Translations under genes and position numbers: made by a program
Shown here: positions 1-64,000 of the stretch, piece after piece
How positions within the stretch are numbered: position 1 is the first letter of the stretch
Layout of the letters: each line of letters starts with the position of its first letter
From: an uncultured bacterium
GTDB taxonomy: Bacteria; Cyanobacteriota; Vampirovibrionia; Gastranaerophilales; Gastranaerophilaceae
Direction of reading: 5' to 3'
Assembly: GCA_902777605.1 (NCBI GenBank)
Contig: CACYUI010000001.1
Location: forward strand, 124,001 to 188,000
Length of the DNA stretch: 64,000 bases
Notes under the pieces: generated by a model
The model's input: the letters and a program-made list of their open reading frames with translations, nothing else
The model's database searches: none
What the model was told of the DNA's origin: nothing

Positions 1-1157
1 GCCATTACAAGAACTATACTACCAATAACTAAAAGCATTATAGGTTCAATCATTTTTGTAACGGTATCAATAATCCCATCTAAAGTCTTATCTAAGAAAT
101 TAACACCTTTATCAAGCATGTCACCTAAACGACCAGATTGCTCACCGGTTGCAATCATAAACAAAAGCATTTTAGGAACTACTTTTGTTGACCTTAGAGC
201 TTGTGACACTTGCAAACCTTGTTGAACTTTTACTATTGCACTACTCATTTTATTCCTTAAAACTGAATTAGTAAGTGTGATAACTGCAAGGTGTAAGCAA
301 TCAACAATCGGAATACCTGCATCATAAGATACACTCATAACTGACATAAAGTTTGAATAATTAGAATACAATATTAAGTTATTTAACAAAGGCACTTTCA
401 AAACAAATTTATCCATTACCTCTCTTGCTGGTTTCCAGTTTATAAACATATATATTAGTGCAACAACCGCTATTATAAAAATAGGAATTGTAAACCAATA
501 TTCTTTCAAATAATCCCCTGCATTTATCATTATTGAAGTAATAAGCGGAAGTGCCTTATCCTGTTGTTCAAACATATCTTTAAAAGCAGGAAAAACGAAT
601 ATCAACATAACAAGAGATATTATAAATGCCAATACTACAACAAAAGCAGGATACATAAGTGTTCCAATAACTTTTCCTTTTATGTTGGCTTGCTTTGTTA
701 ATAGATCTTTGATACGACCTAAAGTTTTTTCAAGTTCACCGGCTTCCTCACCAGCCTTTACAAGACCTATAAATATATATCCAAATACATTAGGAAATCT
801 TGCAAGTGTGTCAGCAAAAGTTGAACCACCCATAATTTGAGTTTTTAAAATTTTTGACATGTTCCTTATTTTTTTCTTAGCAGCCTCCTGCTCCATAAAC
901 ATTAAAGATTCGACCGCAGGAATACCGGATGTTAACAGTATTTGCAAAGTTGATATAAAATCTATTTTTTCACTTAGTGATAAAGAAGAAATAACACCTT
1001 TTTGCTTTGCTTTTGCATCACTGTACTCTGTTATTTGAGTTGGAACAAGCCCCATTCTTCTGACCACATCTCTTGCATCTTTTAAATCAGAAGCCGTAAC
1101 CTCTCCTGTTACAATCTGTTTTCCTTGTTTTAAAGCTTTATAACTATATATTGGCAT
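1..1157 (-). CDS. pilC: Type IV pilus / type II secretion inner-membrane platform protein (PilC/GspF family), 3' end outside window
   Basis: Polytopic inner-membrane platform protein that couples the assembly ATPase to pilin or pseudopilin polymerisation. Translation from the ATG at 1157 gives MPIYSYKALKQGK, a typical GspF/PilC N-terminus. It continues through two T2SSF-type cytoplasmic domains, each with conserved glycines (LLTSGIPAVESL, SVSYDAGIPIVDCL) and the FxxTLAxFPNVFGYIFIGLVKAGEEAGEL signature, separated by hydrophobic segments. About 385 codons are present and the C-terminus lies beyond base 1. It starts 24 bases after the ATPase stop, so it is last of the visible pilus operon. PilC and GspF cannot be told apart from this fragment. 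Confidence 0.9.
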   Translation of the reverse strand, partial: MPIYSYKALKQGKQIVTGEVTASDLKDARDVVRRMGLVPTQITEYSDAKAKQKGVISSLSLSEKIDFISTLQILLTSGIPAVESLMFMEQEAAKKKIRNMSKILKTQIMGGSTFADTLARFPNVFGYIFIGLVKAGEEAGELEKTLGRIKDLLTKQANIKGKVIGTLMYPAFVVVLAFIISLVMLIFVFPAFKDMFEQQDKALPLITSIMINAGDYLKEYWFTIPIFIIAVVALIYMFINWKPAREVMDKFVLKVPLLNNLILYSNYSNFMSVMSVSYDAGIPIVDCLHLAVITLTNSVLRNKMSSAIVKVQQGLQVSQALRSTKVVPKMLLFMIATGEQSGRLGDMLDKGVNFLDKTLDGIIDTVTKMIEPIMLLVIGSIVLVM

Positions 1158-1181
1158 TAAAAACCTCTATTCTTGTTTGCA

Positions 1182-3227
1182 TCATTCATTAGCATAGCCT
1201 AACACTCTGATGAATTCACTGCTTGTAGTATTTCCATTTATTATATGCTGAAGGCAAGATACTTTCAATGTTTGCATACCACTCCCCACAGCGGCTTCTT
1301 CTATTTCTATATCATGCGCACCTTGCGCTATCAATCGTTTAATTTCTCTTGTTATAGGCATAATTTCATAAATACCTATACGACCAGAATAACCTAAATA
1401 ACCACACTCTTTACACCCCTTTTTTCTATACAGCTTTGTTTTTAATAATTCTTGTTGCTTTTCTGGATCTGTCGTTATATGTTTTACTTCTTCCTCTGTC
1501 GGGAAATATGCTTCTTTACAGTTATCGCAAAGCTTTCTTACAAGACGCTGAGCAATGACTCCTGTTAATGTTGAAGAAACAAGATAATCCTTTGCTCCCA
1601 TTTCGATAAGACGAGTAACGGTCGCGGCTGCAGAGTTTGTGTGGACGGTACTGAGCACCAAGTGACCTGTAAGAGCAGCAGAAATAGCAACTTCTAATGT
1701 TTCAAAGTCACGAATTTCACCAATAAGTATTATATCAGGGTCCTGTCTTAATATTGCTCTCATACAAGATGCAAAAGTAATATCAGCTTTAGGATTAACC
1801 TGAGATTGGTTTATTCCTTCTAACTTAATTTCAATAGGGTCTTCAATTGTTGTAATATTAACATCTTCTTTATTCAATGACTTTAATATAGTGTACAAAG
1901 TTGTAGTTTTACCAGAACCTGTCGGACCTGATGTAAGAATTATACCATTTGGACATTGTACCATATCATGAATTTTCTCAATATCTTCTTCTGATGCACC
2001 TGCAATAACCATCTTTTCGCCTGATGTTTTTAAACTAACCGCAGGAGCCAAAATACGAATTACAACTTTTTCTTTTCCTGATACAGGGAGAGTATTTATA
2101 CGAAAATCGTACATCCTGTCATTATATTTTATAGAAAATGTACCGTCTTGAGGGCGTCTGTGTTCGGCGATATTCATTCTTGCCAAAACTTTAAAACGAG
2201 TAATTACAGCTTGTTCTATGCTTCCGGGAATTTCGAGAACTTTTTTTAGAATACCATCAGCACGGACACGCACTACATAATAACTCAACCTAGGCTCTAT
2301 ATGTATATCTGAAGCTTTTGCATCAATTGCATCAGTAATAATTTTATAAACAAATTTAGCAACATTACCACTTGCATCCTGAAGCTCTTTTTCAACTTGC
2401 GCCCATAAAGATTCTTCACTATTATACTGGGCAGACTCTTCTTCAATACTTTGAATAATTCTTTCAGTTTCTTTTGCCTTTAGTTCAGTTTTCTTTTGTA
2501 TATGATATTCTTTTATATAATTTTCATAATCAATTGTGGATATACAATAAACATTAAGCGAGCGACCTGTAGACAATGAAATTTCACGAATCGTATATTT
2601 ATCATTCGGGTTTACCATTGCTACGGCCAGTTTATTATTTTCCATTGAAAGTATTACGGTTTTTTTCTTCTCTACAAAATCATCAGGAAGCATTTTTAAC
2701 ATAGTTTTGTCAACAACAATTTCTGACTTACTTATAACTTTGCACCCATATTTTTTCTTTAGATAAGAATATATCCTATCTTGAGATAAAAACCCTTTTG
2801 AGAAAAACACAGCATCTAAAGCCACATTATCCTTTTCAGATATTGCTTTAGCTTCTTTTAATTGTTCTGAAGTTAGCCAACCAATAGAAACAAGCATTTC
2901 TTCTGCAGATGGTTCTGCAGATGAATCGTCTGGTGTATTAACATTATTATTCTCTTGCGCACCTTGACCAGATATTGACTGGAAAACTTCACTAAACTCG
3001 TTTGCACTTATTGGTATAAATTGAGGAGTAAATCCATTAAATTTTTCCTGAATAATAGAAATAATTTTGTCTTTATTTTCTGAATTTTCTTTATTTAAAA
3101 TAACATAAAAATTATTTTGTCTTTTATCAACTGGAATAAAACCTGATGTTTTCATCAGGTTTAATTCAAAATTTTTTACAAATTCTTTGCGAATACTACT
3201 TTTTAATTTTTCCAGTTGATTAGACAT
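1182..3227 (-). CDS. pilB: Type IV pilus assembly / type II secretion ATPase (PilB/GspE)
   Basis: Cytoplasmic hexameric AAA-like ATPase that powers pilin extension. Of 681 residues, about 107-165 resemble the T2SSE N-terminal domain. The ATPase core carries Walker A GPTGSGKTT near residue 431, the Asp/His-box region (TIEDPIE, QVNPKADITFASCMRAILRQDPDIILIGEIRD) and a C-terminal four-cysteine zinc site (LCDNC near 566, GCKECG near 602). That zinc site is typical of PilB/GspE and absent from retraction ATPases. The N-terminal 100 residues are poorly conserved and polar. It sits 5 bases after the secretin gene and 24 before pilC, in one operon. Length is in the usual range. Confidence 0.93.
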   Translation of the reverse strand: MSNQLEKLKSSIRKEFVKNFELNLMKTSGFIPVDKRQNNFYVILNKENSENKDKIISIIQEKFNGFTPQFIPISANEFSEVFQSISGQGAQENNNVNTPDDSSAEPSAEEMLVSIGWLTSEQLKEAKAISEKDNVALDAVFFSKGFLSQDRIYSYLKKKYGCKVISKSEIVVDKTMLKMLPDDFVEKKKTVILSMENNKLAVAMVNPNDKYTIREISLSTGRSLNVYCISTIDYENYIKEYHIQKKTELKAKETERIIQSIEEESAQYNSEESLWAQVEKELQDASGNVAKFVYKIITDAIDAKASDIHIEPRLSYYVVRVRADGILKKVLEIPGSIEQAVITRFKVLARMNIAEHRRPQDGTFSIKYNDRMYDFRINTLPVSGKEKVVIRILAPAVSLKTSGEKMVIAGASEEDIEKIHDMVQCPNGIILTSGPTGSGKTTTLYTILKSLNKEDVNITTIEDPIEIKLEGINQSQVNPKADITFASCMRAILRQDPDIILIGEIRDFETLEVAISAALTGHLVLSTVHTNSAAATVTRLIEMGAKDYLVSSTLTGVIAQRLVRKLCDNCKEAYFPTEEEVKHITTDPEKQQELLKTKLYRKKGCKECGYLGYSGRIGIYEIMPITREIKRLIAQGAHDIEIEEAAVGSGMQTLKVSCLQHIINGNTTSSEFIRVLGYANE

Positions 3228-3232
3228 AATAT

Positions 3233-5128
3233 TTATAAACTATCTGCGACACTTCCTTCGCCATCGTTAATAATTTTTGGAGTAATCATTATGACAAGTT
3301 CACTCTTAGTTTTTGTTGTAGAAGAAGATCTGAATGCCGCTCCTATTATAGGTAAGTCACCTAATACAGGTATTTTTTGTACAACTTTTTGATCCGTTTC
3401 TTGAATTAAGCCACCTATTACAAGAGTTTCACCATCTTTAATTCTTACATTTTTCAAGTCCAAATTTCTTCTGCTTAAAAGCGTTGCAGCAATATCTCTA
3501 TCACCGGTTTCACTTAGAGTAGTAACTTGACCGGCTTCAGTTGCATACTCAGGCTTAATATTCATTGTTACATAACCATCAGGAGATATAAATGGTGTCA
3601 ATGTAACCTTAATACCCTTATCTTCGCCTATTGTATATGTCCTTTGAACAGTACCAGTCGCACCTATACCATTAGAAGAAGATGATAAGAATTCAGATGT
3701 TACCTTTTCTACATAATCTTGAGTTAAATCAATAACAGATTCTTGTCCGTTTGTTATCAACAATTTTGGATTAGCAAGGACTCTTGCTTTTCTATTTTCA
3801 ATCAAATAACTCATCTGCCATGAAATATAAGAACCTCTGAATGGATTTTGAGTTTTATAAGGAGTTTCTTGATAAGTAGCAGGATGCCAAGTACCGTCTG
3901 CAGCTTTATACCCAGGTTCAAAATGATGGTCTATAACATCATACCAAGTCCCATATGGAGTAGTTGGTCTGCCGCCTGATGTTTTTCCGTTACTAAAGCT
4001 TACCCCCCAATTTTCAGAGTAAACTTGCCAGTTGTTTTGAAACTCTTTGCTGCCTTCTTCATTCAATTCAACAATTGACATTTCCAAATAAGCTTGAGGT
4101 TGCTTAACATCATTCATTTTAATAAATTTTTCAATCATTTGAGCTTGAGCCTCAGATCCACCCATCAAAGTAACAACACCTCTTTGGGTATAATATGCTA
4201 TTGAAAGATTCTGAACATCAAATGCTGATGGAGCAGAACCAATCGCTGACTGCGATACTGAGCAAGCAACTACACCTTCTCCGAGCTTTATTCCGCCACC
4301 AGACGAACCCTCAGCATCAGCAGCACCACCTGTAATAATTCCAGCAGCGCCTCCTGTACCTATTCCAGGCATAGGAGAAGATTCTCCCTCCTCTTTAGAA
4401 GAATCTTTATCTGCAGATTCCGCGCCTCTTGACGGCAATAACATGTTACATATCATATCAGCCATTTCAGCCGGAGTTGTATGGTTTACCGCAAAATTTC
4501 TTGTAATCGGTTCTCTATCAAACTGCGCTATAATTTTTTCAACTATAGCTGCATCCGATGGCATACCAAATATTATCACTTCATTTGTTGCAGAATTTAC
4601 TGTTGCTGCATCAATGCTGGACATTCCCGGTTTTTTCATTCCAAAAACATTCTTGTTTAAGAAATCGGCTATTTTTGCCGCACTAACATATTTAATAGGA
4701 AATACCATCATTTCTTGCTTCGAAAAAGCCGCATTATCTGCACTATCTTTTGCCACAACAATTAATGTGTTATTTTGAGTATAATAATTTAGACCTGCTA
4801 TCTGCAATACCAAATTGAATGCATCATTTATAGGCATGTCAACTAAGTCGAGAGTAACTTTTCCAGATACAGAGGTATGGAACACCACATTCATTCCTAC
4901 TTTATCAGCAAACATTCTTAGAACTTGCTTAACATCAGAATCTCTCAAACTTAAATTTATTTTTGCATTACTATTGGTCAAGCGTACATCCGTATTTATC
5001 GAAGTTTTTGACGGCGAAGAAGTATAATTACTGTATGCACCATAGGTGTTTGCAGCCATAACAGAAGATGATGTAAAAGCTAACAACATAGCTGCAGATA
5101 ATAACTTCTGTATAGTATTATATTTCAT
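3233..5128 (-). CDS. Secretin (PilQ/GspD-type outer-membrane pore)
   Basis: Outer-membrane multimeric channel for the pilus or secretion machine. The 631-residue protein has a signal peptide (about 1-25, ending SSVMAAN), an STN-like domain (about 55-110, LRDSDVKQVLRMFADKVGMNVVF), N-domain repeats, and a C-terminal secretin domain from about residue 430 with the VANPKLLITNGQ and VPVLGDLPIIGAAFR signatures. A Gly/Ala/Ser-rich insert (about 250-280) interrupts the N domains. Its start codon overlaps the upstream gene by four bases, indicating translational coupling. Classification as PilQ or GspD is unresolved; the neighbours fit either system. Confidence 0.92.
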   Translation of the reverse strand: MKYNTIQKLLSAAMLLAFTSSSVMAANTYGAYSNYTSSPSKTSINTDVRLTNSNAKINLSLRDSDVKQVLRMFADKVGMNVVFHTSVSGKVTLDLVDMPINDAFNLVLQIAGLNYYTQNNTLIVVAKDSADNAAFSKQEMMVFPIKYVSAAKIADFLNKNVFGMKKPGMSSIDAATVNSATNEVIIFGMPSDAAIVEKIIAQFDREPITRNFAVNHTTPAEMADMICNMLLPSRGAESADKDSSKEEGESSPMPGIGTGGAAGIITGGAADAEGSSGGGIKLGEGVVACSVSQSAIGSAPSAFDVQNLSIAYYTQRGVVTLMGGSEAQAQMIEKFIKMNDVKQPQAYLEMSIVELNEEGSKEFQNNWQVYSENWGVSFSNGKTSGGRPTTPYGTWYDVIDHHFEPGYKAADGTWHPATYQETPYKTQNPFRGSYISWQMSYLIENRKARVLANPKLLITNGQESVIDLTQDYVEKVTSEFLSSSSNGIGATGTVQRTYTIGEDKGIKVTLTPFISPDGYVTMNIKPEYATEAGQVTTLSETGDRDIAATLLSRRNLDLKNVRIKDGETLVIGGLIQETDQKVVQKIPVLGDLPIIGAAFRSSSTTKTKSELVIMITPKIINDGEGSVADSL

Positions 5129-5784
5129 TTTCTTTCTCCTCCAAACTTTTTACCTAAATTGGAAACATCATTAATATTTACTGTCCCTTCTGTTAATATT
5201 TCACCAATACCGGCTTTAAATGTATTGGCACCCAGTTTAACAGTAACACTATCTTTTTCTATATCCAACACTTTATAATTATTAACAACATCGCCTTTTT
5301 TAACCAAGTAGTCATTACCCTCAATATTAAGTATTGCTGATGGGCTGTATTTATCATAAAGAATTCCTGAAACGATCGTATCCATAATTCTTGCTGCATC
5401 AGAACCTTCGCTTATAACCTCAGGTGGAGCGATAAGCTCAAATGCCGGCAAAGAATTATCTACGGAAGAACTTCCTTCTATATTTCTATACGGCAAAAAC
5501 GGATTTTTTTTGACAGTTCCTGCCGGAATCGATATCAAATCTTTTTTTGCATTACTTGTAGCTGCGATAGGATTAACAAAGGAAATTAAACCGTTATCAG
5601 ACTCATCACAATTTAATTTGTTAGTTGTTATAACAGCTACAACAGAAATAAAAACAAAAAAAACACAGAACAAAGGTACCACTGTTCTTACACTTCTTTT
5701 TTGCGTAACCTTTGCTATAAGCTCATCTGTTGTTAAATTTGCGATGTTCAAACCACCGCGTTTTTCCTTCACATAATTATGCAT
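5125..5784 (-). CDS. Periplasmic pilus/secretion accessory protein, PilP/GspC-like
   Basis: First gene visible in the pilus/secretion operon. The 219-residue protein has a short cytoplasmic N-terminus, one membrane segment (about 37-56, VVPLFCVFFVFISVVAVITT), then a periplasmic region. That region contains KNPFLPYRNIE and a beta-rich C-terminal domain (IVSGILYDKYSPSAILNIEGNDYLVKKGDVVNNYKVLDIEKDSVTV), the pattern of PilP and GspC HR domains that bind the secretin. Inferred role: linking the inner-membrane platform to the secretin encoded just downstream with a 4-base overlap. The family call rests on pattern and context, not on a clear full-length match. Confidence 0.65.
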   Translation of the reverse strand: MHNYVKEKRGGLNIANLTTDELIAKVTQKRSVRTVVPLFCVFFVFISVVAVITTNKLNCDESDNGLISFVNPIAATSNAKKDLISIPAGTVKKNPFLPYRNIEGSSSVDNSLPAFELIAPPEVISEGSDAARIMDTIVSGILYDKYSPSAILNIEGNDYLVKKGDVVNNYKVLDIEKDSVTVKLGANTFKAGIGEILTEGTVNINDVSNLGKKFGGERK

Positions 5785-5970
5785 ATTCTTAACTTCTATA
5801 TTTAGTCTCTCATTTAATAATAAATATACTATATAAATATAAAACTTTAAATCGTATATTTATACCATAAAAATAAAATTTCTATATTTATATGAATATA
5901 TTCTAACCTAATATAATCATATCATATTTTATAAATATGGCAATATGTTAACAAGCTATGAGTTTTAAAA

Positions 5971-6564
5971 TCACTCATCAATATATTGTACGAAAACATA
6001 TGCATTGACATCAAGAGATCCGAAAACAATTTTTAAAAAATTTTCATTATATGGTAATAACTTTACAAAATTTATACTCTTTGAATCAAAATCATCATCA
6101 GTAACATATGCCGGCACCCTTCCCATAAATGTATGTGCTTGATAAAATGCTAAGTATATATTATTGGTTTCATCCTTTTCCATATATACATTATAAAAAC
6201 CCGACTCTAGAACAGTATTATCCACTATTATTTTCACAGGAATATTAAGCAGTTGTCCTTCTGTTTTATTTGTAGATTTTAACTCGTCTTGTGATAATAT
6301 TTCGCTTTGAGGATCTAGTGCATTATGCAAACTTGTTCCACCACCGCTAATTTTTTTTATCTTTTTCTTTCGTTTTTTTTCTTCTTTTTGTTTTTTATTA
6401 CCTTCTATTACTTTAATAGCTTCTTCGAACTCTTTATTTGTAATAGCTTTTTGTCCGTCCCAAGCATTATCAACTCCTACATAGCTATCAAAAAAGTCAT
6501 CAGAATACGCTACAGAAATACTAAAAAAAATAAACAATGTTAAAATTAAAAACTTTTTAGCCAT
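5971..6564 (-). CDS. Exported protein of unknown function
   Basis: No family recognised. The 197-residue product begins with a clear signal peptide (MAKKFLILTLFIFFSISVAYS), so it is exported. A very basic block (about 56-71, KQKEEKKRKKKIKK) is followed by a C-terminal half that looks like a compact beta-rich domain (IPVKIIVDNTVLESGFYNVY ... YLAFYQAHTFMGRVPAYV). It is divergent from the TPR gene at 6670 and separated from the pilus operon by 186 AT-rich bases with nothing recognisable in them. It could be a periplasmic partner of the TPR protein or pilus, but nothing proves this. Confidence 0.6.
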   Translation of the reverse strand: MAKKFLILTLFIFFSISVAYSDDFFDSYVGVDNAWDGQKAITNKEFEEAIKVIEGNKKQKEEKKRKKKIKKISGGGTSLHNALDPQSEILSQDELKSTNKTEGQLLNIPVKIIVDNTVLESGFYNVYMEKDETNNIYLAFYQAHTFMGRVPAYVTDDDFDSKSINFVKLLPYNENFLKIVFGSLDVNAYVFVQYIDE

Positions 6565-6618
6565 AATATTAATATATAACTAAAATCTCATCAAAGTAAA
6601 TGATTTATGTAAAATATC

Positions 6619-6647
6619 TTTCAATTTTCATACCAATAATGTATAAT
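6619..6647 (+). promoter_or_regulatory. Predicted sigma-70-type promoter of the TPR gene
   Basis: A perfect -10 box TATAAT (6642-6647) lies 17 bases after a weak -35 TTTCAA (6619-6624). It sits 22 bases upstream of the ATG at 6670, with AGAGAG in the leader as ribosome binding site. Confidence 0.5.
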
Positions 6648-6669
6648 ATAAAGATAAAAGAGAGATAAT

Positions 6670-8328
6670 ATGTATTTTAGTTCCAATATATTAATCATAA
6701 TTGTAGCTTTTGCAATAGCAGCTATTGCAATATATGTACTTTATTCTATCATCCTATTTCAAGGCATCTCAAAGGGTGATGAGCTGCAATTATCAACAAA
6801 AAACATATTAGACCAAGTTGATATTTTATATTCAAAAGGGGAATATCCGTTGGTCGAATTACTAGGGATAAAATACCTCGATAGAGTCCCTGGACATGTA
6901 GATGTAAGAATTTATGTTGCAAAAGCTTTTTACGAAGATAAGAAGTACAATCAAGCTATAAAACACGCGCAAATAGTATTAAAAAAACGACCTAATAATA
7001 TTGAAACACACAAAGTTCTTGGAAATTGTTATATAAAAAAACAAATGTATATAAAAGCAATTCGCGAATATGAATTTATATACGAAAAGGACAAAACAAA
7101 TAAAGATGTAATAAGAACATTAGCAGAGTTGTATACTGATACTGAACAATTATACATGGCTATTGGTGCTTATGGCTTACTTGTAGAACAATTGACATCA
7201 GACGATGAAATAGCAGATGTTCAATCTATAATTGCCGAATTGAATGTAGAAGCGCATGACTATCCTGCAGCATTTGAAGCATATAAATCTCGCCTTGGAA
7301 TTTACCCTAAAGATGTACAAACTAACCACAAATTAGCAGAATTGTACATAAAAATTGGAAATCATCAAATTGCCATTGAAACTTTGATGTACATGCTAAG
7401 TTTCGTAACAGACCCAAAAGAATTACATTGGATATATAGTACATTAATTGATCTTTACGAAGAAACCGAAAATTGGGAAAATGCAATAGAATATGCAGAA
7501 AAACTTATGGAAATTCAAGGTTCTGACAAATTTAAATTAAGAGATAGGATTGCCGGTTTTAATATAAAACTTGGAAGATTGTCTGATGGAATATTAATTT
7601 TAGAAGATTTGGCAATGATGAGCCAAAATAGTTTTGAAATTACTTCCGAATTAGCAAATGCCTACATAAATAATAAAGAATATCAAAAAGCATTGGATAG
7701 ATACACTATTTTGTTAGATAAAGCTGTACCAAAGGAAGCAAAACAAATCAATTTATTAATTTGTGATTTATATATTACATGGGCATTAAACATGCGCGAT
7801 GAAGGCAAATTGGACGAATCCTATGAGTTCTTAAAAAGCGCAACTTCTTACAATCCTTTAAACTCTGAAATATATTACAATATAGCTATCAATGATTGCA
7901 TAAGAAAAGATTACAACAGTGCAGTTGAATCTATACAAAAAGCTTTGGAATACGACAAAAATAATGAAAATCATGTAAAATACCTGCTTTTATTAGCAGA
8001 TGCACACCATCAATTAGGAAATTTCTTTGAGGAAAAGAAATCCTTAAATGATTTATTGAATATAGATGATAAAAATGCCGAAGGGTTATTAAGAGTAGGT
8101 ATGATATATTTTGCGCAACACGATATCAAGAATGCTGAAGAGACCTTAAAAAAAGCTATCATGTATGCTCCAGACATGATTCAAGCAAAATTTAATCTTG
8201 CATTAATATATGAGAATAGCAACAAAGATAAAGCAAAGGAATTGTATATGGAAATTCTTGAGCAAGATCCTGCACATACAGAAGCAAAACGAGCTCTTAC
8301 AGAACTAACTTCCGGAGATAATATCTAA
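6670..8328 (+). CDS. Membrane-anchored tetratricopeptide repeat protein
   Basis: The 552-residue protein has an N-terminal membrane anchor (about 7-29, ILIIIVAFAIAAIAIYVLYSIILF) followed by roughly a dozen TPR units, for example VRIYVAKAFYEDKKYNQAIKHAQIVLKKRPNN and LLRVGMIYFAQHDIKNAEETLKKAIMYAPDM. TPR arrays are scaffolds, so a role in assembling a membrane or envelope complex is likely, but the partner is unknown. The layout resembles LapB/YciM (N-terminal helix plus TPRs), but no C-terminal rubredoxin-type metal site is present. Its stop codon overlaps the stop of the convergent gene at 8325. Confidence 0.8.
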   Translation: MYFSSNILIIIVAFAIAAIAIYVLYSIILFQGISKGDELQLSTKNILDQVDILYSKGEYPLVELLGIKYLDRVPGHVDVRIYVAKAFYEDKKYNQAIKHAQIVLKKRPNNIETHKVLGNCYIKKQMYIKAIREYEFIYEKDKTNKDVIRTLAELYTDTEQLYMAIGAYGLLVEQLTSDDEIADVQSIIAELNVEAHDYPAAFEAYKSRLGIYPKDVQTNHKLAELYIKIGNHQIAIETLMYMLSFVTDPKELHWIYSTLIDLYEETENWENAIEYAEKLMEIQGSDKFKLRDRIAGFNIKLGRLSDGILILEDLAMMSQNSFEITSELANAYINNKEYQKALDRYTILLDKAVPKEAKQINLLICDLYITWALNMRDEGKLDESYEFLKSATSYNPLNSEIYYNIAINDCIRKDYNSAVESIQKALEYDKNNENHVKYLLLLADAHHQLGNFFEEKKSLNDLLNIDDKNAEGLLRVGMIYFAQHDIKNAEETLKKAIMYAPDMIQAKFNLALIYENSNKDKAKELYMEILEQDPAHTEAKRALTELTSGDNI

Positions 8329-8495
8329 ACATCTTCAGGTATATAAATAACATTGTTTTCCAATATATTTAGTGTGTCAGAGAATGAATTCCCTCTTGCA
8401 ACCATATTTTGATATTCCCTTACAACAGATATAATATCATTTGATGATAGTTTTATTATTCTTCGATTTCCTTCATTATCAATTATTCTAGCCAT
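8325..8495 (-). CDS. Small protein of unknown function (56 aa)
   Basis: The chosen start (MARIIDNEGNRRIIKLSSND) has an AGGAGG ribosome binding site four bases upstream; an in-frame ATG 33 bases earlier lacks one. The product is soluble, with mixed charge and a likely helical middle (DIISVVREYQNMVARGNSFSDTLNILENN). No family is recognised. It is convergent with the TPR gene, the two stops sharing bases 8325-8328. Confidence 0.6.
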   Translation of the reverse strand: MARIIDNEGNRRIIKLSSNDIISVVREYQNMVARGNSFSDTLNILENNVIYIPEDV

Positions 8496-8632
8496 ATTGC
8501 CTCCTATACACATATAATATCGGCACATAATAACAAAAGTTTAGAAACATCATATTACTGTTTTAGAAAAAAGCTTTTTTATATGAACATGAATTATAAA
8601 ACATTAAGTTATGTAACAAATATTTAACTCTT

Positions 8633-8661
8633 TGAAATTCAATATTTATAACAAACTTTAT
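8633..8661 (+). promoter_or_regulatory. Bipartite GKCAATT-N14-WACTTTAT-like promoter element (upstream of candidate sRNA)
   Basis: TGAAATT (8633-8639) and AACTTTAT (8654-8661) are separated by exactly 14 bases. This is the spacing seen at six other sites in the window, though the left half matches only 5 of 7 positions. No gene starts downstream; a strong terminator follows about 75 bases later. Confidence 0.4.
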
Positions 8662-8666
8662 AAATA

Positions 8667-8758
8667 TATAGAGAGTACAATAAGACATTAACACAGTTAG
8701 ACACGAGCGAAAGAGAAAAAGAGAAATTAAGAACTTCCCCTTTCGGGAAGTTTTTTAT
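8667..8758 (+). ncRNA. Candidate small RNA
   Basis: Between a promoter-like element ending at 8661 and a rho-independent terminator (8732-8758) lies about 65 bases with no ATG and no ribosome binding site, on the plus strand where no gene follows. The body is purine-rich (GAGCGAAAGAGAAAAAGAG). The last bases lie antisense to the 3' end of aroQ. No known RNA family is recognised, and the exact 5' end is a guess. Confidence 0.4.
8732..8758 (+). terminator. Rho-independent terminator
   Basis: Stem AACTTCCC / GGGAAGTT with a five-base loop, followed by six T on the plus strand. The minus-strand side, where aroQ ends at 8755, is less T-rich, so the plus-strand transcript is the better client. Confidence 0.75.
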
Positions 8759-9186
8759 TTTAGATAATTAACAAGTCCCTCTAATGCCAGTGTATAACTC
8801 AGTTCCTTGAAACCTACAACTTGAGCAACACAAACACCTGAAATTAATGATGTGTGGCGAAATTCTTCTCTGGCATGAATATTTGTCATATGAATTTCAA
8901 CAGTCGGAATATTAACAGATGCTATTGCATCACGAATAACAACACTTGTGTGAGTATAACCACCTGCATTGATTAAAATTCCATCATAAATTCCTTTTGC
9001 AGATTGAATTTTATCTACAATTTCACCTTCGTGATTGCTCTGCCAAGCATCAACATCAACTCCAAATTCACGACCTTTTTGAATAACAGCATTTTCAATA
9101 TCACTAAGGGTAGTATTTCCATACTTTTCGGGTTCTCTTAAGCCAAGCATATTCAAGTTAGCACCGTTAATAAGTAAGATTTTCAT
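8755..9186 (-). CDS. aroQ: 3-dehydroquinate dehydratase, type II
   Basis: Catalyses the third shikimate-pathway step (3-dehydroquinate to 3-dehydroshikimate), in the cytoplasm. The 143-residue protein has the type II signatures INGANLNMLGLREPEKYG (catalytic Tyr region), INAGGYTHTSVVIRDA, and IHMTNIHAREEFRHTSLIS (active-site His and substrate-loop residues). Start chosen at the ATG at 9186, with GGAG seven bases upstream; the longer reading would need a TTG. Length is normal for type II enzymes. A prephenate dehydratase gene elsewhere in the window (34698) belongs to the same overall pathway. Confidence 0.95.
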   Translation of the reverse strand: MKILLINGANLNMLGLREPEKYGNTTLSDIENAVIQKGREFGVDVDAWQSNHEGEIVDKIQSAKGIYDGILINAGGYTHTSVVIRDAIASVNIPTVEIHMTNIHAREEFRHTSLISGVCVAQVVGFKELSYTLALEGLVNYLK

Positions 9187-9254
9187 AAAAAACTCCAAAA
9201 TTTACATTAACCATAATTTATTATACAATATAAATAACAGAATGAGAGGAAAAT

Positions 9255-9578
9255 ATGATTAACAAACGCTGGTACGATTCAGATCCTATTTTAAAGGAAG
9301 CATTAGAATTATTGAGATTATCTCCCGATGCGACTAAAAACGAAGCGGCAGGATTTATGATGAAGCTTCAAGAACAAGTTGCAGGAGAAGTTATAGAACA
9401 TGTATACGACATTATAAATACATACCAAGGCAAAGGAAATCGCTGGTACGATAATGACCCGATGATGATAAAGGCTGTTGAACTTTTAAGAAATGCACCT
9501 CCCAAAATCCAAAGAGTTGCAGCTTTAAAACTTCTTATTGCTTTAGAAGAAAAAAGCTTTGAAGGAGTCGAAATATAG
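9255..9578 (+). CDS. Small internally duplicated protein of unknown function
   Basis: The 107-residue product consists of two related halves, each starting with an RWYD(S/N)DP motif and followed by an EALELLR or KAVELLR helix (residues 5-21 and 63-79). The spacing suggests an ancient internal duplication of a roughly 55-residue helical unit. No signal peptide or membrane segment. The gene is two bases from folE2 and probably co-transcribed with it. The family is not recognised. Confidence 0.65.
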   Translation: MINKRWYDSDPILKEALELLRLSPDATKNEAAGFMMKLQEQVAGEVIEHVYDIINTYQGKGNRWYDNDPMMIKAVELLRNAPPKIQRVAALKLLIALEEKSFEGVEI

Positions 9579-9580
9579 CA

Positions 9581-10372
9581 ATGAGGGATGTTCAAAACGA
9601 GGGTGATTCTCGTGGAATAGAAATACAGAAGGTTGGTGTAAAAGGTCTTGAATTACCTTTAAGAATCCAAAGAAAAAACGCTGAGGATATTGTAATATAT
9701 TCAACTGCTACTGTTGGTGTGTCTTTACCGGCAGAGTATAAAGGCACTCACATGTCAAGATTTGTAGAGGTTCTTAATGAATGGAGAAAAAATAAGAATC
9801 TCGGAATTGATATAAAAGGCTGTGTAGAAGAAGTTGTAAAAAAACTCAATGCAAAAAGCGGCTATCTAAATTTTGATTTTAAGTATTTTATAGACAAAAA
9901 ATCTCCGGTAACACATGTTTCTGCTCCCATGTGTTACGATTGTTCTTTCGAAGGGGTTCTAGAAAACTATGGCACAGAAGATGAAGAGTATAGATTTTAT
10001 TTAGGGGTTAAAGTCCCTGTTACTACATTATGTCCTTGTTCAAAAGAAATTTCAAAATACGGTGCTCATAACCAAAGAGCATTGGTTTCAGTTAAAATTA
10101 CATATCCAAATGATGAACATATTTGGATAGAAGATTTGGTTGACAGCATTGAAAAATGCGCATCTTCACCACTGTATCCCTTATTAAAGCGTGAAGACGA
10201 AAAATATGTAACAGAACATGCGTATGACAATCCGAAATTCGTCGAAGATGTTTTAAGAGATGTTATTTTAGTCTTAAGAAAAAATGATATTATTGATTCT
10301 TTTGAAGTTGAGTGCGAATCCCTGGAAAGCATACACAATCACTCCGCTTGGGCATACCAATCCGAGGGGTAA
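9581..10372 (+). CDS. folE2: GTP cyclohydrolase I type IB
   Basis: Converts GTP to 7,8-dihydroneopterin triphosphate for folate or queuosine-type pterin synthesis. The 263-residue protein carries the FolE2/MptA hallmarks: VTTLCPCSKEISKYGAHNQRA (metal-binding Cys near residue 150) and a C-terminal ESLESIHNHSAWAY segment with histidines. FolE2 enzymes, unlike FolE, are not strictly zinc dependent and are favoured under zinc limitation, which is family knowledge. It follows the duplicated small protein by two bases. The initiator ATG is reasonable; AAGGAG lies about 16 bases upstream, so a slightly later start is possible. Confidence 0.93.
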   Translation: MRDVQNEGDSRGIEIQKVGVKGLELPLRIQRKNAEDIVIYSTATVGVSLPAEYKGTHMSRFVEVLNEWRKNKNLGIDIKGCVEEVVKKLNAKSGYLNFDFKYFIDKKSPVTHVSAPMCYDCSFEGVLENYGTEDEEYRFYLGVKVPVTTLCPCSKEISKYGAHNQRALVSVKITYPNDEHIWIEDLVDSIEKCASSPLYPLLKREDEKYVTEHAYDNPKFVEDVLRDVILVLRKNDIIDSFEVECESLESIHNHSAWAYQSEG

Positions 10373-10432
10373 ATCTTGGGGTAAATCTTAGAAGTAACAG
10401 CAAATTTAATTTTTATGTGTGTTTAATAAAAT

Positions 10433-11062
10433 ATGAAAACCGATGGTGTTACATTTAAGTTAAGAATCAATATTGTCCCGGAAAAAGCCTTTGAAGAATT
10501 AAAGCAAGGGGCATATGTTGATGTGCGTAACATAAAACAATTGCCGGATGATATTAAACTTCGTGTTGGTATAATCAAATCCGACGAATTTTATACAGAT
10601 GGAATAAGAACTTGTACAGCAGGAGAGCTTGCTAACACTGAGACAAAAGAAACTATTTGTTTTCATTATTACGATGACCTTAATAACCTTGAAAATGTAA
10701 AAACATTTATCAATTTTTTATTTGGTGAAATAAAAAATCCTGACCAAGGATTTTTAATTGGCAGCAAAAACTTAAAAAACTCAAATTATTCTTTGCCGAT
10801 TTTTCAATCATTTTATGAAGAATTTACTAAAAGAGTGAAAAATTTGAGTGTCTTTCGCGAACACTTATTCAAAGATTCAGAGAGCAACATACATTATTCA
10901 CAAAAAGGAAACATATTAAATATAAGTTCAACTTTTCGGGAAAATATGGGAACAAATTACAGCGATTTAACATCTCCAGGTTTATTAAACAATTGTTATA
11001 AAGAAATAAAACTTGCAAATGGGGATAAGTTATACATAAATGGAACAGAAGTTATGATTTAA
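10433..11062 (+). CDS. Hypothetical protein, accessory region
   Basis: The 209-residue soluble protein has no recognised domain. Visible features are an N-terminal segment with alternating charge (VDVRNIKQLPDDIKLRVGI), a DDLNNLENVKTFINFLFGEI helix and a C-terminal hairpin-like ANGDKLYINGTEVMI. It is the first of a run of lineage-restricted genes. Its last 11 bases overlap the convergent gene ending at 11052. There is no clear ribosome binding site before the ATG. Confidence 0.5.
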   Translation: MKTDGVTFKLRINIVPEKAFEELKQGAYVDVRNIKQLPDDIKLRVGIIKSDEFYTDGIRTCTAGELANTETKETICFHYYDDLNNLENVKTFINFLFGEIKNPDQGFLIGSKNLKNSNYSLPIFQSFYEEFTKRVKNLSVFREHLFKDSESNIHYSQKGNILNISSTFRENMGTNYSDLTSPGLLNNCYKEIKLANGDKLYINGTEVMI

Positions 11063-11657
11063 AATTAAATAGAATATCCATAATATCTCTATACCAAACA
11101 TAAGAGTTTGCTAGTTTGTCCTCTTCGTAAAAACCGTTTTTTGCATAAAATTTCTTTACTGATTCACTTTTTGCTGGGAAACAACTTATTTTACTGCACA
11201 TACCTTTAACAGAATTTAATATACCTGTTCCTATTCCTTTATATAAAGAGTCTTTTTTATATATGTACTTTGGATTCGCTTGTAATTGTTCAATAAATAA
11301 CCAAAATTTGTTAAGTGGAGCAATGTGAATAATACCAAGAATTTTATCATCATCTAACTTTTCAAAATCGGATTTTTGTGAAGTGAGAGCAAACACCATG
11401 TGATTTTTGTAGAATTTACTGTCATTTCTGATAGCTGAAGCTGCATAATATATATTTGTCGCAAAAGATGCATCCTTCCAGCATTTAGCAATATTTTTCA
11501 AAGCATTTATGTCGTCTATGTTATTAGGTTCTATTTTGACAAAAGAAGCTGTTTCATCTGCATATTTATTTGAACCTTCTGCTAATTTTGATATTTTTAC
11601 TATATTTTGAAATTTTGCACAAAAAACAGGTGAAAAATTGTTATGAATATCCATCAT
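11052..11657 (-). CDS. GNAT-like acetyltransferase domain protein
   Basis: The 201-residue protein's second half fits a GNAT fold: KILGIIHIAPLNKFWLFIEQLQANPKY (central strands), then KGIGTGILNSVKG in the position of the acetyl-CoA-binding loop (Q/RxxGxG/A) and the closing CFPAKSESVKKFYAKNGFYEED motif, typical of the GNAT C-terminus. The N-terminal 60 residues are polar and not conserved. The substrate is unknown. The neighbour at 11744 may be a diverged relative. Convergent overlap of 11 bases with the preceding gene. Confidence 0.6.
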   Translation of the reverse strand: MMDIHNNFSPVFCAKFQNIVKISKLAEGSNKYADETASFVKIEPNNIDDINALKNIAKCWKDASFATNIYYAASAIRNDSKFYKNHMVFALTSQKSDFEKLDDDKILGIIHIAPLNKFWLFIEQLQANPKYIYKKDSLYKGIGTGILNSVKGMCSKISCFPAKSESVKKFYAKNGFYEEDKLANSYVWYRDIMDILFNFKS

Positions 11658-11743
11658 ACATGTTTAAAAACATATAAAAATATTTTTTGCTACTAAAATA
11701 TATACTTAGTCTACTTGTCTACATTAGCAAAAAAAAAATTCAT

Positions 11744-12256
11744 ATGTTTTATATTATTATGATTTATTCATTATTACAAAAGAAAGAAGTCCCTGTATCT
11801 ATAGTTAAGCAAACCCAATTTATAAATGATGAAATTGGTGATATGACAAGATATAGTGTATATGACGACGCGCAAAAGAAATTTGTGGGATATCTCGATT
11901 TAAAAGACACTAAAAATGGTGCAAAGGTACTATATATTAAAAATGAAGAACCAAAATTATACAAACAATTTGGTCAATTAGCCGACCAAATCGAAGTTGA
12001 GCATTGCTTAAAAAGAGGAATTGACAAGCCATATATTCATTCAGTTGCCGCAAGAGATACATACATAAAACATTTTTTAAGAGGTAAACGCTTTATAAAT
12101 GAAGGTATTAATATTTATCTTGATTATTTGACAAAAAATTTAGTAAAAGGTGAAAAAATAATGACAGATTTTTTAGGATGTCAAAAAATGTATATGCCAA
12201 TTAATATGATAAATAAGATTAAGGATAAAATAAAAAGAAACCCTTTATTGAAATAA
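11744..12256 (+). CDS. Hypothetical protein, possibly a diverged GNAT-like protein
   Basis: The longest open frame begins at a TTG at 11687; the first ATG at 11744 gives 170 residues, and neither has a clear ribosome binding site. The pattern YSVYDDAQKKFVGYLDLKDTKNGAKVLYIKNEE ... IHSVAARDTYIKHFLRGKRFINEGINIYLDYL resembles the strand order and closing motif of acetyltransferases, but no acetyl-CoA loop is evident. Together with the GNAT-like neighbour on the opposite strand it may form a divergent pair. Function is not assigned. Confidence 0.45.
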   Translation: MFYIIMIYSLLQKKEVPVSIVKQTQFINDEIGDMTRYSVYDDAQKKFVGYLDLKDTKNGAKVLYIKNEEPKLYKQFGQLADQIEVEHCLKRGIDKPYIHSVAARDTYIKHFLRGKRFINEGINIYLDYLTKNLVKGEKIMTDFLGCQKMYMPINMINKIKDKIKRNPLLK

Positions 12257-12517
12257 TAAAATGTTATGAAGTTTTTATCGAAGATACATACAAAAAATAA
12301 AGTTAGAGAATTTGTACTCTTACCTATTAATAGCTTATGAGCACCATTAATATTGCGTCAGACAATGGATGAGAATCCACACAAACAAAAAATACCTCAT
12401 TTCAGAGTCTTTAAAAAGTGGTGAGCTGGAGGTATTTGTACCAACCTGTATATAATTATCTTTTTTATTATATTTTCAAATGTTAAAAAAAAATAAAATT
12501 GTTACAATTGGACAAAA

Positions 12518-12559
12518 CATAGTAGTAGACATAGTAGTAGACATAGTAGTAGTAGTAGA
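12518..12559 (+). repeat. Short tandem repeat, 12-base unit
   Basis: CATAGTAGTAGA is repeated about three times and decays into AGTAGTAG. It lies roughly 95 bases upstream of the ATG at 12652 and just after a TTACAATTGG sequence that recurs before the gene at 14257, where a different microsatellite takes the same place. Confidence 0.85.
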
Positions 12560-12583
12560 TTGTGCTAAATGTTTTTTTATTAT

Positions 12584-12610
12584 TAAAGTTTTTTCAAAAT
12601 ATGTCGTTAT
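12584..12610 (+). promoter_or_regulatory. Sigma-28-like promoter (weak -10)
   Basis: TAAAGTTT (12584-12591, perfect -35) is followed after exactly 11 bases by GTCGTTAT (12603-12610, 5 of 8 matches to GCCGATAA). It lies 41 bases upstream of the ATG at 12652. Confidence 0.45.
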
Positions 12611-12651
12611 TATGGATATAACTTTTTACATATTGAAATGAAGGAGCAAAT

Positions 12652-12942
12652 ATGAACATTAACGATTTTTTACCTGCTAAATTTTACTTAGATAAAAGAA
12701 CTTTCCAACAAAAAGATGAAATAGAAGAACCAACTGTTCCCTCTGATAATAAAGTACCGCAACCAGTTGAGAAAATACGCGTACTAAAATCAGGAGAAGT
12801 AATAAACAGATTATTGGGTGAATATAGTGATAATGAACCTAAGACAATTGATCCTTTTACTAGAAAATTGATTACTGTAAGTGAATTTAAGACTAAATAT
12901 GGTGATGGAAATCAAAAGATTTATGTTGATAATCGGTTATGA
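12652..12942 (+). CDS. N-terminal half of a split repeat-containing protein
   Basis: The ATG follows a good AAGGAG site. The 96-residue frame ends at TGA after KYGDGNQKIYVDNRL, but a shift of one base (removing a T in CGGTTATGAA) would read straight into the next frame as CGGTATGAACAA. The original gene therefore probably continued into the open frame at 12947. The segment EPKTIDPFTRKLITVSEF (within 12829-12928) recurs identically at the end of the second half. No recognised family, signal peptide or membrane segment. It may be a genuine short protein, a frameshifted pseudogene or a sequencing error. Confidence 0.5.
   Translation: MNINDFLPAKFYLDKRTFQQKDEIEEPTVPSDNKVPQPVEKIRVLKSGEVINRLLGEYSDNEPKTIDPFTRKLITVSEFKTKYGDGNQKIYVDNRL
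12829..12928 (+). repeat. 100-base direct repeat, copy 1
   Basis: Read base by base, this block is identical to 13508-13607, in the same orientation about 680 bases away. Copy 1 lies in the first half of the split gene, copy 2 near the end of the second half. Confidence 0.9.
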
Positions 12943-12946
12943 ACAA

Positions 12947-13660
12947 ATGACAATGAATGAATATTGCAAACGATATACAAAAGCTATTAATCCGCCTGAA
13001 GCTTTTTGGGAAATGCCACAAAAAAAAGAATCTAGAAAAGCAGATGATTTATTAAGTATGGGCTTTACTCAAGCTCAATTATACCAATATTTTGATAAAA
13101 AAGAATCTCAAATAGGCGGAGAAGTGTACATTTTAAAAGACAACATAGTTATCAAATCACAAGAAGAAGGTGATATAAAAATTACTAGTGTTGAAGATTT
13201 GGCGGAATATGTTGGTGCAAATAGCAGAAAATCTCTAAAAGATAAAGGATTGACTGATGAAGTCATTGATAAATATTTTAAATTAACGCTAAATGGTAAT
13301 AGTGGAAAAGCTACTTATGCATTAAATTATAAATATAAAAGTTATAGTGTAACAAAAGGTGACAATTTTACAGACTTATATTTGAACACTATGGATGGAA
13401 AATCAATAAAAGTTCATATTGACAGCGATGGAAATATAACAAATACTTACCTTCCAATAAAAGTTCATATTGACAGCGATGGAAATATAACAACTACTAA
13501 CCTTGCAGATAATGAACCTAAGACAATTGATCCTTTTACTAGAAAATTGATTACTGTAAGTGAATTTAAGACTAAATATGGTGATGGAAATCAAAAGATT
13601 TATGTTGCTATTAATCCGCCTGAAGCTTTTTGGGAAATGCCACAAAAAAAAAGAATCTAG
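12947..13660 (+). CDS. C-terminal half of the split protein, carrying shuffled duplicate segments
   Basis: The open frame runs from about 12881 to 13660; the first plausible ATG is at 12947 (MTMNEYCKRYTKAINPPEAFWEMP), without a ribosome binding site. The middle has no recognised domain (FTQAQLYQYFDKKES). A 17-residue unit (KVHIDSDGNIT) is duplicated in tandem. The end is a chimera: the segment ending GDGNQKIYV is fused directly to a second copy of AINPPEAFWEMPQKK, skipping the residues that separate them in the first copy. One extra A in the poly-A run of the second copy then produces the KKRI ending. Confidence 0.45.
   Translation: MTMNEYCKRYTKAINPPEAFWEMPQKKESRKADDLLSMGFTQAQLYQYFDKKESQIGGEVYILKDNIVIKSQEEGDIKITSVEDLAEYVGANSRKSLKDKGLTDEVIDKYFKLTLNGNSGKATYALNYKYKSYSVTKGDNFTDLYLNTMDGKSIKVHIDSDGNITNTYLPIKVHIDSDGNITTTNLADNEPKTIDPFTRKLITVSEFKTKYGDGNQKIYVAINPPEAFWEMPQKKRI
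12983..13035 (+). repeat. 53-base direct repeat, copy 1 (copy 2 at 13607-13660)
   Basis: The block starting GCTATTAATCCGCCTGAAGC and ending GAATCTAG occurs twice. Copy 2 has nine instead of eight A in the homopolymer run, which shifts the frame and creates an early stop. Confidence 0.88.
13405..13506 (+). repeat. 51-base tandem duplication inside the coding region
   Basis: Two head-to-tail copies (13405-13455 and 13456-13506) of a unit encoding 17 residues that include KVHIDSDGNIT. They differ at a few bases near the 3' edge. The period is a multiple of three, so the frame is kept. Confidence 0.85.
13508..13607 (+). repeat. 100-base direct repeat, copy 2
   Basis: Identical to 12829-12928. 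Its last base is also the first base of the second copy of the 53-base block, so the two blocks, separated by about 55 bases in copy 1, are fused here. This looks like duplication followed by an internal deletion. Confidence 0.9.
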
Positions 13661-13663
13661 CAA

Positions 13664-13792
13664 GTAGGGTGGGAAATGTCACAAATGTTGAATTTTACAA
13701 TGATTAAATATTCATTCCCACCAAAAATTTAATGGTGGAAATGTGTGTAAAATTATTTTAAAACTACCAACATAAAACATTTTCCACCCTAC
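13664..13792. repeat. REPIN/MITE-like element of alternating inverted repeats
   Basis: The ends are a 16-base inverted repeat (GTAGGGTGGGAAATGT at 13664-13679; its near complement at 13777-13792, 15 of 16 paired). Inside, CATTCCCACC (13713-13722) and GGTGGAAATG (13734-13743) repeat the same core in alternating orientation, giving two tandem hairpins. No coding capacity. Confidence 0.7.
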
Positions 13793-13836
13793 AATTTTTA
13801 AATTACCCATTTTTGTCCTTTTGTGTAATTTAGTCT

Positions 13837-13859
13837 GTAGGTTGGGTTTTCAACCCAAC
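13837..13859 (+). repeat. REP-like palindrome A
   Basis: GTAGGTTGGGTT, three-base loop, AACCCAAC. The GTAG tail is on the left, the opposite orientation to palindromes B and C. Confidence 0.7.
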
Positions 13860-13889
13860 AATAACTTTTGGGTGCAATTTTGTGCAATA

Positions 13890-14023
13890 GGGTGCAAGAA
13901 TAGTGCAAAAAATGAGTAAAATAGTGCAAGAAAAGTCACTTTTGGAGTAATTTAAAATTTAGACTCTCAATCGTATTCCGACCGCTATGATTTAGTATTG
14001 TTGGGGTAGAAACCCCAACCTAC
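13890..14023 (+). repeat. Dispersed intergenic block, copy 1, ending in REP-like palindrome B
   Basis: About 130 bases, clearly related to 14729-14860: shared GTGCAAGAATAGTGCAAAAA, AAGAAAAGTCACTTTTGGAG and TTCCGACCGCTA segments. It ends in the palindrome GTTGGGG ... CCCCAAC plus CTAC tail (14000-14023). Confidence 0.85.
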
Positions 14024-14154
14024 AAGCTGGCATTATATCAAATTATTGGGGTAAATATAGTTAATAAAATTTGCCAATTTTGTTAATAAAACTTAATATT
14101 GTTAAGCAAAAATAAAAGTCTTTACAATTGGCTCAAAATCAATCATAATGCCCT

Positions 14155-14179
14155 ATAGAATAGAATAGAATAGAATAGT
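14155..14179 (+). repeat. ATAGA microsatellite
   Basis: The five-base unit ATAGA is repeated about five times in tandem, about 80-100 bases upstream of the ATG at 14257. Confidence 0.9.
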
Positions 14180-14188
14180 AAAACTGTA

Positions 14189-14217
14189 GGCAATTATTTC
14201 TTCTATAAAAACTTTAC
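14189..14217 (+). promoter_or_regulatory. Bipartite GKCAATT-N14-WACTTTAT element
   Basis: GGCAATT (14189-14195), 14 bases, AACTTTAC (14210-14217). It lies 39 bases upstream of the ATG at 14257. Confidence 0.5.
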
Positions 14218-14256
14218 ATGTGTATACGATGGAATATTTAAGAAAAGGAGAAAGCT

Positions 14257-14718
14257 ATGGTAGATTTTAGTTCTGTACAACAACAAGTTAAAAATATGAT
14301 GGGCATGAAATTCGGTGAATATAAATCCAGTGTATCAAATATGGATAAAGTCTATAAAAAAGGTAAGCAAGAAGGTACACATAGTCATGCAATTACTTAT
14401 TCTCAAGAATATATAGATAAAAATGGCAATGTTGTAGCAACAGCAACTGAGAGCATTAGTGCTAATAAAAAGATTTCTGTAATTTTTGATGAAAGAAACA
14501 ATAGAATCTATGAAACTGATTGGCAGAATACTAATGAAAAATCTAGTAAATTTACACATATTCGGATATGTGACAAAAATAACGATTTATATGCAATTGA
14601 AGATAGCAATCACAATGGTTTTATTGATAATGATGATACAGTAACTTATTGCGGACAAACCGAAAAAGGAGAAAAGTCTTCAATATCTGTATTAGATTTA
14701 TTGAATGGAAGAATATAA
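14257..14718 (+). CDS. Hypothetical protein with an EF-hand-like calcium loop
   Basis: The 153-residue protein has no signal peptide or membrane segment and starts after an AAAGGAG site. A loop near residues 117-128 (DSNHNGFIDNDD) has the acidic and polar spacing of an EF-hand or dockerin calcium-binding loop. The preceding beta-like stretch (ITYSQEYIDKNGNVVATATESISANKKISVIFDERNN) has no known family. The gene is flanked on both sides by the same roughly 130-base repeat block, so gene plus flank may be a mobile or duplicated cassette. Confidence 0.6.
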   Translation: MVDFSSVQQQVKNMMGMKFGEYKSSVSNMDKVYKKGKQEGTHSHAITYSQEYIDKNGNVVATATESISANKKISVIFDERNNRIYETDWQNTNEKSSKFTHIRICDKNNDLYAIEDSNHNGFIDNDDTVTYCGQTEKGEKSSISVLDLLNGRI

Positions 14719-14728
14719 GTGCAAAAGT

Positions 14729-14860
14729 GTGCAAGAATAGTGCAAAAAATGAGTAAAAAAGTGCAAGAAAAGTCACTTTTGGAGTAGTTTGGAATTTAAA
14801 TCATCAATCATGTTCCGACCGCTACAATTTAGTGGTGTTGGGCAAGTATGCCCAACCTAC
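14729..14860 (+). repeat. Dispersed intergenic block, copy 2, ending in REP-like palindrome C
   Basis: Related to 13890-14023. Its terminal hairpin (GTTGGGC ... GCCCAAC, 14837-14860) differs from copy 1 by a paired change (G-C to C-G) and has an unrelated loop, consistent with selection for the stem. Confidence 0.85.
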
Positions 14861-14940
14861 CCTTATTTTCTTCCGAGCAAACTACTCAAAAAAATACAGA
14901 GAAAAGAACCACCACGGTGGTGAGAATTACCCCTACAATA

Positions 14941-14966
14941 AAAAAGACCTCCTAAGAAGTCTTTTA
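14941..14966 (-). terminator. Terminator of the tRNA cluster
   Basis: On the minus strand AAAGACTTC ... AGGAGGTCTTT forms a short stem followed by a T run, immediately after the tRNA-Tyr 3' end. Confidence 0.55.
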
Positions 14967-14968
14967 TA

Positions 14969-15055
<87 letters not shown>

Positions 15056-15073
15056 ATATTCAAATTTTAAATT

Positions 15074-15145
15074 TGCCTTTGACGGGATTTGAACCCGTGG
15101 CCTCTCCCTTACCAAGGGAGTGCGCTACCCCTGCGCCACAAAGGC
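15074..15145 (-). tRNA. tRNA-Thr (GGT)
   Basis: Acceptor GCCTTTG pairs with CAAAGGC. The anticodon stem CTCCC/GGGAG encloses TTGGTAA (anticodon GGT) and the T arm contains GGGTTCAAATCCC. 72 bases, CCA not encoded. Confidence 0.95.
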
Positions 15146-15204
15146 TTATACCCATCTCTAGTATTTAATTCTAAGAGGTTTGAAAAAAACCACTTAATAA
15201 AATA

Positions 15205-15276
15205 AGCCGGTAATAGGAATCGAACCTACAACCTACGGTTTACAAAACCGTTGCTCTACCGTTGAGCTATACCGGC
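15205..15276 (-). tRNA. tRNA-Thr (TGT)
   Basis: Acceptor GCCGGTA pairs with TACCGGC. The anticodon stem ACGGT/ACCGT encloses TTTGTAA (anticodon TGT) and the T arm contains AGGTTCGATTCCT. First tRNA of the cluster, directly after a consensus promoter. Confidence 0.95.
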
Positions 15277-15286
15277 AACACAGTTT

Positions 15287-15315
15287 ATGATATATGAAAC
15301 ATAAATTAATGTCAA
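15287..15315 (-). promoter_or_regulatory. Sigma-70 promoter of the tRNA cluster
   Basis: On the minus strand a perfect -35 TTGACA (15315-15310) is followed after 17 bases by TATCAT (15292-15287), ending 10 bases before the first tRNA. Confidence 0.85.
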
Positions 15316-15364
15316 CAAAAAGAATAAATTTTTAAAACTATTATACGCACAAAATCAAAATAAA

Positions 15365-15382
15365 AGGGTGCAAAAGCACCCT
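15365..15382 (-). terminator. Terminator after sepF
   Basis: AGGGTGC/GCACCCT stem with an AAAA loop; on the minus strand it is followed by TTTTATTTTG. It lies 54 bases after the sepF stop. Confidence 0.8.
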
Positions 15383-15435
15383 GAAAATCCAACTATCACA
15401 AATCAATATATTAAATAAAATCTATTTCCACTTCC

Positions 15436-15948
15436 TTATAGCGGTTTGTTCCAAAGAGATTCAGCGAATTTGCTTTGGAGTTGTGCATTTTCAACTGAAA
15501 GTGCAACATTGCTCGGTGTAAAAATAAATACCATATCGCTAATCTTTTGAGCAGTACCATTTATTGCGTGAGAAGCACCACAAACAAAGTCAATTGTTCT
15601 TTGCGATTGCTCTTTATCTAACAAATCTAAATGAAGGATTACTGTTTTCTTATCCAATAATTTTTTAACAATTTGAGCAGATTCTGAGAATGACCGCGGC
15701 TCAATAACAGTAACTTCGCCTGATTTGTATGAATTTGGATGAGAAACAACTTTTGATTCTCTGTCAAAAGATCTTTCAGGTTTTGAATTTACTCTTGTTC
15801 CGTACATTGTATCAAGTGCCAATTGTCCGTCTGTTTCATAATCTCCGCCTTCATCAACTAAATCCATGAATGCGTCATCTCCTTCTTCACCATTAAAACT
15901 TTTTGTGAAAAAGTTTACAAATCCTTTTAAACCTTCTGATAATGCCAT
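15436..15948 (-). CDS. sepF: Cell division protein SepF
   Basis: Binds FtsZ and anchors or aligns Z-ring filaments at the membrane. The 170-residue protein has the usual layout: an N-terminal amphipathic helix (MALSEGLKGFVNFFTKSF), an acidic linker, and the C-terminal SepF domain from about residue 80 (VTVIEPRSFSESAQIVKKLLDKKTVILHLDLLDKEQSQRTIDFVCGASHAINGTAQKISDMVFIFTPSNVAL). Start chosen at 15948, preceded by GGAGGAG; a longer reading to 15990 would overlap yggS. The yggS-sepF order is typical of Firmicutes and Cyanobacteria, and the gene complements the Min system at 31.4 kb. Confidence 0.95.
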   Translation of the reverse strand: MALSEGLKGFVNFFTKSFNGEEGDDAFMDLVDEGGDYETDGQLALDTMYGTRVNSKPERSFDRESKVVSHPNSYKSGEVTVIEPRSFSESAQIVKKLLDKKTVILHLDLLDKEQSQRTIDFVCGASHAINGTAQKISDMVFIFTPSNVALSVENAQLQSKFAESLWNKPL

Positions 15949-15967
15949 TTCTCCTCCATTTATTTTT

Positions 15968-16672
15968 TTATGTAAATAACTTTCTGCCAATTCTTATCAT
16001 TGTTGCACCGTGCTTTATTGCAACAACATAGTCATCACTCATTCCCATAGACAGTTCAGGAAGTGAGATTTTAAACTCTGCTTCAAGTTCATTTCTGAAC
16101 CTTTTCATATCTTCGAACAACTCATCAAGTTCTGATTCATTTGCACCTAATGGCGCCATGTTCATCAAGCCAATAACTTCAATATTATTTAAGGACATAA
16201 TCGCATTAAAATCCTTTTTAAGTTGTTCTTTTGTATATCCGGTTTTCTGCTTTTCACCTGCATTATTAACTTGTAGTAAAATTTTCTCTCTCTTATTTAA
16301 ACGACAGGCTGATTTAGATATAGCTTCTGCAACTTTTAAAGAATCTACAGATTGGATTATATCGAAATTCTTAACAACTATATTAACTTTATTTGTTTGC
16401 AAATGACCAATAAAGTGAAATGTAGAATTGTCTTTGATTTCATCAGGAAGTGCATTAATTTTTTCAGAGCCCTCTTTCGCTCTGGATTCTGCAAAATCCC
16501 TAATCCCTGCTTCATACCCCGAAATCATTGATTTTAAACCGAAATACTTTGTTACTGCAATTATTTTAACTTTACAATGTGCGATGTTTTGTTTTATTTC
16601 GTCGAGGTTATGTCTTATAAACGAGCTATCAATTGGTATATCTTCGCCCCAGCTTTGTGATGGTATTAACAT
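15968..16672 (-). CDS. Pyridoxal phosphate homeostasis protein (YggS/PROSC family)
   Basis: Fold-type III PLP-binding protein without known catalytic turnover, involved in PLP balance. The 234 residues include the PLP lysine in IIAVTKYFG (about residue 42), HFIGHLQTNKV, and the C-terminal phosphate-binding motif ELSMGMSDDYVVAIKHGATMIRIGRKLF. The upstream gene of a two-gene operon with sepF, 19 bases apart. Confidence 0.94.
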   Translation of the reverse strand: MLIPSQSWGEDIPIDSSFIRHNLDEIKQNIAHCKVKIIAVTKYFGLKSMISGYEAGIRDFAESRAKEGSEKINALPDEIKDNSTFHFIGHLQTNKVNIVVKNFDIIQSVDSLKVAEAISKSACRLNKREKILLQVNNAGEKQKTGYTKEQLKKDFNAIMSLNNIEVIGLMNMAPLGANESELDELFEDMKRFRNELEAEFKISLPELSMGMSDDYVVAIKHGATMIRIGRKLFT

Positions 16673-16765
16673 TTCCCCCTCAACTTCTCTTTAATTATAT
16701 CCTTTTCCCATGATGTATACAAATACTATATTGTAACAACTTTTTGCCTTTTTATAAAACATGCT

Positions 16766-16790
16766 AAAACCCATGAAACACATGGGTTTT
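16766..16790. terminator. Bidirectional hairpin between flgE and yggS
   Basis: AAAACCCATG, five-base loop, CATGGGTTTT: a perfect ten-base stem with A and T flanks on both strands. It probably isolates yggS-sepF from the flagellar cluster. Confidence 0.7.
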
Positions 16791-16865
16791 AACCATGTTT
16801 ACAATTATTAAGTTTTGTTAAGTTTGCCACTTTTTGTTAAGAACTTGACATGATTTATTATGTAA

Positions 16866-16888
16866 AAGACATGCTATTGTCATGCCTT
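16866..16888 (-). terminator. Terminator after flgE
   Basis: On the minus strand AAGGCATG ... CATGTCTTTT forms an eight-base stem with one mismatch and a T run, 21 bases after the flgE stop. Confidence 0.6.
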
Positions 16889-16908
16889 TTATAAAACCAT
16901 GTTAATAT

Positions 16909-18231
16909 TTATTGTCCTAGATATGAAAGAATTTCCATTACTGAGCTTGCAGTAGAGAAAACTCTTGAATTCATTTGTATCATTCGTTGAGCAGAAATCA
17001 TATTTGAAAGCTCATGAGCAATATCAACATTAGATTCTTCATATCCGCCTGATTCAATTGAACCGAATGCCATTTCTCCTGCCATACCATAGTATATTTC
17101 CCCGACATCAGGTCCCCATTCCCATAAGTTGTTATTGAGAGATACAAGACCTTCTTGGTTAACCATTGTTGCAAGCTCTAATGCAAAATTTGAGTTTGTA
17201 ATTGCAGAACCTTCTGCGGTAACATCTGATCCGGTTATTGTAACACCTTCAGGTGTTGTATATTTCCATTGTATAGCCTGAGAATCATCTACATATTGCG
17301 TCAAAACCGATCCATCGTTATATGTTGCAATAAGAATACCGTTTTCGTCAATAGCAACATTATTAAGTGAAATTGCATTCTTATCATTGTAGTTAATCAT
17401 ATCTTGCAATTTAACAGTTTCATTCAAATTATTTGATGTTGAACTATTTCCCAAACCTGTTTCAGCCAAAAAGTTACTTGTAGTGCCTTCTGAATTAAAT
17501 GTAATATCACCCGAATATGAAATTTTACCATCTGCAACACTGAAACTTGCAGAAGAACCTGCTGCACTTAGGGCGCTGTTAAAATTATCTACAAGGGTTT
17601 GAACAGTCGAATTTCCGTCAGGAACATCAAGCGATACTGTAACATCACTGCCGCTGCTATCTTTTACAGTAGCAGACACTTTGCCTTGGGTTATACTTGC
17701 ATTATTTAATTCCGATATTTTTTTAGAGGCAATATTAGGGTCACCTTGTACTACTGCAAGCATATTTTTAGGAATCTTAACGGTTTTATCAGAGCCTGCA
17801 TTGGAATAAATAGACTTTGCGCCCATAACCTTCATACCGTTTTGTGTTACAAGATTTCCTGCTGAGTCAACATTAAACACACCATCTCTTGTAAAATACT
17901 GATGCTTATCAGCATCTTGCACTACAAAAAATCCTGTACCGGAAATCATTGTATCCAAATCTCTACCTGTAGAAACAAATGTTCCGGGATCAAAATTTCT
18001 CGTAATACCACTGATTTTTACACCTAAACCAATTTGTTTTGGATTGGTACCGCCACCATCTTTTGTTGCAGCACTACCATATGACAAATTGTTTGAATAA
18101 AGTGTTTCAAAAGTCATATTTGCTGTTTTGTAAGCAACAGTATTAATGTTTGCAACATTATGAGCAATAACATTAATTTGAGATTGTCCGACATTTATGC
18201 CGGTGCTTGATGTGTGTAATGCTTGTGACAT
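16909..18231 (-). CDS. flgE: Flagellar hook protein FlgE
   Basis: Structural subunit of the flagellar hook. The 440-residue protein has the rod/hook N-terminal signature (ALHTSSTGINVGQSQINVIAHNVANINTVAYKT), the FlgE-type DLDTMISGTGFFVVQDADKHQYFTRDGVFNVDSAGNLV segment, a variable Ser/Thr-rich middle, and the C-terminal coiled coil (SNVDIAHELSNMISAQRMIQMNSRVFSTASSVMEILSYL). A length of 440 residues favours hook over rod proteins. It is last in the fliJ-fliK-flgD-flgE cluster. Confidence 0.94.
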   Translation of the reverse strand: MSQALHTSSTGINVGQSQINVIAHNVANINTVAYKTANMTFETLYSNNLSYGSAATKDGGGTNPKQIGLGVKISGITRNFDPGTFVSTGRDLDTMISGTGFFVVQDADKHQYFTRDGVFNVDSAGNLVTQNGMKVMGAKSIYSNAGSDKTVKIPKNMLAVVQGDPNIASKKISELNNASITQGKVSATVKDSSGSDVTVSLDVPDGNSTVQTLVDNFNSALSAAGSSASFSVADGKISYSGDITFNSEGTTSNFLAETGLGNSSTSNNLNETVKLQDMINYNDKNAISLNNVAIDENGILIATYNDGSVLTQYVDDSQAIQWKYTTPEGVTITGSDVTAEGSAITNSNFALELATMVNQEGLVSLNNNLWEWGPDVGEIYYGMAGEMAFGSIESGGYEESNVDIAHELSNMISAQRMIQMNSRVFSTASSVMEILSYLGQ

Positions 18232-18275
18232 TATATTTTCTCCTCTTGTCTGGTATAATTATTTTTTTGTTTATC

Positions 18276-18755
18276 TTACGCTTTTTCTCTTATAGAGACT
18301 ACATTTTCTATTGAATAATATTGTCCGTTAACTTTAATTTTTCCCGTTCCGTCTTCAAAACTTGCTTCTGTTACATTTCCGGTAATAGATATAGGATGTT
18401 TAGGATCTTGCTCATTAGGAATTTGCAAAGTAACATCTTTACCTATCATAGAAAGCGTTTGAGTAATTTCAGAATTCAATGTCATATCATTATACATTGC
18501 ATTTATATATTGCGCACAATTTTCAAGTCCGCTATTCATTTGACTCATTTGCTCAAGTGATGAATATTGTGCAAGTTGTGACAACCATTCAGTATTATCA
18601 GTCGGTTCTGTTGGATCTTGATTTTCCAACTGTTTCAGCATCAATGTTAAAAACATATTGCTATCATTTTTCATACCCGTTGTACGCTCGCTTTGCGCTT
18701 GCGTAAATGCTGTTTCATTTCTCATTGCCGTTATTTGCGATGTAATTGATGACAT
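18276..18755 (-). CDS. flgD: Flagellar hook assembly scaffold FlgD
   Basis: Hook-capping protein needed for FlgE polymerisation. The 159-residue product has the FlgD N-terminal signature MFLTLMLKQLENQDPTEPTDNTEWLSQLAQYSSLEQM. It is shorter than many FlgD proteins because it keeps only a minimal C-terminal part (VTEASFEDGTGKIKVNGQYYSIENVVSIRE). Start chosen at the ATG at 18755 with GGGAG upstream; a TTG 15 bases earlier is less likely. Confidence 0.93.
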   Translation of the reverse strand: MSSITSQITAMRNETAFTQAQSERTTGMKNDSNMFLTLMLKQLENQDPTEPTDNTEWLSQLAQYSSLEQMSQMNSGLENCAQYINAMYNDMTLNSEITQTLSMIGKDVTLQIPNEQDPKHPISITGNVTEASFEDGTGKIKVNGQYYSIENVVSIREKA

Positions 18756-18778
18756 AACCTTCTCTCCCAAATTATTTT

Positions 18779-20125
18779 TTATACTTTACCATTTTCTTCT
18801 ATTTCAAACATCGTTTGTTCAAATTGTTTTTCATTTTCTTTTTGATGTCTTGCACTTTGTTGTTTATTTCCGCTATTTGATCCTTCTTGTTCCGTCCAAT
18901 CGGATTGATATTCATTATCCGCTGCCTCTTGAAGTTTAACAGTAACACTATCAACATTTATTCCGTGTGCAAGCAAAGATTCTTTTAATCCAGCAAGTCC
19001 TTTCATAATAATATTTTGCGCATCTTGAGTAGATACTGTAAATTGCGCGGCTAACCCTTCTTTTAAATTAAGAAGTTGGAGTGATACTCTGCCAAGCGAC
19101 TCAGGATTCATAACGATATTAACTTTTGAACCATTGTATAATCCTTCTATTTGCTTTGTTATTTGTTCAAGAATACGATTCGTATTAAATTCTTGAGTTG
19201 CCTTATTATTTTGCGCATTAGAAACAATTTCAATTTTAGAATTACCTTCTATACGCATCATAGCTTTTACAGCCTGTTCTTGCGGTGATTGATTATTCAT
19301 AAGATTATCAGAACCCGTTTCAGCACCGGCACATTCTGTTTCTATCGTTTCAATATTCAATTCTTTTACAACTTCATCTTCAACAACATCCCTAATTCTT
19401 TTACCTTCTGATTTTATAACATTTTCTTTTTCTGCCATTGTATTCATTACAACATCTTTTTCTGCTTTTTGAATGCTGTCATAATTTTTCAAAGTTTTAC
19501 TGATTTGATTGCTCTTTAAATTTGTGTCATCATTCTCGTTCTCATCAGAACCGAAATTTTCATCCCTGTCTTTAAAAGAGTGTTTTTGTAATTGTGATTG
19601 CAGCATCATAGCTGTAGCCGGATTCTCAAGGGGCTGGTTTAGTAACATTTCATCATTTTTCATAGCTGGATCCTCTTCTGTGATAGTATCGTCTGGTATT
19701 GTTGGGATAGTTTCATCTTTTTGATTTTCTGTATTTTCTTCTGTTTCAAGAGCAGTTAACTCTTCTGTATTTTCTTCTGTTTCAAGAGCAGTTAACTCTT
19801 CTGTATTTTCGATTTCTTCTTGTACGAGTGTTAAATCAATTGCTTTAAATGCTTCAGAAGTCTTTATAGATTCTTCTATAGCATTTTTAAGAGTTTCAAT
19901 TTCAGGTTTATTATCATTTTTTATATCTGCCAATTTTAATTGATCATCGGCATTTTCATTGATACTGTCTTCGTTAGCATCTTTTGTGTCATTTTGAGTT
20001 GAACTTTCAGTTTTTATATTTAAAACTTTTGAAAAATCTGCAATATCATCTTTTGCAAATTTGTCATTCAGACCAAATTTGTCATCTATTTGAATATTTA
20101 GATTGTTTAATAATGCTTGAGTCAT
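18779..20125 (-). CDS. fliK: Flagellar hook-length control protein FliK
   Basis: Molecular ruler that sets hook length and switches export specificity. The 448-residue protein is acidic and low complexity for about 300 residues, then has the conserved FliK C-terminal domain (KVNIVMNPESLGRVSLQLLNLKEGLAAQFTVSTQDAQNIIMKGLAGLKESLLAHGINVDSVTVKL). Near residues 113-136 the unit TEELTALETEEN is repeated in tandem, with a matching DNA repeat around 19735-19800. It lies between fliJ and flgD, as expected. Confidence 0.92.
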   Translation of the reverse strand: MTQALLNNLNIQIDDKFGLNDKFAKDDIADFSKVLNIKTESSTQNDTKDANEDSINENADDQLKLADIKNDNKPEIETLKNAIEESIKTSEAFKAIDLTLVQEEIENTEELTALETEENTEELTALETEENTENQKDETIPTIPDDTITEEDPAMKNDEMLLNQPLENPATAMMLQSQLQKHSFKDRDENFGSDENENDDTNLKSNQISKTLKNYDSIQKAEKDVVMNTMAEKENVIKSEGKRIRDVVEDEVVKELNIETIETECAGAETGSDNLMNNQSPQEQAVKAMMRIEGNSKIEIVSNAQNNKATQEFNTNRILEQITKQIEGLYNGSKVNIVMNPESLGRVSLQLLNLKEGLAAQFTVSTQDAQNIIMKGLAGLKESLLAHGINVDSVTVKLQEAADNEYQSDWTEQEGSNSGNKQQSARHQKENEKQFEQTMFEIEENGKV

Positions 20126-20569
20126 TTATTGAAACCTATATCTTGCAGATGTTATATCATCTATTTCTTTTATTTCAGCTTGAAGAAATTCTTTATAATA
20201 CTCTTCTTCTTGCTTTTCTTTTAACTTCTTCAGAACTTCTACCTTTTGATGTGCTTCCATAACCTCTTGCTGTTTTCTTTTAAGAATTGCTTCTGTGTTT
20301 GCAATTATTCTTTCTTGGTTTGTTGCATCACCTATAAGTTTAATTCCGTATTCTCTGTGAGCTTCTACCTGTTCAATGTCCATGTTCTCAGCTGTACAAA
20401 GAGTTTCTAATTTTATTTTATTTTCTTCTTGGTTATTGAAAATTTGTTGGAGCTTTTCTTTTTGCAAATTTAAAGCAGCTAATATTTTTGCCATTTCCAT
20501 TTGTCTTTCTTCAAGCTCTTTTTCTCGCATGTTAAGAACAACCTGCATGCGAAATACAAATTTTTTCAA
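20126..20569 (-). CDS. fliJ: Flagellar FliJ-like chaperone
   Basis: Coiled-coil component of the flagellar export apparatus. The product is almost entirely helical and charged (KKFVFRMQVVLNMREKELEERQMEMAKILAALNLQKEKLQQIF), matching the FliJ pattern F-x-F-R-x-Q-x-V-L at the N-terminus. The start is uncertain: no good ATG fits. The TTG at 20569, just before KKFVF and after a GAGGCAGG sequence, fits the family N-terminus, while a second TTG at 20596 adds nine residues. It abuts fliK (stop and ATG adjacent). FliI and FliH are not in the window. Confidence 0.8.
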   Translation of the reverse strand: MKKFVFRMQVVLNMREKELEERQMEMAKILAALNLQKEKLQQIFNNQEENKIKLETLCTAENMDIEQVEAHREYGIKLIGDATNQERIIANTEAILKRKQQEVMEAHQKVEVLKKLKEKQEEEYYKEFLQAEIKEIDDITSARYRFQ

Positions 20570-20601
20570 TTTTACCTGCCTCGTCCAAGAGTACAATAGT
20601 A

Positions 20602-20627
20602 CCTCTAATACTTTATCGTACTAGAGG
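20602..20627. other. Inverted repeat upstream of fliJ
   Basis: CCTCTAATAC, six-base loop, GTACTAGAGG: nine of ten bases paired and no T run, located between upp and fliJ. Possible leader structure or operator for the flagellar cluster. Confidence 0.45.
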
Positions 20628-20667
20628 CATGTCTATCATCATATAAATGTATGATATTTATAAAATT

Positions 20668-21330
20668 TTATACAAGAGTATTAAATATCCTATCACCGGC
20701 ATCTCCCATTCCCGGAACAATATATCCTCTTTCATTGAGATGAGAATCTACTGCCGCTACAATAAGATTTATATTTGGAAATTCTCCTAAAACAGCTTCG
20801 ATTCCTTGGGGTGCAGAAATCATACATACTCCTGATATATTTTCTTGCGGAATACCTTTTTCTACATACAGTTTTATTGCTTCTTTTAAGGAGTTCCCTG
20901 TTGCAAGCATAGGGTCAGTAATATATACATAATATTTTTTAGGATTATCAACCGGCATCGGAACTTTATTATAATACCAAACAGGTTTTAGCGTTTTTTC
21001 ATCTCTATACATACCGATATGACGAATAGTAGCTTGCGGAAGTATGTCCACTGCTTCATCCGTAAATATAAGGCCGGCTCTTAATATAGGCGAAATTATA
21101 ATTGTAATATCGTCATCTATTGTTTTTGTTGTAAATTTCGCTACGGGAGTTTCTATTTCCACATCACTTTGCGGAAGATTTTTAGTTGCTTCGTATAACA
21201 AAATTCTTGTAAGTTTTCTAGCCGCTAATCGTACTCCTTGAGTATCAGTATCTTTGTTTCTGATTGTACATAAACTTTGATTGACAATAGGATTAGTTAT
21301 TATTTTCAGATTTTTGTTTTCTTCTTGCAT
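20668..21330 (-). CDS. upp: Uracil phosphoribosyltransferase
   Basis: Salvages uracil to UMP using PRPP. The 220-residue protein carries the type I PRTase signature YITDPMLATGNSLKEAI (PRPP loop), TIIISPILRAGLIFTDEAVDILP and the C-terminal uracil-binding GYIVPGMGDAGDRIFNT. Its start lies 38 bases inside the 3' end of the mlaD-like gene in another frame, an unusually long overlap that suggests translational coupling. No better ATG exists downstream before conserved sequence begins. Confidence 0.94.
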   Translation of the reverse strand: MQEENKNLKIITNPIVNQSLCTIRNKDTDTQGVRLAARKLTRILLYEATKNLPQSDVEIETPVAKFTTKTIDDDITIIISPILRAGLIFTDEAVDILPQATIRHIGMYRDEKTLKPVWYYNKVPMPVDNPKKYYVYITDPMLATGNSLKEAIKLYVEKGIPQENISGVCMISAPQGIEAVLGEFPNINLIVAAVDSHLNERGYIVPGMGDAGDRIFNTLV

Positions 21331-21967
21331 CTAATTTTCTCCCTAATTCATCTACTCTCTGCTGTTGAATATCAATTGCATTATTTGAAAATTTTATAAA
21401 TTCTCCAAAATCTTGCGGATTTCCCATTGTAGGAGCTTCTATCTCGCTTAAATGTTTCCCAAAATGAGAAACGGTTGCTATAATACTGCCAATCGTTTTA
21501 AACATTTCGTTCAAAAGTCCATAAGCATCACTGAGTCGTTTTGGCGGTTCTACACTTATAATCGGAGTATTATTATCGATATATGTGTTTTCATCAGGTA
21601 AATACAGTTCTAGTGACTTAGACCCTGCCATACCGCTGAATTCAACAGTTGCCTCAGTTCCATGCGGAATTTTTATACTTTTGTTTTTGATAATAAATTT
21701 TACAAATACTTCATCTTTAAGAGGCTTTATCTCTGTTACAAAGCCAACTTCTATTCCCATCATTCTGACAGGAGAACCTACGATTAAACCGTCTACATCA
21801 GGAATAAACAAGCTATAGTCATTTGCTTTGTGAGGTTTGGTTATTCGTATAACAAAAAATATTACAACTATAAACAAGATAATAATTAACCATATAAGCA
21901 ATTCCCCTCTATGATCAATATATAATAAATCGTTTTCTTTTTTTTGCTCACTCATATCAAAAACCAT
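21293..21967 (-). CDS. MlaD/MCE-domain lipid-transport protein
   Basis: Inner-membrane-anchored, periplasmic substrate-binding subunit of an Mla-type phospholipid transporter (family knowledge). It has an N-terminal membrane helix (about 23-43, LLIWLIIILFIVVIFFVIRI), then an MCE domain (DGLIVGSPVRMMGIEVGFVTEIKPLKDEVFVKFIIKNKSIKIPHGTEATVEFSGMAGSKSLELYLP) and a helical tail. The ATG at 21967 is used, although 21955 is also possible and neither has a strong ribosome binding site. No MlaE or MlaF gene is adjacent. Divergent from flagellin. Confidence 0.85.
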   Translation of the reverse strand: MVFDMSEQKKENDLLYIDHRGELLIWLIIILFIVVIFFVIRITKPHKANDYSLFIPDVDGLIVGSPVRMMGIEVGFVTEIKPLKDEVFVKFIIKNKSIKIPHGTEATVEFSGMAGSKSLELYLPDENTYIDNNTPIISVEPPKRLSDAYGLLNEMFKTIGSIIATVSHFGKHLSEIEAPTMGNPQDFGEFIKFSNNAIDIQQQRVDELGRKLDARRKQKSENNN

Positions 21968-22027
21968 TATATAAAATTTTTTATTTATGCACAAGGAATA
22001 AAAGGTGTAAATATTTGTAAAAATTAT

Positions 22028-22054
22028 TAGGCATAAATGTTATAAATCCGACAA
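22028..22054 (+). promoter_or_regulatory. Tentative sigma-28 promoter of flagellin
   Basis: A -10 like TCCGACAA (22047-22054, 6 of 8 to GCCGATAA) lies 11 bases after a poor -35 (TAGGCATA). Expected from biology, but the -35 is weak. Confidence 0.3.
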
Positions 22055-22130
22055 AACATGGAATAAGAAAAGTAGGTAATATGGATTTTACCCCCGTTAC
22101 ACTGTGTGTTTTTATAAATAAGGAAATTTT

Positions 22131-22958
22131 GTGCTAAGCCTAAATACAAATACGACAAGTCTTATGGTTCAACGAAATCTCTCTAATGCAACAGAGGGTA
22201 TTAACAAAGCTATGATGCAGCTAACAACAGGATATAAGCTAAATAGTGCAAAAGATAATCCTGCTAATTATGCAATTGCAAAAAACATGGAAACAAAAAT
22301 TCATGCCTGGGGTGTCGCACAATCCAATATGTCAATGGGATACGATATGCTAGATGTCGCAGCATCTTCGGCAGAACTCATCGGAACACACCTTACAAGA
22401 ATTAGAGATTTATGTGAACAAGCTTGTAACGGAACTTATGGAGAACAATCAGTTAATGCAATAAAAGCGGAAGTACAGGGGCGTGTAGACGAGATAAACC
22501 GTATTAGGGCTAACACAGAATACAATGATATAAAATTATTTGGAGAAATCGGTTCAGACGGTTCTGTTAGTCAGAAAATAATAAATTTGCAAATAGGTAT
22601 TGATTCTTCTGCTTCTTCCAAACTTAGCATTGACACAACCCTGAACTTAAATGGATTAGGCGATATAGAGAATTGGGATATTACATCCTCTGATACTTTA
22701 GACAAAATTGATTCAATACTAAATGAACTATGGAATTACGAAGTCAAAATCGGAGCTTCTCAAAACAGAATAGAATATGCGCTTGAATCCTCAGATGTCA
22801 TTGTAACAAATTTAACATCATCATTATCAACAATTCGTGATGCTGATATAGCAAAGGCTTCCAGCGATTTAATAAAATATCAAATTTTACAACAGGCATG
22901 TGCAACCCTCTTAGCAACTGCAAATCAAATGCCTGCAATGGCACTGCAACTGTTATAA
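22131..22958 (+). CDS. Flagellin
   Basis: Filament subunit exported through the flagellar type III system. The 275 residues start at GTG after AAGGAAA and contain only the conserved D0/D1 regions: N-terminal LSLNTNTTSLMVQRNLSNATEGINKAMMQLTTGYKLNSAKDNPANYAIAKNME and C-terminal IGASQNRIEYALESSDVIVTNLTSSLSTIRDADIAKASSDLIKYQILQQACATLLATANQMPAMALQLL. The variable surface domain is very short (about 60 residues), giving one of the smaller flagellin layouts. One base separates its stop from the convergent stop at 22960. Confidence 0.95.
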   Translation: MLSLNTNTTSLMVQRNLSNATEGINKAMMQLTTGYKLNSAKDNPANYAIAKNMETKIHAWGVAQSNMSMGYDMLDVAASSAELIGTHLTRIRDLCEQACNGTYGEQSVNAIKAEVQGRVDEINRIRANTEYNDIKLFGEIGSDGSVSQKIINLQIGIDSSASSKLSIDTTLNLNGLGDIENWDITSSDTLDKIDSILNELWNYEVKIGASQNRIEYALESSDVIVTNLTSSLSTIRDADIAKASSDLIKYQILQQACATLLATANQMPAMALQLL

Positions 22959-22959
22959 A

Positions 22960-23508
22960 TTAGTTTTTAAAAGCACCCCAAGCTCGCAAGAAACCTTTTT
23001 CGTACATAATAAGATAATATCCGCCTTCTTTTATATATTCTATTGTAGCTTCCATATGCTCATATTCTTTTGGCGGTGTCGCTCCCGTAACTGCATACTT
23101 TGCATTAATAATTTCTTGCATTCTATCTTTTCGCTTTTGCTTTTTACGCCATTGTTTTTCTTCTTTTGTTAGCTCTTTTTTGTCAGCATAAAGCTTTCTC
23201 ACTTCTTTTTCGTTTTCCGCAAGCTTAAATACAGGAATAACCGCAATAAGATTTTTTGATTCTATAAGATACAGAAATTCTCTATCATCTGAAAGCGCAA
23301 GCTGGTAATATCCTGGTTTAATAAAATTACCGTTATGATCTGGTATATAGTCAGGAATCAGGAGTGTCGGCTGTTCATCTGTCGGAATAGAATATCTGTA
23401 TATGGAACCTTCATGGATAGTAATTCCAGACGGTATTACAGGGTATGGTGCTGCCGGAGCAAGATAATCAATATCTCTGAGAACAGGTGTTACAATTCCA
23501 TCAATCAT
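22960..23508 (-). CDS. Hypothetical protein coupled to rnpA
   Basis: The 182-residue protein is not assigned to a family. The N-terminal half is Pro- and Tyr-rich and looks beta-structured (APAAPYPVIPSGITIHEGSIYRYSIPTDEQPTLLIPDYIPDHNG). The middle is very basic (KELTKEEKQWRKKQKRKDRMQEII), followed by IEYIKEGGYYLIMYEKGFLRAWGAFKN. Its start overlaps the rnpA stop by four bases, so it is co-translated with rnpA. No signal peptide. The basic block would suit nucleic-acid binding, but that is only an inference. Confidence 0.6.
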   Translation of the reverse strand: MIDGIVTPVLRDIDYLAPAAPYPVIPSGITIHEGSIYRYSIPTDEQPTLLIPDYIPDHNGNFIKPGYYQLALSDDREFLYLIESKNLIAVIPVFKLAENEKEVRKLYADKKELTKEEKQWRKKQKRKDRMQEIINAKYAVTGATPPKEYEHMEATIEYIKEGGYYLIMYEKGFLRAWGAFKN

Positions 23509-23864
23509 AATTTACTCACTAGCTTTCTTATTGCAAAATCTATTTCTTTAAAATTTTTATTTAAAAGTTTAGAAGAAGCAACAAATATAAGTGATAAATA
23601 TTTTGATGGTACATTATCTTCTTTTATTAAAAGTCTGTAGCTTTCCCTCATCAAACGCTTTATTCTATTGCGCTTAACTGCGCGTTTGTGAAATTTTTTG
23701 CTTACAACAAAACCAACTTTTGTCGGAGATTCATTTTCCTTTTCTTTTCCTATAAACATGGTTATTCCATTATAGTAAAGAGTTTTTCCCGTTCTATATG
23801 TTGCAGCAAAAGCCGTTCTTTTTTTTAGTCTGTAATTTTTCGGAAGCATAATAAAATCATACAT
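23505..23864 (-). CDS. rnpA: Ribonuclease P protein component
   Basis: Protein subunit that helps the RNase P RNA bind pre-tRNA. The product has the signature FVVSKKFHKRAVKRNRIKRLMRESYRLL (RNR motif) and the usual N-terminal LPKNYRLKKRTAFAATYRTGKTLYYN. The family normally begins MLPKxxRL, which corresponds to the ATG 15 bases into this frame; the first ATG has AGGGA directly abutting, so the start is uncertain. No rpmH is visible immediately upstream, which is unusual since rpmH-rnpA is a common pair. Confidence 0.93.
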   Translation of the reverse strand: MYDFIMLPKNYRLKKRTAFAATYRTGKTLYYNGITMFIGKEKENESPTKVGFVVSKKFHKRAVKRNRIKRLMRESYRLLIKEDNVPSKYLSLIFVASSKLLNKNFKEIDFAIRKLVSKL

Positions 23865-23899
23865 TCCCTGTAAAGAAATGTAAAGTTTTTGTTAGTTTT

Positions 23900-23928
23900 T
23901 GCAATTTTAGTTAATAAAAAAACTTTAT
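23900..23928 (+). promoter_or_regulatory. Bipartite GKCAATT-N14-WACTTTAT element
   Basis: TGCAATT (23900-23906), 14 bases, AACTTTAT (23921-23928), 43 bases upstream of the ATG at 23972. Confidence 0.5.
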
Positions 23929-23971
23929 ATAAATATAGTGTGTTAGTACTCGTGTAGTAAAGGTTTAATAA

Positions 23972-24730
23972 ATGGCAGGAATTGAAGCAATATCAATGAT
24001 TTTACCATCGATTACTTCAGGAACAATATTTGCCCCGAGAAGAGCAAATAAAGGTGCAGAATCTAACAATGCGCTTGTTGCTGCCATGAACTTTGGTATT
24101 GCAGGAGGACAAATCGGAAATGTATTTAGAGGAGTAGCCGGAGTAGCAAAAGCTTCTACAGGTGATATTGCAGCAAAAATTGTCGAATTAGATAATAAAA
24201 TCATAAATGCATCAGACAAACTTTCAAAAGCTGATAAAATAGCAAATGGAATGCTGAAAGCAGGAAGTTTCACAATGAGAAATATAAACCCTGCTATTGG
24301 CGCAACAGAATTAGTAAAAGCCCTGTTTGCAAAAGATAAAACTGATGCAGCTTTAACAGGTGGTTGTGCTTTTGGTTCAATGCTTCTTGGAGAATATGGA
24401 GTTAAAAATCTGTTTGGATTAGCAAAAACTTCTTATAAAAACGGAGTTTATACAGTTACTCCTAGAACAGCATTGTACAAAAAATTAGATTGTTATCCTG
24501 TTGTAAAAGAGCAACTAAAAGCAATAGCTGATTATTTAGTAACTAAACATATAGTAAGTGAGAAAGTAATTAAACATGTACCACCTATCGCAAAAGGCGT
24601 CCTTTTTGCGTTGGGTTCAATATTCTCATACGCAGGCGGCCGCAAAATAGGTAAGGCGCTATCAAACAAATATAAAGAAATAAAAGGAGAAACACCTTTA
24701 AATAATCAAGAAAACAGAGAAGCTGCTTAG
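23972..24730 (+). CDS. Hypothetical Ala/Gly-rich protein with hydrophobic segments
   Basis: The 252-residue protein is of unknown family. It has Gly/Ala-rich hydrophobic stretches (MNFGIAGGQIGNVFRGVAGVAKAS; AALTGGCAFGSMLLGEYGVKNLFG; IAKGVLFALGSIFSYAGGRKIGKAL) that could be membrane-associated helices, but no cleavable signal peptide. It is preceded by the bipartite promoter-like element shared with other unknown genes. Its TAG stop shares four bases with the stop of the convergent gene at 24727. No ribosome binding site of usual strength. Confidence 0.6.
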   Translation: MAGIEAISMILPSITSGTIFAPRRANKGAESNNALVAAMNFGIAGGQIGNVFRGVAGVAKASTGDIAAKIVELDNKIINASDKLSKADKIANGMLKAGSFTMRNINPAIGATELVKALFAKDKTDAALTGGCAFGSMLLGEYGVKNLFGLAKTSYKNGVYTVTPRTALYKKLDCYPVVKEQLKAIADYLVTKHIVSEKVIKHVPPIAKGVLFALGSIFSYAGGRKIGKALSNKYKEIKGETPLNNQENREAA

Positions 24731-25587
24731 TTTTTTTGATTAGATATCTTGCCATTTTCACGATAAAGAGTCTGCCAAACAGTTTGTGATTGTCTATGGT
24801 TATTAATAGTTGCTTCTAATGAAGCATTTATGGCATAGTAAATAACCGGAATAGAAATAGTAATTGTTAATATAGCTACAATTACATGTCTTACTACAGT
24901 CTCGATGACCTTAAATCTTCTTTTTGTAAGGGCAATGTCACCTTGTTGTTTTAAAATTCCATTTATTAAATTTTTTCTTTCCTTTACGGTAAGACTTTCG
25001 ATAAAATCAACATTCTGAGGGTCTACATAAATAACATACTTTGAATATTTTACATTTCCATCTAAAAAATCCAAACTGTCATTGTATTCAATTTGCTCCT
25101 TTGAAATACTTTTTTCTGTTATATTGCCCTGTGATATCTTTTCGATAGGCTCGTCTGTGCGTTCTTGAGCTGATTTATCTTCAACAATATCATCGGTTTT
25201 TTGCGGCAGTGATTGCTTGTTTAATTTTGCTTTATATTTTTTTATAAAATTATCATCAAAACTTTCATCAAGCTTTACTGCTTCTTTTTTAACAATCGGT
25301 TTTTCAGAAATAGATTGCTCAGCATCAATATTTTCAGGTTCAGAAGGTAAAAGACGAGTTTCTTCGGGTGTATCATTAACTTCTGGTATTTCAGAAGAAA
25401 ATTCCTCTTGTACAGGTTCCTCAAACAAAGCAGCATCTTCAGATGTAGTATTTTCGGTTGAAATATTTTGTGTTAGTTGAGCGGTCAATTGCTCTAACAT
25501 ATCATCTGAAATATCATCATTTAAGGCAGCAAGTTCGTTAATATCCATTGAGTCATTGTTATTGTAAATATTATTTTTACCAGCCAT
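24727..25587 (-). CDS. Acidic protein with C-terminal membrane anchor, unknown function
   Basis: The 286-residue protein begins with a long acidic, Ser/Thr/Glu-rich region (1-160, probably disordered). Then comes a compact segment (YSKYVIYVDPQNVDFIESLTVKERKNLINGILKQQGDIALTKRRFKVIE) and one membrane helix near residues 233-255 (VIVAILTITISIPVIYYAI), with a short polar tail. This layout, cytoplasmic acidic domain plus tail anchor, recurs in the MinE and acidic-operon proteins elsewhere in the window. Convergent with the gene at 23972. Confidence 0.6.
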   Translation of the reverse strand: MAGKNNIYNNNDSMDINELAALNDDISDDMLEQLTAQLTQNISTENTTSEDAALFEEPVQEEFSSEIPEVNDTPEETRLLPSEPENIDAEQSISEKPIVKKEAVKLDESFDDNFIKKYKAKLNKQSLPQKTDDIVEDKSAQERTDEPIEKISQGNITEKSISKEQIEYNDSLDFLDGNVKYSKYVIYVDPQNVDFIESLTVKERKNLINGILKQQGDIALTKRRFKVIETVVRHVIVAILTITISIPVIYYAINASLEATINNHRQSQTVWQTLYRENGKISNQKN

Positions 25588-25668
25588 TTAATCTATTCCG
25601 TGTTTGTTATATGATATGTATTATTATATATTATATTTGTTACATAAGCAATCGTAAGAGAAGATGAT

Positions 25669-26688
25669 ATGGATATTGATAAAGAGAAATTAAAAGAAAT
25701 AATTACAAAGTTAAACAATTATAAAATTCTTGTAATTGGTGATTTAGCTTTAGATGAAATGGTTTATGGAAATACCGAAAGAATTTCCAGAGAGGCTCCT
25801 GTGCTTATTTTGCAGCATACGCATACAAATTATATTTTAGGAGGTGCTTCAAATGCTGCACATAATGTTTCAGAATTAAACGAAGGAAAAGTTAGCGTGA
25901 TAGGTGTTATCGGAGCTGATTATCAAGGAGAAGATTTAAAAGAAGCTTTCAAAAAAGCCAACATTAATTGTTCATCATTAATAGTAGATAAAGATAGAAA
26001 AACAATTACAAAAACAAGAATATCCGGAGCATGCTCTCAATCTGTAACACAGCAAATCGTCAGAATCGACAGACAGACAAATGCTCCAATATCAAAAGAA
26101 ACCGAAGAAAAAATGATTTCAGAAATAGCAAAACTGCTTCCTGAACATGATGCAGTGATTCTTTCGGATTACCACATTGGTACATTAACAGACAAAATAA
26201 TTGAAACTGTAGTAAGTTTATCAAAGAAATATAACAAAAAAATTATAGTAGATGCCCAAAAAGATTTAAACAGATACAAGGGAGTTACATCAATGACTCC
26301 AAATTTACCCGATACACAAAAACATGTCGGTATCTTTTTAAATAATAAAGCAGATTTTCTTTTGGCAGGAAACAAACTTATAAAAGAAACAGGTGCAACT
26401 TCTGTTCTTATAACATGCGGGTCAGAAGGTATGGTGGTTATTGAAGAAGGCAGTAAATATACTCACATACCAGTATTTAATAAATCAAAAGTTTTTGATG
26501 TAACAGGCGCCGGAGATACCGTAACTGCAACTTACTCTCTAGCTCTTGCTGCAGGTGCAGAACCTGTTTACGCTGCAATTATCGGAAATATAGCCGCAAG
26601 CATTGTTATAAAACAGTATGGTTGCGCGACAACAACAATAAGCGAAATTCTAAAAAATGTACCGGCTCAAATAAATTTAGATAACTAG
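25669..26688 (+). CDS. hldA: D-glycero-beta-D-manno-heptose-7-phosphate kinase (RfaE domain I)
   Basis: PfkB-family kinase phosphorylating heptose-7-phosphate to the 1,7-bisphosphate in ADP-heptose synthesis for lipopolysaccharide core. The 339-residue protein has the sugar-binding GGASNAAHNVSELN motif and the catalytic signature FDVTGAGDTVTATYSLALAAG with its general-base Asp. It ends before a cytidylyltransferase domain, so this is the stand-alone kinase (HldA) rather than fused HldE. It leads a plus-strand set with DUF4330 and O-antigen ligase genes, consistent with envelope polysaccharide synthesis. Other carbohydrate kinases of the family remain possible. Confidence 0.85.
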   Translation: MDIDKEKLKEIITKLNNYKILVIGDLALDEMVYGNTERISREAPVLILQHTHTNYILGGASNAAHNVSELNEGKVSVIGVIGADYQGEDLKEAFKKANINCSSLIVDKDRKTITKTRISGACSQSVTQQIVRIDRQTNAPISKETEEKMISEIAKLLPEHDAVILSDYHIGTLTDKIIETVVSLSKKYNKKIIVDAQKDLNRYKGVTSMTPNLPDTQKHVGIFLNNKADFLLAGNKLIKETGATSVLITCGSEGMVVIEEGSKYTHIPVFNKSKVFDVTGAGDTVTATYSLALAAGAEPVYAAIIGNIAASIVIKQYGCATTTISEILKNVPAQINLDN

Positions 26689-26697
26689 GAGTATATT

Positions 26698-27246
26698 ATG
26701 AAAAATATTTTTGGAAAACTCAGCATAGTTGATTTAGTAATAATTATAGGTGTTTTATTAGCACTATGTGTTGGTGTGGTTACAATAAAACATTTTAGAC
26801 AAACTGCCGACAAGCAAATTGAAGCAACTTCACAAGTTACATTTCAAGTATTTTTAAGAGGTGTTACTGTAACAGGGCAAGAGTTTCCTGTAAAAAAAGA
26901 CGGAACAACATTTATTACAATAAGAAATGTTCCATATACAGAACTCAGCGTTTTAGATGTAACATCTTCTCCGCGACAAACAATTATTCCTTCATCGAAA
27001 GCTTTGGAACAGTATATTTTAGTTAATGATCCGGCACAACCTGCAATATATGATGCCATTGTTACAATTACTGATGTTGCTAAAATCACAAAAGACGGAG
27101 CTGTTGTTGGCGGTAATAAAATAAAAATGGGACTCCCAGTAACTTTAGAAGGTGAAAACTATAAATTTAACGGAACAATTTCAGATGTTAGAGTAACTTC
27201 TGATGTTAAAGTTGAAGATGATGGCGAGAATGCAAACTTGTCCTAA
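26698..27246 (+). CDS. DUF4330-like membrane-anchored protein
   Basis: The 182-residue protein has an N-terminal anchor (MKNIFGKLSIVDLVIIIGVLLALCVGVVTI) and an extracytoplasmic beta-rich domain (VTFQVFLRGVTVTGQEFPVKKDGTTF ... DAIVTITDVAKITKDGAVVGGNKIKMGLPVTLEGENYKFNGTISDV). The anchor motif and domain match the pattern I recall for DUF4330, whose function is unknown. It starts nine bases after hldA and is followed by the O-antigen ligase, so it probably belongs to envelope glycan synthesis. Confidence 0.6.
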   Translation: MKNIFGKLSIVDLVIIIGVLLALCVGVVTIKHFRQTADKQIEATSQVTFQVFLRGVTVTGQEFPVKKDGTTFITIRNVPYTELSVLDVTSSPRQTIIPSSKALEQYILVNDPAQPAIYDAIVTITDVAKITKDGAVVGGNKIKMGLPVTLEGENYKFNGTISDVRVTSDVKVEDDGENANLS

Positions 27247-27260
27247 TTAATAAATAAAAC

Positions 27261-28550
27261 ATGATATTAAATATATTTCTAAACAGAATTCAAACATTTT
27301 TAAAACCTGTCTATGACAGAAGTTTTGTTTTGCAAAAAATTGATTGGTTAATTTGTTTGAATATTTTTTCAGTGATAATATCATCAACTTATGCGCAATC
27401 AGACACAATTGGATATTTTGCAATATTTGCAATTATTTTAACTGTAATTAAACTTTTAACTAAAACTAACGAAAAATTAGAAATGAACTTTGGAGATAAG
27501 TTTCTTTTATTGTACTTTTTATTAGTACTAATAAGTGTAGCAGGTTCATCTCTTTTATATTTAAGCTTAAAAGGTTTTCTAAAAACACTAACTTATTTAG
27601 GGTTTTATATTTCAGTAATACATTATTTAAAAGACAATAAAGATAAAATAAAATGGATTTTTCTTGCATTTTGTATTTGTGCATCATACGAAACTGTTTT
27701 TGCATTTTTGCAAAATTATGGTGCAGTTGAGGAAATTTCGGGCTGGCAAGATATGTCAAAATTAAATCCGGAAGAAGTCATGACAAGAGTTTATGGGACA
27801 TTGAAACCGTACAACCCAAATCTTTTTGGCGGTTATATGCTTTCAATATTACCATCGTTTTTAGTATTACCATTTGTTAATAAAAAAACGCTTCCAGCTG
27901 CTATCACAATGGGGATTCTTTCTTTAGTTGCTCTATTTTTAACAGGTTGCAGAGGTGCTTATATAGGTATGTTTTTTGCTTTATTAACCTTAATTGCAAT
28001 TACATACAAATTTATAAAACCGCAGATCAAAAAATTATTTACAATAGCTATCGGGATATTGGGAGTTATTGTATTTTTTGTCATATTGTCTATATCCTCA
28101 TTAAGGGCAAGAGTTTTTTCAATATTTGCTATGAGAAATGATAGTTCAAATTCTTTTAGATTTAATGTATATAGTTCTTGCATTGAAATGTTTAAAGACA
28201 ACTGGTTGCTGGGGATAGGTTGCGGCAATCAGAATTTCAGAGAAATTTATGGTTTATACATGAAAACAGGCTTTGATGCTCTCAGCGCTTACAATATATA
28301 TCTTGAAACGGCTGTTGAAAGTGGTATTTTTGCCCTTATTTCATTTGTCATATTTTTAATAGTTAATATACAAAAAGCTTTAAAATATATTTTCTCAACA
28401 AAAACAATTGAAACAGTATATGTAGTTGCTTCATTACTGTCTATCATTGGAATGTTGACTCATGGTATAGTAGATACGGTATTTTTCCGTCCACAAATTC
28501 AATTTACATTTTGGATTATGATAGGAATTATTAGAGTTATAATAAAATAG
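27261..28550 (+). CDS. O-antigen ligase family membrane protein
   Basis: Polytopic inner-membrane protein of 429 residues with about 10-12 hydrophobic segments. It has the Wzy_C/WaaL-type periplasmic region with TRVYGTLKPYNPNLFGGYMLSILP, FLTGCRGAYIGMF, SNSFRFNVYSSCIEMFKDNWLLGIGCGNQNFREIYG and SAYNIYLETAVESGIFALI. It either ligates O-antigen to lipid A core or polymerises repeat units; the two cannot be separated by sequence alone. It follows the DUF4330 gene by 14 bases. Confidence 0.85.
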   Translation: MILNIFLNRIQTFLKPVYDRSFVLQKIDWLICLNIFSVIISSTYAQSDTIGYFAIFAIILTVIKLLTKTNEKLEMNFGDKFLLLYFLLVLISVAGSSLLYLSLKGFLKTLTYLGFYISVIHYLKDNKDKIKWIFLAFCICASYETVFAFLQNYGAVEEISGWQDMSKLNPEEVMTRVYGTLKPYNPNLFGGYMLSILPSFLVLPFVNKKTLPAAITMGILSLVALFLTGCRGAYIGMFFALLTLIAITYKFIKPQIKKLFTIAIGILGVIVFFVILSISSLRARVFSIFAMRNDSSNSFRFNVYSSCIEMFKDNWLLGIGCGNQNFREIYGLYMKTGFDALSAYNIYLETAVESGIFALISFVIFLIVNIQKALKYIFSTKTIETVYVVASLLSIIGMLTHGIVDTVFFRPQIQFTFWIMIGIIRVIIK

Positions 28551-28595
28551 CAAAAAAAATTTTTATGTGTTTTTATTACAAAAAAGGAGAAAATT

Positions 28596-28835
28596 ATGGC
28601 ATATGTTTTAAATAATATTCCTGTTATGACAAGAGATGCTGCTTTTGCAAAAAGATTAACATGTATGCTTGAAAAAAATATTAAATGCCCAAAATCAATG
28701 CGTAACAGAGATTCTATTGAGCAAAAATTGGAAAATGCTGCTAAAGTAAAACACTCATTAGATAACGCAAATAAGCTGCGCAACGATATTATAAAAGAAA
28801 GTGAAGCTGCAAAAGCATATAATGGTATAAAATAG
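28596..28835 (+). CDS. Small helical protein of unknown function (79 aa)
   Basis: The ATG follows an AAGGAG site. The product is polar and helical (MTRDAAFAKRLTCMLEKNIKCPKSMRNRDSIEQKLENAAKVKHSLDNANKLRNDIIKESEAAKAYNGIK), with two cysteines and no signal peptide. No family recognised. It lies between the O-antigen ligase and the SIMPL gene with short spacers. Confidence 0.6.
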   Translation: MAYVLNNIPVMTRDAAFAKRLTCMLEKNIKCPKSMRNRDSIEQKLENAAKVKHSLDNANKLRNDIIKESEAAKAYNGIK

Positions 28836-28893
28836 ATTAGACACACGGTTTGATGCATGAATGCGTCACTAAAAATAGAGGAAAGAAGGAAAT

Positions 28894-29613
28894 ATGTTAG
28901 AGAGAATTGAAAAATTACAAATCGTATCACTTGGTATTTTGGTAGGACTTGCATTAGTTGTATCCACGAAAATGGTAGCATCAACTATTCAAAAAAATGA
29001 AATATCTGTTACCGGTTCTGCTTACGAAATAGTGAAATCCGATAAAGGAACATTAAATTTTGATATAGAAATCAAACGAAATACCAGACAAGAAGCATAT
29101 AAAACCGCTCAGGAACAATTAAAAACAGTTCAACAATATCTAAAAGACAAAAAAATTGAAAAGGTAGAAATAAAAACACCGCATTCATATGCTATATACA
29201 AAAATGATGCACGCGGATATTCAACAAACGAAGTTGATCATTATAATTATACTCAGCCGGTATCTATATCTGCAGATAATGTAGAATTAATAAAAGAAAT
29301 TTCTACTGACATTTCAAGTTTAATCAATAATGGCATTGTCATAAATGTAGAAACACCTTCTTACGATTATTCAAAACTTCCGGAACTTAAGGTCAGCTTG
29401 CTGGAAAAAGCTTCAAATGATGCTAAAAACAGAGCAGAATCAATGTTAAAACCCTCTCACAATAAAGTCGGTAAAATATCTGCTGTTAGAATGGGAGTTT
29501 ATCAGATTACTCCTGTAGATTCTACTAATGTTTCTGACATGGGCATAAACGATACTTCTACTATCGACAAGAAGGTTACTGCAGTAGCTAATGTAACATT
29601 TAAAATCAAGTAA
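28894..29613 (+). CDS. SIMPL-domain (DUF541) envelope protein
   Basis: The 239-residue protein has an N-terminal membrane segment or uncleaved signal (VSLGILVGLALVVSTKMVAS) and the DUF541 pattern: ISVTGSAYEIVKSDKGTLNFDIEIKRNTRQEAYKTAQEQLKTVQQYLKDKKIEKVEIKT and a C-terminal ASNDAKNRAESMLKPSHNKVGKISAVRMG. The family comprises periplasmic or membrane-associated oligomers of poorly defined role (oxidative stress, outer-membrane quality). A strong terminator follows at 29634. Confidence 0.85.
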   Translation: MLERIEKLQIVSLGILVGLALVVSTKMVASTIQKNEISVTGSAYEIVKSDKGTLNFDIEIKRNTRQEAYKTAQEQLKTVQQYLKDKKIEKVEIKTPHSYAIYKNDARGYSTNEVDHYNYTQPVSISADNVELIKEISTDISSLINNGIVINVETPSYDYSKLPELKVSLLEKASNDAKNRAESMLKPSHNKVGKISAVRMGVYQITPVDSTNVSDMGINDTSTIDKKVTAVANVTFKIK

Positions 29614-29633
29614 AATAAAAAACATAAATTTAT

Positions 29634-29664
29634 AAAAGGTGCAATTTATAAATTGCACCTTTTT
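29634..29664. terminator. Bidirectional terminator after SIMPL gene
   Basis: A near-perfect palindrome with AAAAGGTGCAATTT / AAATTGCACCTTTTT arms and a minimal loop, 21 bases after the stop. Confidence 0.9.
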
Positions 29665-29721
29665 ACTTTTTTTTGTTTAGGTTAAAATGAAAAAAGTCTA
29701 TAGAGGTTAATGGAGTTTATA

Positions 29722-30924
29722 ATGTACGATATTAGAAAAATTAGTGATGATGTAATCTATTTGGGATGTTCTGACAGAAGACTTGCTTTATTTGAAAGTG
29801 CCTATCCTATACCAAATGGCATTTCATATAACTCATATTTGATAAATGATGAAAAAACGATACTTTTAGATACTGTTGATAAGTCTTGCTCAGGACAATT
29901 TTTCCAAAATTTAGAAGCTGCACTTGATGGCAGAGAATTGAATTATTTAATAGTTCAGCATATGGAACCTGACCACTGCGCTCTCATAGAGGATGTTATT
30001 GCATTGTATCCTGAAGCAAAAATCGTTTGCAGTGCAAAAACAGTTGCTCTTATAAAACAATTTTTTGACTTTGATATTGATTCAAAAGCTATGGTTGTTA
30101 AAGAGGGTGATACACTAAGCACAGGGAAACACGATCTTACTTTTGTTGCAGCACCTATGGTACATTGGCCTGAAGTAATTGTTACTTATGATAAAACAGA
30201 CAAAGCTCTTTATTCCGCTGATGCATTTGGTTCATTCGGTGCTATAAATGGCAATCTTTTTGACACAGATATTAATTTTGAAAAAGATTACATTGATGAA
30301 GCAAGAAGATATTATACAAATATTGTTGGTAAATATGGTGCACAAGTACAAATGCTTTTAAAGAAAGCAAGCAATTTAGAAATAAAAACTATTTACCCTC
30401 TTCATGGCTTGATTATCAAAGATAACATTGATAAGTTTATAGAAAAATATGACAAATGGTCAAGATATGAAGCTGAAGAAAATTCTGTATTAATCGCCTA
30501 CTCTTCAGTATACGGAGGCACTGAAAATGCAGCAAATATCTTAGCGGGAAAACTTGCCGATAAAGGTGTTAAAGGAATTAAAATGTACGATGTTTCGCAT
30601 ACCCATTCATCATATGTTTTGTCAGATGCTTTTAAATATTCACATATAGTATTTGCAACAACAACATACAATAACGGTATATTTGAAACTATGGAAAATC
30701 TTTTGCACAACATTGCTGCTCATTGCCTGCAAAACCGTAAAATTGTTTTAATACAAAACGGTTCTTGGGCACCAACATGCGGTAGTGCAATGAAAGCAAT
30801 TTTAGAAAACTTAAAAGGCACAGAAATAATTGACGAGTCTGTCTGCATAAAGTCAGCTTTAAAAGAAGAACAACTCTCAGAGCTGGATTCTGTTGCAGAT
30901 AAAATTATTAGTAGTTTAAAATAA
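29722..30924 (+). CDS. Flavodiiron protein (A-type flavoprotein, oxygen/NO reductase)
   Basis: Reduces O2 to water or NO to N2O with electrons from rubredoxin. The 400-residue protein has an N-terminal metallo-beta-lactamase diiron domain with the H-x-E-x-D-H motif in [15 protein letters not shown], further ligands in [27 protein letters not shown] and [10 protein letters not shown], and a C-terminal flavodoxin domain ([27 protein letters not shown]). The start at 29722 has GGAG seven bases upstream; an ATG at 29710 is in frame. It lies 11 bases upstream of rubredoxin in a two-gene operon, an oxygen-protection module of anaerobes. Confidence 0.93.
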
Positions 30925-30935
30925 AGGAGAAATTT

Positions 30936-31094
30936 ATGCAAAAGTATGTTTGTTCAGTTTGTGGTTACATTTATGATCCTACAGTAGGGGATCCTGATAA
31001 CGGTATCGCAGCAGGCACACCATTTGAAGAATTACCTGAAGATTGGGCTTGTCCGCTATGTTCTGTTGGCAAGGATATGTTTAATGCAGAATAA
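30936..31094 (+). CDS. Rubredoxin
   Basis: The 52-residue iron protein (translation begins [20 protein letters not shown]) carries both CxxC pairs that hold a single Fe(Cys)4: CSVCG near residue 6 and CPLCS near 39, plus the [14 protein letters not shown] segment typical of rubredoxins. The start follows AAGGAG. It directly follows the flavodiiron protein gene, its usual electron acceptor. A strong terminator follows at 31121. Confidence 0.96.
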
Positions 31095-31120
31095 ATGACA
31101 AAACAAAAATTTTATAAACA

Positions 31121-31152
31121 AAAAAGGGTATCTCAAAATAGATACCCTTTTT
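31121..31152. terminator. Bidirectional terminator after rubredoxin
   Basis: AAAAAGGGTATC / GATACCCTTTTT arms, eight-base loop, followed by TTGTT. Confidence 0.9.
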
Positions 31153-31184
31153 GTTAACTTTTGTAAATAAATTTTTAAATAAAT

Positions 31185-31278
31185 AGCAAAAAATATTATT
31201 TTTGCTTTTTAGAAAAAACATAAAGCTCTCTCTTCTTATTTAAACGGACAGGCCTTGGTTTTACAAGGTCTTTTTTTT
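31185..31278 (+). ncRNA. Possible small RNA or mini-leader between two terminators
   Basis: After the rubredoxin terminator, a weak A/T hairpin with a T run (31185-31210) is followed about 45 bases on by a second good terminator (GGCCTTG / CAAGGTC, then eight T, 31251-31278), with no gene in between. The layout suggests a short independent transcript ahead of minC. No promoter of known type is obvious, so this is weakly supported. Confidence 0.25.
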
Positions 31279-31376
31279 ATACAATATTTTGTTCGTAACA
31301 TAGATTTACACTTTATTGAAATGGCTAAAACTTTGGTATATCCTGTTCATGTTGTTAGTTTATTTAGGATTATAAG

Positions 31377-32345
31377 ATGTTAATGGAAGAAAGTTTTGTA
31401 GAAAACGGATTTATTATTGATTTAAGTAATGCAAAAGATACTTCACAATTGGTGCATGAGCTTAGTTCAATAATGGAACATCCCGATGTAAAAGGAAAAA
31501 ATTTATGCTTAAAACTTGGAAGTACGGACCTTAAGCAATCGCAACTCTTGAGTATAAAAGCTTTAATTGAAACAATGGGAGCATCTATAGCTTTTGTTGA
31601 TACATCTTCTGAACAAACAGAAGCCTCTGCTGTAAGTCTTGGTGTTATGATTTCTAAAGTTAAAGATAATGAAAACATTGGCTCTTTGGGAATTTCAGAA
31701 GAAACCACAAGCGAGGAAATTACAGATAAAGTTATAGAAGTAGTCGCTGATACTCAAATGACATCTCCTTCAATAGAAACAACTGAAGGAATAGAAGATG
31801 TTTATGACGAAGTATCAACAGAAGAATTATCTGAAATAATACCTTCAGAAAGCTATAACAATAGCGATTTTGGCGCATTAGCCGTTCATGAAGGTCTTAT
31901 TCCAACAGAAGAAGCAAGCAAATATATTATCCTTGATACAGGAAATGTTTTACCGGAAGGTGTTGAAGAAAATACAATCGATACAAAGACTCTTCCTACA
32001 CTATATATAAATCAGACGCTTCGTTCCGGTCAAACAATTAGCTATGAAGGAAATATCCTAATTATTGGCGATGCTCACCCCGGAAGTGAAATTATAGCGG
32101 GCGGAGATATTACCGTATGGGGCATTTTAGGCGGAATCGCTCATGCCGGTAATTGCGGAAATATAACTGCTAAAGTAAGAGCTCTTAAATTAAATGCAAT
32201 ACAGTTAAGGATTGCCGGTTTATATGCAAGGCGTAATGATACTTTAAATGTACCATATGTTCAAAAATCAAATGAGTTTACACCGGAAGAAGCTCTTATA
32301 GAAGAAGGTAAAATTGTAATTTATAAAAAGTTAAGGAGAGATTAA
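31377..32345 (+). CDS. minC: Septum site-determining protein MinC
   Basis: FtsZ assembly inhibitor recruited by MinD. The 322 residues comprise a MinC_N-like domain (1-90, LCLKLGSTDLKQSQLLSIKALIETMGASIAFVDT), an acidic Glu-rich linker (about 100-200) longer than usual, and a classical C-terminal beta-helix (TLYINQTLRSGQTISYEGNILIIGDAHPGSEIIAGGDITVWGILGGIAHAGNCGNITAKVRALKLNAIQLRIAGLYAR). The TAA stop overlaps the minD ATG by one base. Expression upstream may begin after the terminator at 31278. Confidence 0.95.
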   Translation: MLMEESFVENGFIIDLSNAKDTSQLVHELSSIMEHPDVKGKNLCLKLGSTDLKQSQLLSIKALIETMGASIAFVDTSSEQTEASAVSLGVMISKVKDNENIGSLGISEETTSEEITDKVIEVVADTQMTSPSIETTEGIEDVYDEVSTEELSEIIPSESYNNSDFGALAVHEGLIPTEEASKYIILDTGNVLPEGVEENTIDTKTLPTLYINQTLRSGQTISYEGNILIIGDAHPGSEIIAGGDITVWGILGGIAHAGNCGNITAKVRALKLNAIQLRIAGLYARRNDTLNVPYVQKSNEFTPEEALIEEGKIVIYKKLRRD

Positions 32346-33157
32346 TGACTGGCCGAGTAATAGTTATAACATCAGGAAAAGGTGGTGTAGGTAAAACCAC
32401 TACAAGTGCAAATATTGGTACTGCGCTTGCAAAGTCTGGCTACAAAGTTGTCCTTATCGATACAGACTTAGGACTTCGTAACCTTGATTTGTTATTGGGT
32501 TTAGAAAACAGAATTGTATATACAATTGTTGATGTAATAGAAGAGAGATGCAAACTAAGACAAGCTTTGGTAAAGGATAAAAAGAACCCTAATCTTTCTC
32601 TTTTGGCAGCTGCTCAAACAAGAGATAAAACTGCCGTTAATGCAGATCAACTTAAAGAAATATGTGATACTTTAAAAGAAGAAAACGATTTTGTATTAGT
32701 TGACTGTCCTGCCGGTATTGAACAAGGGTTCCAAAATGCTGTAGCAGGGGCTAGCGAAGCAATCGTTGTTACAACTCCCGAAATGTCAGCAATTCGTGAT
32801 GCAGACAGAATCATCGGACTTTTAGCAACAAAAGAAGAAATTACAAGCACTAAGTTATTGCTAAACAGGGTTCGCCCCAACCTTATCAAAACTAACGAGA
32901 TGATGAGTGTTGATGATGTTGTTGGCATATTGGAAATTCCTTTAGTTGGTATAATTCCTGAAGATACAGGAATTATTACATCTACAAATAAAGGTGAACC
33001 AATTGTTAATGATGAAACTGCTTTAGCCGGCAAAGCATATAGAAATGTTGCCGAAAGAATTTTGGGTGAAGAAGTTCCATTCTTGAACTTAGACGAACCA
33101 AAAGGTTTTATGGCAAAAATAAAAAATGCTTTTGCAAAACTGAAAGCGAAGGTGTAG
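32345..33157 (+). CDS. minD: Septum site-determining ATPase MinD
   Basis: Membrane-associated ATPase that recruits MinC and is released by MinE. The 270-residue protein has the deviant Walker A KGGVGKTTTSANIG near residue 11, a switch region (FVLVDCPAGIEQGFQNAVAGA) and a C-terminal amphipathic membrane-targeting helix (GFMAKIKNAFAKLKAKV). Second gene of the minCDE operon, one base before minE. Confidence 0.97.
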   Translation: MTGRVIVITSGKGGVGKTTTSANIGTALAKSGYKVVLIDTDLGLRNLDLLLGLENRIVYTIVDVIEERCKLRQALVKDKKNPNLSLLAAAQTRDKTAVNADQLKEICDTLKEENDFVLVDCPAGIEQGFQNAVAGASEAIVVTTPEMSAIRDADRIIGLLATKEEITSTKLLLNRVRPNLIKTNEMMSVDDVVGILEIPLVGIIPEDTGIITSTNKGEPIVNDETALAGKAYRNVAERILGEEVPFLNLDEPKGFMAKIKNAFAKLKAKV

Positions 33158-33158
33158 A

Positions 33159-33809
33159 ATGAGCCTTTTTTCAAATTTATATAGTGCTGTAGCGAAGTTT
33201 TTCCGCTCGCAGGAAGAAACAGAGGAAGCATCAAAATCAGTTGCAACAAACAGATTAAAGCTTGTTTTAATGCAAGACAGAACAAATCTGACACCAAGAA
33301 TTCTTGAACAAATGAGAAGTGAGTTAATAGATTTGTTATCAAGATATGTTGAATTAGACAAAGAGCTTCTTGATTTGAATTTTGAACAAGAAGGTGATCA
33401 AGTAGCACTTATGCTTTCAATACCTGTAATAAGAGCAAAAGATGAAGAAGAAATTGAGGCGGCTATAAAAGCACATCAAGAATCTCTTAGTATAAAAAGT
33501 GATGACAACAGTGATGAAAACGATACTTCAGAAGTTTCAGAAAAAGATGTTGTTATTTCTGATAGCGAAGAGATTGAAGAAAACAATGATACCAATGTAA
33601 TAGAAGAGGTCGATAATCAAGACATAGAAGAAACTACAGAAGAAGCTGAAGAAGCAAAAAAAGCGGATGATATAGCAAAAGAACTTCAAAGTAAACCAAC
33701 TGTAATAAAGAAAAAGAAAGTATCTGCTCCTGAGGATATAAGTAATAATCCTTTTAGGTCTGAAAATATTGAAGCTCAAGAAAAGCTGGAAAGTACATCT
33801 GAAACATAA
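33159..33809 (+). CDS. minE: MinE with a long acidic C-terminal extension
   Basis: Topological specificity factor that stimulates MinD ATPase. Residues 1-100 match MinE well: membrane-binding N-terminal helix (MSLFSNLYSAVAKFF), the MinD-interacting NRLKLVLMQDRTNLTPRILEQMRSELIDLLSRYVELD segment and the dimer strand VALMLSIPVI. A further 116 residues of acidic low-complexity sequence follow (SDDNSDENDTSEVSEKD ... EETTEEAEEAKKADDIAKEL), then a basic patch (VIKKKKVSAPED). MinE is normally 80-105 residues, so the tail doubles its size. Confidence 0.93.
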   Translation: MSLFSNLYSAVAKFFRSQEETEEASKSVATNRLKLVLMQDRTNLTPRILEQMRSELIDLLSRYVELDKELLDLNFEQEGDQVALMLSIPVIRAKDEEEIEAAIKAHQESLSIKSDDNSDENDTSEVSEKDVVISDSEEIEENNDTNVIEEVDNQDIEETTEEAEEAKKADDIAKELQSKPTVIKKKKVSAPEDISNNPFRSENIEAQEKLESTSET

Positions 33810-33811
33810 TA

Positions 33812-33837
33812 AAAAGGCGAGTTAAAACTCGCCTTTT
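33812..33837. terminator. Bidirectional terminator between minE and prephenate dehydratase
   Basis: AAAAGGCGAG / CTCGCCTTTT stem with a six-base loop, serving both convergent operons. Confidence 0.9.
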
Positions 33838-33852
33838 ATATAAATTCTATTT

Positions 33853-34698
33853 TTAGAAAGTTGAGTACGAACCTATGATTCTTGATCCTCTATTATAAGG
33901 TTCTAAATCATGCATTAGCGATTTAATTTTTTCGTCATCTCTATGTCCGTCAAAATCAATAAATACAGCTTGTTCTGATGCATTATTATTCATCATTTTA
34001 GAATTTATTTGAGTTATATTAATATGATATTTAACAAATACTTGAACAATATCTAAAAGAGCACCCTGTTTATCATCCAGAAAAAGAACTATACTTGTTT
34101 TATCATGCCCTGTTGAGTTTGTTGTACCATCACCAATTACTATAAACCGTTTATTATTATCCTTAAAATCTTCTATGTGTTCTTTTAAAATATTAAGATT
34201 GTATATTTCAGCTGTTTTTGGAGTTCCTATCACAGAATATGTCAAATTATAATTTTGAAGCATTCTTGCTGATTCATCCATATTTTCTGCAATAACAACA
34301 TTTAGTTGCCTTGGCATTTCTTCTTTTATGAAAGTCTTACATTTTGACAAAGCATTAGGATTGGCTATCAATCCTGATACACTATAAAATTCGGTAGTTT
34401 TTGAAAGTATACAATCATTTACCGGAATAATCGTTTCTGCAAGAATTTGTATATTTTGATTTTTTGTTTGAATCAAATTGTCAATGGTCTCTCTTATAAT
34501 TCCTTTATAAGAAGTTTCAACCGGCAAAATTGCTATCGCATTTGCTCGTTCATCTACATAATCAATACATTCTTTTATAGAATTTAAAGATCTTTGATAT
34601 AAATACAAATCATAAGTTTTGAAAAGTTTATCTTTAGCCATTTCGGAATATGAGCCACCCATTCCCAGGCAAACAACTTCATTAAAATCTCTAAACAT
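33853..34698 (-). CDS. pheA: Prephenate dehydratase with ACT domain
   Basis: Converts prephenate to phenylpyruvate in phenylalanine synthesis. The protein (281 residues from the ATG at 34698, with AGAGGTG upstream) shows the PDT pattern (GMGGSYSEMA near the N-terminus, AILPVETSYKGIIRETIDNL, then GTPKTAEIYNLNILKEHIEDFKDNNKRFIVIGDG). A C-terminal ACT domain (KTSIVLFLDDKQGALLDIVQVFVKYHINITQINSKMM) probably mediates feedback inhibition by phenylalanine. No chorismate mutase domain is fused. Some catalytic-loop residues differ from the consensus (PVETS instead of PVENS). Confidence 0.82.
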   Translation of the reverse strand: MFRDFNEVVCLGMGGSYSEMAKDKLFKTYDLYLYQRSLNSIKECIDYVDERANAIAILPVETSYKGIIRETIDNLIQTKNQNIQILAETIIPVNDCILSKTTEFYSVSGLIANPNALSKCKTFIKEEMPRQLNVVIAENMDESARMLQNYNLTYSVIGTPKTAEIYNLNILKEHIEDFKDNNKRFIVIGDGTTNSTGHDKTSIVLFLDDKQGALLDIVQVFVKYHINITQINSKMMNNNASEQAVFIDFDGHRDDEKIKSLMHDLEPYNRGSRIIGSYSTF

Positions 34699-34928
34699 GA
34701 TAAACACCTCTTTTGTTAATTATAGCTTAAAGTGTTTATTGTGCAAAATAAAAAGTTTTTTAGTTTTTACTAATTTATTCTGAAATATTTTTTTATTTAA
34801 TCGCATTAATAGTACCGTCTTGCGCGCAAAAAAAAGCCTCTTGAGGAGAGGCGGGGGGAATTTATTAAGTTAATAGGTATACACTTCACAATTTCTACAC
34901 ACTAATAGTTTTTAGAGTTATTTATCTT

Positions 34929-35444
34929 TTATCCGAGGCCAAATCTCGGAACATTATTCTTGGCCTCCTCACTTGCAAGCTGTTTTGCAGATTCCAGCAT
35001 TGCTCGTTTCATCTTGAGTTTTTGTTCTATATCATTCATTTCTAGTTCAATTTCTTTTTCTTTTTCCGTGAGTAAATCAACCTCTTGCTGCTTCAATGCT
35101 TTCATAGACTGTTCTTTAAACCTTGCAAAAGCACTCATTTCCATTTGATATTGAGTTAACGCATTTCCTGTCCACGGAACCATTCCCTGCATTTTTGCCA
35201 TCTGAACATTTTGCATTGCGCTCATAGAACTTGCTTGATTAGCAAATTGAGCAAACATTGTGGCTCTTGGTATTAAATCAGAAGATAAGCCCGCGATATT
35301 TGCCATCGTCATAACTGACGATCCTCCCAGTGCACTTGCGTACTTCTGGTAGTTCGAAAGTTTATGGCGAGTCATTATCGCTTGCCTTTCGAGAGCGTTT
35401 ATTTCGCGTGTTAATCTCTGGACTTCCCAGAATGCCATTAACAT
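34929..35444 (-). CDS. Coiled-coil protein of unknown function
   Basis: The 171-residue protein has two helical regions: an N-terminal FWEVQRLTREINALERQAIMTRHKLSNYQKYASAL and a C-terminal coiled coil (QEVDLLTEKEKEIELEMNDIEQKLKMKRAMLESAKQLASEEAK). They flank a Met/Ala/Gln-rich middle (MFAQFANQASSMSAMQNVQMAKMQGMVPWTGNA). The ATG at 35444 has AGGTAGG six bases before it. No signal peptide. The Met/Gln-rich, export-prone composition and the bipartite upstream element resemble other lineage-specific genes here. Function unknown. Confidence 0.6.
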   Translation of the reverse strand: MLMAFWEVQRLTREINALERQAIMTRHKLSNYQKYASALGGSSVMTMANIAGLSSDLIPRATMFAQFANQASSMSAMQNVQMAKMQGMVPWTGNALTQYQMEMSAFARFKEQSMKALKQQEVDLLTEKEKEIELEMNDIEQKLKMKRAMLESAKQLASEEAKNNVPRFGLG

Positions 35445-35492
35445 AGTAAACCTACCTAACTGTTTTATCTAACCTTTTAACCTTACATGTAT

Positions 35493-35521
35493 ATAAAGTA
35501 TTTTGTAATTCAAAAATTGCC
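35493..35521 (-). promoter_or_regulatory. Bipartite GKCAATT-N14-WACTTTAT element
   Basis: On the minus strand GGCAATT (35521-35515), 14 bases, TACTTTAT (35500-35493), 48 bases upstream of the ATG at 35444. Confidence 0.55.
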
Positions 35522-35592
35522 ATGTTTTCAGAGTTTTATTAAGAAATGTTAACAAAGCTTTTTTGTATTACAATGTTTAGAAGGAGGTAGAT

Positions 35593-36039
35593 ATGATAAA
35601 GGATAAATTAAATAATGCAACAACTTATTGCAACATATCAGAAAATTTAAAAATTGGTTTTGATTGGCTAAAAAATACCGATTTAAAATTAATTGCAGAT
35701 GGCAAATACACAATTAGTGATAATGTATATGCAAATGTTCAAAGTTATGAAACAAAAGATGATGCACCATTTGAAGCTCACAAAAAATACATTGATATAC
35801 AGTATATGATAGAAGGAGAAGAATTTGTAGAAATTGCCGATTATAATAACACAGAAATAACTGTAGATTATGACTCGGTAAAGGATATAGAGTTTCTGAA
35901 ATGTAATAAGCAAAAGGATATTTTTAGACTCCAAGCCGGTAGTTTTTTGGTTCTATTTCCGCAGGACGCACATAAACCCGCCTTAAATCCGAATAAAAAA
36001 TTATTTGTTAAAAAAGTAATTGTAAAAGTTGGCATATAA
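35593..36039 (+). CDS. YhcH/YjgK/YiaL family protein
   Basis: Cupin-like family often linked to sialic acid or unusual sugar metabolism. The 148 residues show the family core: DNVYANVQSYETKDDAPFEAHKKYIDIQYMIEGEEFVEIADY, FRLQAGSFLVLFPQDAHKPALNPN and KKVIVKVGI, with histidines that may bind a metal. The start follows a strong GGAGG site. No sugar-operon neighbours are present, so the substrate cannot be inferred. Confidence 0.9.
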   Translation: MIKDKLNNATTYCNISENLKIGFDWLKNTDLKLIADGKYTISDNVYANVQSYETKDDAPFEAHKKYIDIQYMIEGEEFVEIADYNNTEITVDYDSVKDIEFLKCNKQKDIFRLQAGSFLVLFPQDAHKPALNPNKKLFVKKVIVKVGI

Positions 36040-36048
36040 AATAGGAGA

Positions 36049-36080
36049 GCGGCATCTAATCGATTAGATGCCGCCTTTTT
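36049..36080 (+). terminator. Terminator after the YhcH-family gene
   Basis: A perfect palindrome with GCGGCATCTAAT-type arms meeting at CG, followed by five T. Confidence 0.92.
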
Positions 36081-36107
36081 ATACGAGAAGAGGAAGAATA
36101 TTGCGAT

Positions 36108-36509
36108 TTAAGCTGCAAAAATATTTTTTGTTTTTTCATCAATCTTAAAGTCTACAAGCTCACCTTCATATGGATTTTTTTCAGAATCTTGATTATTAAT
36201 AGAAAAGTTTTCCCAAAGTTCACCTAAAATCGGAGTCTTAACAGTTCGTTGGTTAGCATGTTCTCTCAAATATTTAAGAGTTTCTTTTAAAGTTCCATTT
36301 ACACTAATTTGAGTTGAAGCCTTTATAATAGCTAATTGAGAATTAGGATAAATGTCTGTATAGCTTTTCCGAGTTTCAAAAATTGCTTGATCAATAATTT
36401 TTGCACTACTTTCTTGAGAAGCACCGCTATTATTAAGAATATCCTTAGCAGCATTCCTCAATACATTTTGATTTTCAAAACCCATAGTTGTTGATACATT
36501 TAATCCCAT
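36108..36509 (-). CDS. Unknown small protein under a sigma-28 promoter
   Basis: The 133-residue soluble protein has no recognised family, signal peptide or membrane segment (starts MGLNVSTTMGFENQNVLRNAA; central FETRKSYTDIYPNSQLAIIKASTQ; C-terminal YEGELVDFKIDEKTKNIFAA). The start follows AAGGGAAAG. A near-consensus sigma-28 promoter lies 57 bases upstream, so it is probably expressed with late flagellar genes. A secreted filament- or export-associated role is conceivable, but only by inference. The leader contains a small CCGAT/ATCGG hairpin. Confidence 0.65.
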   Translation of the reverse strand: MGLNVSTTMGFENQNVLRNAAKDILNNSGASQESSAKIIDQAIFETRKSYTDIYPNSQLAIIKASTQISVNGTLKETLKYLREHANQRTVKTPILGELWENFSINNQDSEKNPYEGELVDFKIDEKTKNIFAA

Positions 36510-36565
36510 TTTCTTTCCCTTTTAACTTTTCCGATGCTCTATCGGGTTCCCTTTTCTTGATATAT

Positions 36566-36592
36566 ATATCGGCAATTTTTTTTAAAACTTTA
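36566..36592 (-). promoter_or_regulatory. Sigma-28 (FliA-type) promoter
   Basis: On the minus strand TAAAGTTT (36592-36585), 11 bases, GCCGATAT (36573-36566). This matches the FliA consensus in 15 of 16 positions with ideal spacing, upstream of the gene at 36509. Confidence 0.75.
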
Positions 36593-36659
36593 ATATTTTA
36601 AAAAAATAATTTACAAATCTTTACAATATATCAATATGTAACAATTTTTCGTTTTTTAT

Positions 36660-36687
36660 TAAAGTTTTTATCAAAAAATGCCGTAAA
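36660..36687 (+). promoter_or_regulatory. Sigma-28-like promoter
   Basis: TAAAGTTT (36660-36667) followed after 12 bases by GCCGTAAA (36680-36687), 21 bases upstream of the ATG at 36709. It is divergent from the site at 36566-36592. Confidence 0.6.
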
Positions 36688-36708
36688 TAAAAATATAAGG
36701 AGTAAACT

Positions 36709-37281
36709 ATGTCAGAAGATTTTGAAATTGAAAAAAATGAAAATGAAGAAATTAAAAACAACGAAAGTAATGGTAAAGTAATAGATGAAGCCAATTATAG
36801 AATTCGTGCTCCACGAGAAAAAGGACCCAGTGCGGTTGGCAGAGGGGGAGATCCCTTGTTTAGACGAATAAATGCTACAAGAGAACAATTAATAGAATTG
36901 ATGGAAGAAACTCAAACTGTACAAGATTGGGTTCAACGCGAAACTTGCAACAATGTGGCACTCGCTTGTTTAGATAGTGAAAATTTAAAAGAAATTTATT
37001 TTGAGATAAAAGATGGCTTTGGAGAATATGGAAAAATTTCTCTTATGGGGTTCAAAACACCATCAGGTGTAGAAATTCCAAGACTAAAAGTATATGATAC
37101 AAACGGTGAAGTTTTAGAAGTTTTAACAGGACCACTCGCTATTGATGAAATTAACAAAAGAGCAATTGCCTATAGAAATTCTGTTCAAGAATATGATGCC
37201 GTACCTCAAGAAGGTAATGAAGCAATTGTAGAAAGTGTAATAGCAGATTACTCCGGAAATCCTGATGATTATACTACTTAG
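36709..37281 (+). CDS. Unknown protein under a sigma-28-like promoter
   Basis: The 190-residue soluble protein begins with a charged, Asn/Glu-rich stretch, then a Gly/Arg-rich motif (RAPREKGPSAVGRGGDPLFRRINATREQLIELMEET) and a mixed alpha/beta region (IYFEIKDGFGEYGKISLMGFKTPSGVEIPRLKVYDTNGEVLEVLTG). No family recognised. The start follows AAGGAG. Expression from a FliA-type promoter suggests a flagellum-associated role. The last eight bases overlap the convergent gene ending at 37274. Confidence 0.65.
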   Translation: MSEDFEIEKNENEEIKNNESNGKVIDEANYRIRAPREKGPSAVGRGGDPLFRRINATREQLIELMEETQTVQDWVQRETCNNVALACLDSENLKEIYFEIKDGFGEYGKISLMGFKTPSGVEIPRLKVYDTNGEVLEVLTGPLAIDEINKRAIAYRNSVQEYDAVPQEGNEAIVESVIADYSGNPDDYTT

Positions 37282-40216
37282 AACCTTTTTTAAGTGCAAT
37301 ACCATTCAATTTGCAAAATGATGTAAATATGGAGATTTCATCTTTAATTTTCTGTTGCATATATTTGTTATCAGAAGTAATCGGCACACTTTTTGCCATT
37401 TGAAACATTTTTAACGAATTCTTAATGTACTCTGCTCTTTGAGAAGTTTTTGGTAAAGCAAGCTCTTGATACAGTTTGGCATAAATTAAATATGCATCTG
37501 TAAGTATTTGTTCCATATCAAATTGTTTTGATACAAATATAGATTTTTCAATATAAACTTTTGCAGACTCAAAATCTTGCTTTGCAATATAAATTTCACC
37601 AATAAGTTTGTTAAAAAGTGCTATAAAATAATAATTATTTACATTTGGACCTTGGGCTATATCAAGTGCTTTTGTTGCAATATCCAACGCAAATTGAGTC
37701 CCTCTTGTAACCAATTTTATTTGAGCAATTAGATACCAGCTTAATAATACACCTGTTGCGACTTTTTCTTTTGCAAAATATGCTACTTGTTCGTCTAATA
37801 TTTCTAAAGCTTTTTTTGTATCATTTTTTTCTTTTAAAATTTTTGACAATAATGTTTTTAAAATATTCTTAGTAAAACTATCGTTTACATTATTTGCATA
37901 CGCTACCACATTAAACAATTCATAGTTAATATTGTCATAATCTTTCTCTGCAAATTTATTTAGTATATCAATAAAATTCCATCTTGATACAATAAAAGAA
38001 TCCATACTATCTAAAGAATATTCTTTTAAAATATCATCAAGAATTTTTTCAGAAGTCTGTACATCTCCTTTTACAGTATTAGCCAATGCTAATGCAAGAT
38101 GCACTCGACATAGAATTGTTGTATCTGTTATTTTATTTTTTTCTGTAATATCAAAAATAAGTTTTATGATATCAAACATTCTATTGTCACCTTGGAGAGT
38201 CAAAGCTTCTGCTAAATCAAAATAAATTTCAAGCCAAAGATTGTACAATTCTTTTATTGATATTACCGAAGAGTCCTTTCCTTTTGCCAAATATTTCTCA
38301 AAGACAGGCATTATTTCTGTATCAATTAAGTTTACAACTTGACCATAGTTACCTAATTTCACCAATGGTCTTATTTGGCGGGATTTAATTAAAGCGCGCT
38401 CAAAATCCATATTTTCCGGAATTTTGTTTAAGACACTGTCTGCACATTCTATTGCTCCCCAGTAATTTCCACTTTTCATAGATACCGTTGCCAAATAACC
38501 TAGTAAATCAATATGTGCATATTCTTCATCATCATATAAAAGCATAATTGCATTTTGTAAATATTCAAAAGCTGCTTTATGATCTATTGGTTCTAATAAT
38601 TTACCAATACGCGTATTTATATTCTTTTTGACTTTATTATAATAAATATTAGTTTTGTGCTCTATTAATTTTAAAGCTTGCTTTTGCGAAATTATGTAAA
38701 GACCAATATCTCCAATGTACGAAGCTTGTTTCATTAAAATTGTCCATAATTCAAAAGCTTGTTCATTATTATTTAGCTTTTGTACAATATAAGCAAGCAA
38801 TGCAATTGATGATTGTTTATAAATCCCCAAAATATCTAATAGTACATTTAAAATTTCTTCAAATGTATTGTCATTTTTTACTAATGATACAATAGATTTC
38901 CATATCTCGTGTGATTTGAATTCAAAAGTAAGGTTATTTATTTGATTAATATACCCGTTTTGCACCAAAGCATCAATTATTCTTTCAAACTCCTGCGGAG
39001 AATTGTTATCAAAATGCTCCAACATAGCAGGGTAGAACCGTCTGCCCAAGATTGACATAGCCAGCAAAGTTCTGTATGCGGATAGGTCTTCTTGTCTTAG
39101 AATTCCTAATCTGGCATCAATAATATTATCCAAACCTGAATAATTAATTTGTTTTAATTTATTTCTTTTAATATCCCTGCTCAACATTATAAATTGCTCA
39201 ATAACAGCAGGTACTCCTTTAGAAATTTTTAAAGCTTCTTTAACAAAATCTTTACTCACATCAATATCTTTATATTGATTTACTAAAGCTTCAACTTGTA
39301 CTTCTGAAAATGGCGCAATAGTTATATTTATATAATTATCATCCGTTAATTTCGGAGAGTTTATAAGACCTAGCCCCGGACGCATTGATGAAGACAATAA
39401 TATAAATTTGCACCTTTCAAGAAAATAATCATCTTTCAGCATCTCTCCTAAAAAGTCGAAAGACATTCCATCTATATTTTCGAAATTATCTATTACAAAA
39501 ATAGCTTTCATTTTTTCTACAATAGTTAAAAAAACTTTTTTCATTATAGAAAACATTTTTGCTTTATTTTTATAAATATTTTCATATTTATCTAAATTTT
39601 CAGGATAAAGAACATTTAGTAAATCAAGAATTTCTGTATTTGAAAGAGCCGGAAAATCCTGCTTAAAAAACTTAATGGAATTTTTTTTGAGTTGTAATGT
39701 ATCTGCACAAAAATTATTGATGTTGAAAAATGTTAGCAAAAGATCCTGAAAATACCCAAAAGGAGAAAGTTGAGTTAGTTGTGTACAACTACCTGTCAGC
39801 CATATAATCTTTGCATTTTTTAAATCACCAATTACATAACGCAACACCAAATTTTTTCCTAAACCGCTTTCACCGTTTAGTGTAATAATTGTTGAATCAG
39901 CACCTTTTATTGCATCTAACAATTTAACTCTTGCTTTTTGTTGAGAAAAAGATTCCGATACATAATCTGTTTTCACATTCAATGTCTGTTTTACAAGTTT
40001 TGTTCCACATTTTCTGCATACATGAGAATTTGGTAAATTTGCTGCTCCACATTTAGAGCACAATTTTAATAAAACAGCATGACAATTTGTACATTCTGTT
40101 GCATTTATAGGATTTATGTTACCACAATGCTTACAAGATGAAGCCACTTTAGTTCCACAATTTGTACATTTAAGTGAGTTGTCTTCTATTTCTTTTTTGC
40201 ATTTTGGACATTGCAT
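37274..40216 (-). CDS. Zinc-ribbon / STAND-like NTPase / TPR protein
   Basis: 980 residues. The N-terminus has several zinc-ribbon knuckles (CPKCKKEI, CTNCGT, CKHCGNINPINATECTNC, CSKCGAANLPNSHVCRKCG, about 3-72). Next is an AAA_16/NACHT-like NTPase with Walker A GESGLGKN near residue 115 and a Walker B-like FVIDNFENID. The remainder is a long helical TPR-like array (about 450-960). The last Walker A residue is Asn where Ser or Thr normally contacts magnesium, so hydrolysis may be altered. Similar ribbon-ATPase-TPR proteins usually carry a cyclase domain; none is seen here. Last gene of a three-gene operon. Confidence 0.7.
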   Translation of the reverse strand: MQCPKCKKEIEDNSLKCTNCGTKVASSCKHCGNINPINATECTNCHAVLLKLCSKCGAANLPNSHVCRKCGTKLVKQTLNVKTDYVSESFSQQKARVKLLDAIKGADSTIITLNGESGLGKNLVLRYVIGDLKNAKIIWLTGSCTQLTQLSPFGYFQDLLLTFFNINNFCADTLQLKKNSIKFFKQDFPALSNTEILDLLNVLYPENLDKYENIYKNKAKMFSIMKKVFLTIVEKMKAIFVIDNFENIDGMSFDFLGEMLKDDYFLERCKFILLSSSMRPGLGLINSPKLTDDNYINITIAPFSEVQVEALVNQYKDIDVSKDFVKEALKISKGVPAVIEQFIMLSRDIKRNKLKQINYSGLDNIIDARLGILRQEDLSAYRTLLAMSILGRRFYPAMLEHFDNNSPQEFERIIDALVQNGYINQINNLTFEFKSHEIWKSIVSLVKNDNTFEEILNVLLDILGIYKQSSIALLAYIVQKLNNNEQAFELWTILMKQASYIGDIGLYIISQKQALKLIEHKTNIYYNKVKKNINTRIGKLLEPIDHKAAFEYLQNAIMLLYDDEEYAHIDLLGYLATVSMKSGNYWGAIECADSVLNKIPENMDFERALIKSRQIRPLVKLGNYGQVVNLIDTEIMPVFEKYLAKGKDSSVISIKELYNLWLEIYFDLAEALTLQGDNRMFDIIKLIFDITEKNKITDTTILCRVHLALALANTVKGDVQTSEKILDDILKEYSLDSMDSFIVSRWNFIDILNKFAEKDYDNINYELFNVVAYANNVNDSFTKNILKTLLSKILKEKNDTKKALEILDEQVAYFAKEKVATGVLLSWYLIAQIKLVTRGTQFALDIATKALDIAQGPNVNNYYFIALFNKLIGEIYIAKQDFESAKVYIEKSIFVSKQFDMEQILTDAYLIYAKLYQELALPKTSQRAEYIKNSLKMFQMAKSVPITSDNKYMQQKIKDEISIFTSFCKLNGIALKKGSK

Positions 40217-40228
40217 TCCTAAAAACCT

Positions 40229-41974
40229 TTATACCAAATCAACAATTTCATTTAATGCTTTTACGACAACTTCAGGAGACATTGATAATTCTTCTGAAAT
40301 TGTAGAAATATCTTTATTTTTATTATACTTTGCATCATAAACTGCAAAAATATTCAATTCTGGATATTTATTATTTAATTCTGTCAAATCTTTTATTAAA
40401 TCTTGTTTATCATTGTCAGAATATTTTTCTCGGACAGGAGTATAACTAAATGCATCAAAGTTTACAATACTTAAATTATTATCCTGTTTTGTTTCTTGCA
40501 AGTCATCACTATTATTCTCATGCATAAATTCTTGAGAAAAATCTTCTGTTTCTTCTAACGAAGATTCCTGCATTGTGCCTAACTCGTTTATATCATCATC
40601 ATTATTATCAACATTTTCCAACAAATCTTCTGCCAAATTTGATTCATTTAATATAAAGTCAGAATCAACGGAAACATTGTCATCTTGCTGTAATAGAAAA
40701 TCTTCTTCCTCAAAATTTTCTTGTATATCTATCTGATCGTTTATATCTGTCAAATCTGCATTAAAATCAACAGCTTGCTCTTCTATAGAATCAAAAGTAT
40801 TTTCAAAATCAGTTTCTTCAATCTCATCACTTTCGGCTTCTTCAGATATACTTTCCTGCAAATCATCAGAACCTTCACTATAATTTAATTCCAAAATTTC
40901 ATCAGTCTGATTATCTTCTTCAAAATTACTATTTTCTATAGCAGGTTCTTCTATTAAATCATTGTCTGCTATAGTATTTTGAGCATCAGAAACTTCTTCT
41001 ATGTCCAATGGCTGAACATCATCAAATGTTTGTTCTTCTGATACATTGAACCCAATATCGTTTTCATTTTCATTTTTGTTAACATCTATTTCTATTTCTT
41101 CATCAATTAAGGCATCTTCGTCCAATACTGCATCTATAGTTTCAGTAGCTTGATTATCTTCTTCATTTTCTAACGGTTGAACAATGACAAACGACTGTTC
41201 TTCTAAATCCTTGGATTCAATATCAGTTTTGTTTTCATTGACTGTTTCTTCAATTTCATTTTCTAAAAAAGAATTTTCTTCTGAAATTGCATCGATATCA
41301 TCAAATAAATAATTATCTTCTGTTTCTGTATCTTTAAATTGAGTATCGGTGAAATTAAGATTTTCAGAATCATTTAAGTCTAAATTGGTGACATTATCTG
41401 CATCTTCTTCTACAATATCTTCTTCAGAAATAATATTTGTTTCAGTATTAGTTTCTTCTGTAGCTATAGACAAATTGTTTTCGTTATCTATAGTTTCTTC
41501 TTTTGCAGTATTCTCTACAACATCATAAGATACTAATTTTTGTTCTTCTGTTAAAATTTTGTCAGTAGCACTACTTTGATAATCTAAATCAACAGATACA
41601 GAATTAATCATTTTATCAACATATTCTACTCTTGCAGCATTACTTATACCGTTTATATTAGTGTCTTCAGAGCTTGCTTCAATAGCAGAACTGTTTTTAA
41701 CAACATTATTAATAACAGGCTCTACAGATATCGTATTCTTTATATCAGGTTTACTGTATCCTAATTTTTTGGGAACCGTTATTACTGAAGTTGCAATAAC
41801 TTTTTCAAAATAGGCCTTAATTACATTTTCATCGGTAATCGTTTTAAGAATAACCTCTGAGTGCGCATAAACATCCGCAATAATGTCATCTAATATAGCT
41901 TCATACCCGGGAAATTTCCTATGATTTTTTACAAGCTCTTCTATAATGCCATAATATTTGTTGTTTCTATCCAT
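40229..41974 (-). CDS. Highly acidic protein with conserved ends, unknown function
   Basis: 581 residues. A folded-looking N-terminus (1-75, KYYGIIEELVKNHRKFPGYEAILDDIIADVYAHSEVILKTITDENVIKAYFEKVIATS) and a C-terminal helical region are separated by about 400 residues of Asp/Glu-rich, probably disordered sequence. The C-terminal helices look like a small helix-turn-helix (DISTISEELSMSPEVVVKALNEIVDLV). No membrane segment or signal peptide. It is 12 bases upstream of the zinc-ribbon NTPase and 15 downstream of the TonB-like gene. The linker length would suit a tether or scaffold between partners; this is inference. Confidence 0.6.
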   Translation of the reverse strand: MDRNNKYYGIIEELVKNHRKFPGYEAILDDIIADVYAHSEVILKTITDENVIKAYFEKVIATSVITVPKKLGYSKPDIKNTISVEPVINNVVKNSSAIEASSEDTNINGISNAARVEYVDKMINSVSVDLDYQSSATDKILTEEQKLVSYDVVENTAKEETIDNENNLSIATEETNTETNIISEEDIVEEDADNVTNLDLNDSENLNFTDTQFKDTETEDNYLFDDIDAISEENSFLENEIEETVNENKTDIESKDLEEQSFVIVQPLENEEDNQATETIDAVLDEDALIDEEIEIDVNKNENENDIGFNVSEEQTFDDVQPLDIEEVSDAQNTIADNDLIEEPAIENSNFEEDNQTDEILELNYSEGSDDLQESISEEAESDEIEETDFENTFDSIEEQAVDFNADLTDINDQIDIQENFEEEDFLLQQDDNVSVDSDFILNESNLAEDLLENVDNNDDDINELGTMQESSLEETEDFSQEFMHENNSDDLQETKQDNNLSIVNFDAFSYTPVREKYSDNDKQDLIKDLTELNNKYPELNIFAVYDAKYNKNKDISTISEELSMSPEVVVKALNEIVDLV

Positions 41975-41989
41975 AAAATTTCTTTTACC

Positions 41990-43567
41990 TTATAACTTTA
42001 TTATTAACACAGGGTTACCCTGCAACTTATTGAACGAATCAGTATTAACACTAATACTCATATTTAACGCTTTATTAACTGTCTGCATAATAACATCATC
42101 AACAGCCTTTTCTCCACTTGAAGATAATATTCCAACAGTTTCAAATTTCTTGGAGCTGTTGTTATATTTAATTTCTACCGTAATTTTATTCGTAATAGGC
42201 GGTCTATTAAGCAACAACAATTCTGTTTTTAAATTTAGCTGAATAATTTTTCCAAGTTTTATCAAATATCTTTTTGCAGATGTATTTGAGGCATAGCCGG
42301 ATGGAACTTCCCAGTCAATTTTCAAATTAGATACCAATATTGAAGTATCCAGATTATTTTCAATTGCAGGAATCGATACTGATGCAGCTTCTTCAGTATT
42401 TTTAGGCTTAGTATTATTTTCTACAGTCTCTATTGGCATAGCATCATTAACATCAACGGCTTCACCAACATTTTTGGTATTATTAACAGTTTCTATTGGA
42501 GCAGAGTTATCAGAAATGTCATCAGTCATTTCAGACGGCATAAAATTGGTATAACCATAATATCCGGCACCACCTAACACAACTAATAAAAGAACCCACA
42601 ATAATGGAGATCTTCTCTTTTTTGTTACAACAGGAACTTCAACATCCATATTATCAGATTCAATTTGATTATCAGAAAATTCTTCTGCTTGTTCTTGTTC
42701 AAATAATGTGTCAATTTGCTCGCTATTTTGTTGTTCCTCAGAACTAACATCTTTTTCTGGTACATAGTCTAAATCTTCAGCCGAAATATTTGGTGTAGTT
42801 ACTGTTGTATATTTAATATCTTCAAAAGCTTTTCCTGCTTCATCTGTCGCACTATACATTTCATCAGACTCGTTTATAAGTTCACTAAATCCGCTGTCCT
42901 CTATCTTATTTTGCAATTCTTCTACATTGATAGAGACAAATTTATATGTATCATCTGCTTTTGCGATTTTAGCCAAACGATTTCTCGCACTTACTGACAA
43001 AATAAGTTTTTTATATATTTCACCTTGATTGATATTTCCATCAACAAAATTAAATAACTCTTCATCTGTAACAACATCTTCACTATCCACCGTAACAATG
43101 CGGTTTTCTATATCGTAAAAAGAAACTAATTCAGATTCTCTAACGATATAATATCCCTCTTGATCAATTGATTTATCTACATGATAAGGTGCTATAAAGC
43201 CGGAAACAACCCCTTCTGAAAGTTCATCATTCAACTTAATGAACATATATGCAACAGGAAGAATGTCGTTATCAAAATGAGACTTAGGCACACTGGGAGT
43301 GTCACCGTCAAAATAGAACCTTACATCAATATATGAACCATTTATATATATATCTGAAATGTCAATATTTTTAAGTACAAAAGGTATATTGTGAAGACCT
43401 GAAATAACATCTACAGAATAAATACTGTCATTGAAAAAACTTAGTGCTATATTGCCTGCAAGCACATTTGCTACTGCTCTGTTCCTTGTAGTTTCATCCT
43501 CAATTACACTACACGCTTTTTGTGCATTAAAAATTTCTTGACTATCCAAAAATATATTTGTATTCAC
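41990..43567 (-). CDS. Bitopic membrane protein with TonB-like C-terminal domain
   Basis: 525 residues, first gene of the operon with the acidic and zinc-ribbon proteins. The cytoplasmic N-terminal domain (1-200) somewhat resembles cyanobacterial DUF1822 (GSYIDVRFYFDGDTP ... AYMFIKLNDELSEGVVSGFIAPYHVD). An acidic linker leads to a single membrane helix near residues 322-340 (SPLLWVLLLVVLGGAGYYGYTNF). The periplasmic part ends in a TonB-like domain (IDWEVPSGYASNTSAKRYLIKLGKIIQLNLKTELLLLNRPPITNKITVEIKYN ... SSSGEKAVDDVIMQTV). No ExbB/ExbD is nearby. A trans-envelope signalling or energising role is possible. Confidence 0.6.
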   Translation of the reverse strand: MNTNIFLDSQEIFNAQKACSVIEDETTRNRAVANVLAGNIALSFFNDSIYSVDVISGLHNIPFVLKNIDISDIYINGSYIDVRFYFDGDTPSVPKSHFDNDILPVAYMFIKLNDELSEGVVSGFIAPYHVDKSIDQEGYYIVRESELVSFYDIENRIVTVDSEDVVTDEELFNFVDGNINQGEIYKKLILSVSARNRLAKIAKADDTYKFVSINVEELQNKIEDSGFSELINESDEMYSATDEAGKAFEDIKYTTVTTPNISAEDLDYVPEKDVSSEEQQNSEQIDTLFEQEQAEEFSDNQIESDNMDVEVPVVTKKRRSPLLWVLLLVVLGGAGYYGYTNFMPSEMTDDISDNSAPIETVNNTKNVGEAVDVNDAMPIETVENNTKPKNTEEAASVSIPAIENNLDTSILVSNLKIDWEVPSGYASNTSAKRYLIKLGKIIQLNLKTELLLLNRPPITNKITVEIKYNNSSKKFETVGILSSSGEKAVDDVIMQTVNKALNMSISVNTDSFNKLQGNPVLIIKL

Positions 43568-43680
43568 CTAACACTCTCCCATGCTCAGGTAAATAATACC
43601 ATATTTTATTAAAAAAATCTATATTTTGACATTTTTTTATAGATTATTAAACCATATAGTGTATATTACAAACTAATAAT

Positions 43681-43707
43681 TCAAGATTTAATTGTAATAT
43701 CCGTTTA
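43681..43707 (+). promoter_or_regulatory. Possible sigma-28 promoter of the lytic transglycosylase
   Basis: TCAAGATT (6 of 8 to TAAAGTTT), exactly 11 bases, TCCGTTTA (5 of 8 to GCCGATAA), 21 bases upstream of the ATG at 43729. Confidence 0.35.
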
Positions 43708-43728
43708 ACTTAGTGAAAGGATTATTAT

Positions 43729-44382
43729 ATGTTTTCATCAATGATTCAAAATCTTTTATCTTCATCAGGGCAGTCAAATGCTATGCAAAGAGCGGTCCAG
43801 ATGAATAGTTATATTCAAAAATATAATTCAGAATGGACTCCGGTTGAAAAAACAGCTCAAAAACCGCAACAAGAAATTCAATCTTTTGACAAAGTTCTAA
43901 AAAACTCAACTACAGTAAAATTTGGTGATTTAATTACAAATCCGTCAACAAGAGTAAATGCGCAGCTGTATACTGCACAAGCAACCGGAAGCGAAAAACT
44001 AACTCCTCGTCAAAAGATACAAGAAATCGTTTCCAGAATGTCAAAAAAACATGGTGTTGATGAAAAGCTAGTTAATGCACTTATTAAACAAGAATCAGGT
44101 TTTAATCCTAATGCAAAATCAAAAGTAGGTGCTATGGGGCTTATGCAGTTAATGCCGTCAACAGCTAAGGGTTTGGGTGTAACAAATCCGATGGATCCTG
44201 AACAAAATGTTGAAGGTGGTGTAAAATATCTAAAATCAATGCTTAATAAGTATAACGGGAACATTATATTAGCTCTTGCAGCTTATAATGCAGGTCCCGG
44301 AGCTGTTGACAAATATGACGGAGTGCCTCCATACAAAGAAACACAAAATTATGTCAGATCAATTTTAGCTACATATCTCTAG
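43729..44382 (+). CDS. Lytic transglycosylase, SLT/Slt70 C-terminal type
   Basis: Cleaves the peptidoglycan glycan strand, forming 1,6-anhydro ends. The 217-residue protein has a polar N-terminus without signal peptide ([24 protein letters not shown]). From about residue 105 it has a complete SLT domain: [42 protein letters not shown] (catalytic Glu in KQES), [18 protein letters not shown] and [29 protein letters not shown]. The lack of a Sec signal plus a possible sigma-28 promoter suggests export by the flagellar machine, like other flagellar muramidases. Its stop shares a CTAG with the convergent gene. Confidence 0.9.
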
Positions 44383-46334
44383 GCTGAAGTCTTTAATTTT
44401 TGTTGTTCTCGTTCCCTATCTTCTTTTTCGTGAATTCTTCTGGTATTTTTATATGTTAGCCTTGGGATTACCCAACCTAAGATATATGGTGAAATAAAGA
44501 AGGTTGTAAGAATACCTGGAACTGAATTTAAACCTCTTGCAAAAGCTGCTATTTTATTGCCTTTTCCGCCTGCAGCTGCACCTTTCATAAGTTTAGTAAT
44601 CATGCTGTCGATAGATTTTTTATCAACATTTTTTGTCAGTTTTTTAGCATGCTCTTCGATACTTTCTACAAAAGATATAATTTTCTTATTTTTCTCTGTT
44701 ACTGATAAATTTTTAATAGATTCAAGGTTAAATGTCTTTTCATTAAATACTGTTTTAGCTTCTTCTGATTTTGACAATACTTTCTCCAAGTCACCACCAT
44801 TCTTCTCTATGTATTTGCAGAAGTTTAACATTTTTTCTTTTGAATCAATATTGTTATAAAGCGATGTTATTTCAGCATTAGAAAGGACATGTGCTTTACT
44901 ATATGGGTTAAACAAGTCAAGAATTGTTTTTGACTTACTCATGTTTCTATCTTTGTTCATAAGTACAAAACCTGAATTCTTTTCGTATGCAGTTACTGCT
45001 GCTCTTGTAAGCATAGGCACCGCAAACACTACTGCAAGAGAAGATGTTACATCCCTAAGAAGTATTTCATATAATTCCGTCAAGTCTTTTTTGCCTTTTT
45101 CATCTGTTTGTGCTCTGTTATATGCCCTTAAACCTCTGGGAGTTAACAAACCAAATAAAGATAAGCCTGTCATTAATGTATGAGTAAAATTATGACCATT
45201 GTACTCCAGTTCTTTTGATACAAATTCGCTCTTATTTTTGTCAACGGCTTTTCCTAATTTTTCTATAAATCCGTTTCCTTTACCTTTGAATGCAACATTT
45301 TGTTCTTTACCATTTACCTGTTGCTGCACATTTTGTCTTGCTCCCGGAGCAACATTACTTCTAGCATAAATTTTTGGTAAAACCGATAATACACCAAGTG
45401 TTGCCGCTATCATAGAAACAGTGGTAATAACACGCTTACCAAGCGCATTGTGTTTAATACTTTCTGCCATTACAGAATCTAATTTTTCTAATTTTTTATT
45501 AGCTGTAATTGCATCGTTAGCATACTTCATCATGCCATCCAACGCATTTCTCGTCTTAAATACATTCTCGCCTTTATTTGATCCCAACTGAAGTTTCTGA
45601 AGCATTTCAAGATCAGAGCCGGTCGTATATTTCAAATTATTAATATGTTCGACAATATTATCCATGCATTGAGAACGATATTTTGATTTACCGTTAAATT
45701 TAGCAAGTTTTGTACCTTCAGGAATATTTTCCATATTCTTAAGTTGAGCCATTATATAATCGATTGACTCTTGTGTTACATTTTCTTTTCCAAGTGTATT
45801 CTCTAAAGCTTGTTTTACATTTTTTCTATAAAATTCTGTTTTGAACTGTTCAGGATTTTTTAGTAAATTTCTGTCAAAATCTTTTTCAGAAATCATTTCT
45901 TGCAAGCTATTACCATAATGTTGAATCAACTTAGAATTAATACTCGTTGTTTTTCCACATTTTGCAGCTAAATAAAGAGAAATCGGTGCAACTGCCATCA
46001 TACAAGGACCTGTTAAGCCTTCTCTTCCAAGAACTTCAAAACCTTCTTGAACATTATAATGCCCGGTTACTTCTTTGTCTCTAAGAAAACCCGCAACACT
46101 TCTCGGCACAGTCATGCCAAAAAAGTCTTGAATTAAAAACAACACAAGGAAACCGCCATTTTCAATCCAGTTCATCAAGCTGCCTGATTTATTCAAAAAT
46201 GTTGTCATACCGGATTTGAAAGCAGGAGATGATACTGCACCATACTGTGCTCCATGCGATTTATTTTCAGTTTCGGGGGTAATTTTGTTAAAATTTCCGA
46301 TGCCTGATATATTGTTGTTTGAATGAATTTCCAA
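44379..46334 (-). CDS. Large membrane-associated protein of unknown function
   Basis: 651 residues without a known family. There is no N-terminal signal ([25 protein letters not shown]). Several hydrophobic stretches are likely membrane helices ([84 protein letters not shown]), interspersed with long helical regions. Short SPAFKSG and VAFKGKG segments may be lineage-typical motifs. It is preceded by the bipartite promoter-like element and two TTGTTACA boxes. Convergent with the transglycosylase, sharing four bases. Confidence 0.6.
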
Positions 46335-46372
46335 AACACACCTTTACTATATAAAATACGACCTATATAAGA

Positions 46373-46401
46373 ATAAAGTTTTTGTGTTTTAAAAATTTGA
46401 C
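46373..46401 (-). promoter_or_regulatory. Bipartite GKCAATT-N14-WACTTTAT element with TTGTTACAA box
   Basis: On the minus strand GTCAAAT (46401-46395), 14 bases, AACTTTAT (46380-46373), 38 bases upstream of the ATG at 46334. TTGTAACAA (46413-46405) ends three bases before the left half. Confidence 0.5.
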
Positions 46402-46431
46402 TCTTTGTTACAAGATTGTTACATAAAGTTT

Positions 46432-46848
46432 TTAATATATTATTTGAACAGTTATATCACGAGAGCGTTCTTTATTATCAAAATCAAGCAGAACAACTTG
46501 CTGCCAAGTTCCAAGATTTAACAAACCGTCTTTTAGTGCTATATTCACGGAACTTCCCACAAGCGCAGAACGTATATGAGCATACCCGTTACCATCATGC
46601 CAAATTTCATCATGATGGTATTCAGAACCTGAAGGAGCAATTCTCTCAAGCGCTTCTTTTAAATCTTTAACTAAGCCTTCTTCATACTCTATTGTAGTTA
46701 CTGCCGATGTGCTGCCTTGAATTGACACACAAACAAGAGCATCTTTTAATTCATGTTTATAAACACAGTTTTGTACATGCTTTGTTATATTTATAATATC
46801 AGTATTTCCATGTGTATTTACTACAAAATGTTCATTAATAATAGGCAT
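46432..46848 (-). CDS. YjbQ family (UPF0047) protein
   Basis: The 138-residue protein matches UPF0047/YjbQ: LVCVSIQGSTSAVTTIEYEEGLVKDLKEALERIAPSGSEYHHDEIWHDGNGYAHIRSALVGSSVNIALKDGLLNLGTWQQVVLLDFD. The family folds as a small trimer with a His cluster (HHDE...HDGNGYAH) and some members have weak thiamine-phosphate synthase activity; the physiological role is uncertain. It follows the S4-domain gene by two bases in an operon with punA. Confidence 0.92.
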   Translation of the reverse strand: MPIINEHFVVNTHGNTDIINITKHVQNCVYKHELKDALVCVSIQGSTSAVTTIEYEEGLVKDLKEALERIAPSGSEYHHDEIWHDGNGYAHIRSALVGSSVNIALKDGLLNLGTWQQVVLLDFDNKERSRDITVQIIY

Positions 46849-46850
46849 TT

Positions 46851-47102
46851 TTACTCCTCTTTTATTTGTTTATATAATGTTGAAGCTTCTTGAATACTTA
46901 CATTACCCATCGGAACGACCAAAACCTCATATTTTTCTGTTCTATTTGCATACTCAATTTCAATAATATCACCAACTTTAAGTTGTTTCGCAGGTTTTGA
47001 CGGATTTCCGTTTACAAGCACACGCCCCATATCAGAAACTGTATTTGCAACAGTCCTTCTTTTTATAAGTCTTGATACTTTTAAAAATTTATCCAATCTC
47101 AT
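46851..47102 (-). CDS. S4-domain RNA-binding protein, RqcP/YabO-like
   Basis: The 83-residue protein is essentially one S4 domain (MRLDKFLKVSRLIKRRTVANTVSDMGRVLVNGNPSKPAKQLKVGDIIEIEYANRTEKYEVL). RqcP of the ribosome quality-control pathway and Hsp15 have this size and start; RqcP fits slightly better because the basic C-terminal tail of Hsp15 is absent. It overlaps punA by four bases. Confidence 0.85.
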   Translation of the reverse strand: MRLDKFLKVSRLIKRRTVANTVSDMGRVLVNGNPSKPAKQLKVGDIIEIEYANRTEKYEVLVVPMGNVSIQEASTLYKQIKEE

Positions 47103-47905
47103 TTTATTTTTTTTATAACCTCGGTTATAAGTCTTTTAAACTTACTTTTTGCAATATTTGCTGCTCTGATAACATCCTCATGTGTAAGCCCCACAGTACT
47201 TATACCTGCAGCGGAATTACATATACAGCTAATGCCTATCACACTCATTCCGGCCCAAGAGGCAACTATTGCTTCGGGAACAGTAGACATCCCGACTGCA
47301 TCCGCACCGAGAGTTCTTGCCATTCTGACTTCCGCAGGTGTCTCATAGGAAGGGCCGGTAAGCGCCATATATACACCTTCTTGCAAATCTACTCCTATAG
47401 AATCTCCAACTTTTTGAACAAACTCCACTAACTCGGAAGAATATACTTCACTCATATCAGGGAATCTTGTTCCCATTTCATTATCATTTGCTCCGATAAG
47501 AGGATTTGTACCCATAAAATTAATATGGTCAGTAATTATCATTAAGTCAGAGGGATTAAAAGAAGGATTTACACCACCTGCAGCATTTGTAAGAATAAGA
47601 GTTTTTACCCCTAACTTCTTCATAACTTTAACTGGAAATACCACTTTTTGAATAGAATATCCTTCATAGTAGTGAAATCTTCCCTGCATCATGACAACTT
47701 TTTTACCGTTTAATTCAGCAAAAACAAGCCGACCTTTATGTCCCGAAACTGCTGTAGCCTCAAATCCAGGAATTTCGGAATAATTTATTGCAATGTCACA
47801 ATATTCGTCAGCCAAATCTCCCAATCCTGAGCCTAAAATAATACCTATTTCCGGCACAAAATCGCCTACTTTCGACTTAATAAATTCGACAGTTTTTTCT
47901 AACAT
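47099..47905 (-). CDS. punA: Purine nucleoside phosphorylase
   Basis: Trimeric PNP cleaving inosine or guanosine to base and ribose-1-phosphate. The 268-residue protein carries the type I signatures GIILGSGLGDLAD (phosphate binding), VSGHKGRLVFAELNGKKVVMMQGRFHYYEGY, LILTNAAGGVNPSFNPSDLMIITDHINF, YMALTGPSYETPAEVRMARTLGADAVGMSTVPEAIVA and the closing CNSAAGIS. The start follows AGGAG. An inverted TACTAC/GTAGTA repeat lies about 35 bases upstream. Confidence 0.96.
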   Translation of the reverse strand: MLEKTVEFIKSKVGDFVPEIGIILGSGLGDLADEYCDIAINYSEIPGFEATAVSGHKGRLVFAELNGKKVVMMQGRFHYYEGYSIQKVVFPVKVMKKLGVKTLILTNAAGGVNPSFNPSDLMIITDHINFMGTNPLIGANDNEMGTRFPDMSEVYSSELVEFVQKVGDSIGVDLQEGVYMALTGPSYETPAEVRMARTLGADAVGMSTVPEAIVASWAGMSVIGISCICNSAAGISTVGLTHEDVIRAANIAKSKFKRLITEVIKKIK

Positions 47906-47969
47906 AATACACTCCTATAAACTCCCAACTGATATTCTACTACTAAAATATTTGTAGTAAATAGAAAAT

Positions 47970-48665
47970 TTATAAATTTGCACTGCCTTCATTATGCATT
48001 TTATCTAATGCTTGCTTTGTACCTTCGTACTCTCTGCAAAGTTTTACAACAAATTCAATAGATGCTTTATCCTGCCTTATCGCATCTTTTAATTGGTAAA
48101 TTTCCGCAAGCTGCAACTCTTTTGTATCAGCATCAGTAAACAAATATTTCTTTAATAATTCCTGCGAATCACTATCCATGCCTGCGATATTGTGCTTAAA
48201 AGCATACCAGTTATAAAAATGATAGATAAAATAATATTTGTTAATCTCGCCTTTTGAAAGTATAAACATCTCATTTGTTTTTAAGGCAAAAGTTTTCGAT
48301 GTAGCAAGCGATAAATAAAGTGCTTTAGAGCCTTTTGCCGGATATATCAACCCTTCGTTTTCACCGATTGGGTTAAGGATTTTAGAAGCATTATCCAAAT
48401 AATAAACTCTTGTACCTGTAGTCCTTATATATTCCAAAATCCTTTTAGGCTCATACTCATATTTTCTGAGTATTAAAGTTATCTCTTCTTCTAATTTTTG
48501 CTTTTCCGCATCAGCCAAGGTGCTCAAATCCAGCATATTACCGTCAAAGTAGTGGCGTTTGCGTTTTGATTTGTTTTTTACACCTATTGTTTTACTCAAA
48601 CGATATCTTAAGATTCTTTCTTGCAAAGATAATATGCTATAAATTATATTTTTAAACAAATCCAT
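47970..48665 (-). CDS. Hypothetical protein
   Basis: The 231-residue protein is of unknown family. It has a basic N-terminus (IIYSILSLQERILRYRLSKTIGVKNKSKRKRHYF) and a helical, Tyr-rich central region (EINKYYFIYHFYNWYAFKHNIAGMDSDSQELLKKYLF). No signal peptide. It starts five bases after the stop of the 558-residue protein, so the two are probably translated from one mRNA. Confidence 0.6.
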   Translation of the reverse strand: MDLFKNIIYSILSLQERILRYRLSKTIGVKNKSKRKRHYFDGNMLDLSTLADAEKQKLEEEITLILRKYEYEPKRILEYIRTTGTRVYYLDNASKILNPIGENEGLIYPAKGSKALYLSLATSKTFALKTNEMFILSKGEINKYYFIYHFYNWYAFKHNIAGMDSDSQELLKKYLFTDADTKELQLAEIYQLKDAIRQDKASIEFVVKLCREYEGTKQALDKMHNEGSANL

Positions 48666-48670
48666 TCAAA

Positions 48671-50347
48671 TTAGCCTTCTTTAAAAGTTGCTTTATAATC
48701 AGTATAGCATATTTTACCTTTTATTAAAGCAGCAAACTCTTTTCTTTCTCCTTTATTTTTAAGACTATGAAGAACAATGTGAAGAGTTTTTGGATGGTTT
48801 TCTACAAATCTTTGTTTATCACCAATGTTATGTAAGTTTTTTTGTATATATGTTTCTATTTCCTTATTATATTTAGCAATCATGTTATTATCAGTAAGAA
48901 ACTTTGTTCTGTGGCTTGCGCTGTTTAATACATAACTAACTGCACTGTTGCCAAGTGTTGCACATACTTCAGGAACACTTTTGCCTGCTTTTATTAAAGT
49001 TTCAACCTTATCTGCAGTAGTGGTTTGGATTGTACTTTCGTCTTTTTGGGCAACAAAACTACCTCTATTCATTACTACAGGATTAATACCTTTTCTATAG
49101 GATACTTGAGAAGTTTTGTTTTTTCCTGATATTGTATTAAAAATCTGCTTTGTTTTTTCAATCTCTTCTGCTATTTCAGGATTAGATTGAATATATTCCT
49201 GAACTTTTTCATTTACAGTAGCTATTACATCATTATCCCCAAAAGTTTTTGCATCATTTTCCCAATAAGCAAGGAAAGATGCTTTATCTTCTACAGACAT
49301 ATTTTTATTTATATAAGCACCATATCCGATACCTGTTGCAGCAGCCTTTAAAACTTTTTCTGAAAATTCATTATTCTCTCGTGCATTTCGGTATGCTCTT
49401 TGATAACTAAATGCTGATCTGGTATCTTTCCAAGCCATAAATGCGGCATTATATTTTTCAAAAGAAGCAAGTGCTTCTTCAGACTCTATATCTTCTCCGC
49501 GTTCCATAGCCGCTTTAAGACATTTTTCAAAATGCTCAAAGTTATGAACTTCTGAAGCTAATTTCTTTCTATCATCTTCACTAAGAGATGCCAAAAATTC
49601 TTCCGCCCCAACTCCTAAATCTTTTGCTGCCAATATTGCCATCAATTCAAGCGCTGCTTCGGGTTTAACTTTTTCGCTAACATGTGTAAATACTCTGTGA
49701 CGCATCTCTGCATGTTTTGCTTTTAATTCAGCTATAGCTTTTTCTTTCTCTTCTCCAGATAGTTTGCTGATTCTTTGTTGTTCTTCTGTATATTTATTTT
49801 TCAGGAAAGTTTCAAAGTTAGCTCTGCGCTCTGACATTTGTTCAGGAGTAATACTTTCCAAAGAAGCATAAGTTCCGTCACCGTTTCTTGTTATTGCTTT
49901 ATACATAAAAGCAGCTTCAGTAACAACTGCTTCCATCTTATCAACATGTTCGGGAGCTTTCTCTCCTACTCTATTAACGGATTCTTCTACATAAGTTAAT
50001 AAAGTCTTCTGCACATTTTCATCCAATTTATTAAATTCACTCAAGCTTTTGCCGGTAATACCACTCAGAGCAAGCATGAGCTTTGTACCATCTAACTTAT
50101 TTTTCATACAAGTTTTTTCAAGTGACACCTGTACTTCTTTAAGAGTTCGTTCCTGATTTTTAGTAACTGACTTTTTAGATGTTTCAGAACTTGTTTCACT
50201 TAAATTTAGTTTATCGGTATTACCGTCTTTTATCTCTGTTGCATTTATTGAATTTGGGGTTTGAGGTTTTTCTGCAGGGCTAACTACACTGCTTGCGGCA
50301 GTTGTTATTTCTTTAACTAAATTCTTAAATTCTGCAATAATAGACAT
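48671..50347 (-). CDS. Large helical protein of unknown function
   Basis: 558 residues, soluble and predominantly helical, without signal peptide. The N-terminus is Ser/Thr/Asn-rich. The body has charged helices (SITPEQMSERRANFETFLKNKYTEEQQRISKLSGEEKEKAIAELKAKHAEMRHRVF; VKPEAALELMAILAAKDLGVGAEEFLASLSEDDRKKLASEV), with a basic helical C-terminus (NLHNIGDKQRFVENHPKTLHIVLHSLKNKGERKEFAALIKGK). The same general plan and a similar upstream element occur in the neighbouring 588-residue protein, so they may be diverged paralogues. Such proteins look lineage-specific; function unknown. Confidence 0.6.
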   Translation of the reverse strand: MSIIAEFKNLVKEITTAASSVVSPAEKPQTPNSINATEIKDGNTDKLNLSETSSETSKKSVTKNQERTLKEVQVSLEKTCMKNKLDGTKLMLALSGITGKSLSEFNKLDENVQKTLLTYVEESVNRVGEKAPEHVDKMEAVVTEAAFMYKAITRNGDGTYASLESITPEQMSERRANFETFLKNKYTEEQQRISKLSGEEKEKAIAELKAKHAEMRHRVFTHVSEKVKPEAALELMAILAAKDLGVGAEEFLASLSEDDRKKLASEVHNFEHFEKCLKAAMERGEDIESEEALASFEKYNAAFMAWKDTRSAFSYQRAYRNARENNEFSEKVLKAAATGIGYGAYINKNMSVEDKASFLAYWENDAKTFGDNDVIATVNEKVQEYIQSNPEIAEEIEKTKQIFNTISGKNKTSQVSYRKGINPVVMNRGSFVAQKDESTIQTTTADKVETLIKAGKSVPEVCATLGNSAVSYVLNSASHRTKFLTDNNMIAKYNKEIETYIQKNLHNIGDKQRFVENHPKTLHIVLHSLKNKGERKEFAALIKGKICYTDYKATFKEG

Positions 50348-50367
50348 ATTTTATCCTCGTTATATAT

Positions 50368-50396
50368 ATAAAGTATTTAAACTTTAAAAAATTGAC
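50368..50396 (-). promoter_or_regulatory. Bipartite GKCAATT-N14-WACTTTAT element with TTGTWACAA box
   Basis: On the minus strand GTCAATT (50396-50390), 14 bases, TACTTTAT (50375-50368), 20 bases upstream of the ATG at 50347. TTGTTACAA (50409-50401) lies four bases before the left half. Confidence 0.55.
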
Positions 50397-50422
50397 TTTT
50401 TTGTAACAAAATGTTAAATAAC

Positions 50423-50447
50423 AAAAAAGACGGCTTCTGACCGTCTT
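50423..50447 (-). terminator. Terminator after the 588-residue protein gene
   Basis: On the minus strand AGACGG / CCGTCT stem with a seven-base loop followed by TTTTTTG. Confidence 0.85.
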
Positions 50448-50472
50448 ACTATTCTTATTAATTAAAATATTG

Positions 50473-52239
50473 TTATGCCATTTGAGTATCATTTTTAAGA
50501 ACAGATTGCATAGCATTTTTTACTATACCAGATATACTTGTTAGTTTAGAAATTTCTTCTTCAGTAAATTTTCTTACCTGATTTACATAAATTGCCAGTT
50601 CATTGCCTCCGTTATTTGTAATTTGAACTCTGTTTTTATCTTTGGCTACCAATTGAGCGGCTTTTTGTTTGTACATACTAATTTTTGTTTTTCTGAAGAA
50701 TTCTACTACTGAGTTCATACCATGTTCTGTAGCTTTCTTATATTCGATTGCAGTATCAGATTCAATTTCAAATTTTACAACATTTGCATCATAACCAGTC
50801 TCAGCTATAGTTTTTCTCTTTGCTGCTATTTCTTGTCTTTTTTGTTCAATGTTTAAAAGTTGGTTATTATTCAAACCAATTCCACTCTCGGATGTTGCAT
50901 CTGCTTTATCTTCTGCTTTTATTGCAGGTGCTTTTATATTTGCATTGTTGCCGTTTTTAACAACTTCTGAATAATTGCCATTAGTAACCTTGTCTAATAA
51001 TTTTGTTAATTCTTCTTTAGAAAGGGCTAATGTATCAGGATTTTTTTCTACATATTCTGTTACTTGTTTCATAACTTCCTTATAAACAGGTAATTCATAT
51101 GCATCTCTGTTCATTTTATCAAGTAAGTTCTCTTTTACTGTTGCATCTATAATTTGATTTAGAGCAGTACCTGTTATTTCACCTGCTTTTGCAGCGGTAA
51201 AATAATTGTCTCTTAATAATACAAGTTGTTTTTCTTCTTCTGTTAATTGTTCACCTTTTGCTTCTTTTTCATTAATACGAACTAATACATCTTTGTTATC
51301 TTCAAAAAACTTAACTGCTTCTTTTTGCAAATCTTCTTGATGTTTTTTGATACCTTCTTCGCTTTTTTGTTCTGTAAGTTTACTAACAGCTGCAGTAATA
51401 TCTTCTTGTTTTGGAGTATTTCCTTCGCAATCAGCTTTTGTAGCTATGTCTTTTGTAAATTTTGTATCACAACCATCTGCCCATTCAGTACGAGCTTGTT
51501 GAGAATCAAAACTTGCGAGAACTGCTTCAAGACCTTTTAATCTGTTAGAAGCTTGAAGAGAAACAATAGCTTGTCTAAACAGAGCTTTTTGTTCATCAGG
51601 CGTGTTTGTTAATAATTTTGTAAAATCTTGAAGTTGTTTTTTGTATGTCTTCTCTGGATTTTTTGATTTTTTTACTTCTTCTAAAAAGAAATTCTTAAAA
51701 TATCTTTCCAAGTATTCTTCTATTTTTTCTTGTGGAAGTGTTGCAAACGAACCTGCTTTCAAACCAAAGAATCTTTCCATACGAGCTGAAATATCTTCAT
51801 TGTTTTTCTTGTTAGCATTCTTGAAAGAATCTATTGAATCCCATCCGCCAACAAGAGCTGTATGATAATCATTTGCTAATTTTATGGCTTTATCTAAATC
51901 AAGTTTGCCGTCAACAGTAGCATCTTTAATTGCTGTCTTAATGCATTCGAAAATTCTATTTAAATCTTGTTCAGAAGCATTTTCTATTTGAGCTTCATTC
52001 ATACCAGAAACCTTTGCAATAATATTTGCTTGTTTCAATTGTTCAGGTGTTAGTCCTAATTTTGAAAATTCTGCACACAATTTTTCTACTAATTTATCAA
52101 TATTAGAGGTATTTTGTTTTTCTTCAGAGGTATTTATATTCTCAAAAACACTATTTTGAGAATCAGCATTATGCTCAACCTTTTTTAATTGTTCAACTGC
52201 TGTCGCATTATGTAATTGTGTTAAACCATTTACTGCCAT
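50473..52239 (-). CDS. Large helical protein of unknown function, possible paralogue of its neighbour
   Basis: 588 residues, no signal peptide or membrane segment. Notable parts: an N-terminal helical domain (NIDKLVEKLCAEFSKLGLTPEQLKQANIIAKVSGMNEAQIENASEQDLNRIFECIKTAIKDATVDGKLDLDKAIKLANDYH), a Lys-rich middle and a C-terminal QEIAAKRKTIAETGYDANVVKFEIESD. The C-terminal part ends MQSVLKNDTQMA. It is followed by a terminator and so transcribed apart from the 558-residue gene. Its upstream region has the right half (TACTTTAT) of the bipartite element but not the left half at the standard spacing. Confidence 0.6.
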   Translation of the reverse strand: MAVNGLTQLHNATAVEQLKKVEHNADSQNSVFENINTSEEKQNTSNIDKLVEKLCAEFSKLGLTPEQLKQANIIAKVSGMNEAQIENASEQDLNRIFECIKTAIKDATVDGKLDLDKAIKLANDYHTALVGGWDSIDSFKNANKKNNEDISARMERFFGLKAGSFATLPQEKIEEYLERYFKNFFLEEVKKSKNPEKTYKKQLQDFTKLLTNTPDEQKALFRQAIVSLQASNRLKGLEAVLASFDSQQARTEWADGCDTKFTKDIATKADCEGNTPKQEDITAAVSKLTEQKSEEGIKKHQEDLQKEAVKFFEDNKDVLVRINEKEAKGEQLTEEEKQLVLLRDNYFTAAKAGEITGTALNQIIDATVKENLLDKMNRDAYELPVYKEVMKQVTEYVEKNPDTLALSKEELTKLLDKVTNGNYSEVVKNGNNANIKAPAIKAEDKADATSESGIGLNNNQLLNIEQKRQEIAAKRKTIAETGYDANVVKFEIESDTAIEYKKATEHGMNSVVEFFRKTKISMYKQKAAQLVAKDKNRVQITNNGGNELAIYVNQVRKFTEEEISKLTSISGIVKNAMQSVLKNDTQMA

Positions 52240-52302
52240 CTTAATACCTCATGATAATAAAGTATTTTTTTAGATGCCTGATTTCATTAAAAGGAAAAAT
52301 AT

Positions 52303-52381
52303 TTACAAAAGTTAATAATATTTATAAAAAATATTTTCTTATTATTAGCTTATTTGCACTATGTTTTATTAACTTTTGTAA
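52303..52381. repeat. Perfect 16-base inverted repeat with a 47-base spacer
   Basis: TTACAAAAGTTAATAA (52303-52318) and its exact complement (52366-52381) lie between the divergent genes at 52239 and 52470. The right arm overlaps a TTGTAACAA box just upstream of the sigma-28 promoter. Confidence 0.75.
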
Positions 52382-52399
52382 CAAAACTACATTTATCTC

Positions 52400-52426
52400 T
52401 AAAGTTTTTAAAAATAATGACGATAA
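52400..52426 (+). promoter_or_regulatory. Sigma-28 (FliA-type) promoter
   Basis: TAAAGTTT (52400-52407), 11 bases, GACGATAA (52419-52426): 15 of 16 positions match the FliA consensus with ideal spacing, 43 bases upstream of the ATG at 52470. Confidence 0.75.
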
Positions 52427-52469
52427 CTAAACTGTAAAGGTTAACAAAGTTTTTTAAGGAGTATTTATT

Positions 52470-52601
52470 ATGTATTCAATGTGGCCCGGATGTTACAGCT
52501 TCAGAGAAGAACTCGAAATGTTCGCTGTTTGGTTCAAAGAACAAGTAGATGCTCTTGTTTTAAGGATTTATGAATTAGATAAGATGATAAACGGAATTTA
52601 G
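52470..52601 (+). CDS. 43-residue protein under a sigma-28 promoter
   Basis: The ATG has an AAGGAG site eight bases upstream. The peptide (begins MYSMWPGCYSFREELEMF) has two Trp, one Cys and an amphipathic helix (FAVWFKEQVDALVLRIYELDKMI). No family recognised. The near-perfect FliA-type promoter and the terminator at 52695 frame it as its own transcript, supporting a real small protein, probably expressed with late flagellar genes. Confidence 0.6.
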   Translation: MYSMWPGCYSFREELEMFAVWFKEQVDALVLRIYELDKMINGI

Positions 52602-52694
52602 TTTATCTGATAAAACAAAATGGGAATGAATATAATATTTTAGTTATGTTTACCCCTTTACCCCTCTCTCTCTCTTTCTCTTAAGTATAAGTAC

Positions 52695-52723
52695 AAGCTC
52701 TTCTAACTGAGAGCTTTTTTTTT
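52695..52723 (+). terminator. Terminator before truB
   Basis: AAGCTCT / AGAGCTT stem with an eight-base loop and nine T on the plus strand, serving the 43-residue gene. Confidence 0.85.
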
Positions 52724-52725
52724 GA

Positions 52726-53577
52726 TTAAATAAAAACTTTTCTGCATTTAAAAATTGTTTCGGAAACATCTCCTATTGCAACAATTTCATTATCGTATAG
52801 TGCGATTACAATTCCATCTGATTTTTCTATTTTTATACTGTTTCCATGTGAAATTTTTTCATACTCATAATTATTAAGATTATATTTGGGATAATTTAAA
52901 TAAGTTTCAGGTTTAATTATATTTGATTTAACTTTTTCTAAAGAGTCCAAGTCTTCAAGCTTTATAGCATTTTCTACTAAAAATTTGCCTGCTTTTACCC
53001 TTATAAGTTTTGACAAATGCCCATATACTCCCAAAACCTCTCCTAAATCATTGGCAATTGATCGGATATATGTACCTTTTGAACATTCAATATATAGTTC
53101 TGCAGTTTGTTTTTCTTCATCAAAATTTAAAACTTCCAAACGATATATGTTTACCCTACGAGGTTCAATTTTTACTTCTTGACCTTCTCGCGCGTATTCA
53201 TATAACTTCTTGCCTTTAACTTTTATTGCCGAATAGATAGGAGGAAGTTGTTCAATTTCACCACAAAAATTTTCAAGAACTTTTTCCAGTTCCTCTCTTA
53301 TTAATTTTTTGCTGCTAAAATTTACCCTTTCACCCTCTATATCATATGTTGTTGTTGAACATCCAAACTGAACAGTTCCTATATATGCTTTATCATCTTC
53401 TAAGTATTCAATGAGCCTTGTAGTCTTTCCTATGCAAATAGGAAGAACTCCTTCCGCAAAAGGATCAAGAGTACCTGTATGACCTATTTGTTTGATTTTA
53501 GTTATTCGTCTTAAAATAGCAACAACATCGTGCGATGTTTTGCCTTTGGGTTTGTATACATTTAGAAATCCAAACAT
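52726..53577 (-). CDS. truB: tRNA pseudouridine(55) synthase
   Basis: Makes pseudouridine 55 in the tRNA T loop. The 283-residue protein has FLNVYKPKGKTSHDVV, the catalytic Asp in HTGTLDPFAEGVLPICIGKTTRL, QLPPIYSAIKVKGKKLYEYAR and ECSKGTYIRSIANDLGEVLGVYGHLSKLIRVKAGKF. It starts one base into the rbfA stop, a translationally coupled rbfA-truB pair as in many bacteria; infB is not in view. Confidence 0.96.
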   Translation of the reverse strand: MFGFLNVYKPKGKTSHDVVAILRRITKIKQIGHTGTLDPFAEGVLPICIGKTTRLIEYLEDDKAYIGTVQFGCSTTTYDIEGERVNFSSKKLIREELEKVLENFCGEIEQLPPIYSAIKVKGKKLYEYAREGQEVKIEPRRVNIYRLEVLNFDEEKQTAELYIECSKGTYIRSIANDLGEVLGVYGHLSKLIRVKAGKFLVENAIKLEDLDSLEKVKSNIIKPETYLNYPKYNLNNYEYEKISHGNSIKIEKSDGIVIALYDNEIVAIGDVSETIFKCRKVFI

Positions 53578-53930
53578 TACTTAATTTCGCCCTTTGAAAT
53601 TTTTTCAATAAGATCAAGAACTCTAGAACCTTGCTCTAAACCGTCAGAGTATACAAATTTAATTTCAGGAGTAACTCTCAAGCGAATCCTTTTACCGATT
53701 TCGTAACGAACTTTTCCCGTATTTCTTTCAATAATTTCTTTGTCTTTTTCTATTTGTTCAGGAGAACCTAAAACACTATAAATGACCTTAGCATAAGAGT
53801 TGTCATGAGAGACTTCTACATCAACAACAGAAACAACACCCTCCAAACCTCTGACTTCTTTTCTTAGAATATCAGAAATGTCACGCATTAATTCTTTTCT
53901 TACTCGTTCGTTTCTTAATGTAGTCATCAC
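53577..53930 (-). CDS. rbfA: 30S ribosome-binding factor A
   Basis: Assists maturation of the 16S rRNA 5' region of the small subunit. The 117-residue protein matches RbfA: RNERVRKELMRDISDILRKEVRGLEGVVSVVDVEVSHDNSYAKVIYSVLGSPEQIEKDKEIIERNTGKVRYEIGKRIRLRVTPEIKFVYSDGLEQGSRVLDLIEKI. It has the usual KH-type fold pattern and length. Upstream of truB. Confidence 0.95.
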   Translation of the reverse strand: MMTTLRNERVRKELMRDISDILRKEVRGLEGVVSVVDVEVSHDNSYAKVIYSVLGSPEQIEKDKEIIERNTGKVRYEIGKRIRLRVTPEIKFVYSDGLEQGSRVLDLIEKISKGEIK

Positions 53931-54019
53931 TATTCTCCTTAGCTACACTATATTATAACATATAAAAACAAAAAACTAAAATAACGCTAATACACAGACA
54001 CACTAAATTTTCCCCAGTT

Positions 54020-54142
54020 GGACTACCGTTTTCGGTAATGTTTTAATCTCCTCAAAAACGCATAATTTAGAAGTTAGAAAATGTAATGGGTTCTGCCCGT
54101 TATAAAATTCTTAAGTTTGCTTAAGTAAAAGGAGGTCAAAAA
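54020..54142 (+). promoter_or_regulatory. Structured leader of the SLH-protein gene
   Basis: Two small hairpins precede the start: ACCG TTTT CGGT near 54027-54038 and AATGGG ... CCCGTT near 54087-54103, followed by a strong AAGGAGG site. They may stabilise an abundant surface-protein mRNA; no known riboswitch is recognised. Confidence 0.35.
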
Positions 54143-56131
54143 ATGACGATTAGAAAACTTACTGTGGCAGCTGCAATTGCCGTTGGTATAGCAACTTGTT
54201 CTTTCAGTGCGGCAATGGCAGCATGCCCTTGTGACCAGCGTCCTATAGTAACTCAAGGCGCTTGTCCATGCGAAAAAGAGCTTCCTGTTGTGACAGGTGA
54301 AGCTTGTCCTTGTCAGGCTCAACCTGAACCGACTTGTGGCTGTAACGAAGCACCAATATGTGAGCCGGAACCAACTCCATCTTGTGCTTTATGCCCAAGT
54401 TCAAAAGAAGTTTCAAGAAGTGATATGAGGCAGGTTTACTCATATCCTAATGCAATCTACGGTACTAACAACTTTGTCGGTACAGAAAAAGATTCTATCT
54501 ATTCTGCTGAAGGGTTTAGACCGCTTGACGGTTTTACTGTGAACCGACAGGCAAACGGCTTGTATGCAGGCACTATGGGCACAACTGTTGCATCGGACGG
54601 TTCAATAACCGGTGCTGCCTCGCACATTCCTTGCTTGAATGATTTAACAAATCATTTAGGTGCACCGATTATTAGGGATGAAGCAAATATGGATGGTGCA
54701 GGTTGTCCAATTCAAATGGGTACGGCTAACTCTATCCAAGCTGTTAAAAAGACACTTGCACCATTTGACTTATCACCGTTTGCAAACATGCAAGGTATGA
54801 CAGGCGCAGCAGCAGGTATGTCACAAATGTTCCCTGATGTTCCTGCAAGTCATTGGGCAGCATGCGAAATCGACAAATTGGCTATGAATGATGTTGTTGT
54901 CGGATATCCTGACAGATTATACAAACCTTACAGAAACATTTCTCGTGCAGAATTTGCAACAATGTTGGTTAAGGGATTTAACAAAGACACTTATTCTGCA
55001 GCTCCAGAAAAATTATTCAGTGATGTTCCAAAAAATCACTGGGCTAACAACGCAATTACAGTTGCAGTACACAATGACTTGTTAAAGGGTTATCCGAACG
55101 GCAAGTTTATGCCAAACAACAATGTAACTCGTGTTGAAGCTCTTTGTGCTATGTCAAAGGCAGTTAAGTGCGAAGAAATGGAAAAATGTAAGGCTCAAGA
55201 AGTTTTATCCCGTTACACAGACGGAAATCAAGTTCCTGATTGGGCTATAATTCCTATCGCAAAAGCTCTTGATAACGGTGCATTAGCTAATTCTCCAAAT
55301 CCTAACAGAATTAATCCGTTTGCAGAAGCAACTCGTGCAGATATTGCAGCAATGTTACAAAATATTCGTGTAGCAACAGGTTTAGATACAAACCCTGTTA
55401 CAGCAAACAATGATTGCCCGACTTGTCCTGTTGATAAAAAAGCATTCATAGAGGAAGAACAACTTGTTCAAATCCCTACATTGAAGCTTAAATTCAAAGA
55501 CCAAGTTTCTGCAAAATCTTCTCATGTTGGTCAAAGATTTGCAGCCAAAACACTTGAAGATGTTACAATTAACGGTCAATTGTACCCAATCGGTTCAAAT
55601 GTTTACGGTAAAGTTGTAGAGGTTGTAAGACCTTCAGGATGCCAAAAAGGTGCTCTTAAACTTGCATTTACTGAAATTGAAAATTGCGGTAACAGAGCAA
55701 CATTACCAAGACAAATTCTTAACGCAGAAATCAACAAATCTAATACACCTAACATAATTTCAAGAATTGTCACAGCACCTCTTACTTGGGGCGGTCAAAT
55801 GTTAGGTATTGTCGGCAGAACTACCGGCGGTATGATTTCAAGCCTTGGTAACGGACTTGAAAATGTAGCATCAGGTACAGGTATTGCACTTGGTGAAGCT
55901 TTCCAAGGTCAGTTTATGGCATCTGCTCGTAGTGTTGGTGATGTAATCTATGATACGGTTAAGACTCCTGTTGACTTTGCAAGAACTGCTGTATCCGGTA
56001 CAATAGGTCTTGTTCAAGCAACCGGTGACGAAGTTGGTTACTTAGTAGATGCTAAAGGCTCTAAGATTTCTTCTATTAATCCAAAAGAACATGTTACTAT
56101 TGCTTTCGGATGTAACGGGGGTAAATATTAG
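54143..56131 (+). CDS. Cys-rich SLH-domain surface protein
   Basis: 662 residues with a signal peptide (MTIRKLTVAAAIAVGIATCSFSAAMA). The mature N-terminus has repeated Cys pairs (ACPCDQ, ACPCEK, ACPCQA, TCGCNE, CALCP, about 27-88). Two SLH domains (FPDVPASHWAACEIDKLAMNDVVVGYPD ... ISRAEFATMLV; FSDVPKNHWANNAITVAVHNDLLKGYPNG) and a third degenerate one occupy about 230-415. The C-terminal region (490-662) is Gly-rich and unassigned. SLH domains bind cell-wall polymers and are used by cyanobacterial outer-membrane proteins, but no beta-barrel is evident here. Confidence 0.85.
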   Translation: MTIRKLTVAAAIAVGIATCSFSAAMAACPCDQRPIVTQGACPCEKELPVVTGEACPCQAQPEPTCGCNEAPICEPEPTPSCALCPSSKEVSRSDMRQVYSYPNAIYGTNNFVGTEKDSIYSAEGFRPLDGFTVNRQANGLYAGTMGTTVASDGSITGAASHIPCLNDLTNHLGAPIIRDEANMDGAGCPIQMGTANSIQAVKKTLAPFDLSPFANMQGMTGAAAGMSQMFPDVPASHWAACEIDKLAMNDVVVGYPDRLYKPYRNISRAEFATMLVKGFNKDTYSAAPEKLFSDVPKNHWANNAITVAVHNDLLKGYPNGKFMPNNNVTRVEALCAMSKAVKCEEMEKCKAQEVLSRYTDGNQVPDWAIIPIAKALDNGALANSPNPNRINPFAEATRADIAAMLQNIRVATGLDTNPVTANNDCPTCPVDKKAFIEEEQLVQIPTLKLKFKDQVSAKSSHVGQRFAAKTLEDVTINGQLYPIGSNVYGKVVEVVRPSGCQKGALKLAFTEIENCGNRATLPRQILNAEINKSNTPNIISRIVTAPLTWGGQMLGIVGRTTGGMISSLGNGLENVASGTGIALGEAFQGQFMASARSVGDVIYDTVKTPVDFARTAVSGTIGLVQATGDEVGYLVDAKGSKISSINPKEHVTIAFGCNGGKY

Positions 56132-56163
56132 GGGTAGAGATTAAAAATTTACCTTTAACAAAT

Positions 56164-56192
56164 AAAAAGCAGGTGTTAAAAACCTGCTTTTT
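56164..56192. terminator. Bidirectional terminator
   Basis: AAAAAGCAGGT / ACCTGCTTTTT stem with a seven-base loop between the SLH gene and the convergent gene at 56191. Confidence 0.92.
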
Positions 56193-56493
56193 ATTCTTCT
56201 GTTACAAAATATTCTGAGTCCAAATTTGCGCTCATCTGCTCCAAAATATTCAGTTTATTGTATTTATCATGAGATACAATTGCATATAATTCTTTATATA
56301 ACAGAAATAATTGTTCCTGTAATGTTTTCGTAATATGAGTTAAGTCATGAATTTCATTAATATGCTCATGTTCTTTACAATATCTATTCAGATGAGTAGC
56401 CGTTCTTAATATCCCTTCTATATCTTTAGCAGTTTGTTCCATTTCGTCTAGAAGTTCATTTATTGTACGCTTAATTATAAATTTATTATGCAT
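56191..56493 (-). CDS. Small coiled-coil protein divergent from an XRE regulator
   Basis: The 100-residue protein is almost entirely helical (INELLDEMEQTAKDIEGILRTATHLNRYCKEHEHINEIHDLTHITKTLQEQLFLLYKELYAIVSHDKYNKLNILEQMSA) and rich in His. No signal peptide and no family recognised. It is divergent from the HTH gene at 56581 across a perfect palindrome, so it is probably controlled by that regulator. Confidence 0.6.
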   Translation of the reverse strand: MHNKFIIKRTINELLDEMEQTAKDIEGILRTATHLNRYCKEHEHINEIHDLTHITKTLQEQLFLLYKELYAIVSHDKYNKLNILEQMSANLDSEYFVTEE

Positions 56494-56506
56494 TTGTTTT
56501 TACCTT

Positions 56507-56522
56507 GTTCATAATTATGAAC
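56507..56522. promoter_or_regulatory. Palindromic operator candidate
   Basis: GTTCATAATTATGAAC is a perfect 16-base palindrome in the divergent intergenic region. A second half-site GTTCATATAA (56559-56568) overlaps a possible -10 (TATAAG, 56563-56568) of the XRE gene, an arrangement suited to autorepression. Confidence 0.55.
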
Positions 56523-56580
56523 TATTATAACAAAAATATTTTTTATCATCAATATATGTTCATATAAGTGAAAAATCATT

Positions 56581-56829
56581 ATGAGAGATAAAAGGTTAAG
56601 TCAAATACTTTGTAATAGAATTTCCGAATTACAAGCTCTAAATAATTTATCTTTGGAAAAATTAGCATACCAAAGTGGAATATCCAAAGGTGGTTTAAGT
56701 GAGATTTTGCGTTGTTTAAAAGAACCATCAAATTATACAATTTCTAAAATATGTATTGGGCTGAATATAACAATGGACGAATTTTATAATTTTGAAGAGT
56801 TAAAAAATTATATACGCCAGCATTATTAA
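56581..56829 (+). CDS. XRE-family helix-turn-helix regulator
   Basis: The 82-residue protein is a single Cro/C1-type HTH domain (LSQILCNRISELQALNNLSLEKLAYQSGISKGGLSEILRCLKEPSNYTISKICIGLNITMDEFYNF), with the recognition helix around SKGGLSEILR. No ribosome binding site precedes the ATG. It probably controls itself and the divergent gene through the palindrome at 56507. The remnant of a second HTH gene lies just downstream. Confidence 0.88.
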   Translation: MRDKRLSQILCNRISELQALNNLSLEKLAYQSGISKGGLSEILRCLKEPSNYTISKICIGLNITMDEFYNFEELKNYIRQHY

Positions 56830-56844
56830 AAGATATAAAGAAAA

Positions 56845-56919
56845 GCTACAATAGTCGTACTGGATAAAATTGCAAAAGGATTAGGAATAAAATTATCAGA
56901 ATTATTGAATTTTGATTAA
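56845..56919 (+). pseudogene. C-terminal remnant of a second XRE regulator
   Basis: The frame reads ATIVVLDKIAKGLGIKLSEL followed by LNFD and a stop, which matches the last helices of an XRE domain. The frame is closed upstream at 56836 and there is no start. It looks like a deletion remnant of a duplicated regulator. Confidence 0.6.
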
Positions 56920-56979
56920 AATAAATAATGAAAATATATAGGTTGTTGTAAAAATTAGTACTTAGCTATACTAATTTTA

Positions 56980-57008
56980 TTGAATTAAAATGCCGTAACT
57001 GATATAAT
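56980..57008 (+). promoter_or_regulatory. Sigma-70 promoter of ruvC
   Basis: TTGAAT (56980-56985), 17 bases, TATAAT (57003-57008). The expected transcription start falls on or next to the A of the ATG at 57015, implying a leaderless mRNA. Confidence 0.7.
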
Positions 57009-57014
57009 GCTGAT

Positions 57015-57482
57015 ATGAGAATTTTGGGAATAGACCCCGGAATGGCTATTGTGGGGTACGGACTTATAGAATTTGATGGAGAAAAGCTTATTTTAATAAC
57101 ATCAGGTTCTATTCAGACTAACAAAGATTTATCAGATTCGGAAAGACTTTTAGAGATTTTTAATGATCTTTCAACTCTTGTTAATGAACTTAAACCTGAT
57201 TGCGCTTCTGTAGAAAATTTATTTTTCTTTAAAAACCAAAAAACAGTTATTCCTGTAGCAGAAGCAAGAGGTGTTATTTTAATGGTACTTCAAAAATATA
57301 AAATCCCAACATACAGCTATACTCCGATGGAAGTAAAGCAAGTCCTGACAGGATACGGCAGAGCCGAGAAAAAAGAAGTTGAGCAGATGGTAAAAATCTC
57401 CTTAGGAACAGACAAACTGCCAAAACTTGATGACACGGTAGATGCTATAGCTATTGCTATTTGTCATTCAAGGAATTTATAG
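57015..57482 (+). CDS. ruvC: Holliday junction resolvase RuvC
   Basis: Dimeric endonuclease that resolves Holliday junctions with RuvAB. The 155 residues include the catalytic acidic residues in ILGIDPGMAIVGYG (Asp7), SVENLFFFKNQKT (Glu) and KLDDTVDAIAIAICH (two Asp), plus GYGRAEKKEVEQMV. No ribosome binding site precedes the ATG, and the promoter -10 ends six bases upstream, so translation is probably leaderless. Confidence 0.95.
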   Translation: MRILGIDPGMAIVGYGLIEFDGEKLILITSGSIQTNKDLSDSERLLEIFNDLSTLVNELKPDCASVENLFFFKNQKTVIPVAEARGVILMVLQKYKIPTYSYTPMEVKQVLTGYGRAEKKEVEQMVKISLGTDKLPKLDDTVDAIAIAICHSRNL

Positions 57483-57532
57483 TACATTAAATATCACATA
57501 AGTATTATATTTTTTGAGGAAGCCAATATATA

Positions 57533-60500
57533 CTAATCTACTGAGAAGATGTCTTTAATATCATCCATTGTAAGCGATTTTGTAATATTTCTGTCAATTG
57601 AAACAACACTGTCAACAAGATCTCGTTTTTTACCCTTAATCTTTTGAATTTTTTCTTCAACGGTATTTTTAGTAATGAGCCTGTATACAAAAACTTTCTT
57701 CGTTTGTCCGATACGATAGGCTCTATCTGTTGCCTGATCTTCAACAGCAGGATTCCACCAAGGATCGTAATGGATAACATAATCAGCACCCGTCAAGTTC
57801 AATCCCGTACCGCCGGCTTTCAAGCTGATTAAGAATATCGGTATATTTGGATTATTATTAAAGTTTTCAACCGCTGCTTGACGGTCTTTTGTCTTACCAG
57901 TTAAATATTCAAAAGGAATACCCTCTCTTTGCAGCCAACCTTTAATAATATCAAGCATGTCGACAAATTGGCTGAATAAAAGAATTCTGTGTTTTTCTTC
58001 AATAATTTGTTGAATCATGTTCTTTAAATATTCAAATTTACCTGATTTCATATCACCTTTAACATGTTCTTTATCATAAAGTCTTGGGTGGCAGCATATT
58101 TGACGCATTCTGAGAAGTGCTGAGAAAATAGACATTCGGCTCTTTTCAAGACCGTTTTGCTCGATACTCTTGAAGAGTTCTTCTTTTGTAGAATCAAGAA
58201 CTTCAAGATAGAAGTCGCGTTGCTCATCCGTAAGTTCACAATATGCCATATTTTCAACTTTATCAGGTAAGTCTTTCGCAACATCTCGTTTCATACGCCT
58301 TAGAATAAACGGAAATATTTGCAGTTTTAGTCGTTTCTCAACCGTCTTATCCTGTCTTTCCATAATCGGAGTAACATATCGATAATTAAATTCAGCTACA
58401 TTAAACAAAAATCCCGGCATCAAAAAGTCAAACACAGACCAAAGTTCTTCAAGTTTGTTTTCGATCGGAGTACCTGAAAGTGCCAGCTTGTGATCTGATT
58501 GAAGCTCCTTAACCGATTGAGCAGTTTGAGAAATTGCGTTTTTGATATTTTGAGATTCATCTAATATTACATATCTGAATTTGTATTTCTTAAGTTTTGC
58601 AATATCACGGCGAACAAGCGCATAACTCGTAATAATAATATCGTAATTCGGAATTTCTTTGAATAAACCTTTTCTATCCGCACCTTGAATTTTTAGGCAA
58701 GTTAAATCCGGTGTAAATTTCTGAATTTCATTTTCCCAGTTAAAAACTACTGTTGTTGGAGCAATGACTAATGTCGGCATCGGCCCGTCTACTTCTTTAG
58801 CTTTTTGTAAAAGTGTCAATGCCTGCAAAGTTTTACCTAACCCCATATCATCAGCAAGAATACCGTTCAAGCCATACTGATACAAGAACCACAGCCAATG
58901 GAAACCTTTTGTTTGATATTCTCTGAATTTTGCATTAACTGATTTTGGAATATCAACACCTTCAGAAGTTGTTGAGAATGTAGAAATTTGCTCCCAAAAT
59001 TTTTGGAATTTTTCGCTCATTACAAGTTCAAATCCCTGGTTCTGAAGCTCAGTAATCAAACCTACACGATATGTTTTTACCAAAAATTTATTTTCATTGT
59101 TTCTATATGCATCAAAGGAATTGAATGAACGCATAATCGCATATATGTTTTGAGCCGGATATTCAACAAATCCTAAACTTCTGACTCTTGCGTACTTTTC
59201 TCCACTTTGAATAGTTTCGTAAATTTCATCAAAGTCTATGACTTCCTCTCCTACCTGACCGTACAATTGAATTTCCATACTGTCAATTGATTCTTCAGAG
59301 AAGTCGATTTTTGCACACATTTTAAAAGGTTCTTTCATAAGTTTAAAGAAGTTCATGTCATCATGTTCTTCAAACTTCCAACCTTCCCCTGCTTGTTGAA
59401 TATAGTAGTTATAAAAATCAATTGCATTTTCTTTTTCAAGTGCCAAGTTGTTTGTCTGCATAGGAACAAATTTACAGGCAAGAAGCATGTTATATGCCAT
59501 TTGTTCATGCTCATAATCCCGTTTTATCCAATAAACTAAATCTTCTTTTTCGCTCTTTACTGAAATATAAGGAGATTTATCTCTACTCTTTGAGTACGGA
59601 ACTTTTACTCCAGAATAATCAAACTCCAATGATGCCTTCAAGGATTGGTCATAATCAATACCCAAAGTAACAATATTCAATGGAGGTTTATGATCCATCA
59701 AAAGTCCGCTAATATTTTCTGCAATTTTAACGGGCATTATTTCTTGAAGATGTGGTAATTCTTCATAAACAAATTTTCCGCCATCCGCATCTTTTAAGTC
59801 TGTAAATGTAGACTTAATAATACTTTGCGGTAATTCATTCATCGCAATATTAATAGGAAATATAATATTTTTATACCTCCCCCATTTTATTTGACGGGAA
59901 AAATATTTGATTTCTTCAAACGGATAGGTTTCATCTTTATCAGGACGAGTCCAAAAAAGCTCAAGAACAATGTTTGTGCCACCATTAATGTTTGTAGTTG
60001 ATACATCAAGATTCAAACTCCACATATTATCGGTAAACTGTATTCTTTCTTTTGTCTTTTCATCCAAAACTTCTTCCAATTCTGCCATAATAGGAAAAAC
60101 AGGAGCAAACTTAGTAATCGGTATATCATACCAGCCTGCTTTTTTATCCTGCTTTGCTATTTTAAGCATCATTTGGAACAAAGAAATTTCAACCTTTTGA
60201 GCATCATTTAGCTCAAAGTTTGGTGTAACTTTTTGTATCTCTATAAGAGCCCTTAAAATGCCCTCCAAAGAGCGAACAATCTTATTTGTAGCTCTATCTC
60301 TCACAAGAATTGAGAAAAAGTTCTGTCTTCTCTTTGGATTAAAGTGGAAAATATAACTTCCCTTTGGCGGTTCTTTTAATGCAGTATCAATATCAGAAAT
60401 ATCCGGTTCTATACCATATTTTTCTAGCGCAAATTTATCGTATGCACCTGTTTCTATTGCTTTTAATCCAACTGCAACTGCATGCTTACACCACTCTTCT

Positions 60501-60721
60501 TTTAAAGGACAATTACATCTTGCCTCTACCTTATTTTTCTTAAAAATAAGATCTGTTACATAAAAATCCTGATAATTACCCTTAACTTTACCCTTAAAAA
60601 AATTCTTTTCCGGCTCTGCTTCCAGAATCATGTCTTTTTGATAATACTCATAACCGCGTCTCCAACTACCTGAAGTCGCGTTATTTTTTAGAAAATCATA
60701 ATTAAACTTAAATTCGCTCAT
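57533..60721 (-). CDS. SNF2/Rad54-like helicase with SWIM zinc finger
   Basis: Swi2/Snf2-type DNA translocase, 1062 residues from the ATG at 60721; upstream sequence in frame to 60868 has no family match. An N-terminal SWIM finger (CNCPLKEEWCKHAVAVGLKA, about 68-88) is followed by a long region of unknown fold and the helicase core: DDMGLGKTLQALTLL (motif I), ILDESQNIKN (motif II), ALSGTPIENKLEELWSVFDFL (motif III), ILLFSQFVDMLDIIKGWL, GGTGLNLTGADYVIHYDPWWNPAVEDQATDRAYRIGQTKKVFVYRL. It probably remodels protein-DNA complexes; the bacterial role is not settled. Confidence 0.92.
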   Translation of the reverse strand: MSEFKFNYDFLKNNATSGSWRRGYEYYQKDMILEAEPEKNFFKGKVKGNYQDFYVTDLIFKKNKVEARCNCPLKEEWCKHAVAVGLKAIETGAYDKFALEKYGIEPDISDIDTALKEPPKGSYIFHFNPKRRQNFFSILVRDRATNKIVRSLEGILRALIEIQKVTPNFELNDAQKVEISLFQMMLKIAKQDKKAGWYDIPITKFAPVFPIMAELEEVLDEKTKERIQFTDNMWSLNLDVSTTNINGGTNIVLELFWTRPDKDETYPFEEIKYFSRQIKWGRYKNIIFPINIAMNELPQSIIKSTFTDLKDADGGKFVYEELPHLQEIMPVKIAENISGLLMDHKPPLNIVTLGIDYDQSLKASLEFDYSGVKVPYSKSRDKSPYISVKSEKEDLVYWIKRDYEHEQMAYNMLLACKFVPMQTNNLALEKENAIDFYNYYIQQAGEGWKFEEHDDMNFFKLMKEPFKMCAKIDFSEESIDSMEIQLYGQVGEEVIDFDEIYETIQSGEKYARVRSLGFVEYPAQNIYAIMRSFNSFDAYRNNENKFLVKTYRVGLITELQNQGFELVMSEKFQKFWEQISTFSTTSEGVDIPKSVNAKFREYQTKGFHWLWFLYQYGLNGILADDMGLGKTLQALTLLQKAKEVDGPMPTLVIAPTTVVFNWENEIQKFTPDLTCLKIQGADRKGLFKEIPNYDIIITSYALVRRDIAKLKKYKFRYVILDESQNIKNAISQTAQSVKELQSDHKLALSGTPIENKLEELWSVFDFLMPGFLFNVAEFNYRYVTPIMERQDKTVEKRLKLQIFPFILRRMKRDVAKDLPDKVENMAYCELTDEQRDFYLEVLDSTKEELFKSIEQNGLEKSRMSIFSALLRMRQICCHPRLYDKEHVKGDMKSGKFEYLKNMIQQIIEEKHRILLFSQFVDMLDIIKGWLQREGIPFEYLTGKTKDRQAAVENFNNNPNIPIFLISLKAGGTGLNLTGADYVIHYDPWWNPAVEDQATDRAYRIGQTKKVFVYRLITKNTVEEKIQKIKGKKRDLVDSVVSIDRNITKSLTMDDIKDIFSVD

Positions 60722-60953
60722 AGATTGCGAGGTACTCTTCCAAGTTAAAGTGTAAACATAAAAGTGACAGCTCCCTGTCAAAGGCCTACAAAAAATCATA
60801 GAGTAAACAGTTACTCTCTGACTCCCAACCTTAAAACTTATTATGCCATAACATATATATTTATGCAAGGGGTAAAATAAATACTACGAGTAAACTTAAA
60901 AAGATTCTAAAAAATTAGCAGCGTTTACATTTCTTAATAATATCTTAAAAAAA

Positions 60954-60982
60954 GGCAATTCTTAAGCCGTTAAATACTTTAT
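60954..60982 (+). promoter_or_regulatory. Bipartite GKCAATT-N14-WACTTTAT element
   Basis: GGCAATT (60954-60960), 14 bases, TACTTTAT (60975-60982). The next gene starts at 61099, so the leader would be about 110 bases. Confidence 0.5.
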
Positions 60983-61098
60983 ATATACACAAGATATATT
61001 TATAAAGAGAGATGCAAATATGCGTACAAAAGTTCTTTTAGTACCATTTGTTATTTCTTTATAACTAAAATTCAATAAAACAAAAGGAGAGTATTCGT

Positions 61099-61344
61099 AT
61101 GGCAGTTGGCGCAAGAGATTACATTGACAAATTATTGGTTGAAAAATATGCACAAGAAAAAGTAGATAATCATGAAGAAGATGCACTCGTATCTAGAGTA
61201 AAAGCAGAGGATATGATGAGTCATATGAATGCATCAGGAAATAGTTTTAGAACGATGCTCGCCGTACAAAACAGGCTTACAATGGTATGTTACGGAGTTG
61301 TTGCAAAATCCGCAAAATATGTAGTTTCGGAAGATGCAGCGTAA
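61099..61344 (+). CDS. Small protein of unknown function (81 aa)
   Basis: The ATG follows AAGGAG. The product (MAVGARDYIDKLLVEKYAQE ... DMMSHMNASGNSFRTMLAVQNRLTMVCYGVVAKSAKYVV) is polar at the N-terminus with a mildly hydrophobic C-terminal helix; no signal peptide or known family. The arrangement, bipartite element and a long leader then a terminator at 61395, makes it an independent transcript. Confidence 0.6.
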   Translation: MAVGARDYIDKLLVEKYAQEKVDNHEEDALVSRVKAEDMMSHMNASGNSFRTMLAVQNRLTMVCYGVVAKSAKYVVSEDAA

Positions 61345-61394
61345 AAAAAATTTAACTAACTCTCTTATAAATCTTACATCTATTTACAGAATTC

Positions 61395-61430
61395 GGGCTT
61401 TTGAAAAATTTTTCTTGGCCCATTTTTTTG
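61395..61430 (+). terminator. Terminator after the 81-residue protein gene
   Basis: GGGC ... GCCC with an inner GAAAAA/TTTTTC pairing, followed by seven T on the plus strand. Confidence 0.6.
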
Positions 61431-61552
61431 TTATTTTAAATGTATTTATATTAAATCGCGCGTAGCAGTATGTAGTTTAGTTAACAAATAGGTGACTTTT
61501 AATATATTTTGCGCTAATATAAGTTATGTATATATAACAAAGGGATTTTTTA

Positions 61553-62629
61553 ATGGAAAAAGATATGACCATTGGTATTCCGAGAGGAATGTCATTTTAT
61601 AACAACTATCCGTTTTGGTATGGATTTTTCACAGCATTAGGAATAAAAATAGTATTATCAGACCCGACAACTAAACAAACAATGTCAGAAGGAGCATCTC
61701 TTGTAGTAACAGAAACTTGTTTGCCGATTAAAATTTATTTAGGGCATATTTTGAACCTTATTTCAAAAGGGGTTAAAAACATTTTTGTTCCATCACTTCA
61801 GTCTATTGCACCAAAGATTTATAATTGTTCAAAAATCAGAGGTTTGCCTGATTTGGTTAGAAATGTAATAAAAGCTGACATAAACATTATTGAGCCAACA
61901 CTGGATAAATCCGCAAAAAAACAAGGTTTGTACGAATTTTTATCAGAAGCGGTAAAACCATTTGGGATTACAAGTTTTGATGAAATAAAAAAAGCATCAA
62001 AACAAGGCTGGAAAGTTTACAATAACTTCTTGGTTATGGCTCGTTCAGGAATGAGTTACAAAAAAGCCATGCATTATGCTTTAAGCGGAAAAGTATTTAT
62101 TGAAGAAGCTTCAAAATCAAAATCTTCACCGATTAATGTTGCACTTATTTCACATGGATACAATATGTATGATGAACGCGCTACAATGAAGATTTTTGAC
62201 AAATTAGAGAAAATGGATGTCAAGGTTTTCACATCCTTGCAGCTTACGGATGAACAAATGGCAGAAGGTATTACAACACTAGGACAGAAGAAATACTGGG
62301 CAAACGAGAACGAAATGACAGGCACAGCAGGACATTACCTAAAAGATAATAAAATTGACGGTATTATTACAATAAATGCTTTTGGATGCGGTCCTGACTC
62401 TTTAATGGTTGACAGAATTACAAGAAAAGCAAAGGAATTCGGAAAGCCAATTCTTGTTCTTACTATAGACGAACAAACAGGAGAAGCAGGCTTTATCACT
62501 CGTCTTGAAGCATTTATAGACATGTTATTCCGCAAAAAACGCTCAAAAATAATTTCAGAGGCAGAAATAAGCGAATACGACTATGTTCCGCAAACAAATA
62601 TTTGCGATTCAATTCTAATAGAAAAATAA
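61553..62629 (+). CDS. Acyl-CoA dehydratase activase-related protein (DUF2229/HgdB-like)
   Basis: The 358-residue protein matches DUF2229: MTIGIPRGMSFYNNYPFWYGFFTALGIKIVLSDPTTKQTMSEGASLVVTETCLPIKIYLGHILNLISKGVKNIFVPSL, with a conserved ETCLP cysteine and later FGCGPDSLMVDRITRKAKEFGKPILVLTIDEQTGEAGFITRLEAFIDML. Family members resemble the electron-transferring iron-sulfur component of 2-hydroxyacyl-CoA dehydratase activation and are common in anaerobes; the substrate here is unknown. An AAAGGG precedes the ATG. It stands alone and ends in a strong terminator. Confidence 0.82.
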   Translation: MEKDMTIGIPRGMSFYNNYPFWYGFFTALGIKIVLSDPTTKQTMSEGASLVVTETCLPIKIYLGHILNLISKGVKNIFVPSLQSIAPKIYNCSKIRGLPDLVRNVIKADINIIEPTLDKSAKKQGLYEFLSEAVKPFGITSFDEIKKASKQGWKVYNNFLVMARSGMSYKKAMHYALSGKVFIEEASKSKSSPINVALISHGYNMYDERATMKIFDKLEKMDVKVFTSLQLTDEQMAEGITTLGQKKYWANENEMTGTAGHYLKDNKIDGIITINAFGCGPDSLMVDRITRKAKEFGKPILVLTIDEQTGEAGFITRLEAFIDMLFRKKRSKIISEAEISEYDYVPQTNICDSILIEK

Positions 62630-62633
62630 TCTG

Positions 62634-62666
62634 AAGGCGGTTTTGGGTAATACCCAAAACCGCCTT
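62634..62666. terminator. Long-stem bidirectional terminator
   Basis: A perfect 15-base stem (AAGGCGGTTTTGGGT and its complement) with a three-base loop between convergent genes. Confidence 0.9.
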
Positions 62667-62688
62667 ATTATATTGATTTGTAATATTA

Positions 62689-64000
62689 TTAATCCGAGAA
62701 TGTTTTGAAAGTCTTTTCGACATTGTCTTTGATAACTTTCTGAACAGCTTCCATTTCTGTCTTAAGGGCAAGCTGTTCTGTATCAAGCTGTTTCAGTCGA
62801 AGTTCGAGAGTTCTGTCTTCTTGTTGAATAATCTCCGTTTTTGCATTTATATCTGCAATAGTTTTTTCATATTGTTCTTTTTTATAGAGATATTGGTTCA
62901 TTGCATCTTGATATGCCTTTTCATTTGTAACAGTTTCAACATTCAAATTATAAGTTACGGAATCATTATCAAATTTTACTGACTTAAAGCGTCCGTTTGA
63001 ATCTGTTTCCAGAAGTGCATGATTTGTCTCTTCAATTTTCTTTTGGATATAAGATGCATTATAGTAAGCTAATTTTTCCTGCAGTTCAATAGGTTTATTA
63101 GGGTCATAAGGCCTTCCTACACTTGTCATCAAATCTTCTTCTGTTGTATAGTATGTATTTCCGTGAATATCGAATGTATAAATACCTGCACCTGTATATT
63201 GCAAGTTTCCTGATGCATCAAATTTTACATACTTATTTATGTTAGAATCCGGGCAATCTCTTAAAATCTGTGCTAAATCTGCCACTTGGTCAATTTTATC
63301 GTTTACAACCAATTCATTTAATTCTGTAAGCTTCGAATTGCCTACATAGGCCGGAGTATTGTATGCCATTGAATAATCTTTGTTATCAACAGCTTTCCCG
63401 CTATATCTTGCAACAATGTCAGCAGAACCATCACCTTCCGTAACAAAATCCCATACCTGCTTTCCGCCTGATTCTGATTCATAGCCGTATATATTATTAG
63501 CCTTTATCGTTCCGTCAGAATTGAGGTAACCGTTTGTACTCAAAAAGGCTTTAAGATTTGCATCGCTATTTACCATATCCTGCGTGATATGTTTGTAATC
63601 TTTTTCCTCTATATTTGCGAGGAAAAAGTGCCAAGTACCATCTGAATCCTGCCTATAATATATTGCATCAGAAACCGGCAAACCTTCTTTCATAGCCATA
63701 TTTTTTGCAGTTGCAAAATCCGTTATTGCTTTTTTAAATCCTTCTTTTGAATATGCCTCATCATCTACTTTTGCATACTTAAGCTCTGTTGGTTCTCCTT
63801 GTACTTGATATTTTACGGTTACTCCATCACTTCCAAAAGAAATATCTGCAGTATCAGTATGGAATTGCATTTCTTTTAACACATCGCCCATTTGAACTTG
63901 CGGGTCTTGAAGCATCTTCTTTGCACCCGTAAAAATATCAGCATAATAATAATGTTTTACTTCGTAATTATAATTAGGGTCAGTATTAGATAATTGGTGC
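62689..64000 (-). CDS. Large protein with C-terminal coiled coil, 5' end outside window
   Basis: The frame is open from the window edge (reading HQLSNTDPNYNYEVKHYYYA) to the stop at 62689, at least 436 residues; the apparent ATG at 63915 is internal. The N-terminal visible part is mixed alpha/beta with Gly/Asp-rich loops (ADISFGSDGVTVKYQVQGEPTELKYAKVDDEAYSKEGFKKAITDF). The C-terminal 90 residues form a coiled coil (QYLYKKEQYEKTIADINAKTEIIQQEDRTLELRLKQLDTEQLALKTEMEAVQKVIKDNVEKTFKTFSD). No family assigned. The repeated structure is reminiscent of secreted or flagellar-export substrates, but that is speculation. Confidence 0.6.
   Translation of the reverse strand, partial: HQLSNTDPNYNYEVKHYYYADIFTGAKKMLQDPQVQMGDVLKEMQFHTDTADISFGSDGVTVKYQVQGEPTELKYAKVDDEAYSKEGFKKAITDFATAKNMAMKEGLPVSDAIYYRQDSDGTWHFFLANIEEKDYKHITQDMVNSDANLKAFLSTNGYLNSDGTIKANNIYGYESESGGKQVWDFVTEGDGSADIVARYSGKAVDNKDYSMAYNTPAYVGNSKLTELNELVVNDKIDQVADLAQILRDCPDSNINKYVKFDASGNLQYTGAGIYTFDIHGNTYYTTEEDLMTSVGRPYDPNKPIELQEKLAYYNASYIQKKIEETNHALLETDSNGRFKSVKFDNDSVTYNLNVETVTNEKAYQDAMNQYLYKKEQYEKTIADINAKTEIIQQEDRTLELRLKQLDTEQLALKTEMEAVQKVIKDNVEKTFKTFSD

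Follow-up and report, generated by a model that had tools for sequence, protein, structure and literature searches.

A conserved three-gene operon of gut Gastranaerophilales probably encodes a modified sigma/anti-sigma membrane complex with a degenerate STAND-like partner

The window analyzed here, a 64,000-nt stretch of DNA from a Gastranaerophilales genome, contains three successive open reading frames (ORFs) on the minus strand, which encode proteins of 525, 581, and 980 amino acids. Gene 1 (41990–43567, GTG start) encodes a bitopic, apparently anti-sigma-like protein, as judged from its orthologues, Pfam, and an AF2 model; it is composed of a DUF1822-type domain, a class I anti-sigma (ASDI) domain, an acidic linker, a transmembrane (TM) helix, and a C-terminal domain with the TonB/TolA fold. 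Gene 2 (40229–41974) encodes a putative sigma-factor homologue with an expanded acidic linker, and gene 3 (37274–40216) encodes a zinc-ribbon/STAND-like AAA/TPR protein. The genes are separated by 15 bp (genes 1 and 2) and 12 bp (genes 2 and 3). The original prediction had described three tightly spaced genes with this anatomy, and the ORFs, gaps, folds, and domains agree with it. A Pfam scan of the window proteins of genes 1 and 2 gave no direct match, and these two genes were assigned through their orthologues and the folds predicted for them.

The 3′ end of gene 3 overlaps by 8 bp with a convergent 190-residue ORF (36709–37281, plus strand), which has no Pfam match and has relatives in 41 loci. 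On the other side of the operon, an SLT lytic transglycosylase gene (43729–44382, plus strand) is transcribed divergently and has relatives in 32 loci; a functional link of this gene to the envelope is possible. Beside it lies an ORF of 651 residues (44379–46334, minus strand), which is also without a Pfam match and whose relatives are found next to the SLT gene in 28 loci. Three successive ORFs at 31377–33809 (plus strand) resemble MinC, MinD, and MinE by eye only.

In most of 32 aligned upstream regions, a conserved element, TGnTAT(T/C)AT, is found about 25 bp upstream of gene 1 and its GTG codon; it reads TGGTATTAT in the window (43593–43601, minus strand). This putative extended −10-like element resembles a housekeeping promoter. 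Within the intergenic region (43567–43729), the sequence ATTAAACCAnATAGTG, which lies towards the SLT gene, is strongly conserved in the genus and shows no enrichment in the window genome. A regulon sharing the promoter motif ATTAAACCANATAGTG, taken from the upstream region, was considered and rejected, as 13 sites with up to two mismatches were found against 10 for the reversed control, which is no excess.

The gene 3 protein is present in all 34 genomes of the genus that were searched, including that of the window. It forms one stretch in 33 of them (in one case from residue 84 on) and is divided between two contigs in the other; in 32 of the 33 other genus genomes, it is conserved whole or nearly whole with 62–74% identity. 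The gene 1 protein was found in 33 of the 34 genomes, and a search for related loci with the window gene 1 protein alone as the query returned none. The complete order gene 1–gene 2–gene 3 was observed in 46 of 59 loci (genome contigs). In nine further loci, gene 2 is present and the contig then ends; locus L121 starts inside gene 3, and locus L132 starts 163 bases before it. Loci L133 and L134 (about 40% identical) carry gene 3 without genes 1 and 2 adjoining. The 46 loci are those with enough upstream DNA to be testable, and the three genes are adjacent in every one of them, so that the conserved neighborhood proposed as a check on the original prediction was indeed found. Because gene 3 occurs genus-wide and the gene order is the same in 46 of 46 loci, a chance origin of the trio is rejected. 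The spacing is 7–30 bp between genes 1 and 2 and −50 to 16 bp between genes 2 and 3, where the value of −50, as well as one of 797, comes from locus L136, in which gene 2 is broken by stretches of X. Among the relatives that bear a name, many are metagenome-assembled genomes of Candidatus Gastranaerophilales, and several of these come from rumen or gut samples.

It could be argued that the three genes are neighbors by general synteny only and do not act jointly, since the genus likewise conserves the flanking SLT transglycosylase gene and 190-residue ORF, gene 3 lies on another contig in several other families, and L133 and L134 have gene 3 without genes 1 and 2 next to it. However, the divergent loci L125, L126, and L128, where DNA on both sides is available, retain the trio, whereas relatives of the SLT gene and the 190-residue ORF were not detected there, and in divergent clade members the called ORFs 2 and 3 share up to 35 bp. 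We therefore regard neighborhood by synteny alone as very improbable. Beyond the clade, all three genes adjoin one another in two loci from two other families (L062 of genome G044 and L063 of genome G037). Genes 1 and 2 adjoin each other in L067, L068, L070, L074, and L076 with gene 3 on another contig; on these draft contigs, a separation of gene 3 is probable for each locus.

The gene 2 protein consists of a sigma2-like end (residues 1–77; 41744–41974, minus strand), a disordered acidic linker (residues 78–514; 40433–41743), and a sigma4-like helix-turn-helix end (residues 515–581; 40232–40432) with the recognition helix SPEVVVKALNEIVDLV. The linker of 437 residues contains 31% Asp and Glu and has a net charge of −125. 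In the AF2 model (mean pLDDT of 52.9), both ends are confident, with values for the sigma2-like end mostly of 82–95 to residue 70 and 73 thereafter, and the linker is almost wholly below 50 at residues 80–495. The composition and the model thus agree with the earlier description of this protein as an acidic linker between two folded ends. Residues 519–581 were aligned by VIA-align with the −35 domain of SigD (Z of 8.6, rmsd of 1.5, 56 residues aligned), followed by SigC (Z of 8.1) and sigmaE (Z of 8.0). The first 70–77 residues match sigma2 of E. coli sigmaE, SigR, and SigC (structures 4lup, 2o7g, and 1h3l in order of neither name nor rank), with Z of 5.6–6.0. Foldseek gave weak E-values for the window protein (about 1 or more), with sigma factors in many rows.

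Orthologues of gene 2 at the same place in other families are mostly compact, with 186–193 residues (296 in L062). All three that were scanned match Sigma70_r4/r4_2 (L063, 1e-7; L074, 6.5e-7; L062, 6.5e-6), and the window protein detects several compact orthologues by phmmer (7e-7 to 4e-4). A profile of eleven compact members, searched against the PDB with E-values up to 1, matched only sigma factors, including SigW (0.0019, collinear over profile positions 20–175), SigF, and RpoE. Taken with the predicted ends, the orthologue profile indicates a sigma2 plus sigma4 arrangement without sigma3. Gene 2 accordingly appears, from the profiles and the model, to be a homologue of the ECF-type sigma factors. 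We name it a sigma-factor homologue and not a sigma factor, a term that would demand binding to core RNA polymerase and the directing of transcription.

Two features set the window protein apart from ECF sigma factors. The first is the linker between sigma2 and sigma4, which is short in ECF sigma factors. The other sequences of the long-linker type have 200–593 residues here with a net charge of −62 to −184, and seven compact sequences of the same alignment have 22–26 nearly neutral residues. A survey of sigma factors reported that accessory domains are never placed between the essential sigma domains (PMC11119718). The second is the recognition helix, which is basic in ECF-type sigma4 domains and nearly devoid of basic residues in the window protein. 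Per 16-residue recognition-helix window, the number of Lys and Arg residues is 3.67 in order-level (n = 6), 1.00 in compact (n = 7), and 0.63 in long-linker sequences (n = 30), and the corresponding net charges are +1.17, −1.57, and −3.00. The loss of these basic residues argues against normal reading of a −35 element, although it does not prove the absence of such reading, and promoter recognition by gene 2 of the window genus appears doubtful. The window genome also has two ordinary ECF sigma genes (L200:1117–2225 and L201:839–1686), and next to each of them is a gene for a putative zinc anti-sigma protein. These sigma factors end in the basic helices KSRIARARFKLQKQL and KSRIYNAKKELAETL, and their neighbors are small proteins with Hx3Cx2C-type motifs.

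In gene 1, the AF2 model is confident for residues 1–205 and most of 410–525. Four helices (residues 168–224) follow the DUF1822-type domain and lie within the putative ASDI domain (residues 165–225; 42893–43075, minus strand). A profile of the anti-sigma segments of nine orthologues gave RsiW as its top PDB match (1.2e-4), and DdvA, ChrR, and RslA were found lower down as non-significant matches. In three orthologues, zf-HC2 was observed with E-values of 0.0038–0.0063, below the Pfam cut-off. The motif Hx3Cx2C is present in five of nine order-level orthologues (HLSHCDEC, HLATCESC, HISSCIDC, HLLVCEEC, and HIANCDEC), and the zinc ligands are absent from the window protein. The zinc motif is missing from about 44% of the domains of this class (PMC7406223). 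The layout of the four helices is like that described for this class, in which helices 1 and 4 touch sigma4 and sigma2 (PMC7406223). The VIA-align rows for the gene 1 model contain no anti-sigma structures, which does not exclude them. Judging from the profile and the model, gene 1 carries a likely ASDI helical domain and adjoins a sigma-type gene, and we describe it as anti-sigma-like.

A single TM helix (residues 322–342; 42542–42604, minus strand), recognized in the AF2 model and from the sequence, is preceded by KKRR, which suggests that the N-terminus is inside and the C-terminus is outside. The C-terminal domain (residues 402–525; 41993–42364) has the TonB/TolA fold. It was aligned with 1tol (Z of 8.3, rmsd of 3.1, 98 residues aligned), and H. 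pylori TonB (Z of 7.3) and TolA III (Z of 7.2) were further matches; its profile matches TolA and TonB weakly, and Pfam TonB_2 is above the cut-off in the orthologue L074. The TM helix and this fold agree with the earlier proposal of a trans-envelope protein. The same fold would also be expected if gene 1 were an energized transducer of the TonB/TolA type, with the products of genes 2 and 3 as cytoplasmic accessories and not regulators. However, the His residue in the TM helix of TonB is needed for coupling to ExbBD, and no His occurs in the TM helix of the gene 1 protein of the window, L062, L063, or L074. Moreover, the cytoplasmic half is formed by a DUF1822-type domain and an anti-sigma domain, and the partner is a sigma homologue. 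An energized transducer is thus quite unlikely.

The N-terminal domain of gene 1 (residues 25–159; 43091–43495, minus strand) is predicted with pLDDT mostly above 90 and appears to be homologous to DUF1822 (PF08852). Matches above the Pfam cut-off of 25 bits were obtained for the orthologues L062 (40.5), L063 (32.3), and L067 (38.7); window gene 1 does not reach the cut-off, and the window genome has no DUF1822 match. Nearly all VIA-align rows on residues 1–160 are PD-(D/E)XK nucleases, led by I-Ssp6803I (Z of 7.8) and Hjc (7.5) and followed by DpnI, EcoRV, NaeI, and RecU, all with Z below 8, where chance matches arise. The best Foldseek E-value was 0.04. A PD-(D/E)XK assignment was also sought by sequence profile and rejected, as no relative was found and only weak cGAS matches appeared, which were taken as chance. 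The window protein has the motif D72-x8-D81-V-R83, with Arg in place of the Lys of the catalytic D…(D/E)xK signature, and the motif is missing in the orthologues L062, L065, and L073. The fold resemblance to PD-(D/E)XK proteins is therefore suggestive, and nuclease activity of the domain seems unlikely.

DUF1822 was found in 129 of 194 genomes of the phylum and in none of 14 control genomes. In 20 of 30 loci from genomes of the same phylum, DUF1822 is directly preceded by an ORF that matches the gene 2 sigma profile; a scan of four such ORFs gave a Sigma70_r4 match for each. In EACC2-caspase neighborhoods, the joint occurrence of DUF1822 and an ECF sigma factor was noted by Kaur and co-workers (PMC8195603). 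The original prediction had recognized no known system with this set of genes; that statement has to be revised, because DUF1822 adjoining a sigma factor is already on record in other bacteria (PMC8195603) and gene 1 appears homologous to class I anti-sigma factors of the membrane, as gene 2 does to ECF sigma factors. The gene pairing here is the same as in the published sigma–DUF1822 pairs. Elsewhere in the phylum, the DUF1822 ORFs mostly have 300–500 residues, the sigma ORF comes first, and those that were read have no TonB-like end, whereas gene 1 adds the anti-sigma, TM, and TonB/TolA regions and the STAND-like third gene then follows. The shared pairing, and the STAND NTPases that occur as variable domains in the EACC2-caspase neighborhoods (PMC8195603), would be compatible with a conflict or cell-death system of that kind. 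However, no caspase-like neighbor was recognized beside the operon, PADLOC gave no match in the three proteins, and the set is present in nearly every genus genome searched, unlike patchy defense systems. Such a role is the least probable of the alternatives considered.

Gene 3 begins with zinc ribbons (residues 1–75; 39992–40216, minus strand), which are supported by Pfam and invariant Cys columns (Zn_Ribbon_1, 9e-14; DZR, 6e-10). A weak AAA_16 match (9e-5) was also obtained, and TPR_MalT-like repeats (residues 797–916; 37469–37828; E of 3.7e-4) are located in the C-terminal part. The Walker A sequence is GESGLGKN (residues 115–122; 39851–39874), with Asn in place of Ser or Thr, and the Walker B sequence is FVIDNFE (residues 240–246; 39479–39499), where order-level relatives have IEDFE. 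Within the clade, 56 of 58 gene 3 sequences have GKN, and GKS remains in L037 and L108; the second Walker B position is Asn, Lys, Ser, His, or Cys in all 58, so the acid is lost. In all eleven order-level orthologues that belong to other families, both motifs are intact, with GK[ST] followed later by ED or DD, and weak NB-ARC/NACHT/nSTAND matches were found among order-level orthologues.

Eight order-level orthologues have an extra domain between the zinc ribbons and the AAA core. It has no Pfam match and no PDB sequence-profile match of note; it was aligned by hhalign with a profile of 14 class III cyclase domains over 147 columns (probability of 96.6, E of 6e-10). The stretch corresponding to the first metal site reads VELIN against LFADxxGFT in the cyclase profile, and the metal-binding Asp is lost; the domain thus appears to be a degenerate class III cyclase domain. 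It is absent from window gene 3 and its clade and also from L066, L071, and L079. A class III cyclase domain is encoded elsewhere in the window genome (G000:C8:44926–45468; Guanylate_cyc, E of 7e-32) within a 668-aa frame, and one such match was found in each of 13 other family genomes searched. The window genome also has a gene 3 paralogue of 1094 residues with a zinc-ribbon N-terminus (L081:6466–9750, G000:C5). Beside it, on the other strand, a 295-residue protein without a Pfam match and a 216-residue OmpA-domain protein are encoded, a pair that by eye is MotAB/ZorAB-like.

The original prediction had envisaged that the set passes an envelope signal to a cytoplasmic STAND switch, which would make gene 3 the ATP-driven receiver at the end of the relay. 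The AAA_16 and TPR matches, the NB-ARC/NACHT/nSTAND matches and intact Walker motifs of order-level orthologues, and a cyanobacterial sigma class that unites r4_2, NB-ARC, and TPR_MalT in a single polypeptide (PMC11119718) favor such a role. The cyanobacterial SigR-type proteins (PMC11119718) likewise join sigma4 to a STAND–TPR module, but there in one chain, whereas here the genes are separate and adjacent and the NTPase motifs are degenerate. Window gene 3 does not have the intact Walker A and B motifs of STAND NTPases as judged from its sequence, GKN and the loss of the Walker B acid prevail in the clade, and the cyclase-like domain is gone. Because both motifs are degenerate, an ATP-driven switch is unlikely in the window lineage, and the gene 3 scaffold is probably ATP-dead. 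A link between envelope and cytoplasm is still plausible; it is the switch part of the relay that lacks support.

The closest parallels are SigW–RsiW and sigmaE–RseA, in which the sigma factor also has sigma2 and sigma4 without sigma3 and a membrane anti-sigma factor with an ASDI domain adjoins it; in the PDB, the best profile match of the gene 2 family is SigW and that of the gene 1 family is RsiW. In contrast to these systems, the operon has the 437-residue acidic linker, a recognition helix stripped of basic residues, the anti-sigma gene in first place, added DUF1822-type and TonB/TolA domains, and a third gene. Cell-surface signaling by FecI–FecR (PMC2729926) relies on the same elements as proposed here: an envelope cue, an anti-sigma factor in the membrane, and a sigma factor of the ECF type. 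However, the anti-sigma-like protein of the operon itself bears the TonB/TolA-fold domain, and no TonB-dependent receptor gene was recognized beside the operon. No description of the set was found in the literature searched on sll0688, on sigma factors of Gastranaerophilales and Melainabacteria, and on anti-sigma proteins with a TonB C-terminal domain, in part at the level of titles and abstracts.

Taken together, the three genes probably represent a strongly modified sigma/anti-sigma switch with a large added helper protein, and there are good grounds to propose that they encode a membrane complex derived from a sigma/anti-sigma pair. The proposal is built on what sequence and structure comparison show, namely the homologies, the arrangement of the domains, and the adjacency of the genes in relatives. 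The presumably cytoplasmic anti-sigma domain of gene 1 would grip the sigma2 and sigma4 ends of gene 2, the presumably periplasmic TonB/TolA-fold domain would receive an envelope cue, and gene 3, with its zinc ribbons, TPRs, and degenerate STAND-type NTPase core, would assist the two in the cytoplasm as a partner or scaffold, possibly bound to either protein.

In the window lineage, several parts for DNA reading and ATP use have been worn away, and the operon may therefore have ceased to be a classical gene switch. The losses concern the cyclase metal site and domain, the Walker residues, the zinc ligands, and the basic residues of sigma4, and they would be consistent with a move away from catalysis and DNA reading towards protein–protein work. 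We tentatively favor the idea that gene 2 of the window genus has lost −35 reading and now functions in docking or mimicry. PhyR–NepR–sigmaEcfG, in which a sigma-like protein binds the anti-sigma factor without directing transcription, provides a model for this function (PMC5830050). However, the operon has neither a receiver domain nor NepR, and the two ordinary ECF sigma factors read in the window genome adjoin small putative anti-sigma proteins of their own. Somewhat less likely, gene 2 would still be a working sigma factor that the acidic linker and the anti-sigma domain keep off DNA until it is released. Extending the docking idea to all three proteins, we suggest with similar reserve that a pseudo-sigma factor, stretched by its very long acidic disordered linker and incapable of −35 reading, docks on a membrane anti-sigma-like protein with nuclease-like and TonB/TolA-fold domains and that a pseudo-STAND protein completes an envelope complex, conserved in gut Melainabacteria, that works purely through protein–protein contacts.

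With these assignments, three conserved genes of gut Melainabacteria regarded as unknown obtain a first identity, and DUF1822 is linked to anti-sigma domains. The relatives form a natural series that leads from a compact, basic sigma factor with an intact-looking NTPase to a stretched, acidic homologue with a dead-looking NTPase. This series makes the loss of DNA reading and of ATP use by a regulatory module testable step by step.
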